Shown here in pieces: positions 1 to 64,000 of a stretch of DNA of 64,000 nt (position 1 is the first letter of the stretch; every line of letters begins with the position of its first letter). The notes under the pieces are model-generated. The model had not been told where the DNA came from. It saw nothing but the letters and a program-made list of their open reading frames with translations, and ran no database searches. The DNA comes from Candidatus Pantoea floridensis (lineage in GTDB: Bacteria; Pseudomonadota; Gammaproteobacteria; Enterobacterales; Enterobacteriaceae): positions 3,038,001 through 3,102,000 of the forward strand of contig NZ_OCMY01000001.1 of NCBI RefSeq assembly GCF_900215435.1. The letters are read 5' to 3'. Both the position numbers and the translations under genes were made by a program.

Positions 1-59
1 TCTTCCGTGCACGAGAGGCTATTGATAATAAAGTTCAACCGCTTATCCAACGTCAGTGA
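1..59 (+). CDS. rpoE: RNA polymerase sigma-E factor, 3' end only
   Basis: Only the last 18 codons are in the window. They read FRAREAIDNKVQPLIQRQ followed by TGA, which matches the C-terminus of sigma-E (E. coli ends FRAREAIDNKVQPLIRR). The gene continues upstream of the window. It heads the rpoE-rseA-rseB-rseC operon, and rseA starts 27 bp downstream, so sigma-E is made together with its own anti-sigma factor. Confidence 0.93.
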   Translation, partial: FRAREAIDNKVQPLIQRQ

Positions 60-86
60 TAACGGCTACTGGAAGGGTACCAAAGC

Positions 87-743
87 ATGCAGAAAGAAAA
101 ACTTTCCGCTTTAATGGATGGTGAAACTTTAGATAACGAAGTGTTGGCATCGTTGTCCAGGGATACGGATCTTCAGCAAAGCTGGGAAAGCTACCACATC
201 ATCCGCGACACCTTGCGAGGTGATATCGGAGAAGTGCTGCATTTTGATATCTCCGCACGCGTGGCTGCGGCCATCGAAAATGAGCCAGCGCGCAAAGTGA
301 CTCCGCTGATCCCTGAAGCGCAGCCTGAGCCGTCTCGTTATGAGAAAATGCCGTTTTGGCGCCGCGGTGGGAGCTGGGCTGCTCAACTGACTCAGGTTGG
401 TGTGGCGGCTTGCGTATCACTGGCAGTCATCGTTGGTGTTCAGCATTTCAACAGTTCTCCATCGGGCAGTGCTACTGAAGCCTCTGATTCACCAGCGTTT
501 AATACGCTGCCAATGATGGGTAAAGCATCGCCAGTTAGCTTGGGCGTGCCTTCAGAAGCATTTGATACCAACAGCTCTAACCAGCAGGTGCAGGAACAGC
601 GTCGTCGCGTGAATGCCATGCTGCAGGATTATGAGTTGCAACGTCGTCTGCATGCCGATCAGGTTCAGTTTGAAAAGAACGATCCGCAACAGGCTCAGGC
701 TAATGTTCCCGGAAATCAGTCGTTAGGAACTCAGCAGCAGTAA
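87..743 (+). CDS. rseA: Anti-sigma-E factor RseA
   Basis: Inner-membrane anti-sigma factor that holds sigma-E inactive until DegS and RseP cleave it during outer-membrane stress. The 218-residue product starts MQKEKLSALMDGETLD, typical of the RseA cytoplasmic sigma-binding domain. One hydrophobic segment lies near residues 98-120 (GVAACVSLAVIVGVQ), followed by a Gln-rich periplasmic domain. A purine-rich Shine-Dalgarno (ggaaggg) precedes the ATG. The stop codon overlaps the rseB start by one base (TAATG), which indicates translational coupling. Confidence 0.95.
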   Translation: MQKEKLSALMDGETLDNEVLASLSRDTDLQQSWESYHIIRDTLRGDIGEVLHFDISARVAAAIENEPARKVTPLIPEAQPEPSRYEKMPFWRRGGSWAAQLTQVGVAACVSLAVIVGVQHFNSSPSGSATEASDSPAFNTLPMMGKASPVSLGVPSEAFDTNSSNQQVQEQRRRVNAMLQDYELQRRLHADQVQFEKNDPQQAQANVPGNQSLGTQQQ

Positions 744-1699
744 TGAAGCAGCTTTGGTGTGCCGTTAGCCTGCTGGCAGGCAGCCTGTTTTGCTCATCTA
801 TCGCCTCGGCGCAGACCTCTGCGTCCGGGGCGTTGTTGCAACAGATGGAGCAGGCAAGCCAGAACCTCAACTACGAATTTGCCTACATCAATGTCTCGCG
901 CCTTGGCATTGAATCTCTGCGTTATCGTCACGCGGTTATCGACAATCGTATCTTCGCCCAACTCTTGCAGATGGATGGGCCGCGCCGTGAAGTCATCCAG
1001 CGTGGTAATGACATCAGCTATTTCGAGCCAGGATTGGATCCTTTCTCTCTGCCGGGCAATCACATTATTGATGCGCTACCTGGGTTAATGTTCGCGGACT
1101 TCTCCCGTTTGGGTGAGGCCTACGATTTCATCCCGGTGGGGCGCTCGCGCATGGCCGATCAGCTGTGTGAAGTGGTGCGCATCGTGTCACGTGATGGTAC
1201 GCGCTACAGCTATGTGGTGTGGCTGGATGTCGATACCAAATTGCCGCTGCGGATCGATCTGCTGGATCGTGATGGCGAAACGCTGGAGCAGTTCCGCGTG
1301 ATCAGTTTTGCCGTCGATGAAGGCGTACGTAATTTGATGCAGGGGCTGGAAAAGGCCAACTTGCCGCCTTCGCTATCGTTACCGGCTGGTGACAAAGTTG
1401 AACTCAGTTGGCAGCCAAACTGGCTTCCGGCGGGCATGAAGCTGATTTCACAAAGCCGACGTGATATTCCGTCGATGAACAAAACCGTTGAATCTCGTCT
1501 GTATAGCGATGGCTTATTTAGTTTTGCTATCAATATCACCCCTGCCGATAAAAGCAGTAGCGTGCAAGCATTGCGCACTGGGCGTCGTACGGTGCAGACA
1601 GAAGTGCGCGATAATCGTGAAATTACGGTGGTGGGTGAATTACCGCCCGCCACTGCCAAACGTATTGCGGACAGTATAGATTCGGGTGCACAAAAATGA
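743..1699 (+). CDS. rseB: Periplasmic sigma-E regulator RseB
   Basis: Periplasmic protein that binds RseA and shields it from DegS; it senses mislocalised lipoproteins and LPS intermediates (known for the family). The 318-residue protein begins with a signal peptide, residues 1-23, with probable cleavage after ASA. The MucB/RseB fold follows, with a large lipid-binding N domain and a smaller C domain. It overlaps rseA by 1 nt and rseC by 4 nt (ATGA), so the three are one translationally coupled unit. Confidence 0.95.
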   Translation: MKQLWCAVSLLAGSLFCSSIASAQTSASGALLQQMEQASQNLNYEFAYINVSRLGIESLRYRHAVIDNRIFAQLLQMDGPRREVIQRGNDISYFEPGLDPFSLPGNHIIDALPGLMFADFSRLGEAYDFIPVGRSRMADQLCEVVRIVSRDGTRYSYVVWLDVDTKLPLRIDLLDRDGETLEQFRVISFAVDEGVRNLMQGLEKANLPPSLSLPAGDKVELSWQPNWLPAGMKLISQSRRDIPSMNKTVESRLYSDGLFSFAINITPADKSSSVQALRTGRRTVQTEVRDNREITVVGELPPATAKRIADSIDSGAQK

Positions 1700-2160
1700 T
1701 GAGAGAATGGGCCACCGTTGTGGCGTGGAAAGAAGGTGTTGCCACGCTGCACACGGAAGCAAAAACCTCGTGTAATAGCTGCTCAGCACGCAAAGGCTGT
1801 GGCAGCCACGCACTTAATCAGCTGGGCCCTAAAAACGCCCACGTGATGACAATCGCCAGCGCTGAGCCGCTCCAACCGGGTCAGCGTATTGAGTTGGGCA
1901 TCCGTGAAAGTAGCCTTTTGGGTTCAGCGTTGCTGGTTTACATGACGCCGCTGTTTGGCCTGTTTTTAGTTGCAGGGATTTTTCAGATGCTGTTCCACAG
2001 CGATTTAGCGGCGGCCTGTGGCGCGCTGTTGGGCGGAATCGGTGGCTTTATTGTCGCTAAAGGTGTTTCTAACTTATTTGGCGATCGCGAGGCTTTTCAG
2101 CCCGTGATTCTCAGCGTTGCGTTACCTCCTGATGCACTGCGTGTGGAAAACGAAGCTTGA
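1696..2160 (+). CDS. rseC: SoxR-reducing system protein RseC
   Basis: Inner-membrane protein of 154 residues. The N-terminal cytoplasmic part carries a cysteine cluster (TSCNSCSARKGCGS, about residues 29-42), and two transmembrane helices follow near 75-97 and 103-121. RseC homologues take part, with the Rsx/Rnf complex, in keeping SoxR reduced, and the gene sits last in the rpoE operon. A Rho-independent terminator follows within 10 bp. Confidence 0.93.
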   Translation: MMREWATVVAWKEGVATLHTEAKTSCNSCSARKGCGSHALNQLGPKNAHVMTIASAEPLQPGQRIELGIRESSLLGSALLVYMTPLFGLFLVAGIFQMLFHSDLAAACGALLGGIGGFIVAKGVSNLFGDREAFQPVILSVALPPDALRVENEA

Positions 2161-2168
2161 TCCCCATC

Positions 2169-2193
2169 AGGCCGCGTCTAGTGCGGCCTTTTT
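2169..2193 (+). terminator. Terminator of the rpoE-rseABC operon
   Basis: A 7-bp stem (AGGCCGC / GCGGCCT) with a 7-nt loop is followed by a T run. It lies 8 bp after the rseC stop. Confidence 0.8.
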
Positions 2194-2243
2194 CGTTCTG
2201 CTTAATCTCTGAATTCTGTTGCGATTCCCCACAGTTCCATTCT

Positions 2244-2271
2244 TTAACGCGCGACGTTAACAGTGTAATAT
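2244..2271 (+). promoter_or_regulatory. Candidate sigma70 promoter for lepA-lepB
   Basis: TTAACG and TAATAT are spaced by 16 bp in the 217-bp gap between rseC and lepA. This is the only reasonable pair seen there. It would give a leader of about 100 nt. Sequence match only. Confidence 0.3.
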
Positions 2272-2377
2272 GCGTCGTCATTAATGAGGCCGACAAGGTT
2301 TCGGGGAAAGCTCCCTTTCCTGAAAGTGTCTGTGCTCAAGTTTTCCACTGATTTTTTACGTGAAGATATTCATATAA

Positions 2378-4177
2378 ATGAAGCACATACGAAATTTCTC
2401 CATCATCGCTCACATTGACCACGGCAAATCAACGCTCTCTGACCGTTTGATTCAAATTTGTGGTGGCCTGAGCGATCGTGAGATGGCTGCGCAAGTTCTT
2501 GACTCAATGGATTTGGAACGTGAGCGCGGCATTACCATTAAAGCGCAGAGCGTAACGCTCGATTACAAAGCGCTGAACGGTGAAACTTACCAGCTCAATT
2601 TTATCGATACTCCGGGTCACGTTGACTTCTCCTATGAAGTATCCCGTTCGCTGGCGGCGTGTGAAGGAGCATTGCTGGTGGTCGATGCAGGACAGGGCGT
2701 TGAAGCACAGACGCTGGCAAACTGCTACACCGCAATGGAAATGGATCTGGAAGTGGTACCGGTACTGAACAAAATCGACCTGCCTGCGGCCGATCCTGAG
2801 CGTGTGGCGGAAGAGATTGAAGATATCGTCGGCATCGATGCGACCGACGCGGTACGTTGCTCGGCGAAAACCGGCATCGGCGTACCCGATGTGTTGGAAC
2901 GTTTGGTGCGCGATATTCCGCCGCCAGAAGGCGATCCAGAAGGTCCTTTACAGGCGCTGATCATCGACTCATGGTTCGATAACTATCTTGGTGTGGTGTC
3001 GCTGATTCGCATTAAGAACGGCACGCTGCGCAAAGGCGACAAAGTGAAGGTCATGAGCTCTGGCCAAAGCTATAACGCTGACCGCTTAGGTATCTTCACG
3101 CCAAAACGCGTTGATCGCAACGAGTTGAACTGCGGTGAAGTAGGCTGGTTGGTGTGCGCGATTAAAGACATCCTCGGCGCGCCAGTGGGCGATACGCTGA
3201 CCTTGCAGCGCAATCCGGCGGAAAAAGTGTTGCCGGGCTTCAAAAAAGTGAAGCCACAGGTTTACGCTGGCCTGTTCCCAATCAGTTCCGACGACTATGA
3301 AGCATTCCGTGATGCGCTGGGCAAACTGAGTCTGAACGATGCGTCACTGTTCTACGAGCCAGAGAGCTCAACCGCGCTGGGCTTCGGTTTCCGCATCGGC
3401 TTCCTCGGTCTGTTGCACATGGAGATCATTCAGGAACGTCTGGAGCGCGAGTACGATCTCGATCTGATCACCACCGCGCCAACCGTAGTGTATGAAGTGG
3501 AAACCACCGACGGTCAAACGATTTACGTCGACAGCCCGTCGAAATTGCCACCGCTGAATAACATCGCCGAACTGCGCGAGCCGATCGCTGAGTGTCATAT
3601 GCTGCTGCCGCAGGAGTTCCTCGGCAACGTCATTACGCTGTGTATCGAAAAACGTGGCGTGCAAACCAACATGGTTTACCACGGCAAGCAGGTCGCGCTG
3701 ACGTACGAAATTCCGATGGCTGAAGTGGTACTCGATTTCTTCGACCGTCTGAAATCAACGTCACGCGGTTATGCGTCGCTGGATTATAACTTCAAACGTT
3801 TCCAAACCTCTGACATGGTGCGTGTCGACGTGATGATTAACTCAGAACGTGTTGATGCGCTGGCGCTGATTACTCACCGTGATAACTCGCAATATCGTGG
3901 CCGCGATCTGGTGGAGAAGATGAAAGATCTGATCCCTCGTCAGCAGTTTGATATTGCGATTCAGGCGGCAATCGGCAACCACATTATCGCTCGCTCAACG
4001 GTCAAGCAGCTGCGTAAAAACGTCCTGGCGAAATGCTATGGCGGTGACGTTAGCCGTAAGAAGAAACTGTTGCAGAAGCAGAAAGACGGTAAGAAGCGAA
4101 TGAAGCAGGTCGGCAACGTTGAGCTGCCGCAGGAAGCATTCCTTGCCATTCTGCATGTCGGTAAAGACAGCAAATAA
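2378..4177 (+). CDS. lepA: Elongation factor 4 (LepA), ribosome back-translocase GTPase
   Basis: Translational GTPase of 599 residues, the same length as E. coli LepA and nearly identical to it. Visible motifs are the P-loop AHIDHGKS (residues 11-18), switch [10 protein letters not shown] (about 77-84) and NKID (about 131-134). Beta-barrel and EF-G-like domains follow, then the LepA-specific C-terminal domain, rich in lysine ([19 protein letters not shown]). It binds ribosomes and affects assembly and initiation. lepB starts 9 bp downstream, forming the usual lepA-lepB operon. Confidence 0.98.
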
Positions 4178-4186
4178 GGATTTTTA

Positions 4187-5158
4187 ATGGCTAACATGTT
4201 CGCCCTGGTTTTAGTGATCGCCACGCTGGTCACTGGCATTATCTGGTGTATCGATCGCTTTAAATGGGCTCCGGCTCGTCGTGCTAAACAAGCTGCGGCA
4301 CAAGCGCAGGCAGGCAACGCGCTCGACAGTAAAACGTTGGCGAAAGTCGCAGCGCAACCGGGTTGGGTTGAAACTACGGCATCGGTATTCCCGGTGCTGG
4401 CAGTGGTGTTGATCGTGCGTTCATTTATTTTTGAGCCGTTCCAGATTCCATCAGGTTCAATGATGCCAACGCTGCTGATTGGCGACTTCATCCTCGTAGA
4501 GAAGTTTGCCTACGGTATTAAAGATCCGATTGCGCAAAATACGCTGATCCCTACCGGTCATCCGCAGCGTGGTGATGTCGCGGTCTTCAAATACCCGAAA
4601 GATCCAAGCGTCGATTACATCAAGCGCGTGATTGGTTTGCCGGGCGACAAAGTGGTGTTTGATCCGTACAGCAAAACCCTGACTATCAATCCGGGTTGCA
4701 GCAGCGGCAATTGCGACACGGCACTGCCGGTGACGTACACTAACGTTGAGCCAAGCAACTTCATTCAGACCTTCAGCGGTTTCGATGGTAATGAAACCGG
4801 CAACGGCTTCTTCGAAGCACCGCAGGGCGAAACCATGAAGGGCGGCCTGCGTCTCGGCACGCGTAAAGAGACATTGGGCAACGTAACGCACGATATCTTG
4901 TTAGTAAACGAAGCGCAGAGTCAGGCAAGCATGTATTATCAGCAGCCGGGTCAGCCGCAATCGACCTGGATTGTGCCGGAAGGGCAGTATTTCATGATGG
5001 GTGATAACCGTGATAACAGCGCCGACAGCCGCTACTGGGGCTTTGTGCCCGAGAAGAATCTGGTTGGCAAAGCGGTTGCTATCTGGATGAGCTTCGAGAA
5101 ACAAGAAGGACAGTGGCCGACCGGCGTGCGCTTTAGCCGCATTGGTGGGATTCACTAA
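4187..5158 (+). CDS. lepB: Signal peptidase I
   Basis: Inner-membrane protease that removes signal peptides from exported pre-proteins. It has 323 residues. Transmembrane segments lie near residues 3-20 and 63-80. The catalytic Ser91 is in PSGSMMP and the general base Lys146 is in DYIKRVIG; box E is GDNRDNSADSRYWG. The Shine-Dalgarno AAGGA is 6 nt upstream of the ATG. It is co-transcribed with lepA, and the rnc leader follows. Confidence 0.97.
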   Translation: MANMFALVLVIATLVTGIIWCIDRFKWAPARRAKQAAAQAQAGNALDSKTLAKVAAQPGWVETTASVFPVLAVVLIVRSFIFEPFQIPSGSMMPTLLIGDFILVEKFAYGIKDPIAQNTLIPTGHPQRGDVAVFKYPKDPSVDYIKRVIGLPGDKVVFDPYSKTLTINPGCSSGNCDTALPVTYTNVEPSNFIQTFSGFDGNETGNGFFEAPQGETMKGGLRLGTRKETLGNVTHDILLVNEAQSQASMYYQQPGQPQSTWIVPEGQYFMMGDNRDNSADSRYWGFVPEKNLVGKAVAIWMSFEKQEGQWPTGVRFSRIGGIH

Positions 5159-5959
<801 letters not shown>

Positions 5960-6009
5960 ATAAGTCACATCGCAGCGTCGAAAGCGGCGCTGCCCAAGTC
6001 AGGACTCGA

Positions 6010-6915
6010 ATGAGCGAACTCGAAACATATAGCGGCTTTGTCGCGATTGTAGGCCGACCAAACGTCGGTAAATCCACTTTGCTGAACCAGTTGCTGGGAC
6101 AGAAGGTGTCGATCACTTCACGCAAGCCGCAAACCACGCGTCACCGTATTATGGGCATCCACACCGAAGGCGCTTATCAGGCGATCTACGTGGATACGCC
6201 AGGGCTGCACATGGAAGAGAAGCGGGCGATCAACCGCTTGATGAACCGTGCAGCCAGCAGCTCCATCGGAGATGTTGAGCTGGTAATCTTTGTGGTTGAA
6301 GGCACGCGCTGGACGCCAGACGACGAGATGGTGCTTAACAAGCTGCGTGATAACAAAGTTCCTGTGGTATTGGCGATCAATAAAGTCGATAACATTCAGG
6401 ATAAGAGCATTCTATTGCCCCATCTGCAGTTCCTCAGCCAGCAGATGAACTTCCTTGAAATCGTACCAATCTCTGCGGAAAGCGGCAAAAACGTTGACGC
6501 TATTGCAGCGATTGCGCGCAAATGCCTGCCAAAATCTGAGCATCATTTCCCGGAAGATTACGTCACCGACCGATCGCAGCGTTTTATGGCATCTGAGATC
6601 ATCCGTGAAAAATTGATGCGCTTCCTTGGCGCTGAGCTGCCTTATTCCGTCACCGTAGAAATTGAGCAGTTCGTCTCTAACGATCGCGGCGGCTATGACA
6701 TCAATGGCCTGATCCTTGTTGAGCGCGAAGGCCAGAAGAAGATGGTGATCGGCAATAAAGGCGCCAAGATCAAAACCATCGGCATTGAATCGCGTAAAGA
6801 CATGGAAGAGATGTTTGAGGCGAAAGTGCATCTTGAACTGTGGGTTAAAGTGAAATCTGGCTGGGCGGACGATGAACGTGCGCTGCGCAGCTTAGGTTAC
6901 TCTGACGAAGGTTAA
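6010..6915 (+). CDS. era: GTPase Era
   Basis: Essential GTPase that binds 16S rRNA and helps 30S maturation. It has 301 residues, as in E. coli. The N-terminal G domain has the P-loop GRPNVGKS (about 15-22), DTPG and NKVD. The C-terminal KH domain contains [13 protein letters not shown]. It lies 50 bp after rnc and 3 bp before recO, in the conserved rnc-era-recO operon. Confidence 0.98.
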
Positions 6916-6918
6916 TCA

Positions 6919-7647
6919 ATGGAAGGCTGGCAACGCGCCTTTGTGCTGCATAGTCGCCCTTACAGCGAAACCAGCCTGCTCCTCGATCTGTTCAGCGAAA
7001 GCGAAGGGCGCGTCCGCGTCCTTGCCAAAGGCGCCCGTTCGCGCCGCTCTCAATTAAAAGGCGCGCTGCAACCCTTCACGCCACTGCTGGTGCGCTGGGG
7101 CGGCCGCGGCGACGTCAAAACGCTGCGCAACGCCGAAGCCGTTTCACTGGCATTACCGCTGAGCGGCATCACGCTCTACTGCGGGCTGTACGTTAATGAA
7201 CTGCTTTCACGCGTGCTGGAGCAGCAAATTCCCTTCTCTGACATGTTCTTCGATTATCTGCATTGCATCCAAACGCTGGCGGCAGGCAACGGCTCGCCTG
7301 AACCGGCGCTACGCCGCTTTGAGCTGGCGCTACTGGGACATCTTGGTTACGGCGTGGATTTCCTGCACTGCGCCGGCAGCGGCGAAGAGATCGCCGATGA
7401 GATGACCTACAGCTATCGTGAAGAGAAAGGGTTTATTGCCAGTTTGGTGGTGAACCAGCGTAGCTTTACCGGCCGTCAGCTGCGGGCAATATGGGAACGT
7501 GATTTTCCGGATGCTGATAGCCTGCGCGCTGCTAAACGCTTTACGCGCATGGCACTGAAGCCCTATCTTGGTGGTAAGCCGCTGAAGAGTCAGGAGCTGT
7601 TTCGCCAGTTTGTGCCAAAAAAGAAACCCGATGTGGCAAACGACTAG
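6919..7647 (+). CDS. recO: DNA repair protein RecO
   Basis: RecFOR pathway mediator that loads RecA on SSB-coated single-strand DNA and anneals strands. It has 242 residues, the same length as E. coli RecO, starting [19 protein letters not shown]. An N-terminal OB fold is followed by an alpha-helical domain. It starts 3 bp after the era stop, so it is probably translated by coupling. It ends 70 bp before pdxJ. Confidence 0.97.
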
Positions 7648-7717
7648 CGCTGGTTCTACCGCCTGATATATTCAGCACGGTACACTGCAAACACACTGAA
7701 CACATTTAAGGATTGTC

Positions 7718-8449
7718 ATGGCTGAGTTGCTGTTAGGCGTCAACATTGACCACATTGCTACCGTGCGCAATGCGCGTGGCACAAACTATCCCGATCCGGT
7801 ACAGGCCGCGTTTGTTGCCGAGCAGGCCGGTGCCGACGGCATTACCGTGCATCTGCGTGAAGATCGTCGCCACATTACCGACCGCGACGTGCGCATTCTG
7901 CGTGATACCATTCAGACGCGCATGAATCTGGAGATGGCGGTCACGGACGAGATGATCGACATTGCCTGCGAAATCAAACCACACTTCGTTTGTCTGGTGC
8001 CGGAAAAGCGTCAGGAAGTCACCACCGAAGGTGGGCTGGATGTGGCTGGCCAGCAGGATAAAATCAATGCGGCGGTGCGTTTGCTAAGTGAAGCGGGGAT
8101 TTTGGTGTCGCTGTTTATCGATGCCGATCATCGCCAGATTGAAGCCGCCGTTGCCAGTGGCGCGCCCTATATTGAAATTCACACCGGCGCGTACGCCGAA
8201 GCGCCAGAAGGACTCGAGCGCCAGGCTGAGCTGTCGCGTATCCGAAAAGCCGCTACCTTCGCGGCCAGCCTTGGCCTGAAAGTGAATGCCGGCCACGGTT
8301 TGACCTACCATAACGTACAGCCGATTGCTGAACTGCCTGAGATGCATGAGCTGAATATCGGTCACGCAATCATTGGTCGCGCGCTGTTTAGCGGTTTGGC
8401 GGATGCGGTTACTGAGATGAAACAACTGATGCGGGAAGCGCGTCGCTAA
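7718..8449 (+). CDS. pdxJ: Pyridoxine 5'-phosphate synthase
   Basis: Condenses 1-deoxy-D-xylulose 5-phosphate with 3-amino-2-oxopropyl phosphate to give pyridoxine 5'-phosphate, the last ring-forming step of vitamin B6 synthesis. It is a 243-residue TIM barrel starting [21 protein letters not shown]; the HLREDRRHI and [10 protein letters not shown] motifs are present. AAGGA lies 7 nt before the ATG. The TAA overlaps the acpS ATG by one base, so the two are coupled. Confidence 0.97.
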
Positions 8450-8829
8450 TGGCGATTCTCGGACTTGGCAGCGACATCGTAGAGATCGAGCGTATCGCGG
8501 GCGTGATTGAGCGTTCCGGCGATCGCCTGGCGCGCCGCGTATTGAGCGAAGCCGAGTGGCAGCAATATCAGGCGCACCAGCAGCCGGTGCGTTTTCTTGC
8601 CAAGCGTTTTGCGGTAAAAGAAGCGGCCGCGAAAGCGTTCGGTACCGGCATTCGCGGTGGCCTGGCGTTCAATCAGTTTGAAGTGTACAACGACGCGCTG
8701 GGCAAGCCGGGGTTACGTTTCTTTGAACAGGCTAAAGTGATTGCCAGCCAGCTCGGCGTACAGCACGTGCATGTGACGTTAGCGGATGAACGCCATTACG
8801 CTTGCGCGACGGTAATTATCGAGAACTAA
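8449..8829 (+). CDS. acpS: Holo-[acyl-carrier-protein] synthase
   Basis: Transfers 4'-phosphopantetheine from CoA to acyl carrier protein. It has 126 residues. GLGSDIVEI at the N-terminus carries the metal-binding Asp, and [17 protein letters not shown] (about 61-77) holds the second metal ligand Glu. It is coupled to pdxJ by a 1-nt overlap. Its stop codon overlaps that of convergent yfhL by 4 nt, with no room for a conventional terminator between them. Confidence 0.97.
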
Positions 8830-9074
8830 GGGTGCAACACCACAAATTTCTCCCACAGCATCTCACGACTTTCCGGGTGCTGTGGATCCGCAATAATGGT
8901 GTTATCAATCGGGCAGACGCTTTGGCAGGTCGGCACATCATAATGGCCCACGCATTCGGTGCAGCGGTCAACATCAATCTCATAGATCGCGTCGCCTAAG
9001 CTGATTGCCTGATTTGGGCATTCAGGTTCGCACATATCGCAGTTGATGCATTTTGTGGTGATGACTAGGGCCAT
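8826..9074 (-). CDS. yfhL: YfhL-type 2[4Fe-4S] ferredoxin
   Basis: Small electron carrier of 82 residues. The first cluster motif is [16 protein letters not shown] (about 9-24), and the second is [18 protein letters not shown]. The longer spacing inside the second motif is typical of the YfhL/Alvin subfamily. It converges on acpS with a 4-nt overlap. A TATAAT on the minus strand lies 36 bp upstream of the ATG. As an [Fe-S] protein it depends on cluster assembly, which is notable because the isc operon in this window is incomplete. Confidence 0.93.
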
Positions 9075-9109
9075 AGCAAAAATCCAATAACAGCAGAAAA
9101 GGCGCGGGT

Positions 9110-9115
9110 ATTATA
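9110..9115 (-). promoter_or_regulatory. -10 element upstream of yfhL
   Basis: TATAAT on the minus strand with a weak -35 (CTGGTC, 17 bp spacing). It is the only near-consensus -10 between yfhH and yfhL. Confidence 0.4.
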
Positions 9116-9129
9116 CGCGGCTCATCTCA

Positions 9130-9969
9130 TCAGACCAGCTTTTTCACCAACGCTTCGCTGTGGCGAATATGGCTGGACGCGCGTTCAGGATCGTTTTGTA
9201 CTAGCGCCATAAACAGCAGATCGGTCAGCGCCAGTTGTGCGCTGGTGGATGATATCGCCGCGCTACGCGTACTTTGCTCTTCGGCCACGGTATACAGGCA
9301 AATGGTTGCACACTGCTGTAACGCATTTGGCGTGAAGCCGGTGAAGGCCAGCACATCGGCGCCTACCTGCGCCGCTTCCTGCGCCGCCAAATTGATTTCA
9401 CGCCGTTCGCCGGTATAGGAAATTGCCAATAACACATCGCCGGGCGCCATTGCCTGCACGCTGGCCAGCAGCGCATGCATATCCTGTTCAGCCACCGCAT
9501 TGATGCCGATTTTCATCAGCTTCCACGAGAAATCTTTTGCCACCAAACCGGATGCGCCAATACCAACCAGTAAAATACGATTGGCATTTTTCAACAGCTG
9601 CAACGTTTGCATCAGCTTTTCTTCGCTGTTGATATCCAGCGTGGCGCGGATCGCGGAGATCTTCTCGGTGAGCAGTTTCTCACCCACCACTTTAAGCGGA
9701 TCGTCGCTAAGAATATGATTGTGTACCGTAATCGCATCGCGGTCGGCCATCGATTCGCTCAGCGCCAGCTTCAGCGCCGGAAATCCTTTATAGCCCAGCT
9801 TTTGCGCAAATTTCACCACGCTGGACTGGCTAACGCCGGCTTCTTCCGCCAGCTTTTGCGAACTCAGATGCCGTGCCCGATCCGGCTGCGACAGCAAAAA
9901 ATCCGCCAATCGACGCTCATTTAGCGCCAGTCGAGGATAAAGTTGGCGAATTCGCAGCAATGAACTCAT
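9130..9969 (-). CDS. yfhH: RpiR/MurR-family transcriptional regulator YfhH
   Basis: The 279-residue protein has an N-terminal RpiR-type helix-turn-helix (LAEEAGVSQSSVVKFAQKLG, about 41-60) and a C-terminal SIS sugar-phosphate-binding domain (about 120-260; LLVGIGASGLVAKD and AISYTGERREI). It is close to E. coli YfhH, whose effector and regulon I do not know. It lies upstream of yfhL on the same strand, 55 bp apart, and diverges from pgpC. Confidence 0.92.
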   Translation of the reverse strand: MSSLLRIRQLYPRLALNERRLADFLLSQPDRARHLSSQKLAEEAGVSQSSVVKFAQKLGYKGFPALKLALSESMADRDAITVHNHILSDDPLKVVGEKLLTEKISAIRATLDINSEEKLMQTLQLLKNANRILLVGIGASGLVAKDFSWKLMKIGINAVAEQDMHALLASVQAMAPGDVLLAISYTGERREINLAAQEAAQVGADVLAFTGFTPNALQQCATICLYTVAEEQSTRSAAISSTSAQLALTDLLFMALVQNDPERASSHIRHSEALVKKLV

Positions 9970-10184
9970 GGTTAGATCCTTAATTCAGCTTTCCAGATAG
10001 CGCGGAGCGCTTTGCACTCGTGGTGCTGGCAGGCTTCGGCCAGATAACAACGCGCGGGCAAAGAGAATAAACTATTCAGCTGGCATTGTAGTCATTGGAA
10101 TTAAAAATAGCAGTTTTCGCCCCGAACGCTGAAGCTGGCTACACTGTAGTGCAGAAACCGCGAAGGATAGAAAAGGAGTGTTGT

Positions 10185-10823
10185 TTGACAAAAGGTACGC
10201 AACGACGCGTGGTGTTCTTCGATCTGGACGGCACGCTGCATCAGCAAGATATGTTTGGCACCTTTATGCGCTACCTGCTGCGACGTCAGCCGATCAATGT
10301 GCTGTTGGTGGTGCCGTTGTTACCGGTGATTGGGCTCGGTATGCTGATCAAAGGTCGCGCGGCGCGCTGGCCGATGAGTTTACTGCTATGGGCGATTACT
10401 TTTGGCCACAGTGAAACGCGCCTGCGTCAGCGTGAAGCCGAATTTGCTGACTGGTTCCGCGAACGCGTGACCGCCTTTCCGGTGGTGCAACAGCGACTTA
10501 CCGATTATCTCAGCAGCAATGATGCCGATGTCTGGCTGATTACCGGTTCTCCGCAGTCGCTGGTAGAAAAAGTTTATTTTGATTCAGCGTTCCTGCCGCG
10601 CGTGCAACTTATAGCCAGCCAGATGAAACCGGGCCGCGGTGGACGTTTGTTGGCCATGCGTTGCCTGGGGCACGAAAAGGTGGCGCAGCTGGAGGAGAAA
10701 ATTGGCACGCCTCTTCAGCTGTATAGTGGCTACAGCGACAGCAAGCAGGACAACCCGCTGCTGTTCTTCTGTCAGCATCGCTGGCGCGTTACGCCGCGCG
10801 GCGAGCTGCAACAGCTGGAATAA
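10185..10823 (+). CDS. pgpC: Phosphatidylglycerophosphatase C
   Basis: HAD-superfamily phosphatase that converts phosphatidylglycerophosphate to phosphatidylglycerol at the inner membrane. I place the start at TTG 10185: a strong Shine-Dalgarno AAGGAG (10173-10178) lies 6 nt upstream, and this gives MTKGTQRRVVFFDLDGTLH, 212 residues, matching E. coli YfhB (211). An upstream ATG at 10095 would add 30 unconserved residues. Motif I is FFDLDGT, and TGSP and SDSKQDNPLL are further HAD motifs. A hydrophobic stretch lies near 38-58. Confidence 0.93.
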   Translation: MTKGTQRRVVFFDLDGTLHQQDMFGTFMRYLLRRQPINVLLVVPLLPVIGLGMLIKGRAARWPMSLLLWAITFGHSETRLRQREAEFADWFRERVTAFPVVQQRLTDYLSSNDADVWLITGSPQSLVEKVYFDSAFLPRVQLIASQMKPGRGGRLLAMRCLGHEKVAQLEEKIGTPLQLYSGYSDSKQDNPLLFFCQHRWRVTPRGELQQLE

Positions 10824-10854
10824 CGCTTCGATTCCGGCAGTAGCATCGCTATAA

Positions 10855-12836
<1,982 letters not shown>

Positions 12837-13001
12837 ATAGTTGTCTCGTAATGGCTCACAGGCCTCTGTCTTTTAAAAGGCAGTATTTATGTTGTTTGAA
12901 CTCCCAGAGCGAGGGGCATTTTGCGCAACAAAAAGAGGCAGGGCAACTTTTATAGCAAGAATTGTGCAAAATTCAGCCAAACGCCAGGTGCCAGAATTTA
13001 T

Positions 13002-13040
13002 GCGCAAACGGTTTCGTATCCCGTGCTGTTTCTCTATAAT
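13002..13040 (+). promoter_or_regulatory. PurR operator and -10 box of purL
   Basis: GCGCAAACGGTTTCGT at 13002-13017 matches the PurR consensus ACGCAAACGTTTGCGT at most positions. It overlaps a weak -35 (TTTCGT, 13012-13017), which is 17 bp upstream of a perfect TATAAT at 13035-13040. This arrangement predicts purine repression of purL. The rest of the 271-bp gap to mltF shows nothing I can assign. Confidence 0.8.
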
Positions 13041-13107
13041 ACCGCCCGTTTTCCCCTGTTGCGCCCAATGAAGCGTCGCCCGGCACTTCAAAGACGAGAG
13101 ATCTTTA

Positions 13108-16100
13108 ATGATGGAAATTCTGCGTGGTTCGCCCGCTCTGTCGGCATTTCGTGTAAACAAACTGCTGACCCGCTTTCAGGACGCTCACCTTCCAGTGAGT
13201 GATATTTACGCCGAGTACGTCCATTTTGCCGATGTCAGCGCACCGCTCAGCGCGGATGAACACGCCCGCCTGCAACGCCTGCTGAAATACGGTCCTTCTC
13301 TCGCCGAACATGCGCCCCAAGGGCGTCTGTTGCTGGTTACGCCGCGTCCCGGCACCATCTCGCCGTGGTCATCGAAAGCCACCGACATCGCACACAACTG
13401 CGATCTGCCCCAGGTGTTACGCCTTGAGCGCGGTATGGCTTTCTATGTGCAGGCCCCCGAGCTGACGGAAGCGCAGTGGCAGCAGCTTGCCAGCCTGCTG
13501 CATGACCGCATGATGGAAACCGTATTCGCTGACCTTAGCGATGCGCAGCAGCTGTTTGCCCATCATCAGCCGCAGCCGCTGGAAAGCATCGACGTGCTGG
13601 GCGCAGGCCGCCGCGCGCTTGAACAGGCCAATACCACGCTGGGCCTGGCGCTGGCCGATGATGAGATCGATTACCTGCTTGATGCCTTTACTAAGCTGGG
13701 GCGTAATCCTAACGACATTGAGCTCTATATGTTTGCGCAGGCAAACTCCGAACACTGCCGTCACAAGATCTTCAACGCCGACTGGATTATTGATGGCGAA
13801 AAGCAGCCGAAATCGCTGTTTAAAATGATCAAAAACACCTTTGAACATAACCCTGAGCACGTGCTGTCGGCCTATAAAGACAATGCCGCGGTGATGGAAG
13901 GTTCTGAGGTTGGTCGCTTCTACGCGGATGCGCAGCAGGGCGAATATCAATTCCATCAGGAAGAAGCGCACATCCTGATGAAAGTCGAAACCCATAATCA
14001 TCCAACTGCCATTTCGCCATGGCCGGGTGCCGCGACCGGTTCCGGTGGCGAAATCCGCGATGAAGGCGCAACCGGCCGTGGCGCGAAACCAAAAGCCGGA
14101 CTGGTCGGTTTTTCGGTTTCGAACCTGCGCATTCCAGGCTTCGAACAGCCGTGGGAAGAGGATTTCGGTAAGCCGGATCGCATTGTCACTGCGCTGGACA
14201 TCATGACCGAAGGCCCGCTGGGCGGCGCGGCATTCAACAACGAATTTGGTCGTCCTGCCCTGAATGGCTACTTCCGTACTTATGAAGAGCGCGTTAACAG
14301 CCACAATGGCGTGGAACTGCGCGGCTACCACAAGCCAATCATGCTGGCGGGCGGCATCGGTAACATCCGTGCCGATCACGTACAGAAGGGCGAGATTGTG
14401 GTGGGCGCCAAGCTGATCGTGCTGGGCGGTCCGGCGATGAACATCGGTTTGGGCGGCGGTGCAGCTTCTTCGATGGCTTCAGGCCAGTCAGATGCCGATC
14501 TTGACTTTGCTTCGGTACAGCGTGACAACCCGGAAATGGAACGTCGCTGCCAGGAAGTCATTGACCGTTGCTGGCAGCTGGGTGAAGCCAACCCGATTCT
14601 GTTTATCCACGACGTCGGCGCGGGCGGTCTCTCGAATGCCATGCCTGAACTGGTCAGCGATGGTAACCGTGGCGGTAACTTCAACCTGCGCGACATCCTC
14701 AGTGATGAGCCAGGCATGAGCCCGCTGGAAGTGTGGTGCAACGAGTCGCAGGAACGTTATGTGCTGGCGGTGGCGCCAGAGAAACTGGCGCTGTTCGATG
14801 AGCTGTGCCAGCGTGAGCGCGCGCCGTATGCGGTGATTGGTGAAGCCACCGAAGAGCTGCATCTGAACCTCGCTGACAGCCATTTCGACAATAAGCCAAT
14901 CGACATGCCGCTCGACGTGCTGCTGGGCAAAACGCCGAAGATGACGCGCGATGTTGCCAGCCAGCAAGCCAAAGGCGATGCGCTGCAGCGTGAAGGTATT
15001 ACGATTGCTGATGCGGTGCATCGTGTGCTGCATTTGCCAACCGTGGCGGAAAAAACCTTCCTGATCACCATCGGCGATCGCAGCGTAACCGGCATGGTCG
15101 CGCGCGATCAGATGGTGGGTCCATGGCAGATCCCCGTTGCCAACTGCGCTGTCACCACCGCCAGCCTCGATAGCTATCATGGTGAAGCATTCTCCCTTGG
15201 TGAACGTGCACCGGTCGCGCTGCTCGACTTCGCGGCTTCCGGTCGCCTGGCGGTAGGCGAAGCGCTGACCAACATCGCAGCCACCTCAATTGGTTCACTG
15301 CAACGCGTCAAGCTGTCTGCGAACTGGATGGCCGCAGCTGGCCACCCGGGAGAAGATGCGGGTTTATATGCCGCAGTGAAAGCGGTTGGCGAAGAGCTGT
15401 GTCCGGCGCTGGGTATCACTATCCCAGTAGGCAAAGATTCGATGTCGATGAAAACCCGCTGGCAGCAAGGCACCGAGCAGCGTGAAATGACCTCGCCGTT
15501 GTCATTAGTGATCACCGCGTTTGCGCGCGTTGAAGATGTGCGTCGCACCGTCACGCCGCAGCTGCAGGCCGATCAAGACAATCTGCTGCTGCTGGTGGAT
15601 CTGGGTAACGGCGCTAATACTTTGGGCGCAACCGCGCTGTCGCAGGTTTATCGCCAACTTGGCGACAAGCCAGCCGATGTGCGTAATGCCATTCAGTTGG
15701 CTGGCTTCTTCAATGCTATTCAGGCGCTGGTGGCCGAGCAGAAACTGCTGGCCTACCACGATCGTTCCGACGGCGGCCTGCTGGTGACGCTGGCAGAAAT
15801 GGCCTTCACCGGACACTGCGGTATCGACGTTGATATCGCCGCGTTGGGCAGCGATGCTTTGGCAGCGCTGTTCACCGAAGAGCTGGGCGCAGTACTGCAA
15901 ATCAACGCAGCGGATCGCGCGGCAGTGGAGCAGGTGTTCGCTGACTACGGCCTGAGCGCTAACGTGCACGTGATGGGTAAAGCGCTGCCGGGCGACCGCT
16001 TCGTGATCCGTTCTGGCGACAGTGCGGTGTACAGCGAAAGCCGCACCACGCTGCGTACCTGGTGGGCAGAAACCACCTGGCAGATGCAGCGTCTGCGTGA

Positions 16101-16998
16101 TAACCCAGCCTGCGCCGATCAGGAGCATGAAGCGAAGAAAGATGACAAGGACCCAGGTCTGAACGTGCATCTAACCTTTAAGCCAGAAGAAGACGTTGCG
16201 GCACCGATGATCGCCACCGGCGCGCGTCCGCGTGTGGCGGTGCTGCGTGAGCAGGGCGTCAACTCTCACGTGGAGATGGCGGCTGCTTTCCATCGTGCTG
16301 GCTTTACTGCGGTTGACGTACACATGAGCGATCTGCTGGCCGGTCGTCGCGGCCTGGAAGAGTTCCAGGCGCTGGTTGCGTGCGGTGGTTTCTCTTACGG
16401 TGACGTACTGGGTGCGGGTGAGGGTTGGGCCAAATCCATCCTGTTCAACGGCCGCGTACGTGATGAGTTTGAGAACTTCTTCCATCGCCCACAAACGCTG
16501 GCGTTGGGCGTTTGTAACGGCTGCCAGATGATGTCGAACCTGCGTGAACTGATTCCAGGCAGCGAACTGTGGCCACGCTTTGTACGTAACCAGTCCGAGC
16601 GCTTTGAAGCGCGTTTCAGCCTGGTCGAAGTGGCGGCGAGCCCATCGCTGCTGCTGGACGGCATGGTAGGATCGCACATGCCCATCGCCGTATCACACGG
16701 CGAAGGTTTTGTCGAAGTGCGTGACGGTGCGCATCTGGCACAGCTGGAGAGCAAAGGTCTGGTGGCGCTGCGCTTCGTCGATAACTTTGGCAAAGTGACG
16801 GAGCGCTATCCGGCGAACCCGAATGGCTCTCCAAACGGCATCACCGCAGTCACCAACGAAAGCGGTCGTGTGACCATTATGATGCCGCATCCTGAGCGCG
16901 TGTTCCGCACCGTGAGCAACTCATGGCACCCGGCAGAGTGGGGCGAAGACAGCCCGTGGATGCGTATCTTCCGCAATGCGCGTAAGCAGTTGGACTAA
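13108..16998 (+). CDS. purL: Phosphoribosylformylglycinamidine synthase
   Basis: Fourth step of purine synthesis: converts FGAR to FGAM using ATP and glutamine. It is the large enterobacterial form of 1296 residues (E. coli 1295). An N-terminal domain and the duplicated AIR-synthase-like ATP-binding domains precede the C-terminal class I glutaminase (from about residue 1040). The nucleophile Cys is in [10 protein letters not shown], and the His-Glu pair is in the final MPHPERVF. It starts [15 protein letters not shown], the family start. It is single-gene, PurR-controlled, and ends at a terminator. Confidence 0.98.
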
Positions 16999-17022
16999 GC
17001 GTTCATCCTGAGTTGTTATGCT

Positions 17023-17101
17023 GGTGCGCATCAATGCGCACCTTACAAGGCCGCTTAACCGCGGCCTTTATTTTTTTGTAGGGTCGCCATTAATGGCGAC
17101 C
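17023..17101. repeat. Paired-palindrome repeat, copy 1 (with the purL terminator inside)
   Basis: Two palindromes: GGTGCGCATCAATGCGCACC (17023-17042) and GGTCGCCATTAATGGCGACC (17082-17101). Each is 9 bp plus a 2-bp centre plus 9 bp, and the second is preceded by TAG. The purL terminator sits between them. The same two-palindrome unit recurs at 35585-35634 and 53720-53786, always intergenic. Confidence 0.75.
17047..17077 (+). terminator. purL terminator
   Basis: Stem AAGGCCGC / GCGGCCTT with a 6-nt loop, followed by TTATTTTTTT. Confidence 0.85.
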
Positions 17102-17129
17102 TGGCTAAAAACCGCACAAGTATGCAAAC

Positions 17130-17243
17130 TGTCGGAAAAAGGCGACAATCCCGCCATGCCAGTGTCGTCAAAAGGTGACATTTAACCCATTGATTTATAA
17201 TGTTGAAAAATGAGGGCTCTTAACGCGTTGCTAATTGGCGACA
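17130..17243 (+). promoter_or_regulatory. GlrR activator sites and IHF site upstream of glmY
   Basis: Two perfect TGTC-N10-GACA motifs lie at 17130-17147 and 17163-17180; this is the GlrR binding motif known from E. coli glmY. A third, with only the right half well kept (GGCGACA), is at 17226-17243. A perfect IHF consensus match on the minus strand (AATCAATGGGTTA, 17183-17195) lies between the second and third. The set is 85-200 bp upstream of the sigma54 promoter, the correct distance for an enhancer with DNA bending. Confidence 0.8.
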
Positions 17244-17328
17244 CTTGTATCTGACCAATCGGTCCGCTTTACCGACAATTCTCGCTGCCTTGTTGGCACT
17301 CCTCTGATAATCAACACTATTTATTTTC

Positions 17329-17349
17329 TGGCACGATACTTGCTATACT
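17329..17349 (+). promoter_or_regulatory. Overlapping sigma54 and sigma70 promoters of glmY
   Basis: TGGCAC-GATAC-TTGC (17329-17343) is a consensus sigma54 -24/-12 promoter. TATACT (17344-17349) directly after it is a sigma70 -10. Both predict the same start near 17355, as described for E. coli glmY. Confidence 0.85.
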
Positions 17350-17354
17350 CACAT

Positions 17355-17570
17355 TGTGGCTCATTCTCCTGTTTATGATTGCCCCGCTTCGGCGGTTGAG
17401 CTCATAAAAACTGAATGACGCACCAAACGGAGCCTGTCGTCCACCTCATCGATAATCGCTTGCTTTGCAACGTTATCAAACATCGGACGCAACGTTGAGT
17501 TAGGCTCCACCTATTTTGCAAGCGATGCTGCGGCGTCGCTCTCACGGCAGGCCAAAAGGCCTGCCGTTTT
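17355..17570 (+). ncRNA. glmY: Small RNA GlmY
   Basis: Regulatory RNA that sequesters RapZ, so that GlmZ stays intact and activates glmS translation (known for the family). The predicted transcript begins with GTGGCTCATTC, as E. coli GlmY does, followed by a hairpin around GCCCCGCTTCGGCGGTTGAG. It ends in a strong terminator (CGGCAGGCC/GGCCTGCCG, 17545-17566, then TTTT). Length is about 215 nt, close to unprocessed GlmY. It sits between purL and glrK, the conserved position. The 3' half is not conserved enough for me to define the RapZ-binding bulge. Confidence 0.85.
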
Positions 17571-17641
17571 CATATCCGGCCTTTCTTCCGTTTTGATACT
17601 TCGCTAGCATGCCTGCAGCTCACATTTAAGGAAGCGCGGTT

Positions 17642-19069
17642 GTGAAGAAATGGCGTTTGTTCCCCCGATCCCTGCGGCAGTTGGTGTTGATGGCCTTTCT
17701 GCTGGTACTACTGCCATTGCTGGTGCTGGCATGGCAAGCGTGGGAAAGCCTCTCGGCGCTGAGCAATCAGGCGGCGGATACCAACCGCAATACCTTCACC
17801 GACGTTCGTCGTAGCGAGGCAATGGCGCGTACCGCCCTTGAGCTGGAGCGTAGCTATCGCCAATATTGCGTATTGGGTGATGTGTCACTGGCGAAGCTAT
17901 ATCAAACGCAGTGGACGCGCTTCGGCCAGATGCTGAGCAGCCACGCCGCCAGTTTGCCCGATCTTCCCTCTTTTAAAGTGCTGCAAACCACTTTGCCGCA
18001 GCTGCAGCAGATGCAATGCGATAACGGGAATCCCGAAGCTCAGGCTGGTAGTGCGCTGGAACGATTTTCCGACGCCAACACACAAATGGTTCAGGCGACG
18101 CGTGAAGTGGTGTTTTCGCGCGGCCTCCAGCTGCAGCGTGAAATTGCCGATCGCGGTCAGTTCTTTGGCTGGCAGGCACTGATTCTCTTCCTGATTAGCC
18201 TGGTGCTGGTTTTGCTGTTTACCGGCATGATCATTGGCCCAGTAAAACGTGTTGAGCGCATGATTAATCGTCTGGGTGAGGGCAGATCGCTGGGTGATAG
18301 CGGCAGTTTTCGTGGCCCGCGCGAGATTCGCTCGCTGGGACAACGCATTGTCTGGTTGAGTGAGCGTCTGAGCTGGCTCGAAGCGCAGCGCCATGAATTT
18401 TTGCGCCATCTCTCCCATGAACTGAAAACGCCGCTCGCCAGCCTGCGCGAAGGGACAGAACTCCTGGCCGATCAGGTCGCTGGACCGCTGAATGCCGAGC
18501 AGCAGGAAGTGGTGGCGATACTCGATACCAGCAGCCGTCATTTACAGCGGCTGATTGAACAATTGCTGGATTACAACCGCAAGCTGGCCGATGGCCCCCT
18601 GACGCTGGAACCGGTTGCGTTAAATGACATCATCGCTGCGGTGCTGAAAGTACATTCACTGCCGGCTAACGCGCGAGCAATGACAACGCACGTAGATTTG
18701 CAAGTTCATCACTGCCTGGCGGAAGCCACGCTGCTGCAGCGCGTCATTGATAACCTCTATTCGAACGCCGTGAACTACGGCAGCGAATCCGGTAACATCT
18801 GGCTGCAGAGCCAGCAGAAAGGCAACCAGGTGTGGATTGAGGTGGCAAACACCGGCACACCAATTCCGGCTGAAGAGCAGGCGATGATTTTCGAGCCCTT
18901 TTATCAGGGCAGCCAACAGCGTAAAGGGCCGGTTAAAGGCAGTGGGCTAGGTTTAAGCATTGCCAAAGATTGCCTGCGCAGGATGCAAGGTGATTTGCAG
19001 TTGGTAACGCGCAAGGATGCGGATGTCTGTTTTCGTATAATTTTGACGACCAGCGCCGGGAATGCCTGA
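17642..19069 (+). CDS. glrK: Sensor histidine kinase GlrK (QseE)
   Basis: Inner-membrane sensor of the GlrK/GlrR two-component system, which drives sigma54 transcription of glmY. It has 475 residues, as in E. coli, and begins with GTG after TTAAGGA. Transmembrane helices lie near 14-32 and 178-200, flanking a periplasmic four-helix-like sensor. A HAMP region follows (about 200-250), then the phospho-acceptor His259 in RHLSHELKTPLAS. The ATPase domain has an N box (DNLYSNAVNYG) and a G box (GSGLGLSIAKD). glrG starts 3 bp downstream. Confidence 0.95.
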   Translation: MKKWRLFPRSLRQLVLMAFLLVLLPLLVLAWQAWESLSALSNQAADTNRNTFTDVRRSEAMARTALELERSYRQYCVLGDVSLAKLYQTQWTRFGQMLSSHAASLPDLPSFKVLQTTLPQLQQMQCDNGNPEAQAGSALERFSDANTQMVQATREVVFSRGLQLQREIADRGQFFGWQALILFLISLVLVLLFTGMIIGPVKRVERMINRLGEGRSLGDSGSFRGPREIRSLGQRIVWLSERLSWLEAQRHEFLRHLSHELKTPLASLREGTELLADQVAGPLNAEQQEVVAILDTSSRHLQRLIEQLLDYNRKLADGPLTLEPVALNDIIAAVLKVHSLPANARAMTTHVDLQVHHCLAEATLLQRVIDNLYSNAVNYGSESGNIWLQSQQKGNQVWIEVANTGTPIPAEEQAMIFEPFYQGSQQRKGPVKGSGLGLSIAKDCLRRMQGDLQLVTRKDADVCFRIILTTSAGNA

Positions 19070-19072
19070 TTA

Positions 19073-19741
19073 ATGAAATTAACCCTATGCAAATTTGTGA
19101 GCTGTGCATTGCTGGCGTTGGGCCTTAGCGCCTGCCAGGCCCCCTCACGCGATCCTGCGCAGCATAATGGCGCCAGCTTGCCTGAGCCGGACGTGCGTCT
19201 GCCCGATTATCTGGCGACCGATTGCCAAAACCTGTGGCAAATCGAAACGCCAGCCGCTGTAAGCAACCCGCTTTACTGGCAGCGCGCCATTGATTGTGCA
19301 GAGCGCTTATCACCTGCTGAAGCGCGCGCCGAAGCGCGTCGCTGGCCGGTACAGGGATGGGCGCGCGCCTTTAAGCAAGGCATCTTACTGTCGAACGGCA
19401 ACGTGACGCCGGTTGAGCGCCGCTCTTATGTCGATACCTTAGATAGTTACGGCACCTTTTATCCGGCGTCAGTTCGGCCGTTGCTGCAGCTGTGGCGCAG
19501 TAATCAAGCGGCCCAGCTGCAGCTGAGTGAAGCGCGTGGACGTTACGCTGCCCTGCAGCAGAGCAATGATGCTGAAATGGATAACCTGCGTCAGCAGCAA
19601 ACCAAAATGCGTCAGTCACTGGCGGATACCCAACGCAAACTCGAGCGTTTAACGGATATTGAACGCCAGTTGTCATCGCGCAAAGCCGCAGACAGCAGCG
19701 ACACATCGCACGGTAGCGATGTGCAAAGTGAGGATCAGTAA
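19073..19741 (+). CDS. qseG: Outer-membrane lipoprotein QseG (GlrG)
   Basis: Lipoprotein of 222 residues: signal peptide with lipobox LSAC, lipidated Cys21. The mature protein is alpha-helical, with a coiled coil near 155-205 (NDAEMDNLRQQQTKMRQSL). In E. coli QseG interacts with the kinase GlrK/QseE and helps its signalling. It lies between the kinase and regulator genes and is co-transcribed with both. Confidence 0.92.
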   Translation: MKLTLCKFVSCALLALGLSACQAPSRDPAQHNGASLPEPDVRLPDYLATDCQNLWQIETPAAVSNPLYWQRAIDCAERLSPAEARAEARRWPVQGWARAFKQGILLSNGNVTPVERRSYVDTLDSYGTFYPASVRPLLQLWRSNQAAQLQLSEARGRYAALQQSNDAEMDNLRQQQTKMRQSLADTQRKLERLTDIERQLSSRKAADSSDTSHGSDVQSEDQ

Positions 19742-19743
19742 TC

Positions 19744-21075
19744 ATGAAACAAGCCGCACGCTTACTGCTGGTGGATGACGATCCGGGCTTACTGAAATTG
19801 CTCGGTATGCGTCTGAGCAGTGAAGGTTATCAGGTGGCGACGGCGGCCAGTGGTCCGGAAGCGTTGCGTCATCTGCAAAAAGAGAAGGTCGATTTAGTGA
19901 TAAGCGACCTGCGCATGGATGAGATGGACGGTCTGGCTCTGTTCGGCGAAGTCCAGAAACGTCACGCGGGATTACCGGTCATCATCCTCACCGCCCACGG
20001 TTCGATTCCGGAAGCCGTCTCGGCGACCCAGCAAGGCGTGTTTAGCTTTCTGACAAAACCGGTGGACCGTGATGCGCTCTACAAAGCGATTGATGAAGCG
20101 CTGGCGCAGCGTGCGCCCATCGGCGATGAGGGATGGCGTGAAGCGATTGTGACGCGTAATCCGCAAATGCTGCGCCTGCTGGAGCAGTCACATATGGTGG
20201 CGCAATCCGACGTCAGTATTTTGATCAATGGTCAAAGCGGCACCGGTAAAGAGGTATTGGCGCAGGCGATTCATGCGGCCAGCCCGCGCGCGACAAAACC
20301 GTTTATTGCGATTAACTGCGGCGCGCTGCCGGAGCAACTGCTGGAATCTGAGCTGTTTGGCCACGCCAAAGGCGCGTTTACCGGTGCCGTTAGCGCACGC
20401 GAAGGCTTGTTCCAGGCTGCGGAAGGCGGCACGCTATTCCTTGATGAAATTGGTGATATGCCGCAGGCGCTACAGGTGAAACTGCTGCGTGTTCTGCAGG
20501 AGCGCAAAGTGCGCCCGCTAGGCAGCAACCGCGATTTAACTATTAATGTGCGTATTATTTCGGCGACGCATCGCGACTTGCCGAAAGCGATGGAGAAAAA
20601 AAGTTTCCGCGAGGATCTTTACTATCGCCTCAATGTGGTAAATCTCAGAATTCCCGCGCTGCATGAGCGCGCGGAAGATATCCCGCTCTTGGCCAATCAT
20701 CTGCTGCGTCAGTCCGCCGATCGCCATAAACCCTTTGTGCGCAGTTTCTCTGTCGATGCCATGAAACGGCTGGTGGGCGCGTCGTGGCCGGGTAATGTAC
20801 GCCAGCTGGTGAATGTGATTGAGCAGTGCGTAGCGCTAAGTACCGCACCGGTGATCGGGGATGCGCTAGTGGAGCAGGCGCTGGCCGGAGAAAATACTGC
20901 GTTGCCTACTTTCGTTGAGGCACGCAATCAATTTGAGCTGAACTATCTGCGCAAGCTGCTGCAGATGACCAAAGGAAATGTGACTAACGCCGCGCGTCTG
21001 GCTGGACGTAACCGTACTGAATTCTATAAGCTGCTGTCGCGCCATGAATTGGACGCCAGCGAATTTAAAGAGTAG
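19744..21075 (+). CDS. glrR: Sigma54-dependent response regulator GlrR (QseF)
   Basis: NtrC-type activator of 443 residues. The receiver domain (about 7-120) has the acidic pocket VDDDP and phospho-acceptor Asp55 in ISDLRMDEMDG. The AAA+ domain has Walker A GQSGTGKE, the sigma54-contact loop GAFTGA (210-215) and Walker B GGTLFLDEIGD. The C-terminal Fis-type helix-turn-helix is NVTNAARLAGRNRTEFYKLL. Its expected binding sites lie upstream of glmY in this window, 4 kb away. glnB follows after 75 bp. Confidence 0.96.
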   Translation: MKQAARLLLVDDDPGLLKLLGMRLSSEGYQVATAASGPEALRHLQKEKVDLVISDLRMDEMDGLALFGEVQKRHAGLPVIILTAHGSIPEAVSATQQGVFSFLTKPVDRDALYKAIDEALAQRAPIGDEGWREAIVTRNPQMLRLLEQSHMVAQSDVSILINGQSGTGKEVLAQAIHAASPRATKPFIAINCGALPEQLLESELFGHAKGAFTGAVSAREGLFQAAEGGTLFLDEIGDMPQALQVKLLRVLQERKVRPLGSNRDLTINVRIISATHRDLPKAMEKKSFREDLYYRLNVVNLRIPALHERAEDIPLLANHLLRQSADRHKPFVRSFSVDAMKRLVGASWPGNVRQLVNVIEQCVALSTAPVIGDALVEQALAGENTALPTFVEARNQFELNYLRKLLQMTKGNVTNAARLAGRNRTEFYKLLSRHELDASEFKE

Positions 21076-21101
21076 CTTGCTGCGGCAGCGTCAGGAACAA
21101 T

Positions 21102-21107
21102 TATACT
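21102..21107 (+). promoter_or_regulatory. Candidate -10 box for glnB
   Basis: TATACT 44 bp upstream of the glnB ATG. No good -35 is seen at 16-18 bp, so this is weak. Confidence 0.3.
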
Positions 21108-21138
21108 AACGGTATCCGTCCATCATGGAGGGAGTTAA

Positions 21139-21489
<351 letters not shown>

Positions 21490-21509
21490 GCCCCTCCGCG
21501 CATTACCTG

Positions 21510-21540
21510 AAAAAGCCTGCCTTGCGCAGGCTTTTTGTTT
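21510..21540. terminator. Bidirectional terminator between glnB and hmp
   Basis: AAAAAGCCTGC / GCAGGCTTTTT stem with a 5-nt loop and T runs on both strands. It serves glnB (+) and the converging hmp (-). Confidence 0.85.
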
Positions 21541-22724
21541 TACAACACTTTGTGTGGGCCAAACACTTCGTAGTGAATGCGATCGGCGTTTACACCCGCA
21601 TCAATTAACTGACGTGCGACAAACTGCATGAACGACAGCGGGCCGCAGATCCAGAATTGACGATCGGCCTGATTGAGTGCGGAAGAGATACTCGCCAGAT
21701 CCATCAAGCCTTGCGCATCAAAGCGCCCGGCATCGGTGGCTGCCGGCTGGCGATACCAGATGTATGGCGTGAAGTTTGGCAGACGTGCACCGAGTGCCTG
21801 CACTTCTTCAGCAAATGCGTGTTGTGAACCCGCTTCAGCCGCGTGCAGCCAGTTGACTGCGGCAGGGTGTTGTTGCTCGGCAAGATTTGCCAGCATCGCC
21901 AGCATGGGCGTTTGACCAACGCCAGCCGAAATCAGCGTAACGGGCGTCGTAGGGTGCGCCTGCAGGAAGAAATCGCCAGCTGGCGCAGCGCACTGCAAAA
22001 TATCTCCGACCCGCGCGTTATCGTGCAGCCAGCCCGAGACGCTGCCTAAGGCTTCGCGCTTCACGGCAATTCGATAAAATTTGCCGTTAGGCTGATGCGT
22101 TAAAGAATACTGGCGGTGCTGGATATTTTCACTGCCCGCTGGATGCAGGCTAATGGCCAGATATTGGCCGGGCAGAAAGGCCGCCACCGGCATGCCATCA
22201 TTTGGCACCAGCTCAAAGCGTTTGATCACGGAGCTTTCCTGTTTGATGGCGCGAATACGGAAATCACGCGCGCCGCGCCAGCCGCCTATTTTCTCTTCGG
22301 ATTCACGATAAATGGCTTCTTCTCGCTGAATAAACACATCCGCCAGCACGCCATAAGCTTTACCCCACGCGGTTAACACCTCTTCACCCGGATGCAGCAG
22401 CTCATCAATGGTTGCCAACAAATTTTCTCCGACGATGGCGTACTGATCGGGCTGAATATTTAAGCTGGCATGCTTCTGGGCAATTTTTTCTACTGCAGGC
22501 AGCAGTACGGCCAGATTTTCCAGATTGCTGCCATAAGCGACGATCGCATTGAACAGCGCTTCCCGTTGATTACCACTGCGTTGATTGTTCATGTTGAACA
22601 CATTTTTCAATTCGGGATGCTGCGTCAGCAGGCGCTGATAAAAATGGCCGGTAAGCTGGGGGCCGATTTGCGCTATAGCAGGCAAGGTCGATTTGATAAT
22701 GGCGATAGTTTGGGCATCAAGCAT
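21540..22724 (-). CDS. hmp: Flavohemoglobin, nitric oxide dioxygenase
   Basis: Oxidises NO to nitrate with O2 and NAD(P)H, protecting against nitrosative stress. It has 394 residues (E. coli 396). The N-terminal globin domain has the proximal His in AQKHASLN (about residue 85). It is followed by an FAD-binding ferredoxin-reductase domain (HRQYSLTH) and an NAD domain ([15 protein letters not shown]). An NsrR-type palindrome lies 25 bp upstream of the ATG. It diverges from glyA. Confidence 0.97.
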
Positions 22725-22748
22725 GGTGAAATCCTTAGGGTGAATTTA

Positions 22749-22771
22749 AACATGTATTTTAAATGCATCTT
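22749..22771 (-). promoter_or_regulatory. NsrR operator of hmp
   Basis: A 23-bp near-palindrome on the minus strand: half AAGATGCATTT, one base, then AAATACATGTT. It matches the known NsrR consensus (AAGATGCATTT-N-AAATGCATCTT) at all but three positions. A TTACAG -35-like hexamer lies 17 bp before AAGATG, so the operator would cover the -10. NsrR repression relieved by NO is predicted. Confidence 0.8.
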
Positions 22772-22931
22772 AAGTTCAATCTAAGCGCCTGTAAATCCCT
22801 CGTAATGATTAAGGATTAAGCAAAAAAGGTGCGGGCTGGGCCGCAAACCTGAAATTTTATCGGGATGAGAGTGAGGAAATATCATGATTTACTGGCTGCA
22901 AAAAAAGCGTAAAAAACCCGTTCCAATGCCA

Positions 22932-22947
22932 TGCCAATCGATTGCGC
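22932..22947. promoter_or_regulatory. Candidate PurR operator of glyA
   Basis: TGCCAATCGATTGCGC has the central CG and the CAAT/ATTG arms of a PurR box. It lies 43 bp upstream of a -10-like TACACT (22990-22995). E. coli glyA is under PurR control. I did not find a convincing -35 or MetR site in the rest of the 339-bp hmp-glyA gap. Confidence 0.5.
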
Positions 22948-23063
22948 AAAAAGAGGGTGTTGGCGCTACCGTCACCTGGCAAAACCGTTTACACTGTTCG
23001 CCTTCGCCCCTTTGCCGGGGCCTAAACTGCCGTTAAAAAGTAAGCTGAGTCAGGAGAGTCCGG

Positions 23064-24317
23064 ATGTTAAAGCGTGATATGAACATTGCCGATTATGATG
23101 CCGCGTTGTGGCAGGCGATGGAGCAAGAGAAAGTGCGTCAGGAAGAGCACATTGAACTGATTGCTTCTGAAAACTACACCAGCCCACGCGTAATGCAGGC
23201 ACAAGGTTCACAGCTCACCAACAAATATGCTGAAGGCTACCCGGGCAAGCGCTACTACGGCGGCTGCGAATACGTTGATATCGTTGAGCAGCTGGCAATT
23301 GATCGTGCTAAAGCGCTGTTCGGCGCAGATTACGCTAACGTGCAGCCGCACTCGGGTTCTCAGGCTAACTTCGCGGTATATACCGCGCTGCTGCAGCCGG
23401 GCGACACCATCCTGGGTATGAACCTGGCGCACGGTGGTCACCTGACGCACGGTTCTCCGGTTAACTTGTCTGGCAAGCTGTATAACGTTATCCCTTACGG
23501 CATCGATGAAACCGGCAAAATCAATTACGACGAACTGGCTGAGCTGGCGCAAACCCACAAGCCGAAAATGATCGTAGGCGGATTCTCTGCCTACTCTGGC
23601 ATTTGCGACTGGGCCAAAATGCGTGAAATCGCTGACAGCGTTGGCGCGTACCTGTTCGTTGACATGGCACACGTTGCGGGTCTGATCGCGGCAGATGTCT
23701 ATCCAAACCCTGTTCCACATGCACACATCGTCACTTCGACCACCCACAAAACCCTGGCGGGTCCACGTGGCGGCCTGATCCTGGCGAAAAACGGTGACGA
23801 AGAGCTGTACAAAAAACTGAACTCCGCGGTGTTCCCGGGCGGTCAGGGTGGTCCTTTGATGCACGTGATTGCTGGTAAAGCGGTGGCGTTCAAAGAAGCG
23901 ATGGAGCCAGAGTTCAAAACTTATCAGCAGCAGGTTGCTAAGAATGCCAAAGCGATGGTGGAAGTACTGCTTGAGCGCGGCTACAACATCGTTTCGGGTG
24001 GCACGCACAACCACTTGTTCCTGATCGATTTGGTAAGCAAAAATCTGACCGGTAAAGAAGCGGATGCTGCTCTGGGCCGCGCCAACATTACCGTAAACAA
24101 AAATAGCGTACCAAACGATCCGAAAAGCCCATTCGTGACGTCTGGCGTCCGTATTGGTACTCCAGCCGTTACCCGTCGCGGCTTCAAAGAAGCTGAAGTC
24201 CGTGAATTAGCGGGCTGGATCGCCGACGTGTTGGACAACATTAACGACGAAGCAACTATCGAACGCACTAAGCAGAAAGTGTTGGATATCTGCACCCGTC
24301 TGCCGGTATACGCGTAA
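23064..24317 (+). CDS. glyA: Serine hydroxymethyltransferase
   Basis: PLP enzyme that interconverts serine and glycine, charging tetrahydrofolate with one-carbon units used by the purine pathway (purL and guaBA are in this window). It has 417 residues, as in E. coli. The PLP Schiff-base Lys229 is in [12 protein letters not shown]. The start [13 protein letters not shown] matches the family, and SD AGGAG lies 7 nt upstream. A terminator follows the stop. Confidence 0.98.
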
Positions 24318-24341
24318 GTTTTACGCTTGCCGATGCGGTAT

Positions 24342-24371
24342 AAAAAGGATGGCGTAAGCCATCCTTTTTTT
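24342..24371 (+). terminator. glyA terminator
   Basis: 12-bp stem AAAAAGGATGGC / GCCATCCTTTTT around a GTAA tetraloop, continuing in T residues. Confidence 0.88.
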
Positions 24372-24446
24372 ATTGCCGTGGCCGCGGGGCTCTGACAAAG
24401 TAGCGGCCACTCATGCTGCTGAGCAGCATTTTTTGCTGGAGGGAAT

Positions 24447-25586
24447 ATGGCAATCGGCTCGGCCAAATGGCTTGGATTAGGCTACTTTACTTACTTCTTT
24501 TGCTACGGTATTTACCTGCCTTTCTGGAGCGTCTGGCTAAAAGGTACCGGTCTGGATGCCGAAAAAATTGGCCTGCTCATTGGTTGCGGCATGGTGGCTC
24601 GTTTTGTGGGGAGTTTGCTGATTGCTTCCCAGGTGAAAAATCCTTCGCAGCTCATCACCGCGCTACGCCTGCTGGCGTTAATGACATGTCTGTTTGCGAT
24701 CGGCTATTGGATTGGACAGCAGTGGATGTGGCTGCTGTTAGTCATGGTGGGCTTTAACCTGTTTTTCTCGCCTTTGGTGCCCCTCAGCGACGCATTAGCC
24801 GCAACCTGGACCCAGCAAATCGGCCTGGCTTACGGCCCGGTTCGCCTTTGGGGATCGCTGGCATTTGTCATCAGTTCCGCCTTGACCGGCATGTTAGTCA
24901 GCGCCTTTTCATCAAAGGCGATTCTCGTGCTGCTGTCATTGGGGGCGATGAGCATGTTAGGCGGCATGATGTTAACGCCAGCGACGAAGCCACAAGGCAA
25001 TGAACGTCAGGCAACGACCGACGGAGGCTGGCAAGCATGGCGTGAGCTGCTGCGTGAAAATGCCGTATGGCGTTTCATGCTGTGCGTAACGTTATTGCAG
25101 GGCGCGCATGCAGCCTATTACAGTTTTAGCGCTATCTGGTGGCAAGAGAGTGGCTATTCAGCGTCGATTGTCGGTTATTTGTGGTCGCTGGGCGTGGTGG
25201 CCGAAATCGTTGTTTTTGCCCTCAGCAGCAAGCTGTTCCGCCGCTGGACCGCGCGCGATCTATTACTGCTGTCTGGCGTATGCGCCATTGTGCGCTGGAC
25301 GTTGCTCGGTTCCAGCACGGCGTTGCCGCTGCTGATCGTGGCGCAGATTCTGCACTGTGGCAGCTTTACCGTTTGCCACCTGGCTGCGATGCGCTTTATT
25401 GCCGCACGCAAAGGCGCAGAAGTGATTCGTTTGCAGTCGCTTTACTCCGCGCTGGCGATGGGCGGCGGTATTGCGGTAATGACGATGATTTGCGGCGTAC
25501 TTTTCACCCATCTGCAAGGACACCTGTTTTGGGTAATGGCCCTCGTGGCGCTTCCGGCACTGTTCCTGCGCCCGCGCGTGGCTTAA
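24447..25586 (+). CDS. hcaT: MFS transporter HcaT-like
   Basis: Major facilitator protein of 379 residues with about 12 hydrophobic segments, very similar to E. coli HcaT (GYFTYFFCYGIYLPFWSVWLKG at the start, YLWSLGVVAEIVVFALSSKLF in the middle). HcaT is a putative 3-phenylpropionate/H+ symporter. The hca catabolic genes that flank it in E. coli are absent here, so its substrate is open. GGAGGG lies 7 nt upstream of the ATG. Its stop overlaps that of csiE by 4 nt. Confidence 0.9.
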   Translation: MAIGSAKWLGLGYFTYFFCYGIYLPFWSVWLKGTGLDAEKIGLLIGCGMVARFVGSLLIASQVKNPSQLITALRLLALMTCLFAIGYWIGQQWMWLLLVMVGFNLFFSPLVPLSDALAATWTQQIGLAYGPVRLWGSLAFVISSALTGMLVSAFSSKAILVLLSLGAMSMLGGMMLTPATKPQGNERQATTDGGWQAWRELLRENAVWRFMLCVTLLQGAHAAYYSFSAIWWQESGYSASIVGYLWSLGVVAEIVVFALSSKLFRRWTARDLLLLSGVCAIVRWTLLGSSTALPLLIVAQILHCGSFTVCHLAAMRFIAARKGAEVIRLQSLYSALAMGGGIAVMTMICGVLFTHLQGHLFWVMALVALPALFLRPRVA

Positions 25587-26851
25587 GTCTCCAGCAGCTG
25601 GCGAATGCGCTGCTGCTGATGGCTACTCAGCGGCAGCTCGGCATGAATCAGCGGCGGTGAAAAAAGCGGTAACGAGATAGCATAGGGCGTGATGACCAGC
25701 GCAATATCACGTGATGCCCCTTCACGCTGAAAGTGCATCACGTCTTGATAAGTGATGTTGATCGGCAACAGCGTCATCTCACGTAGCTGCTGCTCCAGCA
25801 GCTCTTCCAGCGCCGAATCTGCGCCGGTCAGCAGCAGGACCTGTTTTTCCTGCAGCGCACTTTCCTGCATCAGCCAGGCACCAAATAACACCGCCACCAG
25901 GCTCACTTCCTCAGCGCTAAAACGCGTGCCAAAATCACTGCTGAAATGCTGCAGTGCGCGCTCCGTAGTGCGCAGCAGGCGTGGGTAAAGCCGTGCCACA
26001 TCCAACGCCACGCTGTTATCGATACCGATAGCGAAATGGCTGCGGTCCAGCGCCTGCGCCAGATGGGTAAAGAGTTGCAGGGTGAGCTCAGGCTGATTCC
26101 TAAACTGCGTCTGCGCCAATTGTTCAAAGCGTGCAATGAGCGCGTGTACCGCACCCATCAGTTTCACCGCCTGAGGATCGCGGAGCTGCGCACCATCAGG
26201 CGCGTGAATCAGGCTAAACAGCAGCGTCCAGAAATCGGCTTCGCTCACATCAGGCGCTATATGGCAGCGTTTCTGCCAATGGTGGATAACATCATCAGCG
26301 GCGCTTCGTTCTATCTTCTCTGCCAGCCACGCGCGCTGCGCCTCGCTAAAGATGGCGTTTTGGCGCTGGCACAGGGAATACTTCATAAAGATCTGCAAAA
26401 ACAGACGATCGCGTGGGCTAAACTCACGCGCGAGTCGCAGGCTACAGTGCTGAATTAACGCCTGCAGATTGGTTTCATCCCAGAGCGCTTTCTCAATTTT
26501 CAATACTTTCAGGCGCTGGCGCAGAACCGGGGCAAAATGCTCGCAGACGAAATCCTGCGACAAACGCAGCGCGCGTCGCAGCCAGTGGATCAGGCAGAGT
26601 CGCCTGTCCAGTTCCGTCCCGTGAATGCGGAAGCTGCCATCTACCATCTGGTGTAGCTCCAGTTGATGGTAACGCTGTATCTCCTCTCCCACATCCGCGA
26701 TATCCTGTCTGGCGACAACAGGCGCCACGCCATTTAACTGGCAGAGCTTTTCAAGCGTCAACGCGGGAGCGGGCAGAAATAGCAGCAGTAGCAGATGACA
26801 ACGACGCTGGGAACGGCTGAAGAGTGGTGCAGAAGAAGGTGCAGAACTCAT
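25583..26851 (-). CDS. csiE: Stationary-phase inducible protein CsiE
   Basis: The 422-residue protein aligns end to end with E. coli CsiE. It has PRD-like helical repeats (HLAQALDRSHFAIGIDN, FGAWLMQESALQEKQ) and an N-terminal helix-turn-helix-like part. In E. coli it is induced in stationary phase by sigma-S and cAMP-CRP; its function is not established. I use the ATG at 26851 rather than the TTG one codon earlier. It converges on hcaT with a 4-nt overlap. Confidence 0.9.
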   Translation of the reverse strand: MSSAPSSAPLFSRSQRRCHLLLLLFLPAPALTLEKLCQLNGVAPVVARQDIADVGEEIQRYHQLELHQMVDGSFRIHGTELDRRLCLIHWLRRALRLSQDFVCEHFAPVLRQRLKVLKIEKALWDETNLQALIQHCSLRLAREFSPRDRLFLQIFMKYSLCQRQNAIFSEAQRAWLAEKIERSAADDVIHHWQKRCHIAPDVSEADFWTLLFSLIHAPDGAQLRDPQAVKLMGAVHALIARFEQLAQTQFRNQPELTLQLFTHLAQALDRSHFAIGIDNSVALDVARLYPRLLRTTERALQHFSSDFGTRFSAEEVSLVAVLFGAWLMQESALQEKQVLLLTGADSALEELLEQQLREMTLLPINITYQDVMHFQREGASRDIALVITPYAISLPLFSPPLIHAELPLSSHQQQRIRQLLET

Positions 26852-26984
26852 CAAGGGTTAATCCGCAGGTCATTTTTGAGCTAAGAATAGCTAACTCCAC
26901 GTGGTAGCCCTGTACTTTGTCGTGACTTTTGTTCAGAGCTTTAGGGCGGGTCACAATTTTTCTGGACCACTCTCCACTTCACTT

Positions 26985-27005
26985 TAAAATTGTTACGTTA
27001 TAACA
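26985..27005 (+). promoter_or_regulatory. Zur-like operator and -10 box of the zevA/zevB pair
   Basis: TGTTACGTTATAACA (26991-27005) matches 12 of 15 positions of the Zur core TGTTATAATATAACA. TAAAAT at 26985-26990 is a possible -10, with TGGACC 16 bp upstream. The operator ends one base before the ATG at 27007, so it covers the predicted start. There is no Shine-Dalgarno in the remaining space. Zinc-dependent repression is inferred. Confidence 0.6.
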
Positions 27006-27006
27006 C

Positions 27007-27633
27007 ATGAAAATTGCTCTCATTACGTTTACGCTGTTATTCAGCACGCTAGCCTGGTCTCATCCGCATAGCTTTATTGATATGAAAACCCAGTTCATCA
27101 GTGAAAACGATCGTTTAAGTGGTATGAAAATGGTCTGGACCATGGATGAAATCACCTCGGCTGACCTGCTCTACGACGCAGGAAAAGCGAAGCCCGGCGA
27201 CGTGGTGTGGAAAAAGCTGGCGGCGCAGGTGATGGCTAATGTGCTGGGTCAGCACTATTTCACCGAAGTGTGGCAAGACAAAAATCGGGTTAAATTCCTC
27301 AACTTGCCGAAGGAGTACAACTTGTCGCGCGCGGGTAACAAAGCGGTGCTGGAGTTTATTGTGCCGCTGGGGGAGCCGCAGTCATTAAGCGCGAAGCAGT
27401 ATCGCATTCAGACGTTTGATCCAAGCTATTTCGTGGATATGTATTACGACAATCCGCAGGCATTAACCATGGACGACACCGTTAAATCACACTGCCAAAT
27501 CGATTTGCATACGCCTAAACCCGATGACTCGCTCAAGCAGTATGCGCTGTCGCTGGATAAGGCCGATGCGCCGCCGGAAGATATGGATCTCGGCCAGCAA
27601 TTTGCCCAAACGGTAACCCTGACATGTCATTGA
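27007..27633 (+). CDS. DUF1007 periplasmic protein, ZevA-like
   Basis: The 208-residue protein has a short signal peptide (MKIALITFTLLFSTLAWS) followed at once by HPHSF, the usual start of mature DUF1007 proteins. The Haemophilus relative ZevA works with ZevB in zinc uptake. Here too a NicO-family permease gene overlaps the 3' end by 10 nt. A Zur-like box lies at the start codon. The role is probably periplasmic metal capture or delivery; zinc is favoured by the operator, but nickel or cobalt cannot be excluded. Confidence 0.8.
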   Translation: MKIALITFTLLFSTLAWSHPHSFIDMKTQFISENDRLSGMKMVWTMDEITSADLLYDAGKAKPGDVVWKKLAAQVMANVLGQHYFTEVWQDKNRVKFLNLPKEYNLSRAGNKAVLEFIVPLGEPQSLSAKQYRIQTFDPSYFVDMYYDNPQALTMDDTVKSHCQIDLHTPKPDDSLKQYALSLDKADAPPEDMDLGQQFAQTVTLTCH

Positions 27634-28601
27634 TTTCTTCTCCTTCACGTCGTCTATGGCCGCTGTGGCTAATGGCGGTGCTGCTGCTGCTGGCTGGCGT
27701 GCTGCTTTGGCAGCATTGGACGCAAATTTTGCTGCAAAGCGTGCTGTGGCAAAAAGTTCTCAATCGCGAGATGACGCAACTCTTGCAACAGGTGGCTGAA
27801 AAACCGCAGCAGGCGGGGGGAACGCTGATGCTGTTTAGCCTGGCGTACGGCGTGCTTCACGCGCTTGGCCCGGGGCATGGCAAAGTGGTGATCAGTACGT
27901 TTCTCGCAACGCATCCCGCGAAGCTCAAAACCAGCCTGAAGCTGACGCTATTGGCGGCATTGTTACAGGGCGGCGTGGCGATCGGTTTAGTCACGATGAT
28001 GCTGGTGGTGCTGCAGACCTCATCACGTCAGCTGCATCTCGGCAGCTACTGGCTGGAGAAGGGCAGTTATCTGCTGGTGATTGCGCTTGGCGTGTGGGTA
28101 GGCTGGCGTGCACTACGTTTGCTGAGCCAATATTTACGTCCTGCGCAGAGAATGCAGATTCGAGCGATTCATCTGCAGCATCAGCATGATGAACACTGCG
28201 GTTGCGGCCACGCGCATCTGCCAACGGCGGCGCAGATGGACAAGGCAGTGAGCGCTAAAACGCAGGCGCTGGTGGTGCTCTCCATGGGGCTGCGGCCCTG
28301 TTCCGGTGCCATTATGATGCTGCTGTTTTCTAAAGTAATTGGTGTTTATGTCTGGGGTGTGGCATCAGCCGTGGCGATGGCGGCGGGCACGGCATTAACC
28401 GTTTCGGCACTGGGTTTATTGGTGCAGTGTTCACGTACACTGGCGCTACGTTTAGGAAATTCACGTGGCACCGGCCAGTCAGCAAAGCTGCTGATGCCGC
28501 TGCTCGCTTTATTGGGAAGCGTGCTATTAATCGCTGCAGGCGTTGCTTTGTGGCAAAGTGCTTCGCCGGGTATTGGCGGCGGAATTCGTCCTTTCATTTA
28601 A
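27624..28601 (+). CDS. NicO-family metal transporter, ZevB-like
   Basis: Inner-membrane permease of 325 residues with about six or seven transmembrane segments. The NicO/RcnA signature is HALGPGHGKVVIS (about 79-91), and a second motif is SMGLRPCSGAIMML. A His/Cys-rich cytoplasmic loop lies near 184-200 (HLQHQHDEHCGCGHAH) and probably binds metal. It overlaps the DUF1007 gene by 10 nt, implying coupled translation. Family members move Ni, Co or Zn; the Zur-like box upstream points to zinc uptake. Confidence 0.82.
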   Translation: MSLISSPSRRLWPLWLMAVLLLLAGVLLWQHWTQILLQSVLWQKVLNREMTQLLQQVAEKPQQAGGTLMLFSLAYGVLHALGPGHGKVVISTFLATHPAKLKTSLKLTLLAALLQGGVAIGLVTMMLVVLQTSSRQLHLGSYWLEKGSYLLVIALGVWVGWRALRLLSQYLRPAQRMQIRAIHLQHQHDEHCGCGHAHLPTAAQMDKAVSAKTQALVVLSMGLRPCSGAIMMLLFSKVIGVYVWGVASAVAMAAGTALTVSALGLLVQCSRTLALRLGNSRGTGQSAKLLMPLLALLGSVLLIAAGVALWQSASPGIGGGIRPFI

Positions 28602-28612
28602 GTAAAAAAATA

Positions 28613-28652
28613 ATAAGCGCGGCGGGAACATCCTTCCGCTGCGTTTATTTTT
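28613..28652 (+). terminator. Terminator after the zevAB-like pair
   Basis: Imperfect stem AAGCGCGGCGG / CCGCTGCGTTT with a 9-nt loop, followed by ATTTTTGTT. An A run precedes it. Confidence 0.6.
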
Positions 28653-28798
28653 GTTCTCTACTTCATATAATTAAATATCTCATTCGTCGTTATCTGGTGA
28701 AAATAGCGTTCTCTTACTAAGCTCAATTACACCAGTGAGACTTCTGGTCCATTTAGCAATAATAAAAAATTATCGTGATATTTTGCGAGGAGAGAACG

Positions 28799-29812
28799 AT
28801 GCCTGAATCTCGGATTAATAATGGCAGCGTGGAAACTGTGCATGAAGCCCATGTCGGTTTACCGTTGAAACGTATTTCCTGGAGCGCAGTATTTGCCGGC
28901 GTTATCGCTGCGCTAATCATCCATATATTATTAGGTATTTTAGGTACAGCCATTGGCGCGACATCCATCGATCCGCAACAGGAACAAAATCCGCTGCAAC
29001 ATCTGGGCACGGGGGCGTTAATTTGGACCGGCGTAAGTATGCTGTTGGCGATTGGTGTAGGTAGCTATGTCGCTGGACGGCTGGCGCAACGGGAGGGCGC
29101 ACTACATGGGTTATTGATGTTTGGTGTGAGTACCATTTTAACCCTGTGGCTGGCGATAACCTTAGCAACCGGTATTATTGGCGGTGCTTTTAATATTTTA
29201 GGTGCGGGTGTTAATGCCGTAGGCAGTGGAATTTCAGCCGTTGCGCCATCGGTAACCAATATGGCAAAACAACAGCTTCAGGAAAATAACATTAATCTGG
29301 ATGATTTAAAGAATGAACTGCAAACGACCCTTCGTCAGACGGGTAAGCCGGAATTGCAACCTGAGAATTTACAAAAAGAGGTAAATAGCGAAGCAAATAA
29401 TGCGCAGGATCAGGCGAAACAAAGCGCGCAAAATCCACAAAATGCGGATACCGATCTGGCAAATTGGCTGAAAGGGGTAATGAGTCGTCATTCCGATACC
29501 TTACAAGCGGCCGATCGCGACGCACTGAAAAATATTATTAAAGCTCGTACCGGTAAAAGCGATCAGGAAGTTGATCAAATTGTTACGCAGACCGAGCAAA
29601 GTTACCAAAAAGCCGTACAGCAGTATCAGCAGTTGAAACAGCAAGCGGAGCAGAAAGCACGTGAAGTTGCTGAGAAAGCGGCTGCGGCAACGGCAAAAGC
29701 AAGCTGGTTTACCTTCTTTATGCTGATCATCGAAGCGGTTCTGGCGGGCGTTTTGGGGCGGATTGGTCGTAAGACACAGCCGCATCAGGTATTAAGTCAC
29801 GAACGTCGGTAA
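28799..29812 (+). CDS. Unrecognised membrane protein with coiled-coil middle
   Basis: I do not recognise a named family with certainty. The ATG at 28799 has GAGGAGAG upstream, so the 8 codons before it are left out; length is 337 residues. Layout: three hydrophobic segments near 28-55, 73-93 and 103-160 (the last one Gly-rich), a long polar region rich in Gln, Asn and Ala with coiled-coil character (about 165-300), then one C-terminal transmembrane helix and a basic tail (RIGRKTQPHQ). It resembles the loose YrzE-like or TIGR04086 membrane families only in its N-terminal part. It stands alone between two terminators. Confidence 0.8.
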   Translation: MPESRINNGSVETVHEAHVGLPLKRISWSAVFAGVIAALIIHILLGILGTAIGATSIDPQQEQNPLQHLGTGALIWTGVSMLLAIGVGSYVAGRLAQREGALHGLLMFGVSTILTLWLAITLATGIIGGAFNILGAGVNAVGSGISAVAPSVTNMAKQQLQENNINLDDLKNELQTTLRQTGKPELQPENLQKEVNSEANNAQDQAKQSAQNPQNADTDLANWLKGVMSRHSDTLQAADRDALKNIIKARTGKSDQEVDQIVTQTEQSYQKAVQQYQQLKQQAEQKAREVAEKAAAATAKASWFTFFMLIIEAVLAGVLGRIGRKTQPHQVLSHERR

Positions 29813-29817
29813 TAAAA

Positions 29818-29840
29818 AAGGCGGCTGATTCAGCCGCCTT
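29818..29840. terminator. Bidirectional terminator between the membrane protein gene and suhB
   Basis: Perfect palindrome built on GGCGGCTGATTCAGCCGCC, flanked by an A run on the left and TTCTCTT on the right. Confidence 0.75.
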
Positions 29841-29847
29841 CTCTTAC

Positions 29848-30651
29848 TTAGCGCTTCAGCGCTTCACTTAATTCTTCACGCATGTTGGCCAGCATCGCTT
29901 TAACCACGCGTGGGTTACCGGCGACAATGTTACCTGACATCAGGTAACCGTGGTTGCCGGTAAAGTCAGTCACCAGGCCGCCCGCTTCGCGTACCAGCAG
30001 TTCGCCCGCCGCAAAATCCCACGGCTTCAGGCCAATTTCAAAGAAACCATCCACGCGTCCAGCCGCCGTGTAAGCCAGATCCAACGCAGCCGAACCGGTG
30101 CGACGAAAATCTGCACACTGGGTGAACAGTTTGCCTACGATATTAATGTAAGGAGTGGCATGCTGCTTCAGCTTGAACGGGAAGCCGGTAGCCAAAATGG
30201 TGCCGTCCAGATCGCGAGCGGTGCTGCCGCGCAGACGATAACCGTTCAGCTGTGCGCCCTGACCGCGTACAGCGGTGAACAGTTCGTTGCGCATGGGATC
30301 GTAAACCACAGCCACTTCGGTGCGGCCTTTGATGCGCACAGCGATAGATACTGAGAAGTGGGGTAAACGTTTAATGAAGTTGGTGGTGCCATCCAGCGGA
30401 TCGATTACCCATTGAATGTCTTGATCTTCGCCCGCCAGTTCACCGCTTTCTTCGGTGATGATGGTGTGTTTCGGGTACGATTTACGAATTACTTCGATAA
30501 TCAGACGTTCTGCGTCGCGGTCAACATTGGTAACGAAGTCGTTGCTGCCTTTTTGGCTGGCTTCGACAGCGTCCGGGGTTTCGTAATTCTTGGCAATTAA
30601 ATTTCCGGCCTTGCGCGCTGCGCGCACGGCGATGTTGAGCATCGGATGCAT
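29848..30651 (-). CDS. suhB: Inositol-1-monophosphatase SuhB (Nus factor)
   Basis: Mg-dependent inositol monophosphatase that also acts in rRNA transcription antitermination. From the ATG at 30651 (GAGAGA upstream) it is 267 residues, as in E. coli, starting MHPMLNIAVRAARKAGNLIA. A start 22 codons further up would add unconserved residues. Metal-binding motifs are EESGE, DPLDGTTNF and the late WDFAAGELLVREAGG. It diverges from trmJ. Confidence 0.97.
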   Translation of the reverse strand: MHPMLNIAVRAARKAGNLIAKNYETPDAVEASQKGSNDFVTNVDRDAERLIIEVIRKSYPKHTIITEESGELAGEDQDIQWVIDPLDGTTNFIKRLPHFSVSIAVRIKGRTEVAVVYDPMRNELFTAVRGQGAQLNGYRLRGSTARDLDGTILATGFPFKLKQHATPYINIVGKLFTQCADFRRTGSAALDLAYTAAGRVDGFFEIGLKPWDFAAGELLVREAGGLVTDFTGNHGYLMSGNIVAGNPRVVKAMLANMREELSEALKR

Positions 30652-30772
30652 CGGTATCTCTCGCTGGATGTTAAAGAACGGGGAAAACGGCGCGGAGTAT
30701 ATCAGTGTGTTCAGCAAATGTCCTCCTTTTATGTTAGGATGCGCGCCATCATTTCCCTGATCGCCTCTAATT

Positions 30773-31516
30773 ATGCTGCAAAATATCCGAATCGTACTGG
30801 TAGAAACGTCTCACACCGGCAACATGGGCTCTGTCGCACGCGCCATGAAAACCATGGGTTTAACCAACCTTTATCTGGTCAACCCGTTGGTAAAACCTGA
30901 TTCTCAGGCCATTTCCCTCGCCGCCGGCGCCAGCGATGTCATTGGCAATGCGCGCATTGTCGATACCATGGATGAAGCCATTGCCGGTTGTAGTTTAGTC
31001 GTCGGCACCAGCGCCCGTTCGCGTTCCCTGCCGTGGCCCATGCTTGACTCGCGTGAGTGCGGCATTAAAAGCGTGGAAGAGGGCCAGCAGGCACCGGTTG
31101 CGCTGGTATTTGGCCGTGAGCGTGTGGGGTTGACCAACGAAGAGTTGCAGAAGTGTCATTACCATGTGGCGATTCAGGCCAATCCGGAATACAGCTCGCT
31201 AAATCTGGCGATGGCAGTACAGATCATCGCTTACGAAGTGCGGATGGCGTGGCTGGACGCGCAAGATAAAGCGGCGCCGGTTGCCGAGCCTGAAGAATCC
31301 CCGTATCCATTGGTCGACGATCTGGAGCGCTTCTATCAGCACATTGAGAAGATGATGTTGAACAGCGGTTTTATTCGTGAAGGCACGCCAAGCCAGGTGA
31401 TGAGCAAGCTGCGTCGTTTATACACGCGCGCACGTCCGGAACGCGATGAGCTGAATATCCTGCGCGGCATGATGGCCTCATTCGAAAAGCGCAAAGGTAA
31501 TGGGGATAATAGTTGA
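30773..31516 (+). CDS. trmJ: tRNA (cytidine/uridine-2'-O-)-methyltransferase TrmJ
   Basis: SPOUT-class enzyme that 2'-O-methylates position 32 of several tRNAs. It has 247 residues. The trefoil-knot SAM domain has [16 protein letters not shown] (about 11-26), [13 protein letters not shown] and the late [10 protein letters not shown]; the C-terminal helical domain follows. It lies immediately upstream of iscR, and its last codons overlap the first of three IscR-type sites. Confidence 0.97.
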
Positions 31517-31583
31517 GTGAAACAGTTGGTTAAATAGTTGAGTAAATTACTTGGTTAAATAGTTGACCGTTTTACTCGGGAAT
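31509..31583 (+). promoter_or_regulatory. Three abutting 25-bp IscR type-1 sites at the iscR promoter
   Basis: The 25-bp sites occupy 31509-31533, 31534-31558 and 31559-31583, with no gap. Each starts ATAGTTGA and carries the type-1 features YYGACT-RWWWY-AGTCRR with few mismatches; sites 1 and 2 are identical at 21 of 25 bases. Site 3 covers the -35. E. coli has two such sites at this promoter. Site 1 overlaps the trmJ stop codon. Confidence 0.75.
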
Positions 31584-31591
31584 GTCAGACT
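31563..31591 (+). promoter_or_regulatory. iscR promoter
   Basis: -35 TTGACC (31563-31568) and -10 CAGACT (31586-31591) with a 17-bp spacer. It closely resembles the E. coli iscR promoter, including TACTCGGGAATGTCAGACT. The -35 lies inside IscR site 3. Confidence 0.75.
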
Positions 31592-31651
31592 GGCGTCAAT
31601 TCATCAGATAACCCGCCGATAACCGGACGGACGCTTACGAGGTTGTATGCT

Positions 31652-32149
31652 ATGAGACTGACATCCAAAGGACGTTATGCCGTAACCGCTATGCTGGACG
31701 TTGCACTGCACTCACACGAAGGCCCTGTGCCGCTAGCTGACATTTCTGAGCGTCAGGGCATTTCGCTATCCTATCTGGAGCAGTTATTCTCACGCTTACG
31801 TAAGCATGGCTTAGTGGCCAGCGTTCGTGGTCCGGGCGGCGGTTATCTGTTAGGTAAAGACTCTGGCGCCATTGCCGTGGGTGCGGTAATCACCGCCGTT
31901 GATGAATCTGTCGACGCCACCAAATGCCAGGGTAAAGAAGGCTGCCAGGGCGGCGAGCGTTGCCTGACGCACGTTCTGTGGCGCGATCTGAGTGAGCGCA
32001 TCAGCGACTTCCTTAACAACATCACGCTGGCGGAACTGGTGAATAATCAGGAAATCCTCGATGTTGCCGATCGCCAGAACGCGATCGATAATCGCCGCTT
32101 CCAGCAGCATCGTGTGCAAGAAACCATCAACGTTAATCTCCGCGCGTAA
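31652..32149 (+). CDS. iscR: Fe-S cluster regulator IscR
   Basis: Rrf2-family regulator. Holo-IscR with [2Fe-2S] represses its own promoter; apo-IscR acts at type-2 sites such as the suf promoter (known from E. coli). It has 165 residues from the ATG at 31652; the ATG 9 bp upstream is too close to the GAGG sequence. The winged helix is at about 1-80, and the cluster ligands are intact: C-x5-C-x5-C-x2-H ([17 protein letters not shown], about 91-107). So cluster sensing should work although iscU, iscA and hscBA are missing downstream. Confidence 0.97.
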
Positions 32150-32158
32150 TTGATCTCA

Positions 32159-32194
32159 CTTCGGCCTTTCCTGCTAAGGTAGGTTAGGCCGAAG
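32159..32194 (+). promoter_or_regulatory. Hairpin between iscR and iscS
   Basis: CTTCGGCC / GGCCGAAG is an 8-bp perfect stem around a 20-nt loop, with no T run after it. In E. coli a strong structure here protects the iscR part of the mRNA when RyhB triggers decay of the downstream part. The same role is possible. Confidence 0.5.
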
Positions 32195-32238
32195 CATGCT
32201 ATAAAGACGTATGATTTTTTATACGGAGTTTTAGCGCA

Positions 32239-33411
32239 ATGAAATTACCGATTTACCTGGATTACGCAGCCACCACGCCTGCCGATCCACGTGTTGCCAC
32301 CAAAATGATGCAGTTCCTCACCATGGATGGCACCTTCGGTAACCCCGCTTCCCGTTCTCACCGTTTTGGCTGGCAGGCTGAAGAGGCCGTTGATGTTGCT
32401 CGCAATCAAATTGCTGAGCTGGTCAATGCCGATCCGCGTGAAATCGTTTTTACCTCTGGCGCAACAGAAGCTGATAACCTGGCAATTAAGGGAGCAGCAC
32501 AATTCCATCAGGCGCGCGGCAAACACATCATTACCAGCCAAACCGAACACAAAGCGGTGCTCGACAGTTGTTTGCAGCTGGCGCATGAAGGCTTTGATGT
32601 CACTTTCTTACAGCCGGGCAGCGACGGCATTGTCACGCCGCAGATGCTTGAATCTGCACTGCGCGACGATACGGTGCTGGTGTCGCTGATGCACGTTAAT
32701 AATGAAACCGGTGTGATTCAGGATATCGCTGCCCTCGGCGCGCTGTGCCATGCGCGAGATGTGCTGTTCCACGTTGATGCCACCCAAAGCGTCGGCAAGT
32801 TACCGATTAACGTCAGTGAACTGCCGGTGGATTTGATGTCGTTCTCGGCGCACAAGCTCTATGGCCCCAAAGGCATCGGTGCGTTGTGGGTGCGACGTAA
32901 ACCGCGTCTGCAAATCGATGCGCAGATGCACGGTGGTGGACACGAGCGTGGTATGCGATCAGGCACTTTGCCGGTGCACCAGATTGTTGGCATGGGCGAA
33001 GCCTATCGCATTGCGCGTGAAGAGATGAGCAGCGAAATGGCGCGTCTGGCTGAGCTGCGCCAGCGTCTGTGGAGCGGCATCAGTAAACTGGGTAATGTGA
33101 ACCTCAACGGTTCGCTCGAACAGGGCGCACCAAACATCCTCAATATCAGTTTTGCCCACGTTGATGGCGAATCGCTGATTATGGCGCTGAAAGATCTGGC
33201 GCTCTCATCCGGTTCCGCCTGTACCTCGGCCAGTCTCGAACCCTCATATGTACTGCGCGCAATGGGCGTTGAGCAGGAGCTGGCACACAGCTCGCTGCGT
33301 TTTTCGCTCGGACGTTTCACAAGCGCAGAAGAAATTGAGTACGCTATCGAGCTGGTTAATAAAGCGGTAACGCGCCTGCGGGCAGTATCGCCTGCGGCAA
33401 CCTCCCGCTAA
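32239..33411 (+). CDS. iscS: Cysteine desulfurase IscS, C-terminal tail missing
   Basis: PLP enzyme that takes sulfur from cysteine as a Cys persulfide and passes it to acceptors for Fe-S clusters, thiamine and tRNA thiolation. It has 390 residues against 404 in E. coli. PLP Lys206 is in [10 protein letters not shown] and active Cys328 is in [14 protein letters not shown]; both are intact. It ends [10 protein letters not shown] instead of the E. coli tail after SP (LWEMYKQGVDLNSIEWAHH), which forms part of the IscU contact. The next gene, 62 bp on, is pepB; iscU-iscA-hscB-hscA-fdx-iscX are absent. Confidence 0.95.
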
Positions 33412-33421
33412 TTCATGCACC

Positions 33422-33445
33422 CCTTGCGCCGGTTCTGGCGCAAGG
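33422..33445 (+). other. Hairpin at the iscS-pepB junction
   Basis: CCTTGCGCC / GGCGCAAGG perfect 9-bp stem with a 6-nt loop, 11 bp after the iscS stop. No T run follows, so termination is uncertain. It marks the place where iscU to iscX would be in E. coli. Confidence 0.5.
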
Positions 33446-33473
33446 TGACACCTAACGCAAACGGAGCCACGCG

Positions 33474-34760
33474 ATGACAACACAACCGATGATAATTACG
33501 CTCAGCTCCCAGGCCGCCGACGCGCGCTGGGGTGACAAAGCATTGCTGAGCAGCAACGAAAGTGGCATGACCGTTCACCTGACTGGCGCCGACGCGCTGA
33601 TGAGCATCCAGCGCGCCGGGCGCAAGCTGGACGGTCAGGGCATTCGCCACGTTGCGCTGCACGGCGAAGGCTGGGATTTGGAAAAATGCTGGGCATTCTG
33701 GCAAGGCTATCGTAGCCCGAAAGGCAAGCGCCAGGTCGAGTGGCCGGAATTCAATGAAGCCGATCAAGCTGAATTTGAGCGTCGTTTGAAGATCGTTGAT
33801 TGGGTTCGCGACACCATCAACCTGCCGGCGGAAGATCTCAGCCCCGAGCAGCTGGCGCATAACGCGGTTGATTTGATTAGCGAAGTCGGCGGCAAAGCGG
33901 TGAGCTACCGCATTACCAAAGGTGACGATCTGCGCGAGCAGGGATATGCCGGCATCCACACCGTTGGGCGTGGTTCCTCGCGCGTACCGGTACTGCTGGC
34001 GCTTGATTTCAACCCAACCGGCGATGAAGCTGCACCGGTTTATGCGTGTCTGGTGGGTAAAGGTATTACTTTTGATACCGGCGGTTACAGCCTGAAGCAG
34101 AGCGCTTTTATGGATTCAATGAAGTCCGACATGGGCGGCGCGGCAACGCTGACCGGCGCACTGGCGTTAGCGATTTCGCGTGGTCTGAACAAGCGCGTGA
34201 AACTGTTCCTGTGCTGCGCAGACAACATGGTGAGCGGCAACGCGTTCCGTCTGGGTGACATCATCCGCTATCGCAACGGTAAAACCGTTGAAGTAATGAA
34301 CACCGATGCGGAAGGCCGTCTGGTGCTGGCCGATGGCCTGATCGATGCCAGCGAGCAAAATCCAGAGCTGCTGATTGATGCCGCCACGCTGACGGGCGCA
34401 GCAAAAACGGCCTTGGGCAACGATTACCACGCGCTATTTACCTTTGACGATGTGCTGGCCGAATCGCTGCTCGGCAGCGCAACCGGTGAGAACGAAGCCT
34501 TCTGGCGTCTGCCGCTGGCGGAATTCCATCGGAGCCATTTGCCTTCGAACTTTGCCGACTTGAATAACATCGCCAGCCCGTCACACGCGGCGGGTGCCAG
34601 CAGCGCGGCCGCGTTCCTGTCGCATTTCGTCAGCAAATACCAGCAGGGCTGGCTGCATATTGACTGCTCTGCCACCTATCGCAAAGGTGCGGTGGATCAG
34701 TGGTCCGCCGGTGCAACCGGTTTAGGTGTGCGTACCGTCGCCAATCTATTGCTGAAATAA
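33474..34760 (+). CDS. pepB: Peptidase B, M17 aminopeptidase
   Basis: Cytosolic leucyl-type aminopeptidase of 428 residues (E. coli 427). The two-metal site is formed by [14 protein letters not shown] and [14 protein letters not shown]. The start [16 protein letters not shown] resembles the family, and CGGAG lies 8 nt before the ATG. In E. coli it follows iscX; here it directly follows iscS, so it is probably co-transcribed from the iscR promoter unless the junction hairpin stops transcription. Confidence 0.96.
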
Positions 34761-34770
34761 TCCCCATCAC

Positions 34771-34794
34771 GGCAGGCGCAGGCCTGCTTTTTTT
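34771..34794 (+). terminator. pepB terminator
   Basis: GCAGGC / GCCTGC stem with a 4-nt loop, followed by seven T. It ends the iscR-iscS-pepB unit. Confidence 0.8.
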
Positions 34795-34806
34795 GGAAAT
34801 GACTAC

Positions 34807-35574
34807 ATGAGTAACCGTCTTGAAGAGGTGCTGAAGTTGGCCGCCACTGAGCCTGCGCACCGTCCGGAATTTTTCCAACTGCTGCTGGAAGCCGATGTTT
34901 GGGTACCTGGCGAAAGTCCTGCCGAACAGTTTGATGCCACCTCACCGGTTGAGTTACAGCACTGGGAAAAAGAGGGCGGCGGCAGCGTAATCCCGTTCTT
35001 CACTTCCGAAGAAGCGATGGGCGAGGCGATCAAAGGTGAACAGCCGTATCTGCGCATGCCGGTGCGTACGCTGTTTGAGATTACACAGGGCGACACGCTG
35101 TTTCTCAATGCGAAACTGCCTGCCGGCAAAGAGTTTTCGCCGGGCGAAATTGCCCATTTGCTGAGTGAAGAGGGCAGTGCGCTGAGTCAGCAAACCGTGC
35201 TGGAAGGCGGACAAGCGCTGCTGCTCTCCGAAGTGGCAGAGCCACCGGCGCAGATGATTGATTCGCTGACGCAGCTGTTTGCCAAGTATAAGCAGGTGCG
35301 CCGTGCTTACGTTGCCAGCATTCGTGAAAGCGCAGCGGAAGAGCCGAATCTATTGATTGGCATCGAAGCGGATAGCGATATTGATGAGATTATTCAGGCA
35401 GCGGGCGGGGTGGCAACCGATACGCTCGCCGACGATGCACCGATTGATATCTGTGAAGTGGTGAGTGAAGATCGCGGCGTCAGCCATTTCTTTACTGCCC
35501 ACATTACGCCTTTTTACGAGCGTCGCTGGGGCAGTTTCCTGCGCGATTTCAAAGGCAGCCAGCGGATTATTTGA
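34807..35574 (+). CDS. sseB: SseB family protein
   Basis: The 255-residue protein aligns with E. coli SseB (enhanced serine sensitivity) over its whole length: ATEPAHRPEFFQLLLE near the start, HWEKEGGGSVIPFFTSEEA, and PFYERRWGSFLRDF at the end. Function is not firmly known; no signal peptide or membrane segment is seen. It is preceded by a terminator and convergent with sseA, the conserved neighbour, across a repeat element. Confidence 0.93.
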   Translation: MSNRLEEVLKLAATEPAHRPEFFQLLLEADVWVPGESPAEQFDATSPVELQHWEKEGGGSVIPFFTSEEAMGEAIKGEQPYLRMPVRTLFEITQGDTLFLNAKLPAGKEFSPGEIAHLLSEEGSALSQQTVLEGGQALLLSEVAEPPAQMIDSLTQLFAKYKQVRRAYVASIRESAAEEPNLLIGIEADSDIDEIIQAAGGVATDTLADDAPIDICEVVSEDRGVSHFFTAHITPFYERRWGSFLRDFKGSQRII

Positions 35575-35584
35575 TGTATTGCCT

Positions 35585-35634
35585 GGTGCGCATGAATGCG
35601 CACCTTAGATGTAGGGGCGCCATTCATGGCGACC
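35585..35634. repeat. Paired-palindrome repeat, copy 2
   Basis: GGTGCGCATGAATGCGCACC (35585-35604) and GGGCGCCATTCATGGCGACC (35615-35634) fill the 66-bp gap between the convergent sseB and sseA. It is the most compact copy: only 10 bp, including TAG, lie between the palindromes. It could act as a two-way terminator-like structure, but no T run is present. Confidence 0.75.
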
Positions 35635-35640
35635 TGATCA

Positions 35641-36480
35641 TCACTTCTCAATCGGTAAATCGTCGCGGCTGCCCCATTCCCCCCACGAACCGTCGTACAG
35701 CGTCACATCGCGTACGCCAAGTGAGGTCAGCGCCAAAATCACCACCACCGCCGTCACACCGGAACCACAGCTGGCAATCACCGGCTGATCCAGCTTCACG
35801 CCTGCTTTTTCAAACAAATCGCGCAGTTCTGCCGCCGGTTTCAGTTCACCGTTCGCCACCAAACTGTTCCACGGCACGTTGAGGCTATGAGGTATATGAC
35901 CGCGCAGCAGCCCTGGACGCGGCTCATCTACTTCGGCGTTAAAACGGTTAGCCGCGCGCGCATCCACAATCTGTGCGCCGCCTTCATGGCTAATCAGCAG
36001 CACGTCGGTCAGACGTTTTACCTGCGTACTGTCATAGGTCGCCTCAAATTCCGCTTCTGGCAGAGTAACCGGCCCGCTGGCTAATTCGAAACCGGCGGCC
36101 TTCCAGCCCTGTAATCCCGCGGCGAGAATTGACACGTTTTCACAACCGAAGGCGCGCAGCATCCACCACGCGCGCGGCGCGGAGAACAGGTTGCCTTCGT
36201 CATACACCACCAGATGTTTATCCCGGCTGATGCCCAGCTCGCGCATTGCTACCGCAAAGGCTTCGGCGCGCGGCATCATATGCGGATAGGGGCTGGTATG
36301 ATCTGAAAGCGCTTCGATATCGAAGAACGGTGCATTCGGTAAATGGCCGGCAAGATATTCAGCCTTCAGATCCCTTACGGCTTCCTGGCCGGGTGGCAAC
36401 ATGCGGGCGTCAATAACCTGCAACGTTTCCTCGTTGTAATGTTCTTTCAACCAATCGGCGGACACAAATATGGCTGTCAT
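35641..36480 (-). CDS. sseA: 3-mercaptopyruvate sulfurtransferase
   Basis: Transfers sulfur from 3-mercaptopyruvate to cyanide or thiol acceptors. The 279-residue protein has tandem rhodanese domains: an inactive N-terminal one and a C-terminal one with nucleophile Cys238 in the loop CGSGVTA, the signature of mercaptopyruvate rather than thiosulfate enzymes. It lies next to sseB as in E. coli. It is a second sulfur-transfer enzyme close to IscS. Confidence 0.95.
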   Translation of the reverse strand: MTAIFVSADWLKEHYNEETLQVIDARMLPPGQEAVRDLKAEYLAGHLPNAPFFDIEALSDHTSPYPHMMPRAEAFAVAMRELGISRDKHLVVYDEGNLFSAPRAWWMLRAFGCENVSILAAGLQGWKAAGFELASGPVTLPEAEFEATYDSTQVKRLTDVLLISHEGGAQIVDARAANRFNAEVDEPRPGLLRGHIPHSLNVPWNSLVANGELKPAAELRDLFEKAGVKLDQPVIASCGSGVTAVVVILALTSLGVRDVTLYDGSWGEWGSRDDLPIEK

Positions 36481-36625
36481 AGCAACCTCTTCTCAGCAAA
36501 CGGGAAAAGACCAGTCTCCGGGAATGTGAACGCTATCTCAAGGGCATGATTGCTAAAGTTGGCGGGTTGATGTGAAATTGCGCAACATTACGTTTTCTTA
36601 ACTTGAGAGTGGTGAGGGATTTACC

Positions 36626-39600
36626 ATGGCAAAACCTTCTAACCGGTTGCTGCTCAGCATGCTGATCGGTGGTGTACTAGTGGGCGGCACAGCATCGACG
36701 CTCTACGCGGCGGAAACTGCAGCCGCAACAGCAACGCAGAAATCACTCTCCGTTATCGATCTCTCCGAACTGCAACTCGACGGTGCCGCAGCGCTGGTGT
36801 TGACCTTTAACGCGCCGCTCGATAGCCAGCAGGATTTCGCGGCACGCGTGCAAATTATCGATGACAAAAGTGGCAAAGTTGATGGCGGCTGGGAGCTGGC
36901 GCAAAACGGTAAAGCGCTACGTTTTCGCCATCCTGAACCCTCTCGCAAATTGACCGTCAATGTCGATGCTGGCCTCAAAGCGATCGATGGCAGCACGTTA
37001 TCTGCGCCCTTTAGCCAGACCCTGACCACGCGTGATATCCAGCCGATGGTGGGTTTTGCCAGCCGCGGTTCGCTGCTGCCGCTGCGCCTGACACAGGGAT
37101 TACCGGTGCTGGCACTGAATGTGAACAACGTCGACGTGGATTTCTTCCGCGTGAAGAAGGCCACGCTGGCGGATTTCCTCGCTCAGTGGAATTACGGCAA
37201 TAACATCTCGTACTGGGAATCACGCGATCTGCTCAAAAACGCCGATCTGGTCTATAGCGGGCGTTTCGATCTTAATCCGGCGCGTAACACGCGCGAAAAA
37301 ATGCAGCTGCCGCTGGGCGGTGTCGAGGCGCTAAAACAGCCGGGCGTGTATCTGGCGGTGATGAAACAGGCTGGAACTTACAGCTACACGCAACCGGCGA
37401 CACTGTTTACCCTGAGCGACATCGGTCTGTCGCTGCACCAATTCCCTGATCAGTTGGAGCTGTTTGCCCAAAGTCTGGTTAATGGCGCACCGCTTGATGA
37501 CGTCAGCGTGCAGTTGCTGGATGAAAAGGGCAAGCAGCTGGCGAGCGGTACCAGCGACCGTAACGGCCATTTGCGTTTACCCGCGCATGCCAAAGGCAAG
37601 TTGCTACTGGCAACACAAAAAGGCCAAACTTCGCTGATCGATCTCGCTCGACCCGCGCTGGATCTGGCGGAGTTCCCGATTGATGGCCCGCAAGGCTATG
37701 ACAAACAGTTCTTCATCTTTGGCCCGCGCGATCTCTATCGTCCCGGTGAAACGGTGATCGTCAATGCGCTACTGCGTGATGCTGATGGTAAACCTTTGCC
37801 GCCGCAGCCGGTGAAAGCCGAAGTGGTGCAGCCGAATGGTGAAGTATCGCAAACCTTCGTCTGGCAAGCGGACAACGGCGTTTATCAACATCGCTTCGCG
37901 TTACCTCCCTCAGCCATGACCGGTGAATGGACACTGCGCATTAACAGCGGTGACAACCAGCCGCGTAGCTGGCCGTTCCACGTCGAAGATTTCCTACCCG
38001 AGCGCATGGCGCTGGCGCTGAGTAACAACGCGCAGCCGCTCAATCCGGCTGCAGACGTTACCTTTGATGTGGACGGGCGCTATCTATACGGCGCGCCTGC
38101 TGCTGGCAATGAATTACAAGGGCAACTGTTCCTGCGCCCAGCGCGTGACGCGGTTGCGGCGCTGCCGGGTTATCAGTTTGGTGACATCACCGAAGATGTG
38201 AAACGTACGCTGGATGACGTAGACGAGAAGTTGGATGAGAGCGGAAAGCTGCAGCTTAAGGTTGAGAGCAGCTGGAAGGAGAGCCATTCGCCGCTCAACC
38301 TGATTCTGCAAGCCAGCCTGCTGGAAACCGGCGGCCGTCCGGTGACGCGTCGCGCTACCCAGGCAATCTGGCCCGCGCCTGCGCTGCCGGGGATTCGTCC
38401 GCTGTTTAACAGTGAATCGGTATATGACTATCGTACCGATCGCTATCACGATGAGCCCACGGTGGCGGAAAACAGCCTCGCCGAGTTTGATGTGGTATAC
38501 GCAAATGCGCAGGGTGAAAAACTGGCGGCGCAGGATCTGGATGTACGCTTGATCCACGAACGCCGCGACTATTACTGGAGCTTCTCCGACAGCGAAGGTT
38601 GGCAATCGCGCTACGATCAAAAAGATCTGCAGGAAGAGCAGCAGCGCATCACTCTTCCCGCTGGCGGCAGTCAGAAAGTGAGTTTCCCGGTGGAGTGGGG
38701 CAGCTATCGTCTGGAAGTACATGCCGGTGACAACATCATCAGCAGCGTACGGTTCCAGGCCGGATATGGCTGGCAGGACAACACCAACGGCACCGGCGCG
38801 CTGCGTCCGGATCAGGTCAAACTGAAGATTGATAAAACCGCCTATCAAGCGGGCGACACCGCGCATGTGCAGTTTGAATCACCCGCCGCCGGTAAAGGCT
38901 ATCTGATGGTGGAATCCAGCAGCGGCACGCTGTGGTGGCAACCGTTAGATGTTCCGGCGGGCGGCGCAACCATTGATGTGCCGATTAGCGACAGCTGGCA
39001 GCGACACGATCTCTATCTCAGCGCCATCGTAGTACGTGACGGCGACAAAGCCAGCGGCGTTACGCCGAAACGTGCGGTCGGCTTGTTGCATCTGCCGATG
39101 GCCACTGAAGCGCGCCGCCTCAGCTTAGCGTTGGACGCGCCGGATAAAATCCGCCCTGAGCAGACCTTAAAAGTGAAGGTAAAAGCCAGCCGTGAAGGTG
39201 GCGCATTGCCGAAGCAGGTTCAGGTATTGCTGTCTGCTGTAGACAGCGGCGTGCTTAACATCACCGATTACAAAACCCCCAACCCATGGGACGCCTTCTT
39301 TGGTCGTAAGCGCTATAACGCCGATCAATACGATGTATTTGGTCAGCTAATTGAAGGCGGCGGCAAGCTGGCCGCGCTGCGCTTTGGCGGTGACGGCGAC
39401 GAGGCGGACGCGCTTTCGCGCGGCGGTAAAAAGCCGATTACCGACGTGCAGATCATCGCACAACAGCTGCAGCCGGTGACGCTGGATGCCAACGGTGAAG
39501 GCACGCTGGAACTGCCGATCCCGGCTTTTAATGGTGAGCTGCGTTTAATGGCACAGGCCTGGAGCGACGATAGCTTTGGCGCTGCCGATCGCAAGCTGGT

Positions 39601-41512
39601 GGTTGCCGCACCGTTGATCAGCGAACTGGCGACGCCGCGCTTCCTTGCCAGCGGCGATCAATCCACGCTGGCACTGGATCTCACCAATCTCACCGATCAA
39701 GCGCAAACGCTAAAAATTAACGTCAGCGCCAGCGGCCTGGTTGCTCTTAACGGCCAGATCCCCGCCAGCGTGCAGCTAGCGAAAGGCGCACGCACCACGC
39801 TGCAGATCCCGGTGAAAGCGCAGGGCGGCTTTGGCGAAGGCAATGTGCAGGTCAACGTATCCGGCATGAGTTTGCCGGGCGAAACCCTGGCAGCGAGTGA
39901 GCGCAGTTGGAAAATTGGCGTACGCCCGGCTTATCCGGCGCAAACGCTGAGCTTCGATAACGTGATGCAAACCGGCCAGAACTGGCAGGTGATGGCGAGT
40001 GCTTTTAATGGACTACAGCAGGATACCCTGAGCGGACAACTGTCACTCAGCAACCGTCCACCGCTGAATATCGCCAGCTTCATCAGCTCGCTGTATGCCT
40101 ATCCTTACGGCTGTCTGGAGCAGACCGCCAGCGGCATTTGGCCCTCGGTGTTCACCAACCATGCGCAGCTGACAGCGATGGGCATTAAAACCAGTAGCGA
40201 TGAGGCGCGCCGCGCGTCAATTGATACCGGCATCGCGCGTCTGGCTGGCATGCAGCGTGGCAACGGGAGCTTTGGCCTGTGGAGCAAAGAGAGTCAGGAA
40301 GAGTTTTGGCTGACCGCTTACGTCACCGATTTCTTGTTGCGCGCCAGCGAAGCGGGCTACAGCGTTCCGGATGGCGTGATCAGCCGCGCCGATGAACGCT
40401 TGCTGCGCTACCTGCAGGACCCGGCGCAGATCGAAACCAGCTGGAGCAGCGATGCCGATGGTTTACGTTTCAGCGTGCAGGCCTATGCTGGATTGGTGCT
40501 GGCCCGCCAGCAACAGGCTCCACTTGGCGCATTGCGCGCACTGTATGAAAAGCGTGAGCAGGCCAAATCCGGGCTGGCAATGGTGCAGCTTGGCGTGGCG
40601 TTGAAAATGATGGGCGATCAGCAACGCGCACAGCTGGCGCTGGCGCAAGGTATTGGTCTTGAACGTAAGCCGAACAGCTGGCTTGGTGATTACGGCAGCC
40701 CGGTGCGCGATCGCGCGCTGATTCTGTCGCTACTCGCCGAAAACCAACTGCTGCCGGAGATGCAAGGTCCGCTGCTGATCGAGCTGGCGAAAGCTGTTCA
40801 TGGGCAACGTTGGTTCTCCACCCAGGAAAACAATGCGTTGTTCCTTGCCGCTCGCACCTTGCAGCAGTACAAAGGTGAAAACTGGCAGGCGACACTGCAA
40901 GGCAACGCGCAGCCGCTGAGTAGCAATCAGCCACTGAATATCGGCATGACTGAAGATCAGCTGCGACAAGGCGTGTCGGTAAAAAGCGACAACGCGTCGC
41001 CACTTTATGGCACGCTGAATGTGGTGGGCTATCCGCGCAACGCACCGGCGCCAATGAGTAATGTGCTGAAGATCAGCCGGGAATACTTTTCACTGGACGG
41101 TAAGCCCGCCGACCTCACCAACCTGAAAAGTGGCGAACTGCTGGTGGTACGATTGAAGATTGCGGCCAGCGAGCGGGTCAGCGATGCGCTGGTGGTGGAT
41201 CTGCTGCCTGCCGGACTCGAGCTGGAAAACCAGAACCTGAGCGACAGCAGCGCCAGCTTGGGCGACAGCGCCGATGCGCTGAAAGAGAGCATGATGGATA
41301 TGCAGCAGGCCAATATTAAACATATTGAGTTCCGTGACGATCGCTTTGTCGCCGCGCTGGCGCTCGACGGCTACACGCCGGGCACGCTGCTGTATCTGGC
41401 GCGTGCGGTCACGCCGGGCAGCTATCGCCTGCCGCCGCCGCAGGTGGAATCGATGTATGTGCCTGAGTGGCGCGCGATTGGTACGACGCCTGAAAAAATC
41501 AATGTGCGATAA
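36626..41512 (+). CDS. yfhM: Bacterial alpha-2-macroglobulin YfhM, no lipobox
   Basis: Protease-trapping protein of 1628 residues (E. coli 1653). It has MG domains, a bait-type region and an alpha-helical TED domain with the thioester CLEQ (Cys1163 to Gln1166, in YPYGCLEQTASGIWP). The signal peptide (LIGGVLVGGTASTLYAAE) has no Cys, whereas E. coli YfhM is a lipoprotein with LAGC. No in-frame upstream start restores a lipobox. So the mature protein is predicted to be soluble in the periplasm. pbpC follows directly, the conserved pair for peptidoglycan repair and defence. Confidence 0.94.
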   Translation: MAKPSNRLLLSMLIGGVLVGGTASTLYAAETAAATATQKSLSVIDLSELQLDGAAALVLTFNAPLDSQQDFAARVQIIDDKSGKVDGGWELAQNGKALRFRHPEPSRKLTVNVDAGLKAIDGSTLSAPFSQTLTTRDIQPMVGFASRGSLLPLRLTQGLPVLALNVNNVDVDFFRVKKATLADFLAQWNYGNNISYWESRDLLKNADLVYSGRFDLNPARNTREKMQLPLGGVEALKQPGVYLAVMKQAGTYSYTQPATLFTLSDIGLSLHQFPDQLELFAQSLVNGAPLDDVSVQLLDEKGKQLASGTSDRNGHLRLPAHAKGKLLLATQKGQTSLIDLARPALDLAEFPIDGPQGYDKQFFIFGPRDLYRPGETVIVNALLRDADGKPLPPQPVKAEVVQPNGEVSQTFVWQADNGVYQHRFALPPSAMTGEWTLRINSGDNQPRSWPFHVEDFLPERMALALSNNAQPLNPAADVTFDVDGRYLYGAPAAGNELQGQLFLRPARDAVAALPGYQFGDITEDVKRTLDDVDEKLDESGKLQLKVESSWKESHSPLNLILQASLLETGGRPVTRRATQAIWPAPALPGIRPLFNSESVYDYRTDRYHDEPTVAENSLAEFDVVYANAQGEKLAAQDLDVRLIHERRDYYWSFSDSEGWQSRYDQKDLQEEQQRITLPAGGSQKVSFPVEWGSYRLEVHAGDNIISSVRFQAGYGWQDNTNGTGALRPDQVKLKIDKTAYQAGDTAHVQFESPAAGKGYLMVESSSGTLWWQPLDVPAGGATIDVPISDSWQRHDLYLSAIVVRDGDKASGVTPKRAVGLLHLPMATEARRLSLALDAPDKIRPEQTLKVKVKASREGGALPKQVQVLLSAVDSGVLNITDYKTPNPWDAFFGRKRYNADQYDVFGQLIEGGGKLAALRFGGDGDEADALSRGGKKPITDVQIIAQQLQPVTLDANGEGTLELPIPAFNGELRLMAQAWSDDSFGAADRKLVVAAPLISELATPRFLASGDQSTLALDLTNLTDQAQTLKINVSASGLVALNGQIPASVQLAKGARTTLQIPVKAQGGFGEGNVQVNVSGMSLPGETLAASERSWKIGVRPAYPAQTLSFDNVMQTGQNWQVMASAFNGLQQDTLSGQLSLSNRPPLNIASFISSLYAYPYGCLEQTASGIWPSVFTNHAQLTAMGIKTSSDEARRASIDTGIARLAGMQRGNGSFGLWSKESQEEFWLTAYVTDFLLRASEAGYSVPDGVISRADERLLRYLQDPAQIETSWSSDADGLRFSVQAYAGLVLARQQQAPLGALRALYEKREQAKSGLAMVQLGVALKMMGDQQRAQLALAQGIGLERKPNSWLGDYGSPVRDRALILSLLAENQLLPEMQGPLLIELAKAVHGQRWFSTQENNALFLAARTLQQYKGENWQATLQGNAQPLSSNQPLNIGMTEDQLRQGVSVKSDNASPLYGTLNVVGYPRNAPAPMSNVLKISREYFSLDGKPADLTNLKSGELLVVRLKIAASERVSDALVVDLLPAGLELENQNLSDSSASLGDSADALKESMMDMQQANIKHIEFRDDRFVAALALDGYTPGTLLYLARAVTPGSYRLPPPQVESMYVPEWRAIGTTPEKINVR

Positions 41513-43840
41513 GTGTTGATGGGTAGGAGGAACCGCTCAAAGCGGTGGCGCTGGCTGCCGCTTTGTTTACTGCTGCTGGTGGCTGCGCTGTGGCTGCTGG
41601 ATCGCCTCATGCCATTGCCGCTGCGTGAAGTACAACCGGCGCGCGTGGTGGTGGCAGAAGATGGCACGCCGCTGTGGCGCTTTGCAGACCCGCAAGGCAT
41701 ATGGCGCTACCCGGTCACTCTTGATGAGGTGTCACCCGCCTATATCGAGGCGCTGCTCACCTACGAAGATCGCTGGTTCTGGCGCCATCCCGGCATTAAC
41801 CCACTGGCGATTGTTCGCGCCGTTGGGCAAAACGTGTTGCACCGCGGGGTGGTTTCCGGTGGCAGCACCATCACCATGCAGGTAGCACGACTTATCGATC
41901 CACAGCCGCGCACCGTGCGCGGTAAAGTGGTGCAGGCGTGGCGTGCGCTGCAGCTGGAATATCATCTCTCCAAACGCGATATTCTCACGCTCTATCTTAA
42001 TCGCGCGCCTTTTGGCGGCACGGTGGAAGGCGTTGGCGCGGCGAGCTGGATTTGGCTGGGAAAGCCGCCGTCACAGCTCACCAAAGGTGAAGCCGCGCTG
42101 CTTGCGGTGCTGCCACAGGCGCCGAGCCGCTTACGTCCGGACCGCTGGCCGCAGCGCGCCGCAGCGGCACGCAATAAAGTGCTGGATCGGTTGGCTGAGT
42201 ATCACGTCTGGTCGATGCAAGATGTCGCCGAAATCAAACAAGAAGCCGTTTGGCTACCGCCGCGCCAGATGCCACAACGTGCGCCACTGCTGGCCCGGCG
42301 CTTATTGTCGCTATCACCCGACAACAAAATTACCTCCACAATTGATCTGTCGCTCCAGCGCGAGCTGGAGAATCTGGCGGCGTCGCTAAAAAGCAACCTG
42401 CCGCCGCGCACCTCGCTGGCGCTGCTGGTGGTGGATCACCAGAGCATGAAGGTGCGGGGCTATGTGGGATCGGCGGATTTCACTGACGACAGCCGCTTTG
42501 GTCATGTGGACATGATAGCCAGCGTGCGATCGCCGGGCTCGGTGCTAAAACCCTTTGTTTATGGCATGGCACTGGATGAGGGGCTGATTCATGGCGAATC
42601 ACTGTTGCAGGATGTACCGCGCCGCTTTGGCGACTATCGTCCTGGCAACTTTGATTCGGGCTTCCATGGGCCAGTAAGCGCCAGTGAAGCGCTGGAGCGA
42701 TCGCTGAATCTGCCAGCGGTGCAGCTTTTGGATGCCCTGGGGCCGAAAACGGTCGCTGCACGACTGCGTAATGTGGGGCTAAACCTACGCTTCCCGGCCG
42801 GAGCAGAACCTAATCTGTCGCTGATCCTTGGCGGTACCGGTGCGCGGATGGATGACATTGTGGCGGCCTACAGCGCTTTTGCCCGACACGGTAACGCGGC
42901 GCAGCTTCGCTGGCTGACGACACAGCCGTTGCAAGAAAGGCGGCTGTTGTCGCCGGGTGCCGCATGGATTGTACGGCGAATTCTGGCGGGTGCAGCGCAA
43001 CCGCCGGCCAGTGGCGCAGTCGCCGATGTTGCACCGCTGGCGTGGAAAACCGGCACCAGTTACGGCTATCGCGATGCGTGGACCATAGGTATCACGCAGC
43101 GCTATTTGATTGGCGTGTGGGTGGGACGGCCGGATGCCACGCCGGTCGCCGGACAGTTTGGATTTGCTTCGGCAGTGCCAGTGATGAATCAGGTCAATCA
43201 TCTGCTGGCCGGACACGGGGCGGTGAGCGTGCCACGCGATCCTCGTCCAGCTTCTGTCAGCGCAATGAGCATTTGCTGGCCCGGCGGACAGCCGTTGCCC
43301 TTAAACGACGAAAATTGCCGTCAGCGCCGTCAAAGTTGGGTACTGAATCAAACCGTGCCGCCGACGCTGCTGGCGCCGGGCCAGGAAAGCGTCAATGGCT
43401 TGCGCCAGCGCTACTGGCAGAATAGCCACGGTTTGCGGGTGGCGGCCGATTGTCCTGACGCGCAAAGCCGCGAACGTGTGATGTGGCCATTGCCGCTTGA
43501 GCCATGGCTGCCGATTGCAGAGCGGCGAACGCAGCGTTTACCGCCCATCGATCCCGCCTGTCCGCCGCTCAATCAGGGCAATGCGCCGCCGCTGGTGATC
43601 ACTGGTGTCATCAGCGGCCAGCGCGTGCAGCCGCTGCCGGGCAAAGTAGTGCTGGTAATGCCGGTCGCCGTTCAGGGCGGGCAAGGTACCGAGCGCTGGT
43701 GGTTTTTGAATGGAGAGCCGCTGGAGCGGGATGCCGGGAAAAATAGTGCGGCGTTAGTGCTTGACCAACCGGGCAACTATCAATTAGTGGTGATGGATGA
43801 AGCCGGGCAGCTGTCATCGGTGGTATTCACTCGCGGTTAA
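41513..43840 (+). CDS. pbpC: Penicillin-binding protein 1C
   Basis: Bifunctional class A peptidoglycan synthase. One transmembrane helix (about 14-31) is followed by a GT51 transglycosylase domain (EDRWFWRHPGINP with the catalytic Glu, GGSTITMQVARL, and SEAAMLAVLPQAPSRLRPD-like GEAALLAVLPQAPSRLRP). The transpeptidase SxxK is SVLK (Ser about 341) and KTGTSYG is present. A C-terminal PbpC domain (BiPBP_C) is at about 690-775. The start is uncertain: GTG 41513, TTG 41516 or ATG 41519; 775 or 773 residues. It adjoins the yfhM stop. Confidence 0.95.
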   Translation: MLMGRRNRSKRWRWLPLCLLLLVAALWLLDRLMPLPLREVQPARVVVAEDGTPLWRFADPQGIWRYPVTLDEVSPAYIEALLTYEDRWFWRHPGINPLAIVRAVGQNVLHRGVVSGGSTITMQVARLIDPQPRTVRGKVVQAWRALQLEYHLSKRDILTLYLNRAPFGGTVEGVGAASWIWLGKPPSQLTKGEAALLAVLPQAPSRLRPDRWPQRAAAARNKVLDRLAEYHVWSMQDVAEIKQEAVWLPPRQMPQRAPLLARRLLSLSPDNKITSTIDLSLQRELENLAASLKSNLPPRTSLALLVVDHQSMKVRGYVGSADFTDDSRFGHVDMIASVRSPGSVLKPFVYGMALDEGLIHGESLLQDVPRRFGDYRPGNFDSGFHGPVSASEALERSLNLPAVQLLDALGPKTVAARLRNVGLNLRFPAGAEPNLSLILGGTGARMDDIVAAYSAFARHGNAAQLRWLTTQPLQERRLLSPGAAWIVRRILAGAAQPPASGAVADVAPLAWKTGTSYGYRDAWTIGITQRYLIGVWVGRPDATPVAGQFGFASAVPVMNQVNHLLAGHGAVSVPRDPRPASVSAMSICWPGGQPLPLNDENCRQRRQSWVLNQTVPPTLLAPGQESVNGLRQRYWQNSHGLRVAADCPDAQSRERVMWPLPLEPWLPIAERRTQRLPPIDPACPPLNQGNAPPLVITGVISGQRVQPLPGKVVLVMPVAVQGGQGTERWWFLNGEPLERDAGKNSAALVLDQPGNYQLVVMDEAGQLSSVVFTRG

Positions 43841-43918
43841 GTAGAGCGATATGGCATATTTTTTGCCTGTGCGCCCCGACAAAAATCAATTATTTTCAAT
43901 AATTCCACCAATCGCCAA

Positions 43919-43947
43919 TAGGCAACGCCCAACGATATCCCTATAAT
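43919..43947 (+). promoter_or_regulatory. ndk promoter
   Basis: TAGGCA and a perfect TATAAT (43942-43947) spaced by 17 bp, 63 bp before the ndk ATG. The leader carries a CCGGGAG-CGGA-CTCCCGG hairpin at 43963-43980. Confidence 0.55.
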
Positions 43948-44009
43948 CGGCGCGTTTTCTTACCGGGAGCGGACTCCCGGATTCTTCAGGATGCTAACTA
44001 GAGGTCAAC

Positions 44010-44441
44010 ATGGCAATCGAACGTACTTTCTCAATCGTGAAACCAAACGCCGTCGCTAAGAACGTGATTGGTGCAATTTATAACCGTTTTGAAAGCGCGG
44101 GCTTCAAAATCGTTGGCGCAAAAATGCTGCACCTGACCAAAGAGCAGGCTGAAGGCTTCTACGCTGAGCACAAAGGTCGTCCATTCTTTGATGGTCTGGT
44201 TGAATTTATGACTTCTGGTCCAGTTGTGGTTTCTGTGCTGGAAGGCGAAAACGCCGTTCAGCGTCACCGCGATCTGATGGGTGCAACTAACCCAGACAAC
44301 GCGCTGGCAGGCACTCTGCGTGCTGACTACGCAGACAGCTTCACCGAGAACGCAACCCACGGTTCTGACTCTGCTGAATCTGCAGCACGCGAAATCGCGT
44401 ACTTCTTCGCAGAAAACGAAGTCTGCCCACGCACTCGCTAA
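44010..44441 (+). CDS. ndk: Nucleoside diphosphate kinase
   Basis: Balances NTP and dNTP pools through a phospho-His intermediate. It has 143 residues, as in E. coli. The active His is in [13 protein letters not shown] (about residue 117), and the start [15 protein letters not shown] is the family start. AGAGGT lies 7 nt upstream of the ATG. It is monocistronic between its own promoter and a terminator. Confidence 0.98.
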
Positions 44442-44505
44442 GTCGCGTTGATGCCTAAGCGGACACGCGCGTTTACAGCTGTTCAACATCTGTGAAACGG
44501 TTCCC

Positions 44506-44534
44506 CTGGCATCATGCAGCAGATGTAGTACAAT
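44506..44534 (+). promoter_or_regulatory. Candidate promoter upstream of rlmN
   Basis: CTGGCA (44506-44511) and TACAAT (44529-44534) at 17 bp spacing. The predicted start near 44541 falls inside the left arm of the following hairpin. Confidence 0.4.
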
Positions 44535-44537
44535 TAT

Positions 44538-44579
44538 GCGCCCTTGTTGAGTCCGACTCAGCGAGGGCGCTGTTTTTTT
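44538..44579 (+). terminator. ndk terminator
   Basis: GCGCCCT / AGGGCGC outer stem with a further TTGAGT / ACTCAG inner stem and a CCG loop, followed by TGTTTTTTT. Confidence 0.82.
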
Positions 44580-44629
44580 CCTACTATTAACCAGAGCCGT
44601 AACGTGTAACAACGAGGCCAGAGAACATT

Positions 44630-45799
44630 ATGTCCGAACAGATTGTGACGCCGTCGTCCGCTTCCCCCGTGGTTGTTTCCCCAAAAAACGAAAAAATTAA
44701 CCTGCTGGATCTTAACCGTCAGCAGATGCGCGAATTCTTTCTTGAAATGGGCGAAAAGCCATTCCGTGCCGATCAGGTTATGAAGTGGATGTACCACTAC
44801 TGCTGCGATGATTTCGAGCAGATGACCGACATCAACAAAGTGCTGCGTGGCAAACTGATGCAGCGCGCTGAAATTCGTGCGCCGGAAGTGGCGGAAGAGA
44901 TGCGTTCCAGCGATGGCACCATTAAATGGGCGATTCGCGTAGGCGATCAGCTGGTGGAAACCGTGTATATCCCGGAAGCTGACCGCGCCACTTTGTGCGT
45001 CTCCTCGCAGGTGGGATGTGCGCTAGAGTGCAAATTCTGTTCGACGGCGCAGCAGGGCTTTAACCGCAATCTGCGCGTGTCTGAGATTATCGGCCAGGTG
45101 TGGCGCGCCGCCAAAATTATCGGTGCGGCGAAAATCACCGGTCAGCGCCCCATTACCAACGTGGTAATGATGGGCATGGGCGAACCGCTGCTCAATCTGA
45201 ACAACGTGGTACCGGCGATGGATATCATGCTGGATGACTTCGGTTTCGGTTTGTCAAAACGTCGCGTGACGCTGTCAACGTCAGGCGTGGTGCCGGCGCT
45301 GGATAAGCTGGGCGATATGATCGACGTAGCGCTGGCAATCTCACTGCACGCGCCGAATGATGCCATTCGTGATGAAATCGTGCCGATCAACAAAAAGTAC
45401 AACATCGAGACTTTCCTCGCGGCGGTAAAACGCTACATCGGCAAGTCTAACGCCAATCAGGGCCGTGTGACGATCGAGTATGTGATGTTGGATCACGTTA
45501 ACGACAGCACCGACAATGCCCATGAGCTGGCAGCGTTATTGAAAGAGACGCCGTGCAAAATCAACCTGATTCCCTGGAACCCGTTCCCAGGCGCGCCCTA
45601 TGGCCGCAGCTCTAACAGCCGTATCGATCGCTTCTCTAAAGTGCTGATGGATTACGGTTTCACCACTATCGTACGTAAAACCCGTGGTGATGATATCGAT
45701 GCCGCCTGCGGTCAGCTGGCGGGCGATGTGATTGACCGCACCAAGCGGACATTGCGTAAGAAAATGGCGGGTGAAGCCATCTCTGTGAAGGCGCTCTGA
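44630..45799 (+). CDS. rlmN: Dual-specificity 23S rRNA/tRNA methyltransferase RlmN
   Basis: Radical SAM enzyme that puts the C2 methyl on A2503 of 23S rRNA and A37 of some tRNAs. It has 389 residues. The [4Fe-4S] motif is CALECKFC (CxxxCxxC); GMGEPLLN and the late Cys in [10 protein letters not shown] match E. coli RlmN. It needs an Fe-S cluster, so it depends on the assembly machinery in question. pilW starts 75 bp later. Confidence 0.97.
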
Positions 45800-45874
45800 A
45801 AGCCAGCGCCTGGTGATACTCACCGGGCGTAACTCGTGTCAGTCTCTCCGCACACTTTTTAGGGAGAGACTGAA

Positions 45875-46609
45875 ATGCGTAACGGATTACCCGCAGCGAT
45901 TCTGGCTGGTTTTGTTGTAACCGGTTGTGTCAATCATCCTGTACAGCAGAGTGCAGCGGATATCCGCCTGCAGCTCGGATTGCACTACCTGGCGGTGAAG
46001 GATTATGCCGCAGCACAGCGCAATTTATTGCGTGCTCAGCAGGCAGCACCGGATGATTATCGTGTCTCGCTGGCCCTGGCTCGCGTGGCGCAGGCGCAGC
46101 AGAATAGCGCGCAAACACGTTGGCACTATCAACGGGCGCAGCAATTAGCGCCGCTGAATGGTTATGTGGCTAACAATTACGGTGCGTTTCTCTGCGGTTT
46201 AAGGCAGTATGACGAAGCGCATCAACAGTTTAAGCTGGCAATTACCGCGCAGGAGATCGACGCTCGTCAGGATGCTTTTCTGTTTTCGGGCTATTGTTAC
46301 CTGCAAGCTGATGAGAGTGCCGCAGCGCGCGAGCAGTTAGGTTACGCGCTGGATGCCGCACCGGAGCAGGGCAATCAACTGCTAAGGGAAGTGGAAAGGC
46401 GGCTTGAACAGCCGGAACATACGTCGGTTCCGCTGCTTTTAGAAGTGTACCATCAGCATTTGCCTGCAACGGCAGAGAGCACATGGTTACAGATACGTTT
46501 CGCCGCGCAACAGGGAAACGCTGCTGACGTTACACGTTATGGCGACCGGTTGGCGCGAAGTTTTCCACAATCGATACAGTACCAGCGTTATTTAGCTAAT
46601 GAATACTGA
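45875..46609 (+). CDS. PilW/PilF-like TPR lipoprotein
   Basis: The 244-residue protein has signal peptide [18 protein letters not shown] with lipobox VTGC (Cys18). TPR-like repeats follow over about 30-180 ([43 protein letters not shown]). It is related to PilF/PilW, which helps PilQ secretin assembly in type IV pili. No pilus genes are near, and in enterobacteria this gene often sits here before rodZ, so a pilus role is uncertain. It overlaps rodZ by 11 nt. GGGAGAG lies 7 nt before the ATG. Confidence 0.85.
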
Positions 46610-47615
46610 AGCCACTCAAGAGAATTCTGCAGTACATTCCACAGGTGAACGCCTGCGTCTGGCCCGTGAGCAAATGGGGCTGACCCAGCAAAACGTCGCT
46701 GAACGCCTGTGCCTGAAACTTACTACCGTGCGTGATATTGAAGAGGATAAATCACCTGCTGATTTAGCTTCTACCTTCCTGCGCGGCTACATTCGCTCCT
46801 ATGCCCGATTGGTGCATGTGCCGGAAGATGACCTGCTGCCGATGATGGCAAAACAGGCTCCGGTGCGTGCCGCTAAGATCGAGCCAATGCAGAGCTTCTC
46901 ATTGGGTAAGCGTCGTAAAAAGCGCGATGGCTGGCTGATGATCTTCACCTGGTTGGTGATTTTTGTCGTAGTGGGTTTAACCGGTGCGTGGTGGTGGCAG
47001 AACCATAAAGCGTCACAGGCGGATCTGGTGTCGATGGCCGACCAAAATGGCAGCGGCGACAACAGCCAATCCATTCCACTGGGTGATAACAGCACCGACA
47101 GCAATACCGATGCGGATACCAATGCAGCCGGTACGCCAGTCGATAACGGTGCGGGTGCCGTCGCAACGCCTGAAAGCAACACCGCGAGCAGCGCGCCTGC
47201 TGCGAGTAATACTGCGCAAACCAACGGTAGCGATAACGCCGTGGTTTCACCAAGCCAGGCTCCGATTGATAATGCGCCGCCAGCGGCCACGTCTCCGGCT
47301 CCTGCTAACAGCGTTCCGGCCGGCCAAATGCCTACCGCTAACGCGGCAGTCAGCCAGCCGGCAGGCGATCCAAATACCGTAGTGATGAACTTCAAGGCAG
47401 ATTGCTGGCTGGAAGTGAGCGATGCAACCGGCAAGAAATTGTTCAGCGGTTTACAACGTAGCGGCGGTAAACTGAGTTTGTCTGGTACGGCTCCGTATCG
47501 TCTGAAAATTGGCGCACCGAGTGCGGTTGACGTGCAATATCAGAATCAGCCCGTTGATTTAAGTCGTTTTATCCGTAATAACCAGGTTGCCCGTCTGACG
47601 CTGGGTGCGCAATAA
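46599..47615 (+). CDS. rodZ: Cytoskeleton protein RodZ
   Basis: Bitopic inner-membrane protein linking MreB to the elongation machinery that sets rod shape. It has 338 residues (E. coli 337). The N-terminal Xre-like helix-turn-helix is at about 15-85 ([20 protein letters not shown]), then the basic patch KRRKKRDGW. The transmembrane helix is at about 112-132. A Ser/Thr/Ala/Asn/Pro-rich linker of low complexity (about 145-255) precedes a C-terminal periplasmic beta domain ([19 protein letters not shown]). It starts inside the 3' end of the TPR gene. Confidence 0.96.
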
Positions 47616-47653
47616 CGCGCAGCGCGCTTTCCGGGGAATTGTGGAGAGAGAAT

Positions 47654-48775
47654 ATGCATAACGAAGCACCCATTATCCGTCGCAAATCAACACGGATTTA
47701 CGTCGGCAAGGTGCCAGTTGGCGATGGTGCGCCCATCGCCGTTCAGTCAATGACCAACACCCGCACCACCGATGTGGACGCGACCGTCAACCAGATTCGC
47801 CAGCTTGAGCGCGTCGGGGTGGATATTGTTCGCGTTTCCGTTCCGACCATGGATGCGGCTGAAGCCTTCAAACTGATTAAGCAACAGGTCAACGTGCCGC
47901 TGGTAGCGGACATTCACTTTGACTATCGCATTGCGCTTAAAGTCGCCGAGTATGGCGTGGATTGCCTGCGTATCAACCCGGGCAACATTGGTAACAATGA
48001 GCGTATCCGCCAGGTGGTGGATTGTGCGCGCCATTACAACATCCCCATTCGCATCGGCGTTAATGCCGGTTCGCTGGAAAAAGATCTGCAGGAAAAGTAC
48101 GGTGAGCCAACGCCGCAGGCGCTGCTCGAATCCGCTATGCGCCATGTGGATCATCTCGATCGCCTCAACTTTGATCAGTTTAAAGTGAGCGTCAAAGCCT
48201 CGGACGTCTTCCTCGCCGTTGAATCCTACCGCCTGCTGGCGAAAGCCATCGATCAGCCGCTGCACCTCGGTATTACCGAAGCGGGTGGCGCACGCGCCGG
48301 TTCGGTGAAGTCGGCGATTGGCTTAGGCCTACTGCTGGCCGAAGGCATCGGTGATACGCTGCGTATATCACTGGCAGCCGATCCAGTTGAAGAAGTAAAA
48401 GTGGGCTATGACATCCTCAAATCCCTGCGTATCCGCTCGCGCGGCATCAACTTTATCGCCTGCCCAACCTGTTCACGTCAGGAGTTTGATGTCATTGGCA
48501 CAGTGAATGCGCTGGAAGAACGTCTGGAGGACATCATCACGCCAATGGATATTTCGATCATCGGTTGTGTGGTGAATGGTCCGGGCGAAGCCACGGTTTC
48601 TACCCTCGGCGTAACCGGCGGAGCCAAGAAAAGTGGCTTCTACGAAGATGGCGTGCGACAGCGCGATCGCCTCGATAACGATGACATGATCGATCAGCTG
48701 GAAGCGCGTATTCGTGCTAAAGCTTCCATGCTGGATGAAAGCCGTCGTATCAACGTACAGCAGCTGGAAAAATAA
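47654..48775 (+). CDS. ispG: 4-hydroxy-3-methylbut-2-en-1-yl diphosphate synthase (flavodoxin)
   Basis: [4Fe-4S] enzyme of the MEP isoprenoid pathway: reduces MEcPP to HMBPP. I use the ATG at 47654, with GGAGAG 7 nt upstream, giving [18 protein letters not shown] and 373 residues (E. coli 372). Cluster ligands are in [11 protein letters not shown] and in [12 protein letters not shown]. One residue is inserted near [11 protein letters not shown] relative to E. coli. Part of the rodZ-ispG-hisS-yfgM-bamB run. Confidence 0.97.
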
Positions 48776-48881
48776 CCAAGGTACGCGCGCATCGCGTACC
48801 AGTTTGTGATTGAACCTGTGCGGTTTCATCCTCATAAGGTATGATGCCGCTCAGGTTTTTTTGTCTTAAAGAGATTCTAAC

Positions 48882-50156
48882 GTGGCGAAGAATATTCAAG
48901 CGATTCGCGGGATGAACGATTACCTGCCGGCGGATACCGCGATTTGGCAGCGTATTGAAGGCACCCTGAAGCAGGTGCTGGCCAGCTATGGTTTCAGTGA
49001 AATCCGTCTGCCAATCGTTGAGCACACCCCGTTGTTCAGCCGTGCAATCGGTGAAGTCACCGACGTGGTTGAGAAAGAGATGTACACCTTTGAAGACCGC
49101 AACGGTGAAAGCCTGACGCTGCGTCCGGAAGGCACCGCAGGTTGCGTGCGCGCCGGTATCGAGCACGGTCTGCTGTACAATCAGGAACAACGCCTGTGGT
49201 ACGTTGGCCCTATGTTCCGCTATGAACGCCCGCAGAAAGGTCGCTATCGCCAGTTCCATCAAATTGGTGCGGAAGTTTTTGGTCTGCAGGGTCCGGATAT
49301 CGATGCCGAACTGATCATGATGACCGCTCGCTGGTGGAAAGCGCTGGGAATAGCCGATCACGTTGAGCTGGAACTGAACTCTATCGGTTCGCTGGAGGCG
49401 CGCGCTGACTACCGTAATGCGCTGGTAGCGTTCCTTGAGCAGCATAAAGAAGCACTGGACGAAGATTGTAAGCGCCGCATGTATACCAATCCGCTGCGCG
49501 TACTCGACAGTAAGAATCCTGATATTCAGACACTGCTCAACGATGCACCGACGCTCGGTGAATTCCTTGATCAAGACTCACGTGAGCACTTCAGCGGCCT
49601 GTGCGCGCTGCTGGACGACGCCGGCATCAAATATCGCGTCAATCAGCGTTTAGTGCGCGGCCTCGATTACTACAACCGTACCGTATTCGAGTGGGTCACC
49701 AGCAGTCTTGGCTCGCAAGGTACCGTATGCGCTGGTGGACGTTATGATGGCCTGGTCGAACAGTTGGGTGGCCGAGCCACGCCAGCCGTCGGATTTGCCA
49801 TGGGCCTGGAACGTTTAGTGTTGTTGGTGCAGGCGGTTAATCCAGAATTTGAACCGACGCGCATTGTTGATGTCTATGTTATCGCTTCGGGGCAGGGCGT
49901 TCAGTCCGCCGCGATGCAACTGGCGGAAAAACTGCGTGATGCCGAGCCGGCGCTGAAGTTGATGACCAACTTTGGTGGCGGTAACTTCAAGAAACAGTTT
50001 GCCCGTGCAGACAAGTGGGGCGCACGCATTGCACTGGTGCTGGGCGAAGATGAAGTGAAAGCGGGCCAGGTGGTAGTTAAAGACTTGCGTACCGGCGATC
50101 AACAGACGCTGGCTCAGAGCGACGCCGCTGCGACGTTGCGCACGCTGCTGCAGTAA
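48882..50156 (+). CDS. hisS: Histidyl-tRNA synthetase
   Basis: Class II aminoacyl-tRNA synthetase of 424 residues, as in E. coli, with a GTG start. Motif 2 is around [18 protein letters not shown]. The His-specific motifs are [15 protein letters not shown] and AGGRYDGL, and motif 3 is GFAMGLERL. The C-terminal anticodon-binding domain is at about 330-424. A GGTACGCG/CGCGTACC hairpin without a T run lies between ispG and hisS. A TATGAT -10-like box (48840-48845) is close to the start. Confidence 0.97.
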
Positions 50157-50195
50157 CCGCAGCACTGCAACAGCCATTTTAAAGAGAGGGATTGC

Positions 50196-50813
50196 GTGGA
50201 AGTTTACAGCAACGAAAACGAACAAGTTGACGCGCTGCGTCAGTTCTTTGCCAACAATGGCAAATTCCTGGCCGTTGGCGTGATCATCGGTATCGCTGCG
50301 CTGGGTGGCTGGCGTTTTTGGTCCAGCCATCAGGAAGGAACCGATAAAGCGGCATCAGCAGAGTACCAGCAGTTGACCAGCGCGATGCAGGCTGACAAGC
50401 CGCAAACGCTGGACGCGGTAGCCAAATTCGCCAGCGAAAATAACAACACCTATGGTGCGCTGGCATCGCTGGATCTGGCTAAGCAGTACGTTGAAGCCAA
50501 TCAGTTAGACAAAGCAATCGCTCTGTTACAGAGTGGGCTGAAAGATACCAAAGATGCCAACCTGCAGGCGGTAATTAACCTGCGTCTGGCACGCATTCAA
50601 TTGCAGCAAAGTCAGGCCGATGCCGCCCTTTCTACCCTTAACAATGTCAAGGGTGATGGCTGGACAGCCATTGTGGCGGATATTCGCGGAGAAGCACTGC
50701 TGAGCAAAGGCGATAAGCAGGGCGCACGTGATGCCTGGAGCAAAGGTGCTGAATCGCAGGCCTCTCCTGCGCTGAAGCAAATGCTGCAGATGAAGATGAA
50801 TAACTTAAGTTAA
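50196..50813 (+). CDS. yfgM: Ancillary SecYEG translocon subunit YfgM
   Basis: Inner-membrane protein of 205 residues with a GTG start and AAAGAGAGGG upstream. A short cytoplasmic N-terminus is followed by one transmembrane helix (about 22-43) and a periplasmic TPR-like domain. The E. coli protein binds SecYEG and PpiD and helps hand over secreted proteins. It sits between hisS and bamB as in E. coli; the next ATG is 20 bp away. Confidence 0.95.
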   Translation: MEVYSNENEQVDALRQFFANNGKFLAVGVIIGIAALGGWRFWSSHQEGTDKAASAEYQQLTSAMQADKPQTLDAVAKFASENNNTYGALASLDLAKQYVEANQLDKAIALLQSGLKDTKDANLQAVINLRLARIQLQQSQADAALSTLNNVKGDGWTAIVADIRGEALLSKGDKQGARDAWSKGAESQASPALKQMLQMKMNNLS

Positions 50814-50832
50814 GCCAGTCAAGAGAGCGCAC

Positions 50833-52014
50833 ATGGAATTACGTAAATACCTGCTGCCAGGGCTGATTTCAGTCACTCTGCTCAGCGGTTGCTCGCTGTT
50901 CAGCGGCGAAGAAGATGTAGTGAAAATGGCCCCGCTGCCAAAGGTAGAAAACCAGTTTACGCCGCAAACGGCGTGGAGCACGTCTGTTGGCGATGGCGTG
51001 GGTGATTTCTATTCCAATCTGCATCCAGCCTGGCTAGATGGCACCGTGTATGCTGCGGATCGTTTTGGCGTGGTTAAAGCGCTTGATGCCAGCAATGGCA
51101 AAGAGAAATGGAAGGTTAATCTCTCTGAGAAAACCGGCTTCTTCTCTAAAAACATCTCTGCACTGCTCTCGGGTGGCGTAACCGCCAACGGCGACCGCAT
51201 CTATATCGGTAGCGAACGTGGTCAGGTATTTGCGCTGAATACCAGCGACGGTGGTATTGCCTGGCAGACCAAAGTGGCCGGTGAAGCATTGTCGCGTCCG
51301 GTTGTGAGCGATGGTCTGATTCTGATTCACACCAGCAACGGTATGTTGCAGGGACTTGATCAGAGCACTGGCGCGATCAAGTGGAGCGTAAACCTCGATA
51401 TGCCTGCGCTGTCGCTGCGCGGTGAATCTGCACCTACTGTTGCCTTCGGCGGCGCGATCGTTGGCGGTGATAACGGCCGTGTGAGTGCAGTCATTCTCAA
51501 TCAGGGCCAACTGATCTGGCAGCAACGTATTTCTCAGCCAAGTGGCGCCACTGAAATCGATCGTCTGAGTGATGTCGATACCACACCTGTCGTGGTTAAC
51601 GGTGTGGTATATGCGCTGGCCTATAATGGCAACCTTACCGCGCTGGAACTGCGTTCCGGTCAGATCTTGTGGAAACGTGAGATTGGTGGTGTGAAAGACA
51701 TGGTGGTCGATGCGGGACGTATCTATCTGGTCGATCAAGATGACCGTGTGATTGCGCTTAATGCTGACGGTGGCGTGGCTATCTGGCGTCAAAGCGACCT
51801 GTTGCATCGCAACCTGACTTCGCCCGTGCTGTTCAACGGTTATCTGGTGGTGGGTGACAGCGAAGGTTATCTGCACTGGATCAACACGCTTGACGGACGC
51901 TTCGTGGCGCAGCAGAAACTGGATAGCGATGGCTTCCAGACTGAACCGGTTGTTGCCGGTGACAAGCTGCTAATCCAGGCGAAAGGCGGTGAGGTTTACG
52001 CCATTACCCGTTAA
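50833..52014 (+). CDS. bamB: Outer membrane assembly lipoprotein BamB
   Basis: Lipoprotein of the BAM complex that inserts beta-barrel proteins in the outer membrane. It has 393 residues. The lipobox is LSGC (Cys20). The mature part is an eight-bladed PQQ-like beta-propeller with repeated motifs (ALDASNGKEKWKV, ALNTSDGGIAWQTKV, GLDQSTGAIKWSV). GAGAG precedes the ATG. A terminator follows before der. Confidence 0.97.
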   Translation: MELRKYLLPGLISVTLLSGCSLFSGEEDVVKMAPLPKVENQFTPQTAWSTSVGDGVGDFYSNLHPAWLDGTVYAADRFGVVKALDASNGKEKWKVNLSEKTGFFSKNISALLSGGVTANGDRIYIGSERGQVFALNTSDGGIAWQTKVAGEALSRPVVSDGLILIHTSNGMLQGLDQSTGAIKWSVNLDMPALSLRGESAPTVAFGGAIVGGDNGRVSAVILNQGQLIWQQRISQPSGATEIDRLSDVDTTPVVVNGVVYALAYNGNLTALELRSGQILWKREIGGVKDMVVDAGRIYLVDQDDRVIALNADGGVAIWRQSDLLHRNLTSPVLFNGYLVVGDSEGYLHWINTLDGRFVAQQKLDSDGFQTEPVVAGDKLLIQAKGGEVYAITR

Positions 52015-52053
52015 GGATTTGGCTCTGCGGGAATCCATTTTCCGCTCGCTTAA

Positions 52054-52090
52054 ACGGCTCCTGATTCGTCAGGGGCCGTTTCGTTTTTAG
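52054..52090 (+). terminator. bamB terminator
   Basis: ACGGCTCCTGA / TCAGGGGCCGT stem with one mismatch, followed by TTCGTTTTTAG. Confidence 0.8.
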
Positions 52091-52119
52091 TCAGGCATGG
52101 TATTCTTTGCGCCTTCAGC

Positions 52120-52149
52120 CTGACGTCTGGCGTCAAATATCGTTATAAT
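52120..52149 (+). promoter_or_regulatory. der promoter
   Basis: CTGACG (52120-52125) and perfect TATAAT (52144-52149), 18 bp apart, 44 bp before the start codon. Confidence 0.55.
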
Positions 52150-52192
52150 CACGCCATTCGGGCGAATTATTTAAAAAACTGAGGCAAGTCTT

Positions 52193-53683
52193 ATGGTACC
52201 TGTGGTCGCGCTGGTTGGGCGTCCCAATGTGGGAAAATCTACGCTATTTAACCGTTTAACACGCACACGTGATGCGCTGGTAGCGGATTTTCCTGGACTG
52301 ACTCGCGATCGCAAATATGGTCGCGCCGAAGTGGAAGGGCGCGAATTCATTGTTATTGATACCGGCGGTATTGATGGCACCGAGGAAGGCGTTGAAAACC
52401 GCATGGCGGAACAGTCGCTGCTGGCGATTGAAGAAGCCGATGTGGTGCTGTTTATGGTTGATGCGCGCGCGGGCGTCATGCCGGCGGATCAGCAAATCGC
52501 CAATCATCTGCGTGCACGCGAGAAAGCGACCTTTGTCGTCGCCAACAAAACGGATGGAATTGATCCTGAAGCGGCAGTGCTGGATTTCTATGCGCTGGGC
52601 TTAGGTGAAATTCACCCGATTGCAGCGTCGCATGGCCGCGGCGTGAATAGCCTGCTGGAAACCGCCTTGCTGCCGTGGATGGACGAAATCGTTCCAGAAG
52701 TGGAACTCACGGAAGAAGAAGAGAACGCCGCCTATTGGGCCGCATTAGAAGAAGATGGCGAGAAGGCGCTGGAGGAAGAGGAAGAAGAAGATTTCGACCC
52801 AACTACACTGCCGATCAAACTGGCTATCGTTGGTCGTCCAAACGTAGGTAAGTCAACGCTCACCAACCGTATTCTTGGTGAGGATCGCGTTGTGGTCTAC
52901 GACATGCCGGGCACCACGCGCGACAGCATCTACATTCCGATGGAACGTGACGAGCGCGAGTATGTTCTGATTGATACGGCTGGCGTCCGTAAGCGCGGTA
53001 AGATTACCGAGACGGTAGAAAAATTCTCTGTGATCAAAACGCTGCAAGCAATTGAAGATGCTAACGTGGTGATGCTGGTAATTGATGCGCGTGCCGGAAT
53101 TTCCGATCAGGATCTGTCGCTGCTTGGCTTCATCCTGAATAGTGGGCGCTCACTGGTGATTGTGGTCAACAAGTGGGACGGCATGACGCAGGAAGCGCGA
53201 GATGAAGTCAAAGAGCAGCTGGACTTCCGTCTGGGCTTTATCGATTTTGCGCGCATCCACTTTATTTCAGCTCTCCACGGCAGCGGCGTGGGTAACCTGT
53301 TCGAATCCGTGACCGAAGCCTACGACTGCTCCACCAAGCGTGTGGGCACGGCAATGTTGACGCGCATCATGACCATGGCAGCCGACGATCATCAGCCACC
53401 GCTGGTGCGAGGCCGCCGCGTGAAGCTGAAATATGCGCACGCCGGGGGTTATAACCCGCCAATCGTGGTGATCCACGGTAACCAGGTGAAGGATCTCGCG
53501 GATTCTTATAAGCGTTACCTGATGAACTACTTCCGTCGTTCACTCAACGTGATGGGCACGCCAATTCGCATTCAGTTCAAAGAAGGCGATAACCCGTACG
53601 CGGGCAAACGCAACCTGTTGACGCCAACGCAGCAGCGTAAACGTCAGCGTTTGATGTCGCATCTGAAGAAAAACAAGCGTTAA
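52193..53683 (+). CDS. der: Ribosome biogenesis GTPase Der (EngA)
   Basis: Essential GTPase for 50S assembly with two consecutive G domains. It has 496 residues. P-loops are [12 protein letters not shown] (about 8-19) and [12 protein letters not shown] (about 211-222), with matching DTGG/DTAG and NKTD/NKWD motifs. An acidic linker rich in Glu separates them (about 165-200). The C-terminal KH-like domain is basic. A terminator follows. Confidence 0.98.
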
Positions 53684-53689
53684 AATGAG

Positions 53690-53714
53690 AAGGGCCCAGC
53701 AGGGCCCTTTTTTT
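53690..53714 (+). terminator. der terminator
   Basis: AAGGGCCC / GGGCCCTT stem around AGCA, then TTTTT. Confidence 0.88.
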
Positions 53715-53719
53715 ATGCA

Positions 53720-53786
53720 GGTGCGCATGAATGCGAACCCTACGAAAACCGAGTGCTTTAAACGTAGGGCGCCATTTATGGTGACC
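53720..53786. repeat. Paired-palindrome repeat, copy 3
   Basis: GGTGCGCATGAATGCGAACC (53720-53739) and GGGCGCCATTTATGGTGACC (53767-53786), each with one or two changes in one arm compared with copy 1. They are 27 bp apart and lie between der and yfgJ. Confidence 0.7.
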
Positions 53787-53811
53787 AACCGCCAAATACA
53801 GAGGATGATCT

Positions 53812-54039
53812 ATGAATTCTCCATGCCCAATCTGCCAGCAGCCGCTGACTCACGATGAAACCGGATTTAACTGCTCCAGCTGTGAACGTCATTTCGAACA
53901 CATCGCCTTATGTCCTGATTGCCATCAACCCTTACAGGTGCTGAAAGCCTGCGGCGCCGTGGACTATTTTTGTCAGCATGGCGACGGTTTAATCTCGAAA
54001 AAACGCGTGGAGTTTGTGCCTGATCTGCCTGCCTCCTGA
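53812..54039 (+). CDS. yfgJ: Zinc-ribbon protein YfgJ
   Basis: A 75-residue protein with four CxxC-type pairs: CPICQQ, CSSCERH, CPDCHQPLQ and the final CGAVDYFCQHGDG. The second half is nearly identical to E. coli YfgJ. Two zinc-ribbon units are likely; the function is unknown. GAGGATG lies upstream of the ATG. It stands alone, after the repeat element and before the long gcd leader. Confidence 0.9.
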   Translation: MNSPCPICQQPLTHDETGFNCSSCERHFEHIALCPDCHQPLQVLKACGAVDYFCQHGDGLISKKRVEFVPDLPAS

Positions 54040-54132
54040 GAAATGTCTTTCAACGCCGGTCTATTTATTAATAGGTTACGACCCGGTTTGTAGCAAAAAT
54101 GCTATTAACCAGTAACTACCGCGTTATGGATG

Positions 54133-54162
54133 TTCACTTTTTAATGTACCAGGTGGTACAAT
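54133..54162 (+). promoter_or_regulatory. gcd promoter with a 16-bp palindromic operator
   Basis: TTCACT (54133-54138) and TACAAT (54157-54162) are 18 bp apart. Between them and over the -10 lies the perfect palindrome TGTACCAGGTGGTACA (54145-54160). This looks like an operator for a dimeric repressor, possibly TetR-type. The 325-bp gap between yfgJ and gcd otherwise holds a leader of about 200 nt with short inverted repeats (ACGGG/CCCGT near 54226-54243) and no open reading frame I can support. Confidence 0.55.
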
Positions 54163-54364
54163 CCTGCCGCCTTGGGGCGAGAATCACTCTCATCTGCGTT
54201 GTGTCCTCGCTCACAAGCGACGAATCACGGGCCTTGCTCCCGTACCAATAGATATAAAATAAAGCGTAAAGGTATGTTCTTGTCTCCCGCCTCGGCAGGA
54301 GCCAATACCGGCTGCCACAGGCTTACCGGCACCAGCGCGTTATTTTTTCAGGAGAGTTTTTGTT

Positions 54365-56803
54365 ATGGCAGAAAATTCCGCTCGTCCCGGCAAAGGGCTG
54401 AGCATCTGGTCTGTACTGTTAGGCCTGGTCCTGGTTGCAATCGGCTTGTTCTTCGCTATCGGCGGTGGCAAGTTGGTGGCGCTGGGCGGCAGCTGGTACT
54501 TCCTCATCGCCGGTATCGTGATGCTGCTGTCGGCCGTCCAGTTCTTCCGTCGCAAATCATCCGCCGTCACGCTGTTTATTCTGGTGTTTGCCGGTACGTT
54601 GATTTGGTCACTGTTTGATGCTGGTTGGCATTTCTGGCCGCTGGTATCACGTCTGATGGTTCCGGCTGGCTTGATGCTGCTGGCATTCATCACCTGGCCA
54701 GCCCTGCGTAAGCGTGAAGGCAAAAACTCCCTGGCGAAAGTCTCCTATGTACTGTCCGCGGTTATCGCGGTTGGCATGGTGGTGACTTTCGTGCAGATGT
54801 TCCAGCCGCATCCTACCGTGGCGTTTGATGGCAAAGAGCTGCCGCTGATTCCGGTGGATAAATCGAAACCGCAGCAGGACTGGAGCAGCTACGGTCGTAC
54901 GCCGGGTGGCGACCGTTTCGCAGCCATCGATCAGATTACCCGCGATAATGTGAAAGATCTGCAGGTTGCCTGGACGTTCCATACGGGCGATACGCCGATC
55001 AGCCCAACGGGCAACGGTGCGGAAGATCAGCAAACTCCGCTGCAGATTGGCAACACGCTGTATCTGTGCACGCCACACAACAACGTGATTGCGGTAGCCG
55101 CTGATAGCGGTAAGCAAATTTGGAAACGTGAAATCAACGCGCAGGCTGAAGTGTGGAACCGCTGCCGTGGTTTAGCCTACTTCGATGCGACTAAACCCTT
55201 GCAGCAGCCAAGCCAGCCGGGTTCAACGCCGGTCACGGCCGCCGTGCTGCCCGCAGGCGATACCTGCCAGCGTCGTATTCTGATGAATACCATTGATGCG
55301 CGCCTGATTGCTATCAACGCCGACAACGGTGAGCTGTGTGACAGCTTTGGTACACACGGTGTGGTTGATTTGAAAATCGGTCTGGGTAACGCGCCCGATC
55401 CGCAATATCAGCTGACGTCGCCCCCTGCGATGGCCGGAACCACGGTAGTAGTGGGTGGTCGCGTCGCGGATAATGTTCAAACCGACATGCCTGGCGGCGT
55501 GCTGCGTGGTTTTGACGTGATCACTGGCCAGATGCGTTGGGCGTTTGACCCAGGCAACGACGATCCTAATGCGGTCCTGATGCCGGGCAAAGATTACACT
55601 CGCAGCACACCAAACTCGTGGGCGCCGATGTCTTACGATCCGGCGATGAACACCGTGTTCCTGCCGATGGGTAGTTCGTCAGTGGATCTGTGGGGTGCGA
55701 ACCGTACCAAACTGGATCACACTTACGGCGCATCCATCCTGGCGCTGGATGCAACCACCGGTAAGCAGAAGTGGGTTTATCAGACCGTACATAACGATCT
55801 GTGGGATTTCGACCTGCCAATGCAGCCGAGCCTGGTCGACTTCCCTATGAAGGATGGCACCAATAAGCCAGCCGTGGTCATCGGTGCCAAAACCGGCATG
55901 ATTTGGGTGCTGGATCGCCTGACCGGCAAGCCTTTAACGAAAGTTGAAGAGCAACCGATGCCGCAGGGCCATATCCCGAACGAGCAGTACACCAAAACCC
56001 AGCCGCACTCAGTGGAGATGCCGGGCATTGGTAACCAGAAGCTGACCGAGTCTGACATGTGGGGCGCAACGCCGTTCGACCAGCTGGTGTGCCGTATTGC
56101 CTTTAAAGGCATGCGTTACGATGGGCTGTTCACCGTGCCGGATACCGATAAATCCCTCAGCTTCCCTGGTTCCCTGGGCGGTATGAACTGGGGCGGTATT
56201 TCGTTTGATCCGAACAATCAGTACATGTTCGTCAACGATATGCGTTTGGGCCTGTGGGTACAGATGATCCCGCAGGACACCAGCAAAACGGCTGCCAGCA
56301 ACGGTGGTGAAGCGATCAACACCGGTATGGGTGCGGTTCCGCTGAAAGGCACGCCTTACGCGGTGAATAAAAACCGCTTTATGTCTCCGCTGGGTATTCC
56401 TTGCCAGGCACCGCCGTTCGGTACACTGTCGGCGATTGACATGAAAACGCGCCAAATCGTTTGGCAGGTGCCAGTTGGTACCGTAGAAGATACCGGTCCG
56501 TTCGGCATCAAAATGCGCGCGAAAATGCCAATTGGTATGCCGACATTAGGCGGCACGCTGGCCACGCAGGGCGGCCTGGTATTTATCGCCGGTACGCAGG
56601 ATTACTATCTGCGCGCTTTCGATAGCTCAACCGGTAAAGAAGTGTGGAAAGCACGTCTGCCAGTGGGCAGCCAGGGCGGTCCAATCAGCTATGTTTCGCC
56701 AAAAACCGGCAAACAGTACATCCTGATCTCCGCAGGTGGCGCACGTCAATCGCCAGACCGTGGTGATTACGTGATTGCTTACGCGTTGCCAGACAGCAAA
56801 TAA
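54365..56803 (+). CDS. gcd: Membrane PQQ-dependent glucose dehydrogenase
   Basis: Oxidises glucose to gluconolactone on the periplasmic side and passes electrons to ubiquinone; in plant-associated bacteria this acidifies the medium and frees phosphate. It has 812 residues (E. coli 796). Five N-terminal transmembrane segments (about 12-140) precede an eight-bladed PQQ propeller, with SSYGRTPGGDRFAAIDQI, the W-motif repeats and NRCRGLAYFDA. It is preceded by CAGGAGAG and followed by a terminator. PQQ synthesis genes are not in the window. Confidence 0.96.
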   Translation: MAENSARPGKGLSIWSVLLGLVLVAIGLFFAIGGGKLVALGGSWYFLIAGIVMLLSAVQFFRRKSSAVTLFILVFAGTLIWSLFDAGWHFWPLVSRLMVPAGLMLLAFITWPALRKREGKNSLAKVSYVLSAVIAVGMVVTFVQMFQPHPTVAFDGKELPLIPVDKSKPQQDWSSYGRTPGGDRFAAIDQITRDNVKDLQVAWTFHTGDTPISPTGNGAEDQQTPLQIGNTLYLCTPHNNVIAVAADSGKQIWKREINAQAEVWNRCRGLAYFDATKPLQQPSQPGSTPVTAAVLPAGDTCQRRILMNTIDARLIAINADNGELCDSFGTHGVVDLKIGLGNAPDPQYQLTSPPAMAGTTVVVGGRVADNVQTDMPGGVLRGFDVITGQMRWAFDPGNDDPNAVLMPGKDYTRSTPNSWAPMSYDPAMNTVFLPMGSSSVDLWGANRTKLDHTYGASILALDATTGKQKWVYQTVHNDLWDFDLPMQPSLVDFPMKDGTNKPAVVIGAKTGMIWVLDRLTGKPLTKVEEQPMPQGHIPNEQYTKTQPHSVEMPGIGNQKLTESDMWGATPFDQLVCRIAFKGMRYDGLFTVPDTDKSLSFPGSLGGMNWGGISFDPNNQYMFVNDMRLGLWVQMIPQDTSKTAASNGGEAINTGMGAVPLKGTPYAVNKNRFMSPLGIPCQAPPFGTLSAIDMKTRQIVWQVPVGTVEDTGPFGIKMRAKMPIGMPTLGGTLATQGGLVFIAGTQDYYLRAFDSSTGKEVWKARLPVGSQGGPISYVSPKTGKQYILISAGGARQSPDRGDYVIAYALPDSK

Positions 56804-56816
56804 GTTCCACTATGAG

Positions 56817-56849
56817 AAAGGCCGACATCATGATGCCGGCCTTTTTTTT
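56817..56849 (+). terminator. gcd terminator
   Basis: AAAGGCCG-A-CATC / ATG-ATG-CCGGCCTTT type stem followed by TTTTTTTA. Confidence 0.82.
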
Positions 56850-56887
56850 ACCATCCTTAGCGCACTTTATCCCTCAAGGTACCTTAT

Positions 56888-57070
56888 TCACTGCTGCTTA
56901 GAAGGGCGGCGGCTTTTTTGACCTCCTTTTCTTCCAGCTTCCCTGGCTCTTTCAGGATCGTTTCTGAAATTACCCCCGCTGACTTTGCCGCCAGCGCTAC
57001 CTGCTTCCCTGGCGCGCTCCGGGTCCTCTGCAAAGTTCCCGGCACCACCTCGTTGCTTTTTTTGTGTCAT
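56888..57070 (-). CDS. KGG-repeat stress protein, YciG-like
   Basis: A 60-residue hydrophilic protein with two copies of the KGG/GsiB-type repeat: RGGAGNFAEDPERAREAG and SGGNFRNDPERAREAGRKGG. E. coli YciG (59 residues) has the same two-repeat layout. Such proteins accumulate under general stress and starvation; the molecular role is unknown. A sigma-S-type -10 (CTATACT) lies about 58 bp upstream on the minus strand. Confidence 0.88.
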   Translation of the reverse strand: MTQKKQRGGAGNFAEDPERAREAGSAGGKVSGGNFRNDPERAREAGRKGGQKSRRPSKQQ

Positions 57071-57127
57071 AGCAGAGACCTCATCTAAGGGTGTTTTCTT
57101 CGACGTGGACTAGCTAGCCACATAATG

Positions 57128-57134
57128 AGTATAG
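57128..57134 (-). promoter_or_regulatory. Sigma-S-type -10 element upstream of the KGG gene
   Basis: CTATACT on the minus strand matches the sigma-S -10 core. No good -35 is present, as is common for sigma-S promoters. The same heptamer precedes the protease gene at 58543-58549. Confidence 0.4.
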
Positions 57135-57136
57135 TC

Positions 57137-57178
57137 AATAAGTTATGTCTTTCCTTGAGAGATATCTTATAACTTATT
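57137..57178. repeat. AT-rich inverted repeat at the emfourin stop
   Basis: AATAAGTTAT (57137-57146) and ATAACTTATT (57169-57178) are exact inverted copies separated by 22 bp. The right arm overlaps the emfourin stop codon. No T run follows on the minus strand. Confidence 0.6.
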
Positions 57179-57500
57179 CGCCGTCGCGCCACAGCGATTG
57201 CAGCTCGGGTGGCGCCAGCTGCTCGGGAATTAACATCACTAATGTTCTGGCCTCACGGTGGGTGGCATAGGTGATTTGAATGCGATAGTAACGCTGGTCT
57301 CCGTGCCCCAGATTGGCAGCCTGATCCTCTGGTTCGCCGAGCGGCATGGCCTGTTCCAATACCTGGCAGACGCGCTGCTTTTGCGGTTCAGGCAATTCTG
57401 ACAACGCAAAGCGCCGCTCACCGCGCAGCTTGGGAATAAAGGCGATACCGCCTTCACGTGCCAGCTCGATGATGGCGTCGTCGGTCAGTTGGATGTCCAC
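57174..57500 (-). CDS. Emfourin-like protealysin inhibitor
   Basis: A 108-residue cytoplasmic-type protein with no signal peptide (MDIQLTDDAIIELAREGG), matching the emfourin family, which inhibits protealysin-like M4 proteases. Its start overlaps the 3' end of the protease gene by 16 nt, so the protease and inhibitor are translated from one mRNA. This is the standard arrangement of the protealysin operon (known from Serratia). Confidence 0.85.
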   Translation of the reverse strand: MDIQLTDDAIIELAREGGIAFIPKLRGERRFALSELPEPQKQRVCQVLEQAMPLGEPEDQAANLGHGDQRYYRIQITYATHREARTLVMLIPEQLAPPELQSLWRDGE

Positions 57501-58510
57501 GTTACGCCCACCTGCTGCCAGGCGGATTGAATTTTTTCCGCCACTGATTGATTAAACTGTTGATTGGCGTGCTGCACGGTAAAGCGCGCAAAGGTGCTGA
57601 AATCAGCATCCTGCGGCAGGGTTTTATCGCACAACGTGTCGTACCAGGCCTGCCCGGCGATTTCCCACGCAAAGCCACCCAGCGCTTTTGCCGCCAGATA
57701 AAATGCCCGATTGGGAATACCGGAATTCAAATGCACGCCACCGTTGTCGTCGCGCGTTTCGATGTAGTGTTGCATATCGGCCGGCTGCGGATCTTTGCCT
57801 AACACCGGGTCGTCATAAGCGGTGCCAGGTGACGACATCGAGCGTAGCCCGCGACCATTAACGCCCTGTGCCAGCAATCCTTCGCCGATAATCCAGTCAG
57901 CTTGATCGGCGCTCTGCTTGAGATGGAACTGCTTCACCAGCGAGCCAAACACATCTGACATTGATTCATTCAGGGCGCCAGCCTGCTGGAAGTAAATCAG
58001 TCCGGCTTCGGTTTCCGTTACGCCGTGCGTAAGCTCGTGGGCCACCACATCCAGTGCGATGGTGAAGCGATTAAATATCTGGCCATCACCGTCGCCAAAT
58101 ACCATCTGTTGACCGTTCCAAAAGGCGTTCTGGTACTCCTTACCGTAATGCACGGTGCCATCAAGCTTCAGGCCTTTATTGTCCAGTGAATTGCGTTGGT
58201 AGGTTTGCCAGAAGAAATCGTAGGTAATGCCAAGATAATCCCAGGCTTCCTGGGCGGCGACATCGCCATTATCCGGCTGACCCTCTGCGCGGATTAACGT
58301 ACCCGGTAGATTTTGCGTGCCTTCGGCGTCGTAAATCGCGCGCTGTACGATGCCTGGTTTGGCAATGGCGACGCTGGGGGCTTGATGGTTATGTTCACCC
58401 ATCAGTTGTTGCACGTGCGTTAGAGTGCGGCGCGCGTAGTCTTGCTGCGCACCGGTGCAGTTATCAATGATATTGCGCAGCATGTAGGGAGGAATAACGC
58501 TAAAAGGCAT
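57485..58510 (-). CDS. Protealysin-like M4 metalloprotease
   Basis: Thermolysin-family zinc protease of 341 residues. There is no signal peptide. A short propeptide of about 50 residues begins with the PlPY motif (VIPPYMLRNI), characteristic of protealysin. Zinc ligands are HELTH (158-162) and Glu182 in GALNESMSD; a late HLNSGIPNRAFY contains the catalytic His region. CAGGAG lies 6 nt upstream of the ATG. The related Serratia enzyme cleaves actin and takes part in invasion; here the role is open. Confidence 0.93.
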   Translation of the reverse strand: MPFSVIPPYMLRNIIDNCTGAQQDYARRTLTHVQQLMGEHNHQAPSVAIAKPGIVQRAIYDAEGTQNLPGTLIRAEGQPDNGDVAAQEAWDYLGITYDFFWQTYQRNSLDNKGLKLDGTVHYGKEYQNAFWNGQQMVFGDGDGQIFNRFTIALDVVAHELTHGVTETEAGLIYFQQAGALNESMSDVFGSLVKQFHLKQSADQADWIIGEGLLAQGVNGRGLRSMSSPGTAYDDPVLGKDPQPADMQHYIETRDDNGGVHLNSGIPNRAFYLAAKALGGFAWEIAGQAWYDTLCDKTLPQDADFSTFARFTVQHANQQFNQSVAEKIQSAWQQVGVTWTSN

Positions 58511-58542
58511 ACTAACTCCTGATCATAAATGAATATGTCAAA

Positions 58543-58549
58543 AGTATAG
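58543..58549 (-). promoter_or_regulatory. Sigma-S-type -10 element of the protealysin operon
   Basis: CTATACTT on the minus strand, 33 bp before the ATG, in an AT-rich stretch. The leader would be about 26 nt with a good Shine-Dalgarno. Confidence 0.4.
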
Positions 58550-58560
58550 TTTTTAACCTA

Positions 58561-59931
58561 TCAACGCGCTTTACGGCTCCGGGATTTCTGCGGTTCCAGC
58601 GCGGTAACCTGGCTTTCCACCCAGCCATCATCCAGCCGGGTGCGTAGCAGATCGCCTTTACTCAGCTGCTGGGTTTTCTTCACCACCTGACCTTGCGTGT
58701 CAGTGGTGACGCTGAAGCCACGCGCCAGCGTCGCCAAAGGGCTCACACCTTCCAGCTGCGCGGCCAGGTTGCCAAAGCGCTGACGATTATGATTGAGCTG
58801 CTTTTCCATGCCCTGCTGTAAACGATAGTGCCACTGCTGCAGCTGCTGCTGAGCGCGCAGAATACGTCCCTGCGGCTGCTGTGCGTTCAGGCGTTGCAGC
58901 AGGCGGTCCTGCTGACGATTCGCCACACGCATGCGCTGGTCCATTGCTTCGCCCAGACGGCGCTGCAGCTGAAACAGCGCGGTTTGCTGGCGAGCCAGAC
59001 GCAGCTGCGGATGCTGCTGCTGTAAACGATGCTGGATACGGGTGAAGCGGCGCTGCTGTTGTGCCAGATAGAAATCCATCGCCATCTCCATACGCTGCTG
59101 CTGCGATTGCAAACGGCGTAAGAGCTCCAGCTGGTTCCGGCTCACCAGTTCTGCCGCCGCAGAAGGCGTTGGCGCGCGTAAATCTGCAACGAAGTCGGCG
59201 ATGGTGACATCGGTTTCGTGCCCGACGGCGCTGACGATGGGCAGGCGACTGGCAAAAATCGCCCGCGCCACGCGTTCGTCATTGAAGCTCCACAAATCTT
59301 CCAGTGAACCGCCGCCACGTCCCACAATCAGCACATCACACTCATCACGCTGGTTGGCCAGCTCAATGGCGCGCACAATCCCGGCCGGCGCATCCACGCC
59401 TTGCACCGCCGTAGGATAGATGATGACGGGCAAGGAGGGATCGCGACGATGCAGCACGCGCAGCACATCGTGCAGCGCCGCTCCGGTGGCGGAGGTAATC
59501 ACGCCCACCTGACGGGCTGGATCCGGCAGCGGCTGTTTGAACTGTTGATCAAATAAACCTTCTGCCGCCAAACGCGCCTTCAGCTGTTCGAACTGCTGTT
59601 GCAGCAAGCCTTCGCCTGCCGGATGCATGCTTTCGATAATCAGCTGATAGTCACCACGCGGTTCATACAGCGTAATGCTGGCGCGCACTAAAACTTGCTG
59701 GCCGTGTTGAGGACGGAAAGTGACGCGACGATTGCTGTTGCGGAACATCGCGCAGCGCACTTGCGCACCATCATCCTTCAATGTGAAGTACCAGTGGCCG
59801 GAAGCGGGCTGGGTAAAATTTGAAATCTCAGCGCTGAGCCACACCAGGCCCATCTCATTTTCCAGCAGTTGACGCACCGTGGTGTTCAGGCGGCTGACAG
59901 TAAAAATATTGGCGGTTGGCGGTAGCGACAT
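58561..59931 (-). CDS. xseA: Exodeoxyribonuclease VII large subunit
   Basis: Degrades single-strand DNA in both directions together with XseB. It has 456 residues, as in E. coli. The N-terminal OB fold is at about 1-105; the catalytic core has [35 protein letters not shown] and [20 protein letters not shown] long Gln-rich coiled coil (about 265-390) and a small C-terminal beta part follow. It diverges from guaB, as in E. coli. Confidence 0.97.
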
Positions 59932-59946
59932 GTGATGTAGATCAAA
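59931..59946. promoter_or_regulatory. CRP site of the guaB promoter
   Basis: TGTGATGTAGATCAAA matches TGTGA-N6-TCACA except one base. Its centre (59938.5) is 117.5 bp upstream of the predicted guaB start (about 60056), the distance known for the CRP site of E. coli guaB. It touches the xseA start codon. Confidence 0.7.
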
Positions 59947-60023
59947 TTTTAAATCAGAGGGTTAATCAACTGATACTACATTGCTCACCCTGAGGATCAA
60001 GACTTTTTCTGAAAAAACACTGG

Positions 60024-60049
60024 AGGCAATCGGTTTCGGCCTGTATAAT
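60024..60049 (+). promoter_or_regulatory. PurR operator and -10 of guaBA
   Basis: AGGCAATCGGTTTCGG (60024-60039) resembles the PurR box of E. coli guaB. A perfect TATAAT is at 60044-60049, followed by GCCGCGGCAATATT as in E. coli, where the operon is stringently controlled. Confidence 0.7.
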
Positions 60050-60100
60050 GCCGCGGCAATATTTTATCTGTTTTAATCGCCCCCAGGTGGAGATATTGCA

Positions 60101-61567
60101 ATGTTAAGAATCGCGAAAGAAGCCCTCACATTTGACGACGTTCTGCTCGTTCCCGCTCACTCCACTGTTTTACCCAACACCGCTGATCTCAGCACGCAAC
60201 TGACAAAAAACATTCGTCTGAACATCCCAATGCTCTCGGCGGCAATGGACACCGTAACTGAAGCGGGTCTGGCTATTGCGCTGGCGCAGGAAGGGGGATT
60301 GGGCTTTATCCACAAAAATATGTCAATTGAGCGCCAGGCGGATGAAGTTCGCAAGGTGAAAAAACACGAAAGCGGCGTGGTAACCGATCCACAAACCGTA
60401 TTGCCGACCACCGCGCTGGCGGCGGTTAAAGAGCTGACCGAGCGTAACGGTTTTGCCGGTTATCCCGTGGTGAACACCGACAACGAACTGGTGGGCATCA
60501 TCACCGGTCGTGACGTGCGTTTTGTGACTGACCTGACCTTGCCGGTTTCTGCAGTGATGACGCCGAAAGAGCGCTTAGTGACGGTGAAAGAGGGTGAAGC
60601 ACGTGAAGTCGTGTTGCACAAAATGCACGAAAAGCGTGTTGAGAAGGCGCTGGTTGTTGATGACAGCTTCCACCTGCTGGGCATGATTACCGTTAAAGAT
60701 TTCCAGAAAGCCGAACGTAAACCTAACGCCTGTAAAGATGCGGAAGGCCGTTTGCGCGTCGGTGCAGCGGTTGGCGCAGGCGCGGGCAACGAAGAGCGTG
60801 TTGATGCGCTGGTGGCTGCCGGTGTTGACGTGCTGCTGATTGACTCTTCACACGGCCACTCAGAAGGCGTATTGCAGCGTATTCGTGAAACCCGCGCAAA
60901 ATATCCAAACCTCGAAATTATCGGCGGCAACGTAGCGACCGGCGCAGGCGCATTGGCGCTGGCGGAAGCCGGCGTGAGCGCGGTAAAAGTGGGTATCGGC
61001 CCGGGCTCAATCTGTACCACGCGTATCGTCACTGGCGTTGGCGTGCCACAAATCACAGCCGTTTCTGACGCGGTTGCCGCGCTGGAAGGCACCGGTATTC
61101 CGGTGATTGCAGATGGCGGTATCCGCTTCTCTGGCGATATCGCTAAAGCGATCGCAGCCGGTGCAGCAGCCGTTATGGTGGGCTCAATGCTGGCCGGTAC
61201 CGAAGAATCCCCGGGCGAAATCGAGCTTTATCAAGGCCGCTCGTTCAAATCTTATCGCGGCATGGGTTCACTGGGCGCAATGTCAAAAGGTTCCTCAGAT
61301 CGTTACTTCCAGAGCGATAACGCGGCAGACAAACTGGTACCAGAAGGTATCGAAGGGCGCGTTGCCTACAAAGGCCGCCTGAAAGAGATCGTGCACCAGC
61401 AAATGGGCGGCCTGCGCTCTTGCATGGGTCTGACCGGCTGCGGCACCATTGACGACCTGCGCACCAAGGCAGAGTTCGTACGTATCAGCGGCGCGGGCAT
61501 CAACGAAAGCCACGTGCATGACGTGACCATCACCAAAGAGTCACCAAACTACCGCATGGGTTCATAA
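60101..61567 (+). CDS. guaB: Inosine-5'-monophosphate dehydrogenase
   Basis: Oxidises IMP to XMP with NAD, the first GMP-specific step. It has 488 residues, as in E. coli. A TIM barrel is interrupted by a CBS-domain pair (about 90-205). The catalytic Cys305 is in [13 protein letters not shown] and the mobile flap is near [16 protein letters not shown] precedes the ATG. guaA follows after 72 bp with a hairpin between them. Confidence 0.98.
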
Positions 61568-61580
61568 TCCCGTAAAATTT

Positions 61581-61610
61581 AGCGCCCGGCACCAGCCGGG
61601 CGCTTTTATT
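61581..61610 (+). terminator. Intercistronic hairpin between guaB and guaA
   Basis: AGCGCCCGGC / GCCGGGCGCT stem with an ACCA loop, then TTTATTATT. Since guaA has no visible promoter of its own in the short gap, it may be a partial terminator or an mRNA end stabiliser. Confidence 0.7.
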
Positions 61611-61639
61611 ATTAAGTCCATCCCAATGGAAACGCCTCA

Positions 61640-63220
61640 ATGACGACTGAAAATATTCATAAACATCGTATTTTGATCCTCGATTTTGGTTCTCAGTACA
61701 CGCAACTGGTTGCGCGCCGCGTGCGCGAGCTGGGCGTCTACTGCGAGCTCTGGGCGTGGGATGTCACCGAAGAGCAAATTCGCCAGTTCAACCCAAACGG
61801 CATCATTCTTTCTGGCGGTCCGGAAAGCACCACCGAGCAGAACAGCCCGCGTGCGCCGGAATATGTGTTCAACGCTGGCGTTCCAGTGCTGGGTGTTTGC
61901 TATGGCATGCAGACCATGGCGATGCAGTTGGGCGGCAAGGTTGAAGGCTCCAACGAGCGTGAATTTGGTTATGCGCAGGTAGAAGTGCTGACCCAGAGCG
62001 CGCTGGTGCGTGACATTGAAGATGCGATTAGCGCGGCAGGTAAACCGCTGCTGGACGTGTGGATGAGCCATGGCGATAAAGTTACCGCTATTCCCGCCGG
62101 TTTCGAAACCGTTGCCAGCACCGAAACTTGTCCGTTCGCCATCATGGCGAATGAAGAAAAGAAATTCTACGGCGTGCAGTTCCACCCGGAAGTGACGCAC
62201 ACGCGTCAGGGCTTGCGTATGCTGGAGCGTTTCATTCGTGACATCTGCGGCTGTGAAGCGCTGTGGACGCCAGCCAAAATCATCGAAGATGCGGTTGAGC
62301 GTATTCGTCAGCAGGTGGGTAACGATAAAGTGATCCTTGGCCTGTCAGGCGGCGTTGACTCTTCGGTGACCGCGATGCTGCTGCACCGCGCCATCGGCGA
62401 TCGTCTGACCTGCGTGTTCGTGGACAACGGTCTGCTGCGTCTGAATGAAGCTGAGCAGGTTCTGGAGATGTTTGGCGACCACTTTGGTTTGAACATCGTA
62501 CACGTTGCGGCTGAGGCGCGTTTCCTTGATGCGCTGGCTGGCGAGAACGATCCGGAAGCCAAACGTAAAATCATCGGCCGTGTCTTCGTTGAAGTTTTCG
62601 ACGAGCAAGCGCTGCGTCTGGAAGACGTGAAATGGCTGGCGCAGGGCACCATCTATCCTGACGTGATTGAATCTGCCGCTTCAGCGACCGGCAAAGCGCA
62701 CGTGATCAAGTCGCACCACAACGTGGGCGGTCTGCCGAAAGAGATGAAGATGGGGCTGGTTGAGCCGCTGAAAGAGCTGTTCAAAGACGAAGTGCGCAAA
62801 ATTGGTCTGGAACTCGGCCTGCCGTACGACATGCTGTATCGCCACCCGTTCCCGGGCCCAGGTTTAGGCGTACGCGTGTTGGGCGAAGTGAAGAAAGAGT
62901 ATTGCGATCTGCTGCGCCGTGCCGATGCTATCTTCATTGAAGAGCTGCACAAAGCCGATCTGTACAACAAGGTCAGCCAGGCCTTCACCGTATTCCTGCC
63001 GGTACGTTCTGTGGGCGTGATGGGCGACGGTCGTAAATATGATTGGGTAGTATCCCTGCGCGCAGTGGAGACCATCGACTTCATGACCGCGCACTGGGCG
63101 CACCTGCCGTACGATTTCCTCGGCCGCGTCTCCAACCGCATCATCAACGAAGTGAACGGCATCTCCCGCGTGGTTTATGATATTTCGGGTAAACCACCTG
63201 CGACGATTGAGTGGGAATAA
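61640..63220 (+). CDS. guaA: GMP synthase (glutamine-hydrolysing)
   Basis: Aminates XMP to GMP with ATP and glutamine. It has 526 residues (E. coli 525; one extra Thr near the start). The class I glutaminase domain has nucleophile Cys87 in GVCYGMQ and His-Glu in FHPEVTHT. The ATP pyrophosphatase P-loop is LSGGVDSSV. The C-terminal dimerisation domain ends KPPATIEWE. It forms the guaBA operon and ends at a terminator. Confidence 0.98.
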
Positions 63221-63248
63221 ATCCGACTCTGAGTCATGCGTAAAAACG

Positions 63249-63278
63249 AAGCCCGCTTAACTGCGGGCTTTTTTATAT
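63249..63278 (+). terminator. guaA terminator
   Basis: AAGCCCGC / GCGGGCTT stem with a TTAACT loop, followed by TTTTATATTT. Confidence 0.88.
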
Positions 63279-63399
63279 TTGTATTTTGGTTAGTAATAGG
63301 GCGTTCATTCAATAAAGTTCAATCGCATAGTTCGTGAATACAAACTCGCCCCTTTCGTTGCAATATAGCGAGTGATTTTTACTCATCAGGATGCCGTCG

Positions 63400-64000
63400 A
63401 TGTTGCCTTTCAAAGCCGTACTGATCTCTTTTCTATGCATCATCTTGCTCTCATTAGGCGCCAGTCTGGCGCAGGCAACGCGTGGTGGTGAGTTAACGTC
63501 GGAACGCGGCGGCTGGGCGTCCGCCCGACGCGATTCTGCCGGCATCGCACCGGATCCTAAGCGTTACGCATCCGAAGCTATCGTACAGGTCTATGCCGCG
63601 CCAACGTATGGCTGGAAAGGCGCAGTGGCGGTGCATCCGTGGATTATCTTCAAGCGCGCCGGGGAGACCCACTACAATCGCTATGAAGTCATCAGCTGGG
63701 GCAGCGGCGATAAAGTGCGGCGTAACAGTAATCTGCCGGATGGCTATTGGTACGGCGCTAGACCTCGTTTATTGGTTGATCATCGTGGCAGCGCGGCACA
63801 GGCGATGATTCCACAGATCGAAGCGGCGATTAAATCGTATCCATGGCCAACGACCTATCACGCCTGGCCGGGACCCAACAGCAACACCTTTATGGCGCAT
63901 ATTGGCCGTGAAGTGCCCGTGCTGAAACTGGATCTGCCAGCCAATGCGCTCGGCAAGGATTATCGCTCACTGTTGAATCCGGTGGGGTTACCGCCTTCAG
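63400..64000 (+). CDS. DUF3750 family protein, 3' end beyond window
   Basis: An open frame runs from the ATG at 63400 to the window end without a stop (200 codons visible). AGGA lies 8 nt upstream of this ATG; an in-frame ATG at 63391 is too close to it. A signal peptide or membrane anchor is at about 6-25 (VLISFLCIILLSLGASLAQA). The motif PGPNSNTFMAHIGREVP and the following LPANALGKDYR are typical of DUF3750 proteins. Function is unknown. Confidence 0.85.
   Translation, partial: MLPFKAVLISFLCIILLSLGASLAQATRGGELTSERGGWASARRDSAGIAPDPKRYASEAIVQVYAAPTYGWKGAVAVHPWIIFKRAGETHYNRYEVISWGSGDKVRRNSNLPDGYWYGARPRLLVDHRGSAAQAMIPQIEAAIKSYPWPTTYHAWPGPNSNTFMAHIGREVPVLKLDLPANALGKDYRSLLNPVGLPPS

Follow-up and report, generated by a model that had tools for sequence, protein, structure and literature searches.

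Reduction of the isc operon to iscR-iscS in Candidatus Pantoea floridensis and evidence for repeated loss of ISC among its relatives

How does a bacterium build its iron-sulfur clusters when its isc operon ends after the second gene, and what is the desulfurase IscS then kept for? These questions are raised by a locus of Candidatus Pantoea floridensis lying in a stretch of 64,000 nucleotides, hereafter the window, which corresponds to positions 3038001-3102000 of contig C1 in a 5.45-Mb assembly (5 contigs, 100% complete). The need for clusters is evident from the window itself, where we located the three clients named in the original prediction, namely YfhL, a 4Fe-4S dicluster ferredoxin (8826-9074, minus strand), the radical-SAM protein RlmN (44630-45799, plus strand), and IspG (47639-48775, plus strand).

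The locus reads, on the plus strand throughout, trmJ (30773-31516; over its NCBIfam cut-off and the upstream neighbor as in E. coli), a type-1-like IscR operator 5' of iscR (31559-31583, matching 22 of 25 consensus positions), iscR (31652-32149), iscS (32239-33411), pepB (33474-34760, with its ATG at 33474), and sseB (34807-35574). In a profile scan of the window, IscR, IscS, PepB, SseB, and TrmJ all exceed the curated family cut-offs (IscS scores 662.7 bits against TIGR02006, cut-off 643.2), and IscR retains the [2Fe-2S] ligands C92, C98, C104, and H107 (E. coli numbering). The interval between iscS and pepB, which in E. coli K-12 holds iscU, iscA, hscB, hscA, fdx, and iscX, is here a junction of 62 bp (33412-33473), exactly as originally predicted, and tblastn with the six isc proteins detected no remnant in it at E <= 0.05, again as predicted. 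The E. coli-like gene order claimed for the flanks stands by family cut-offs for trmJ, iscR, pepB, and sseB; suhB and sseA are genes that we take to be present in the window, having named them by eye. The junction had also been described as a hairpin followed by a ribosome binding site. Both a 9-bp inverted repeat (33422-33445, arms 33422-33430 and 33437-33445, plus strand) and a ribosome binding site, GGAG at 33463, are present, but the hairpin did not stand out: with a z of -1.59 the junction folds unexceptionally, and its predicted minimum-energy structure differs from the 9-bp hairpin. Given the lack of a T-run after the repeat and the unexceptional fold, an intrinsic terminator at this place can be ruled out.

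Sixty-two base pairs where about 4.5 kb would be expected might reflect a collapsed assembly that conceals an intact isc operon. We consider the probability of such an error negligible, because a near relative (L033, IscS 92% identical) has an identical gap sequence, other Pantoea and Erwinia loci share the arrangement, the assembly is devoid of IscU, Fdx, and IscX anywhere, and all 60 sampled genomes of the genus lack IscU, apart from NifU-length frames in 5; the identical gap and the genus-wide absence lead us to reject it. A search of the complete genome, proposed with the original prediction, returned an intact sufABCDSE and no protein assignable to the missing isc genes. No PF01592 (NifU_N) match, and hence no IscU scaffold, was found by a search that detected the domain in 12 of 14 control genomes, E. 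coli among them; Fdx and IscX, both of which the same searches recover from E. coli, gave no match in the assembly, and neither did the frataxin CyaY. For HscB, nothing exceeded the cut-off, and a single weak, DnaJ-like match remained (E 9.5e-5); for HscA, likewise, the only full-length match lies below the cut-off and is DnaK, as named from its sequence and its position adjoining DnaJ. Three PF01521 matches represent A-type proteins, none of them beside iscS: one is SufA, we take the other two, by the length of their open frames only, for ErpA and NfuA, and, with two of the three so named, none is assignable to IscA. The absence of iscU, hscBA, fdx, and iscX is thus confirmed genome-wide, iscA is probably absent as well, and relocation of the isc genes to another place is rejected by the assembly-wide searches for IscU, HscB, HscA, Fdx, and IscX. 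The suf genes lie at C1:91068-96633, on the same contig and about 3 Mb from iscRS; SufA, SufB, SufC, SufS, and SufE each exceed their family cut-off, and SufD was recognized by 65% identity to its E. coli counterpart in an alignment together with a SUFBD match. SUF, the kind of alternative system that the original prediction called for, is the only assembler found in this genome.

To what extent is this condition shared? We scored the presence of NifU_N (IscU), CyaY, IscX, HscB, and SUF across 198 genomes drawn from the family. IscU was found in 130 of these, one of which (G141) has only a NifU-like frame of 295 aa, and was missing from 68, including 21 genomes of at least 3 Mb, in 18 genera. 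None of the 68 IscU-less genomes encodes CyaY (vs 119 of the 130 IscU-bearing ones), an HscB over the cut-off (vs 127) or IscX (vs 102), whereas SUF is present in 67 of 68 (vs 83 of 130), the sole exception being a genome of 0.2 Mb and 84% completeness (G077). The IscU-bearing exceptions, 11 genomes without CyaY and 28 without IscX, are mostly small; because exceptions occur only on this side, CyaY and IscX need IscU in the 198-genome draw, not the reverse. One large-genome exception to the pairing of IscU and CyaY, G022 (L155), combines a full isc operon with a NifU-like frame and has no CyaY. Within the genus, 55 of 60 genomes are without NifU_N, the remaining 5 carry a NifU-length frame only, and an IscU-like match was seen in 0 of 60. 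These five (G203, G218, G226, G229, and G237) and G141 are large, IscU-less genomes with a PF01592 frame of NifU length (280-319 aa), and genomes of this kind are probably nitrogen fixers equipped with NIF and SUF and devoid of ISC.

Comparison of the junction across Pantoea, Erwinia, and their relatives, a check suggested at the outset, showed that the same truncation recurs, also in other enterobacteria. Among the loci nearest by IscS, it is found in six Pantoea-group records (L033-L038) and three Erwinia (L041, L047, and L054); the symbionts Ca. Pantoea carbekii, Sodalis sp., and Fukatsuia have a truncated locus as well, with neither iscR nor pepB nearby in Ca. Pantoea carbekii. Erwinia sp. 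OLFS4 (L043) retains iscU to fdx. In this locus and in L159 (from G068, which has CyaY), iscX is missing though iscU to fdx are present, and IscX may be the first to go. In near-identity searches, plasmids yielded only three Klebsiella records, matching iscS alone at about 76%, and phages yielded no match. The loss is common to the whole genus as sampled and to many other genera, and in our draw it is always accompanied by the loss of CyaY.

The fetched loci also speak to the direction of change. Among 21 loci, drawn from IscU-less genomes of at least 3 Mb plus G141 and leaving our own genome apart, pepB lies 29-789 bp 3' of iscS on the same strand in 20 (G069 has none); the gap lengths are approximate because the start of pepB was placed by aligning E. 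coli PepB. A protein search of 32 gaps revealed no remnant of iscU, iscA, hscB, hscA, or fdx, and an iscX-like piece at E <= 0.05 in 8 of them: the piece is clear in L135 (2.6e-9), reaches 4.8e-4 in L120, is weak in L123, L125, L128, L129, and L130, and is at chance level in L047. At the DNA level, the L128 gap additionally matches a relative's iscX and the sequence 5' of its pepB, and the L126 gap matches weakly over 38 bp near hscB/hscA. Such iscX pieces, absent from the junction in the window, point to loss by deletion. Since IscU is found in 38 of 39 genomes from other families of the order, and since fragments of iscX persist in the gaps of other lineages, the direction is that of loss, which agrees with the clean loss originally proposed for this junction, itself free of fragments. 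The exception among these 39 is G285 (4.4 Mb), which gave no match to NifU_N.

The number of losses was assessed on a tree of TrmJ, PepB, and SseB (58 rows, 29 IscU-bearing and 29 IscU-less; LG+G4). On this flanking-gene tree, the IscU state must have changed at least 7 times (6-8 on bootstrap trees); well-supported branches alone force 4 of these changes, with 15 forks open. Uniting all IscU-less rows in one clade lowers the log-likelihood by 518 (p 9e-41), and a single loss for all of them is rejected on this ground; for the Erwinia/Pantoea part, a single loss survives the same test (p 0.26, or 0.28 without two odd rows). One could instead envisage a single ancestral loss, with the operon regained by transfer in the IscU-bearing lineages, and the Erwinia/Pantoea part would be compatible with one loss. 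However, this scenario runs against the rejection of the all-IscU-less clade, would need re-insertion of the operon between iscS and pepB, and leaves the iscX fragments sitting in several gaps; we regard it as very improbable. The flanking genes thus argue that ISC loss arose several times.

If the scaffold is gone, the surface of IscS should be informative about what the enzyme still does, and its partner sites have been mapped in E. coli. IscU contacts comprise helix 309-316, E347, and the C-terminal residues 379-391, and deletion of 374/376-404 abolishes IscU binding (PMC2854127). According to the same study, TusA docks on W45, E49, D52, and R55, and CyaY and IscX need R116, R220, R223, R225/E227, G234, R237/M239, and R340 (PMC2854127). 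Fdx is reported to need R220/R223/R225 and to be weakened by changes of R112/R116, though not of K101/K105 (PMC3750173). The IscS of the window ends at 390 aa, compared with 404 aa in E. coli, so that the C-terminal IscU-binding tail beyond about residue 390 is lost, and its IscU-contact residues are changed. It keeps the active-site Cys328, all five TusA contacts (W45, E49, D52, R55, and D65), and R220, R223, R237, and M239, and has the substitutions R116H and R225Q.

This pattern is general among relatives. We compared 31 IscU-less IscS sequences, weighted by 11 groups, with 27 IscU-bearing ones at the 257 positions invariant in the latter, where mean retention in the IscU-less set, taken as the background, is 0.862. 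Retention falls to 0.09 in the C-terminal tail (0 of 20000 draws as low, p < 1/20000), to 0.61 at IscU contacts (p 0.0003), and to 0.41 in the CyaY/IscX/Fdx patch (p 0.0009), which R112 joined after its drop was seen and in which R116, R223, R225, and E227 stand without it. TusA contacts, by comparison, are retained at 0.99 and ThiI/shared sites at 0.954, neither significantly above background (p 0.08 and 0.26, respectively): W45, E49, D52, and R55 occur in all 31 IscU-less sequences and D65 in 30, while R220, which is also needed for ThiI, and the active-site Cys are present in 31 of 31. K92, R112, and K101 are gone from almost all IscU-less sequences. Position 92 (E. coli numbering) separates the enterobacterial sets completely, the lysine being found in 27/27 IscU-bearing and 0/31 IscU-less sequences. 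Three IscU-less genomes (G064, G117, and G149) still have a long IscS tail, as expected of younger losses.

The same contrast was observed in 61 more distant loci, nearly all outside the family (one is from Buchnera), with the caveats that the iscU state was read from the fetched locus only, that IscU is divergent and the IscS tail degenerate in 3 of the 44 iscU-bearing loci, and that 3 of the 17 others offer less than 5 kb of downstream sequence. Tail identity is 0.77 where iscU lies beside iscS and 0.05 where it does not; R116 is found in 42/44 vs 1/17 loci, R112 in 41/44 vs 4/17, and K92 in 32/44 vs 0/17, with TusA contacts at 0.81 vs 0.74. Loci of the Idiomarina group (L089, L101, and L104) and of Mangrovitalea (L094) have iscS without iscU in the fetched flank and the same tail loss. 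Could these changes be the neutral drift of a fast-evolving lineage rather than a consequence of partner loss? Over residues 1-375, IscU-less IscS does show greater divergence, with an identity to the E. coli protein of 0.79 vs 0.92 for IscU-bearing IscS. Nonetheless, it is in the partner sites that losses concentrate, comparable positions having a background of 0.862; the pattern recurs across groups that descend from separate losses as well as beyond the family, and the active-site Cys is kept in 31/31 sequences, making drift an improbable explanation.

What remains beside IscS is its regulator. iscR is kept next to iscS in most IscU-less loci from genomes of at least 3 Mb, and the ligands C92, C98, C104, and H107 are found in 30 of 30 IscU-less loci with iscR. 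Scored against a type-1 consensus, a type-1-like operator precedes iscR in all 30 scored IscU-less loci (22-24 of 25 positions) and in 26 of 26 IscU-bearing loci; shuffles of the IscU-less upstream regions reach a mean of 15.7 and a 95th percentile of 17. The suf side differs between the two sets. Within 135 bp before sufA, the best Fur-box match averages 12.45 of 19 positions in IscU-less and 14.75 in IscU-bearing genomes (20 of each; shuffles 10.6, 95th percentile 12; rank test p 3e-6, related genomes being treated as independent). In our genome, the Fur-like operator matches at 12 of 19 positions, compared with 16 in E. coli, and the weakening is uneven, the IscU-less G020 keeping 15. At suf, the IscR type-2 pattern that we used did not clearly rise above shuffles. 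Most genomes of either set share a conserved block beside the Fur-like site, as judged by alignment only, and this block may be an IscR site.

Collectively, we consider it likely that this lineage has lost the ISC machine and lives on SUF alone, with IscR still the sensor and IscS most probably a dedicated sulfur donor for thiolation. SUF would have taken over as the essential, housekeeping assembler. Because its cluster ligands and its own operator are kept, IscR should still be able to read cluster supply, and it would control iscRS and presumably suf. IscS, predicted not to bind IscU, would no longer feed a scaffold; with the IscU tail and the CyaY/IscX/Fdx patch decayed and the TusA side intact, it most likely supplies sulfur only for the thiolation of tRNAs and cofactors, serving TusA and ThiI, as the residue patterns and the known roles of these two proteins suggest. 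The original proposal that IscS is kept for tRNA thiolation and thiamine is in this way supported indirectly, by which of its surface residues are kept. Alternatively, IscS might still take part in cluster assembly, feeding SufBCD or another acceptor, and not be purely a thiolation enzyme. Mycobacterium tuberculosis IscS, which has no iscU beside it, has been reported to affect Fe-S enzymes (PMC10848736), and the position of iscR beside iscS in most IscU-less loci of genomes of at least 3 Mb ties the enzyme to cluster sensing. Yet the genome has dedicated sulfur donors in SufS and SufE, and the IscU, CyaY, IscX, and Fdx sides of IscS have decayed; we therefore view such a role as unlikely and favor a thiolation donor in a SUF-only cell.

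A broader possibility, which we put forward tentatively, is that ISC was shed repeatedly along one coordinated route: deletion of the stretch from iscU to iscX that separated iscS from pepB, loss of frataxin elsewhere in the genome, re-tooling of IscS into a hub for TusA and ThiI only (with decay of the tail, R112/R116, R223/R225, K92, and K101), and release of suf from Fur for housekeeping under IscR. Were this so, the presence of ISC in a genome could be read from its IscS sequence alone, and no function of frataxin in this group would outlive ISC. As CyaY is reported also to slow SufS (PMC11446229), its loss may then even be selected.

Compared with the isc locus of E. coli K-12 (iscRSUA-hscBA-fdx-iscX), the locus described here occupies the same place among the same neighbors (trmJ, iscR, iscS, pepB, and sseB) and keeps the IscR ligands and the type-1-like operator, but six genes are missing, the genome is without CyaY, and IscS lacks the C-terminal tail, R116, R225, and residues of the K92/R112 type. 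All six genes of sufABCDSE are present in the E. coli order; unlike in E. coli, SUF is the only assembler found and its Fur-like operator is weaker. In M. tuberculosis, too, ISC is cut to iscS and SUF is the main system, as reported (PMC10848736), whereas here the ancestral site still carries iscR together with iscS, and close relatives that have the complete isc operon permit a before/after comparison. A further arrangement is seen in the Alteromonas group (L085, L090, and L096) and in Aestuariicella (L111), where iscR-iscS is followed by sufB, C, D, S, an A-type gene, and sufE. Like ours, these loci have iscR-iscS without iscU and have lost the IscS tail; unlike ours, with suf some 3 Mb away, they carry suf directly 3' of iscS, the ISC regulator and desulfurase being fused into the suf cluster.

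Parts of this picture are not new. ISC and SUF themselves are known, as is the half of the co-occurrence by which CyaY implies IscU, every CyaY-bearing species having been reported also to have IscU (Roche 2015, PMC4440780). In the open-access literature searched, we found no report of ISC loss in Pantoea or Erwinia; as far as that literature shows, the new element is a repeated, coordinated enterobacterial loss with a decay of IscS that matches the lost partners. ISC plus SUF has been given as the enterobacterial pattern (PMC11559095), and the phenotype of an iscR mutant of Pantoea stewartii, a species outside the present sample, was explained by calling suf a second pathway (PMC8882988). The ISC-plus-SUF picture fails in the Pantoea genomes sampled and in many further genera, SUF being the only assembler found. 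Independent losses beside relatives with full isc operons amount to a natural experiment on the function of bacterial frataxin, on which surface of IscS serves which partner, and on the changes that a takeover by SUF requires.
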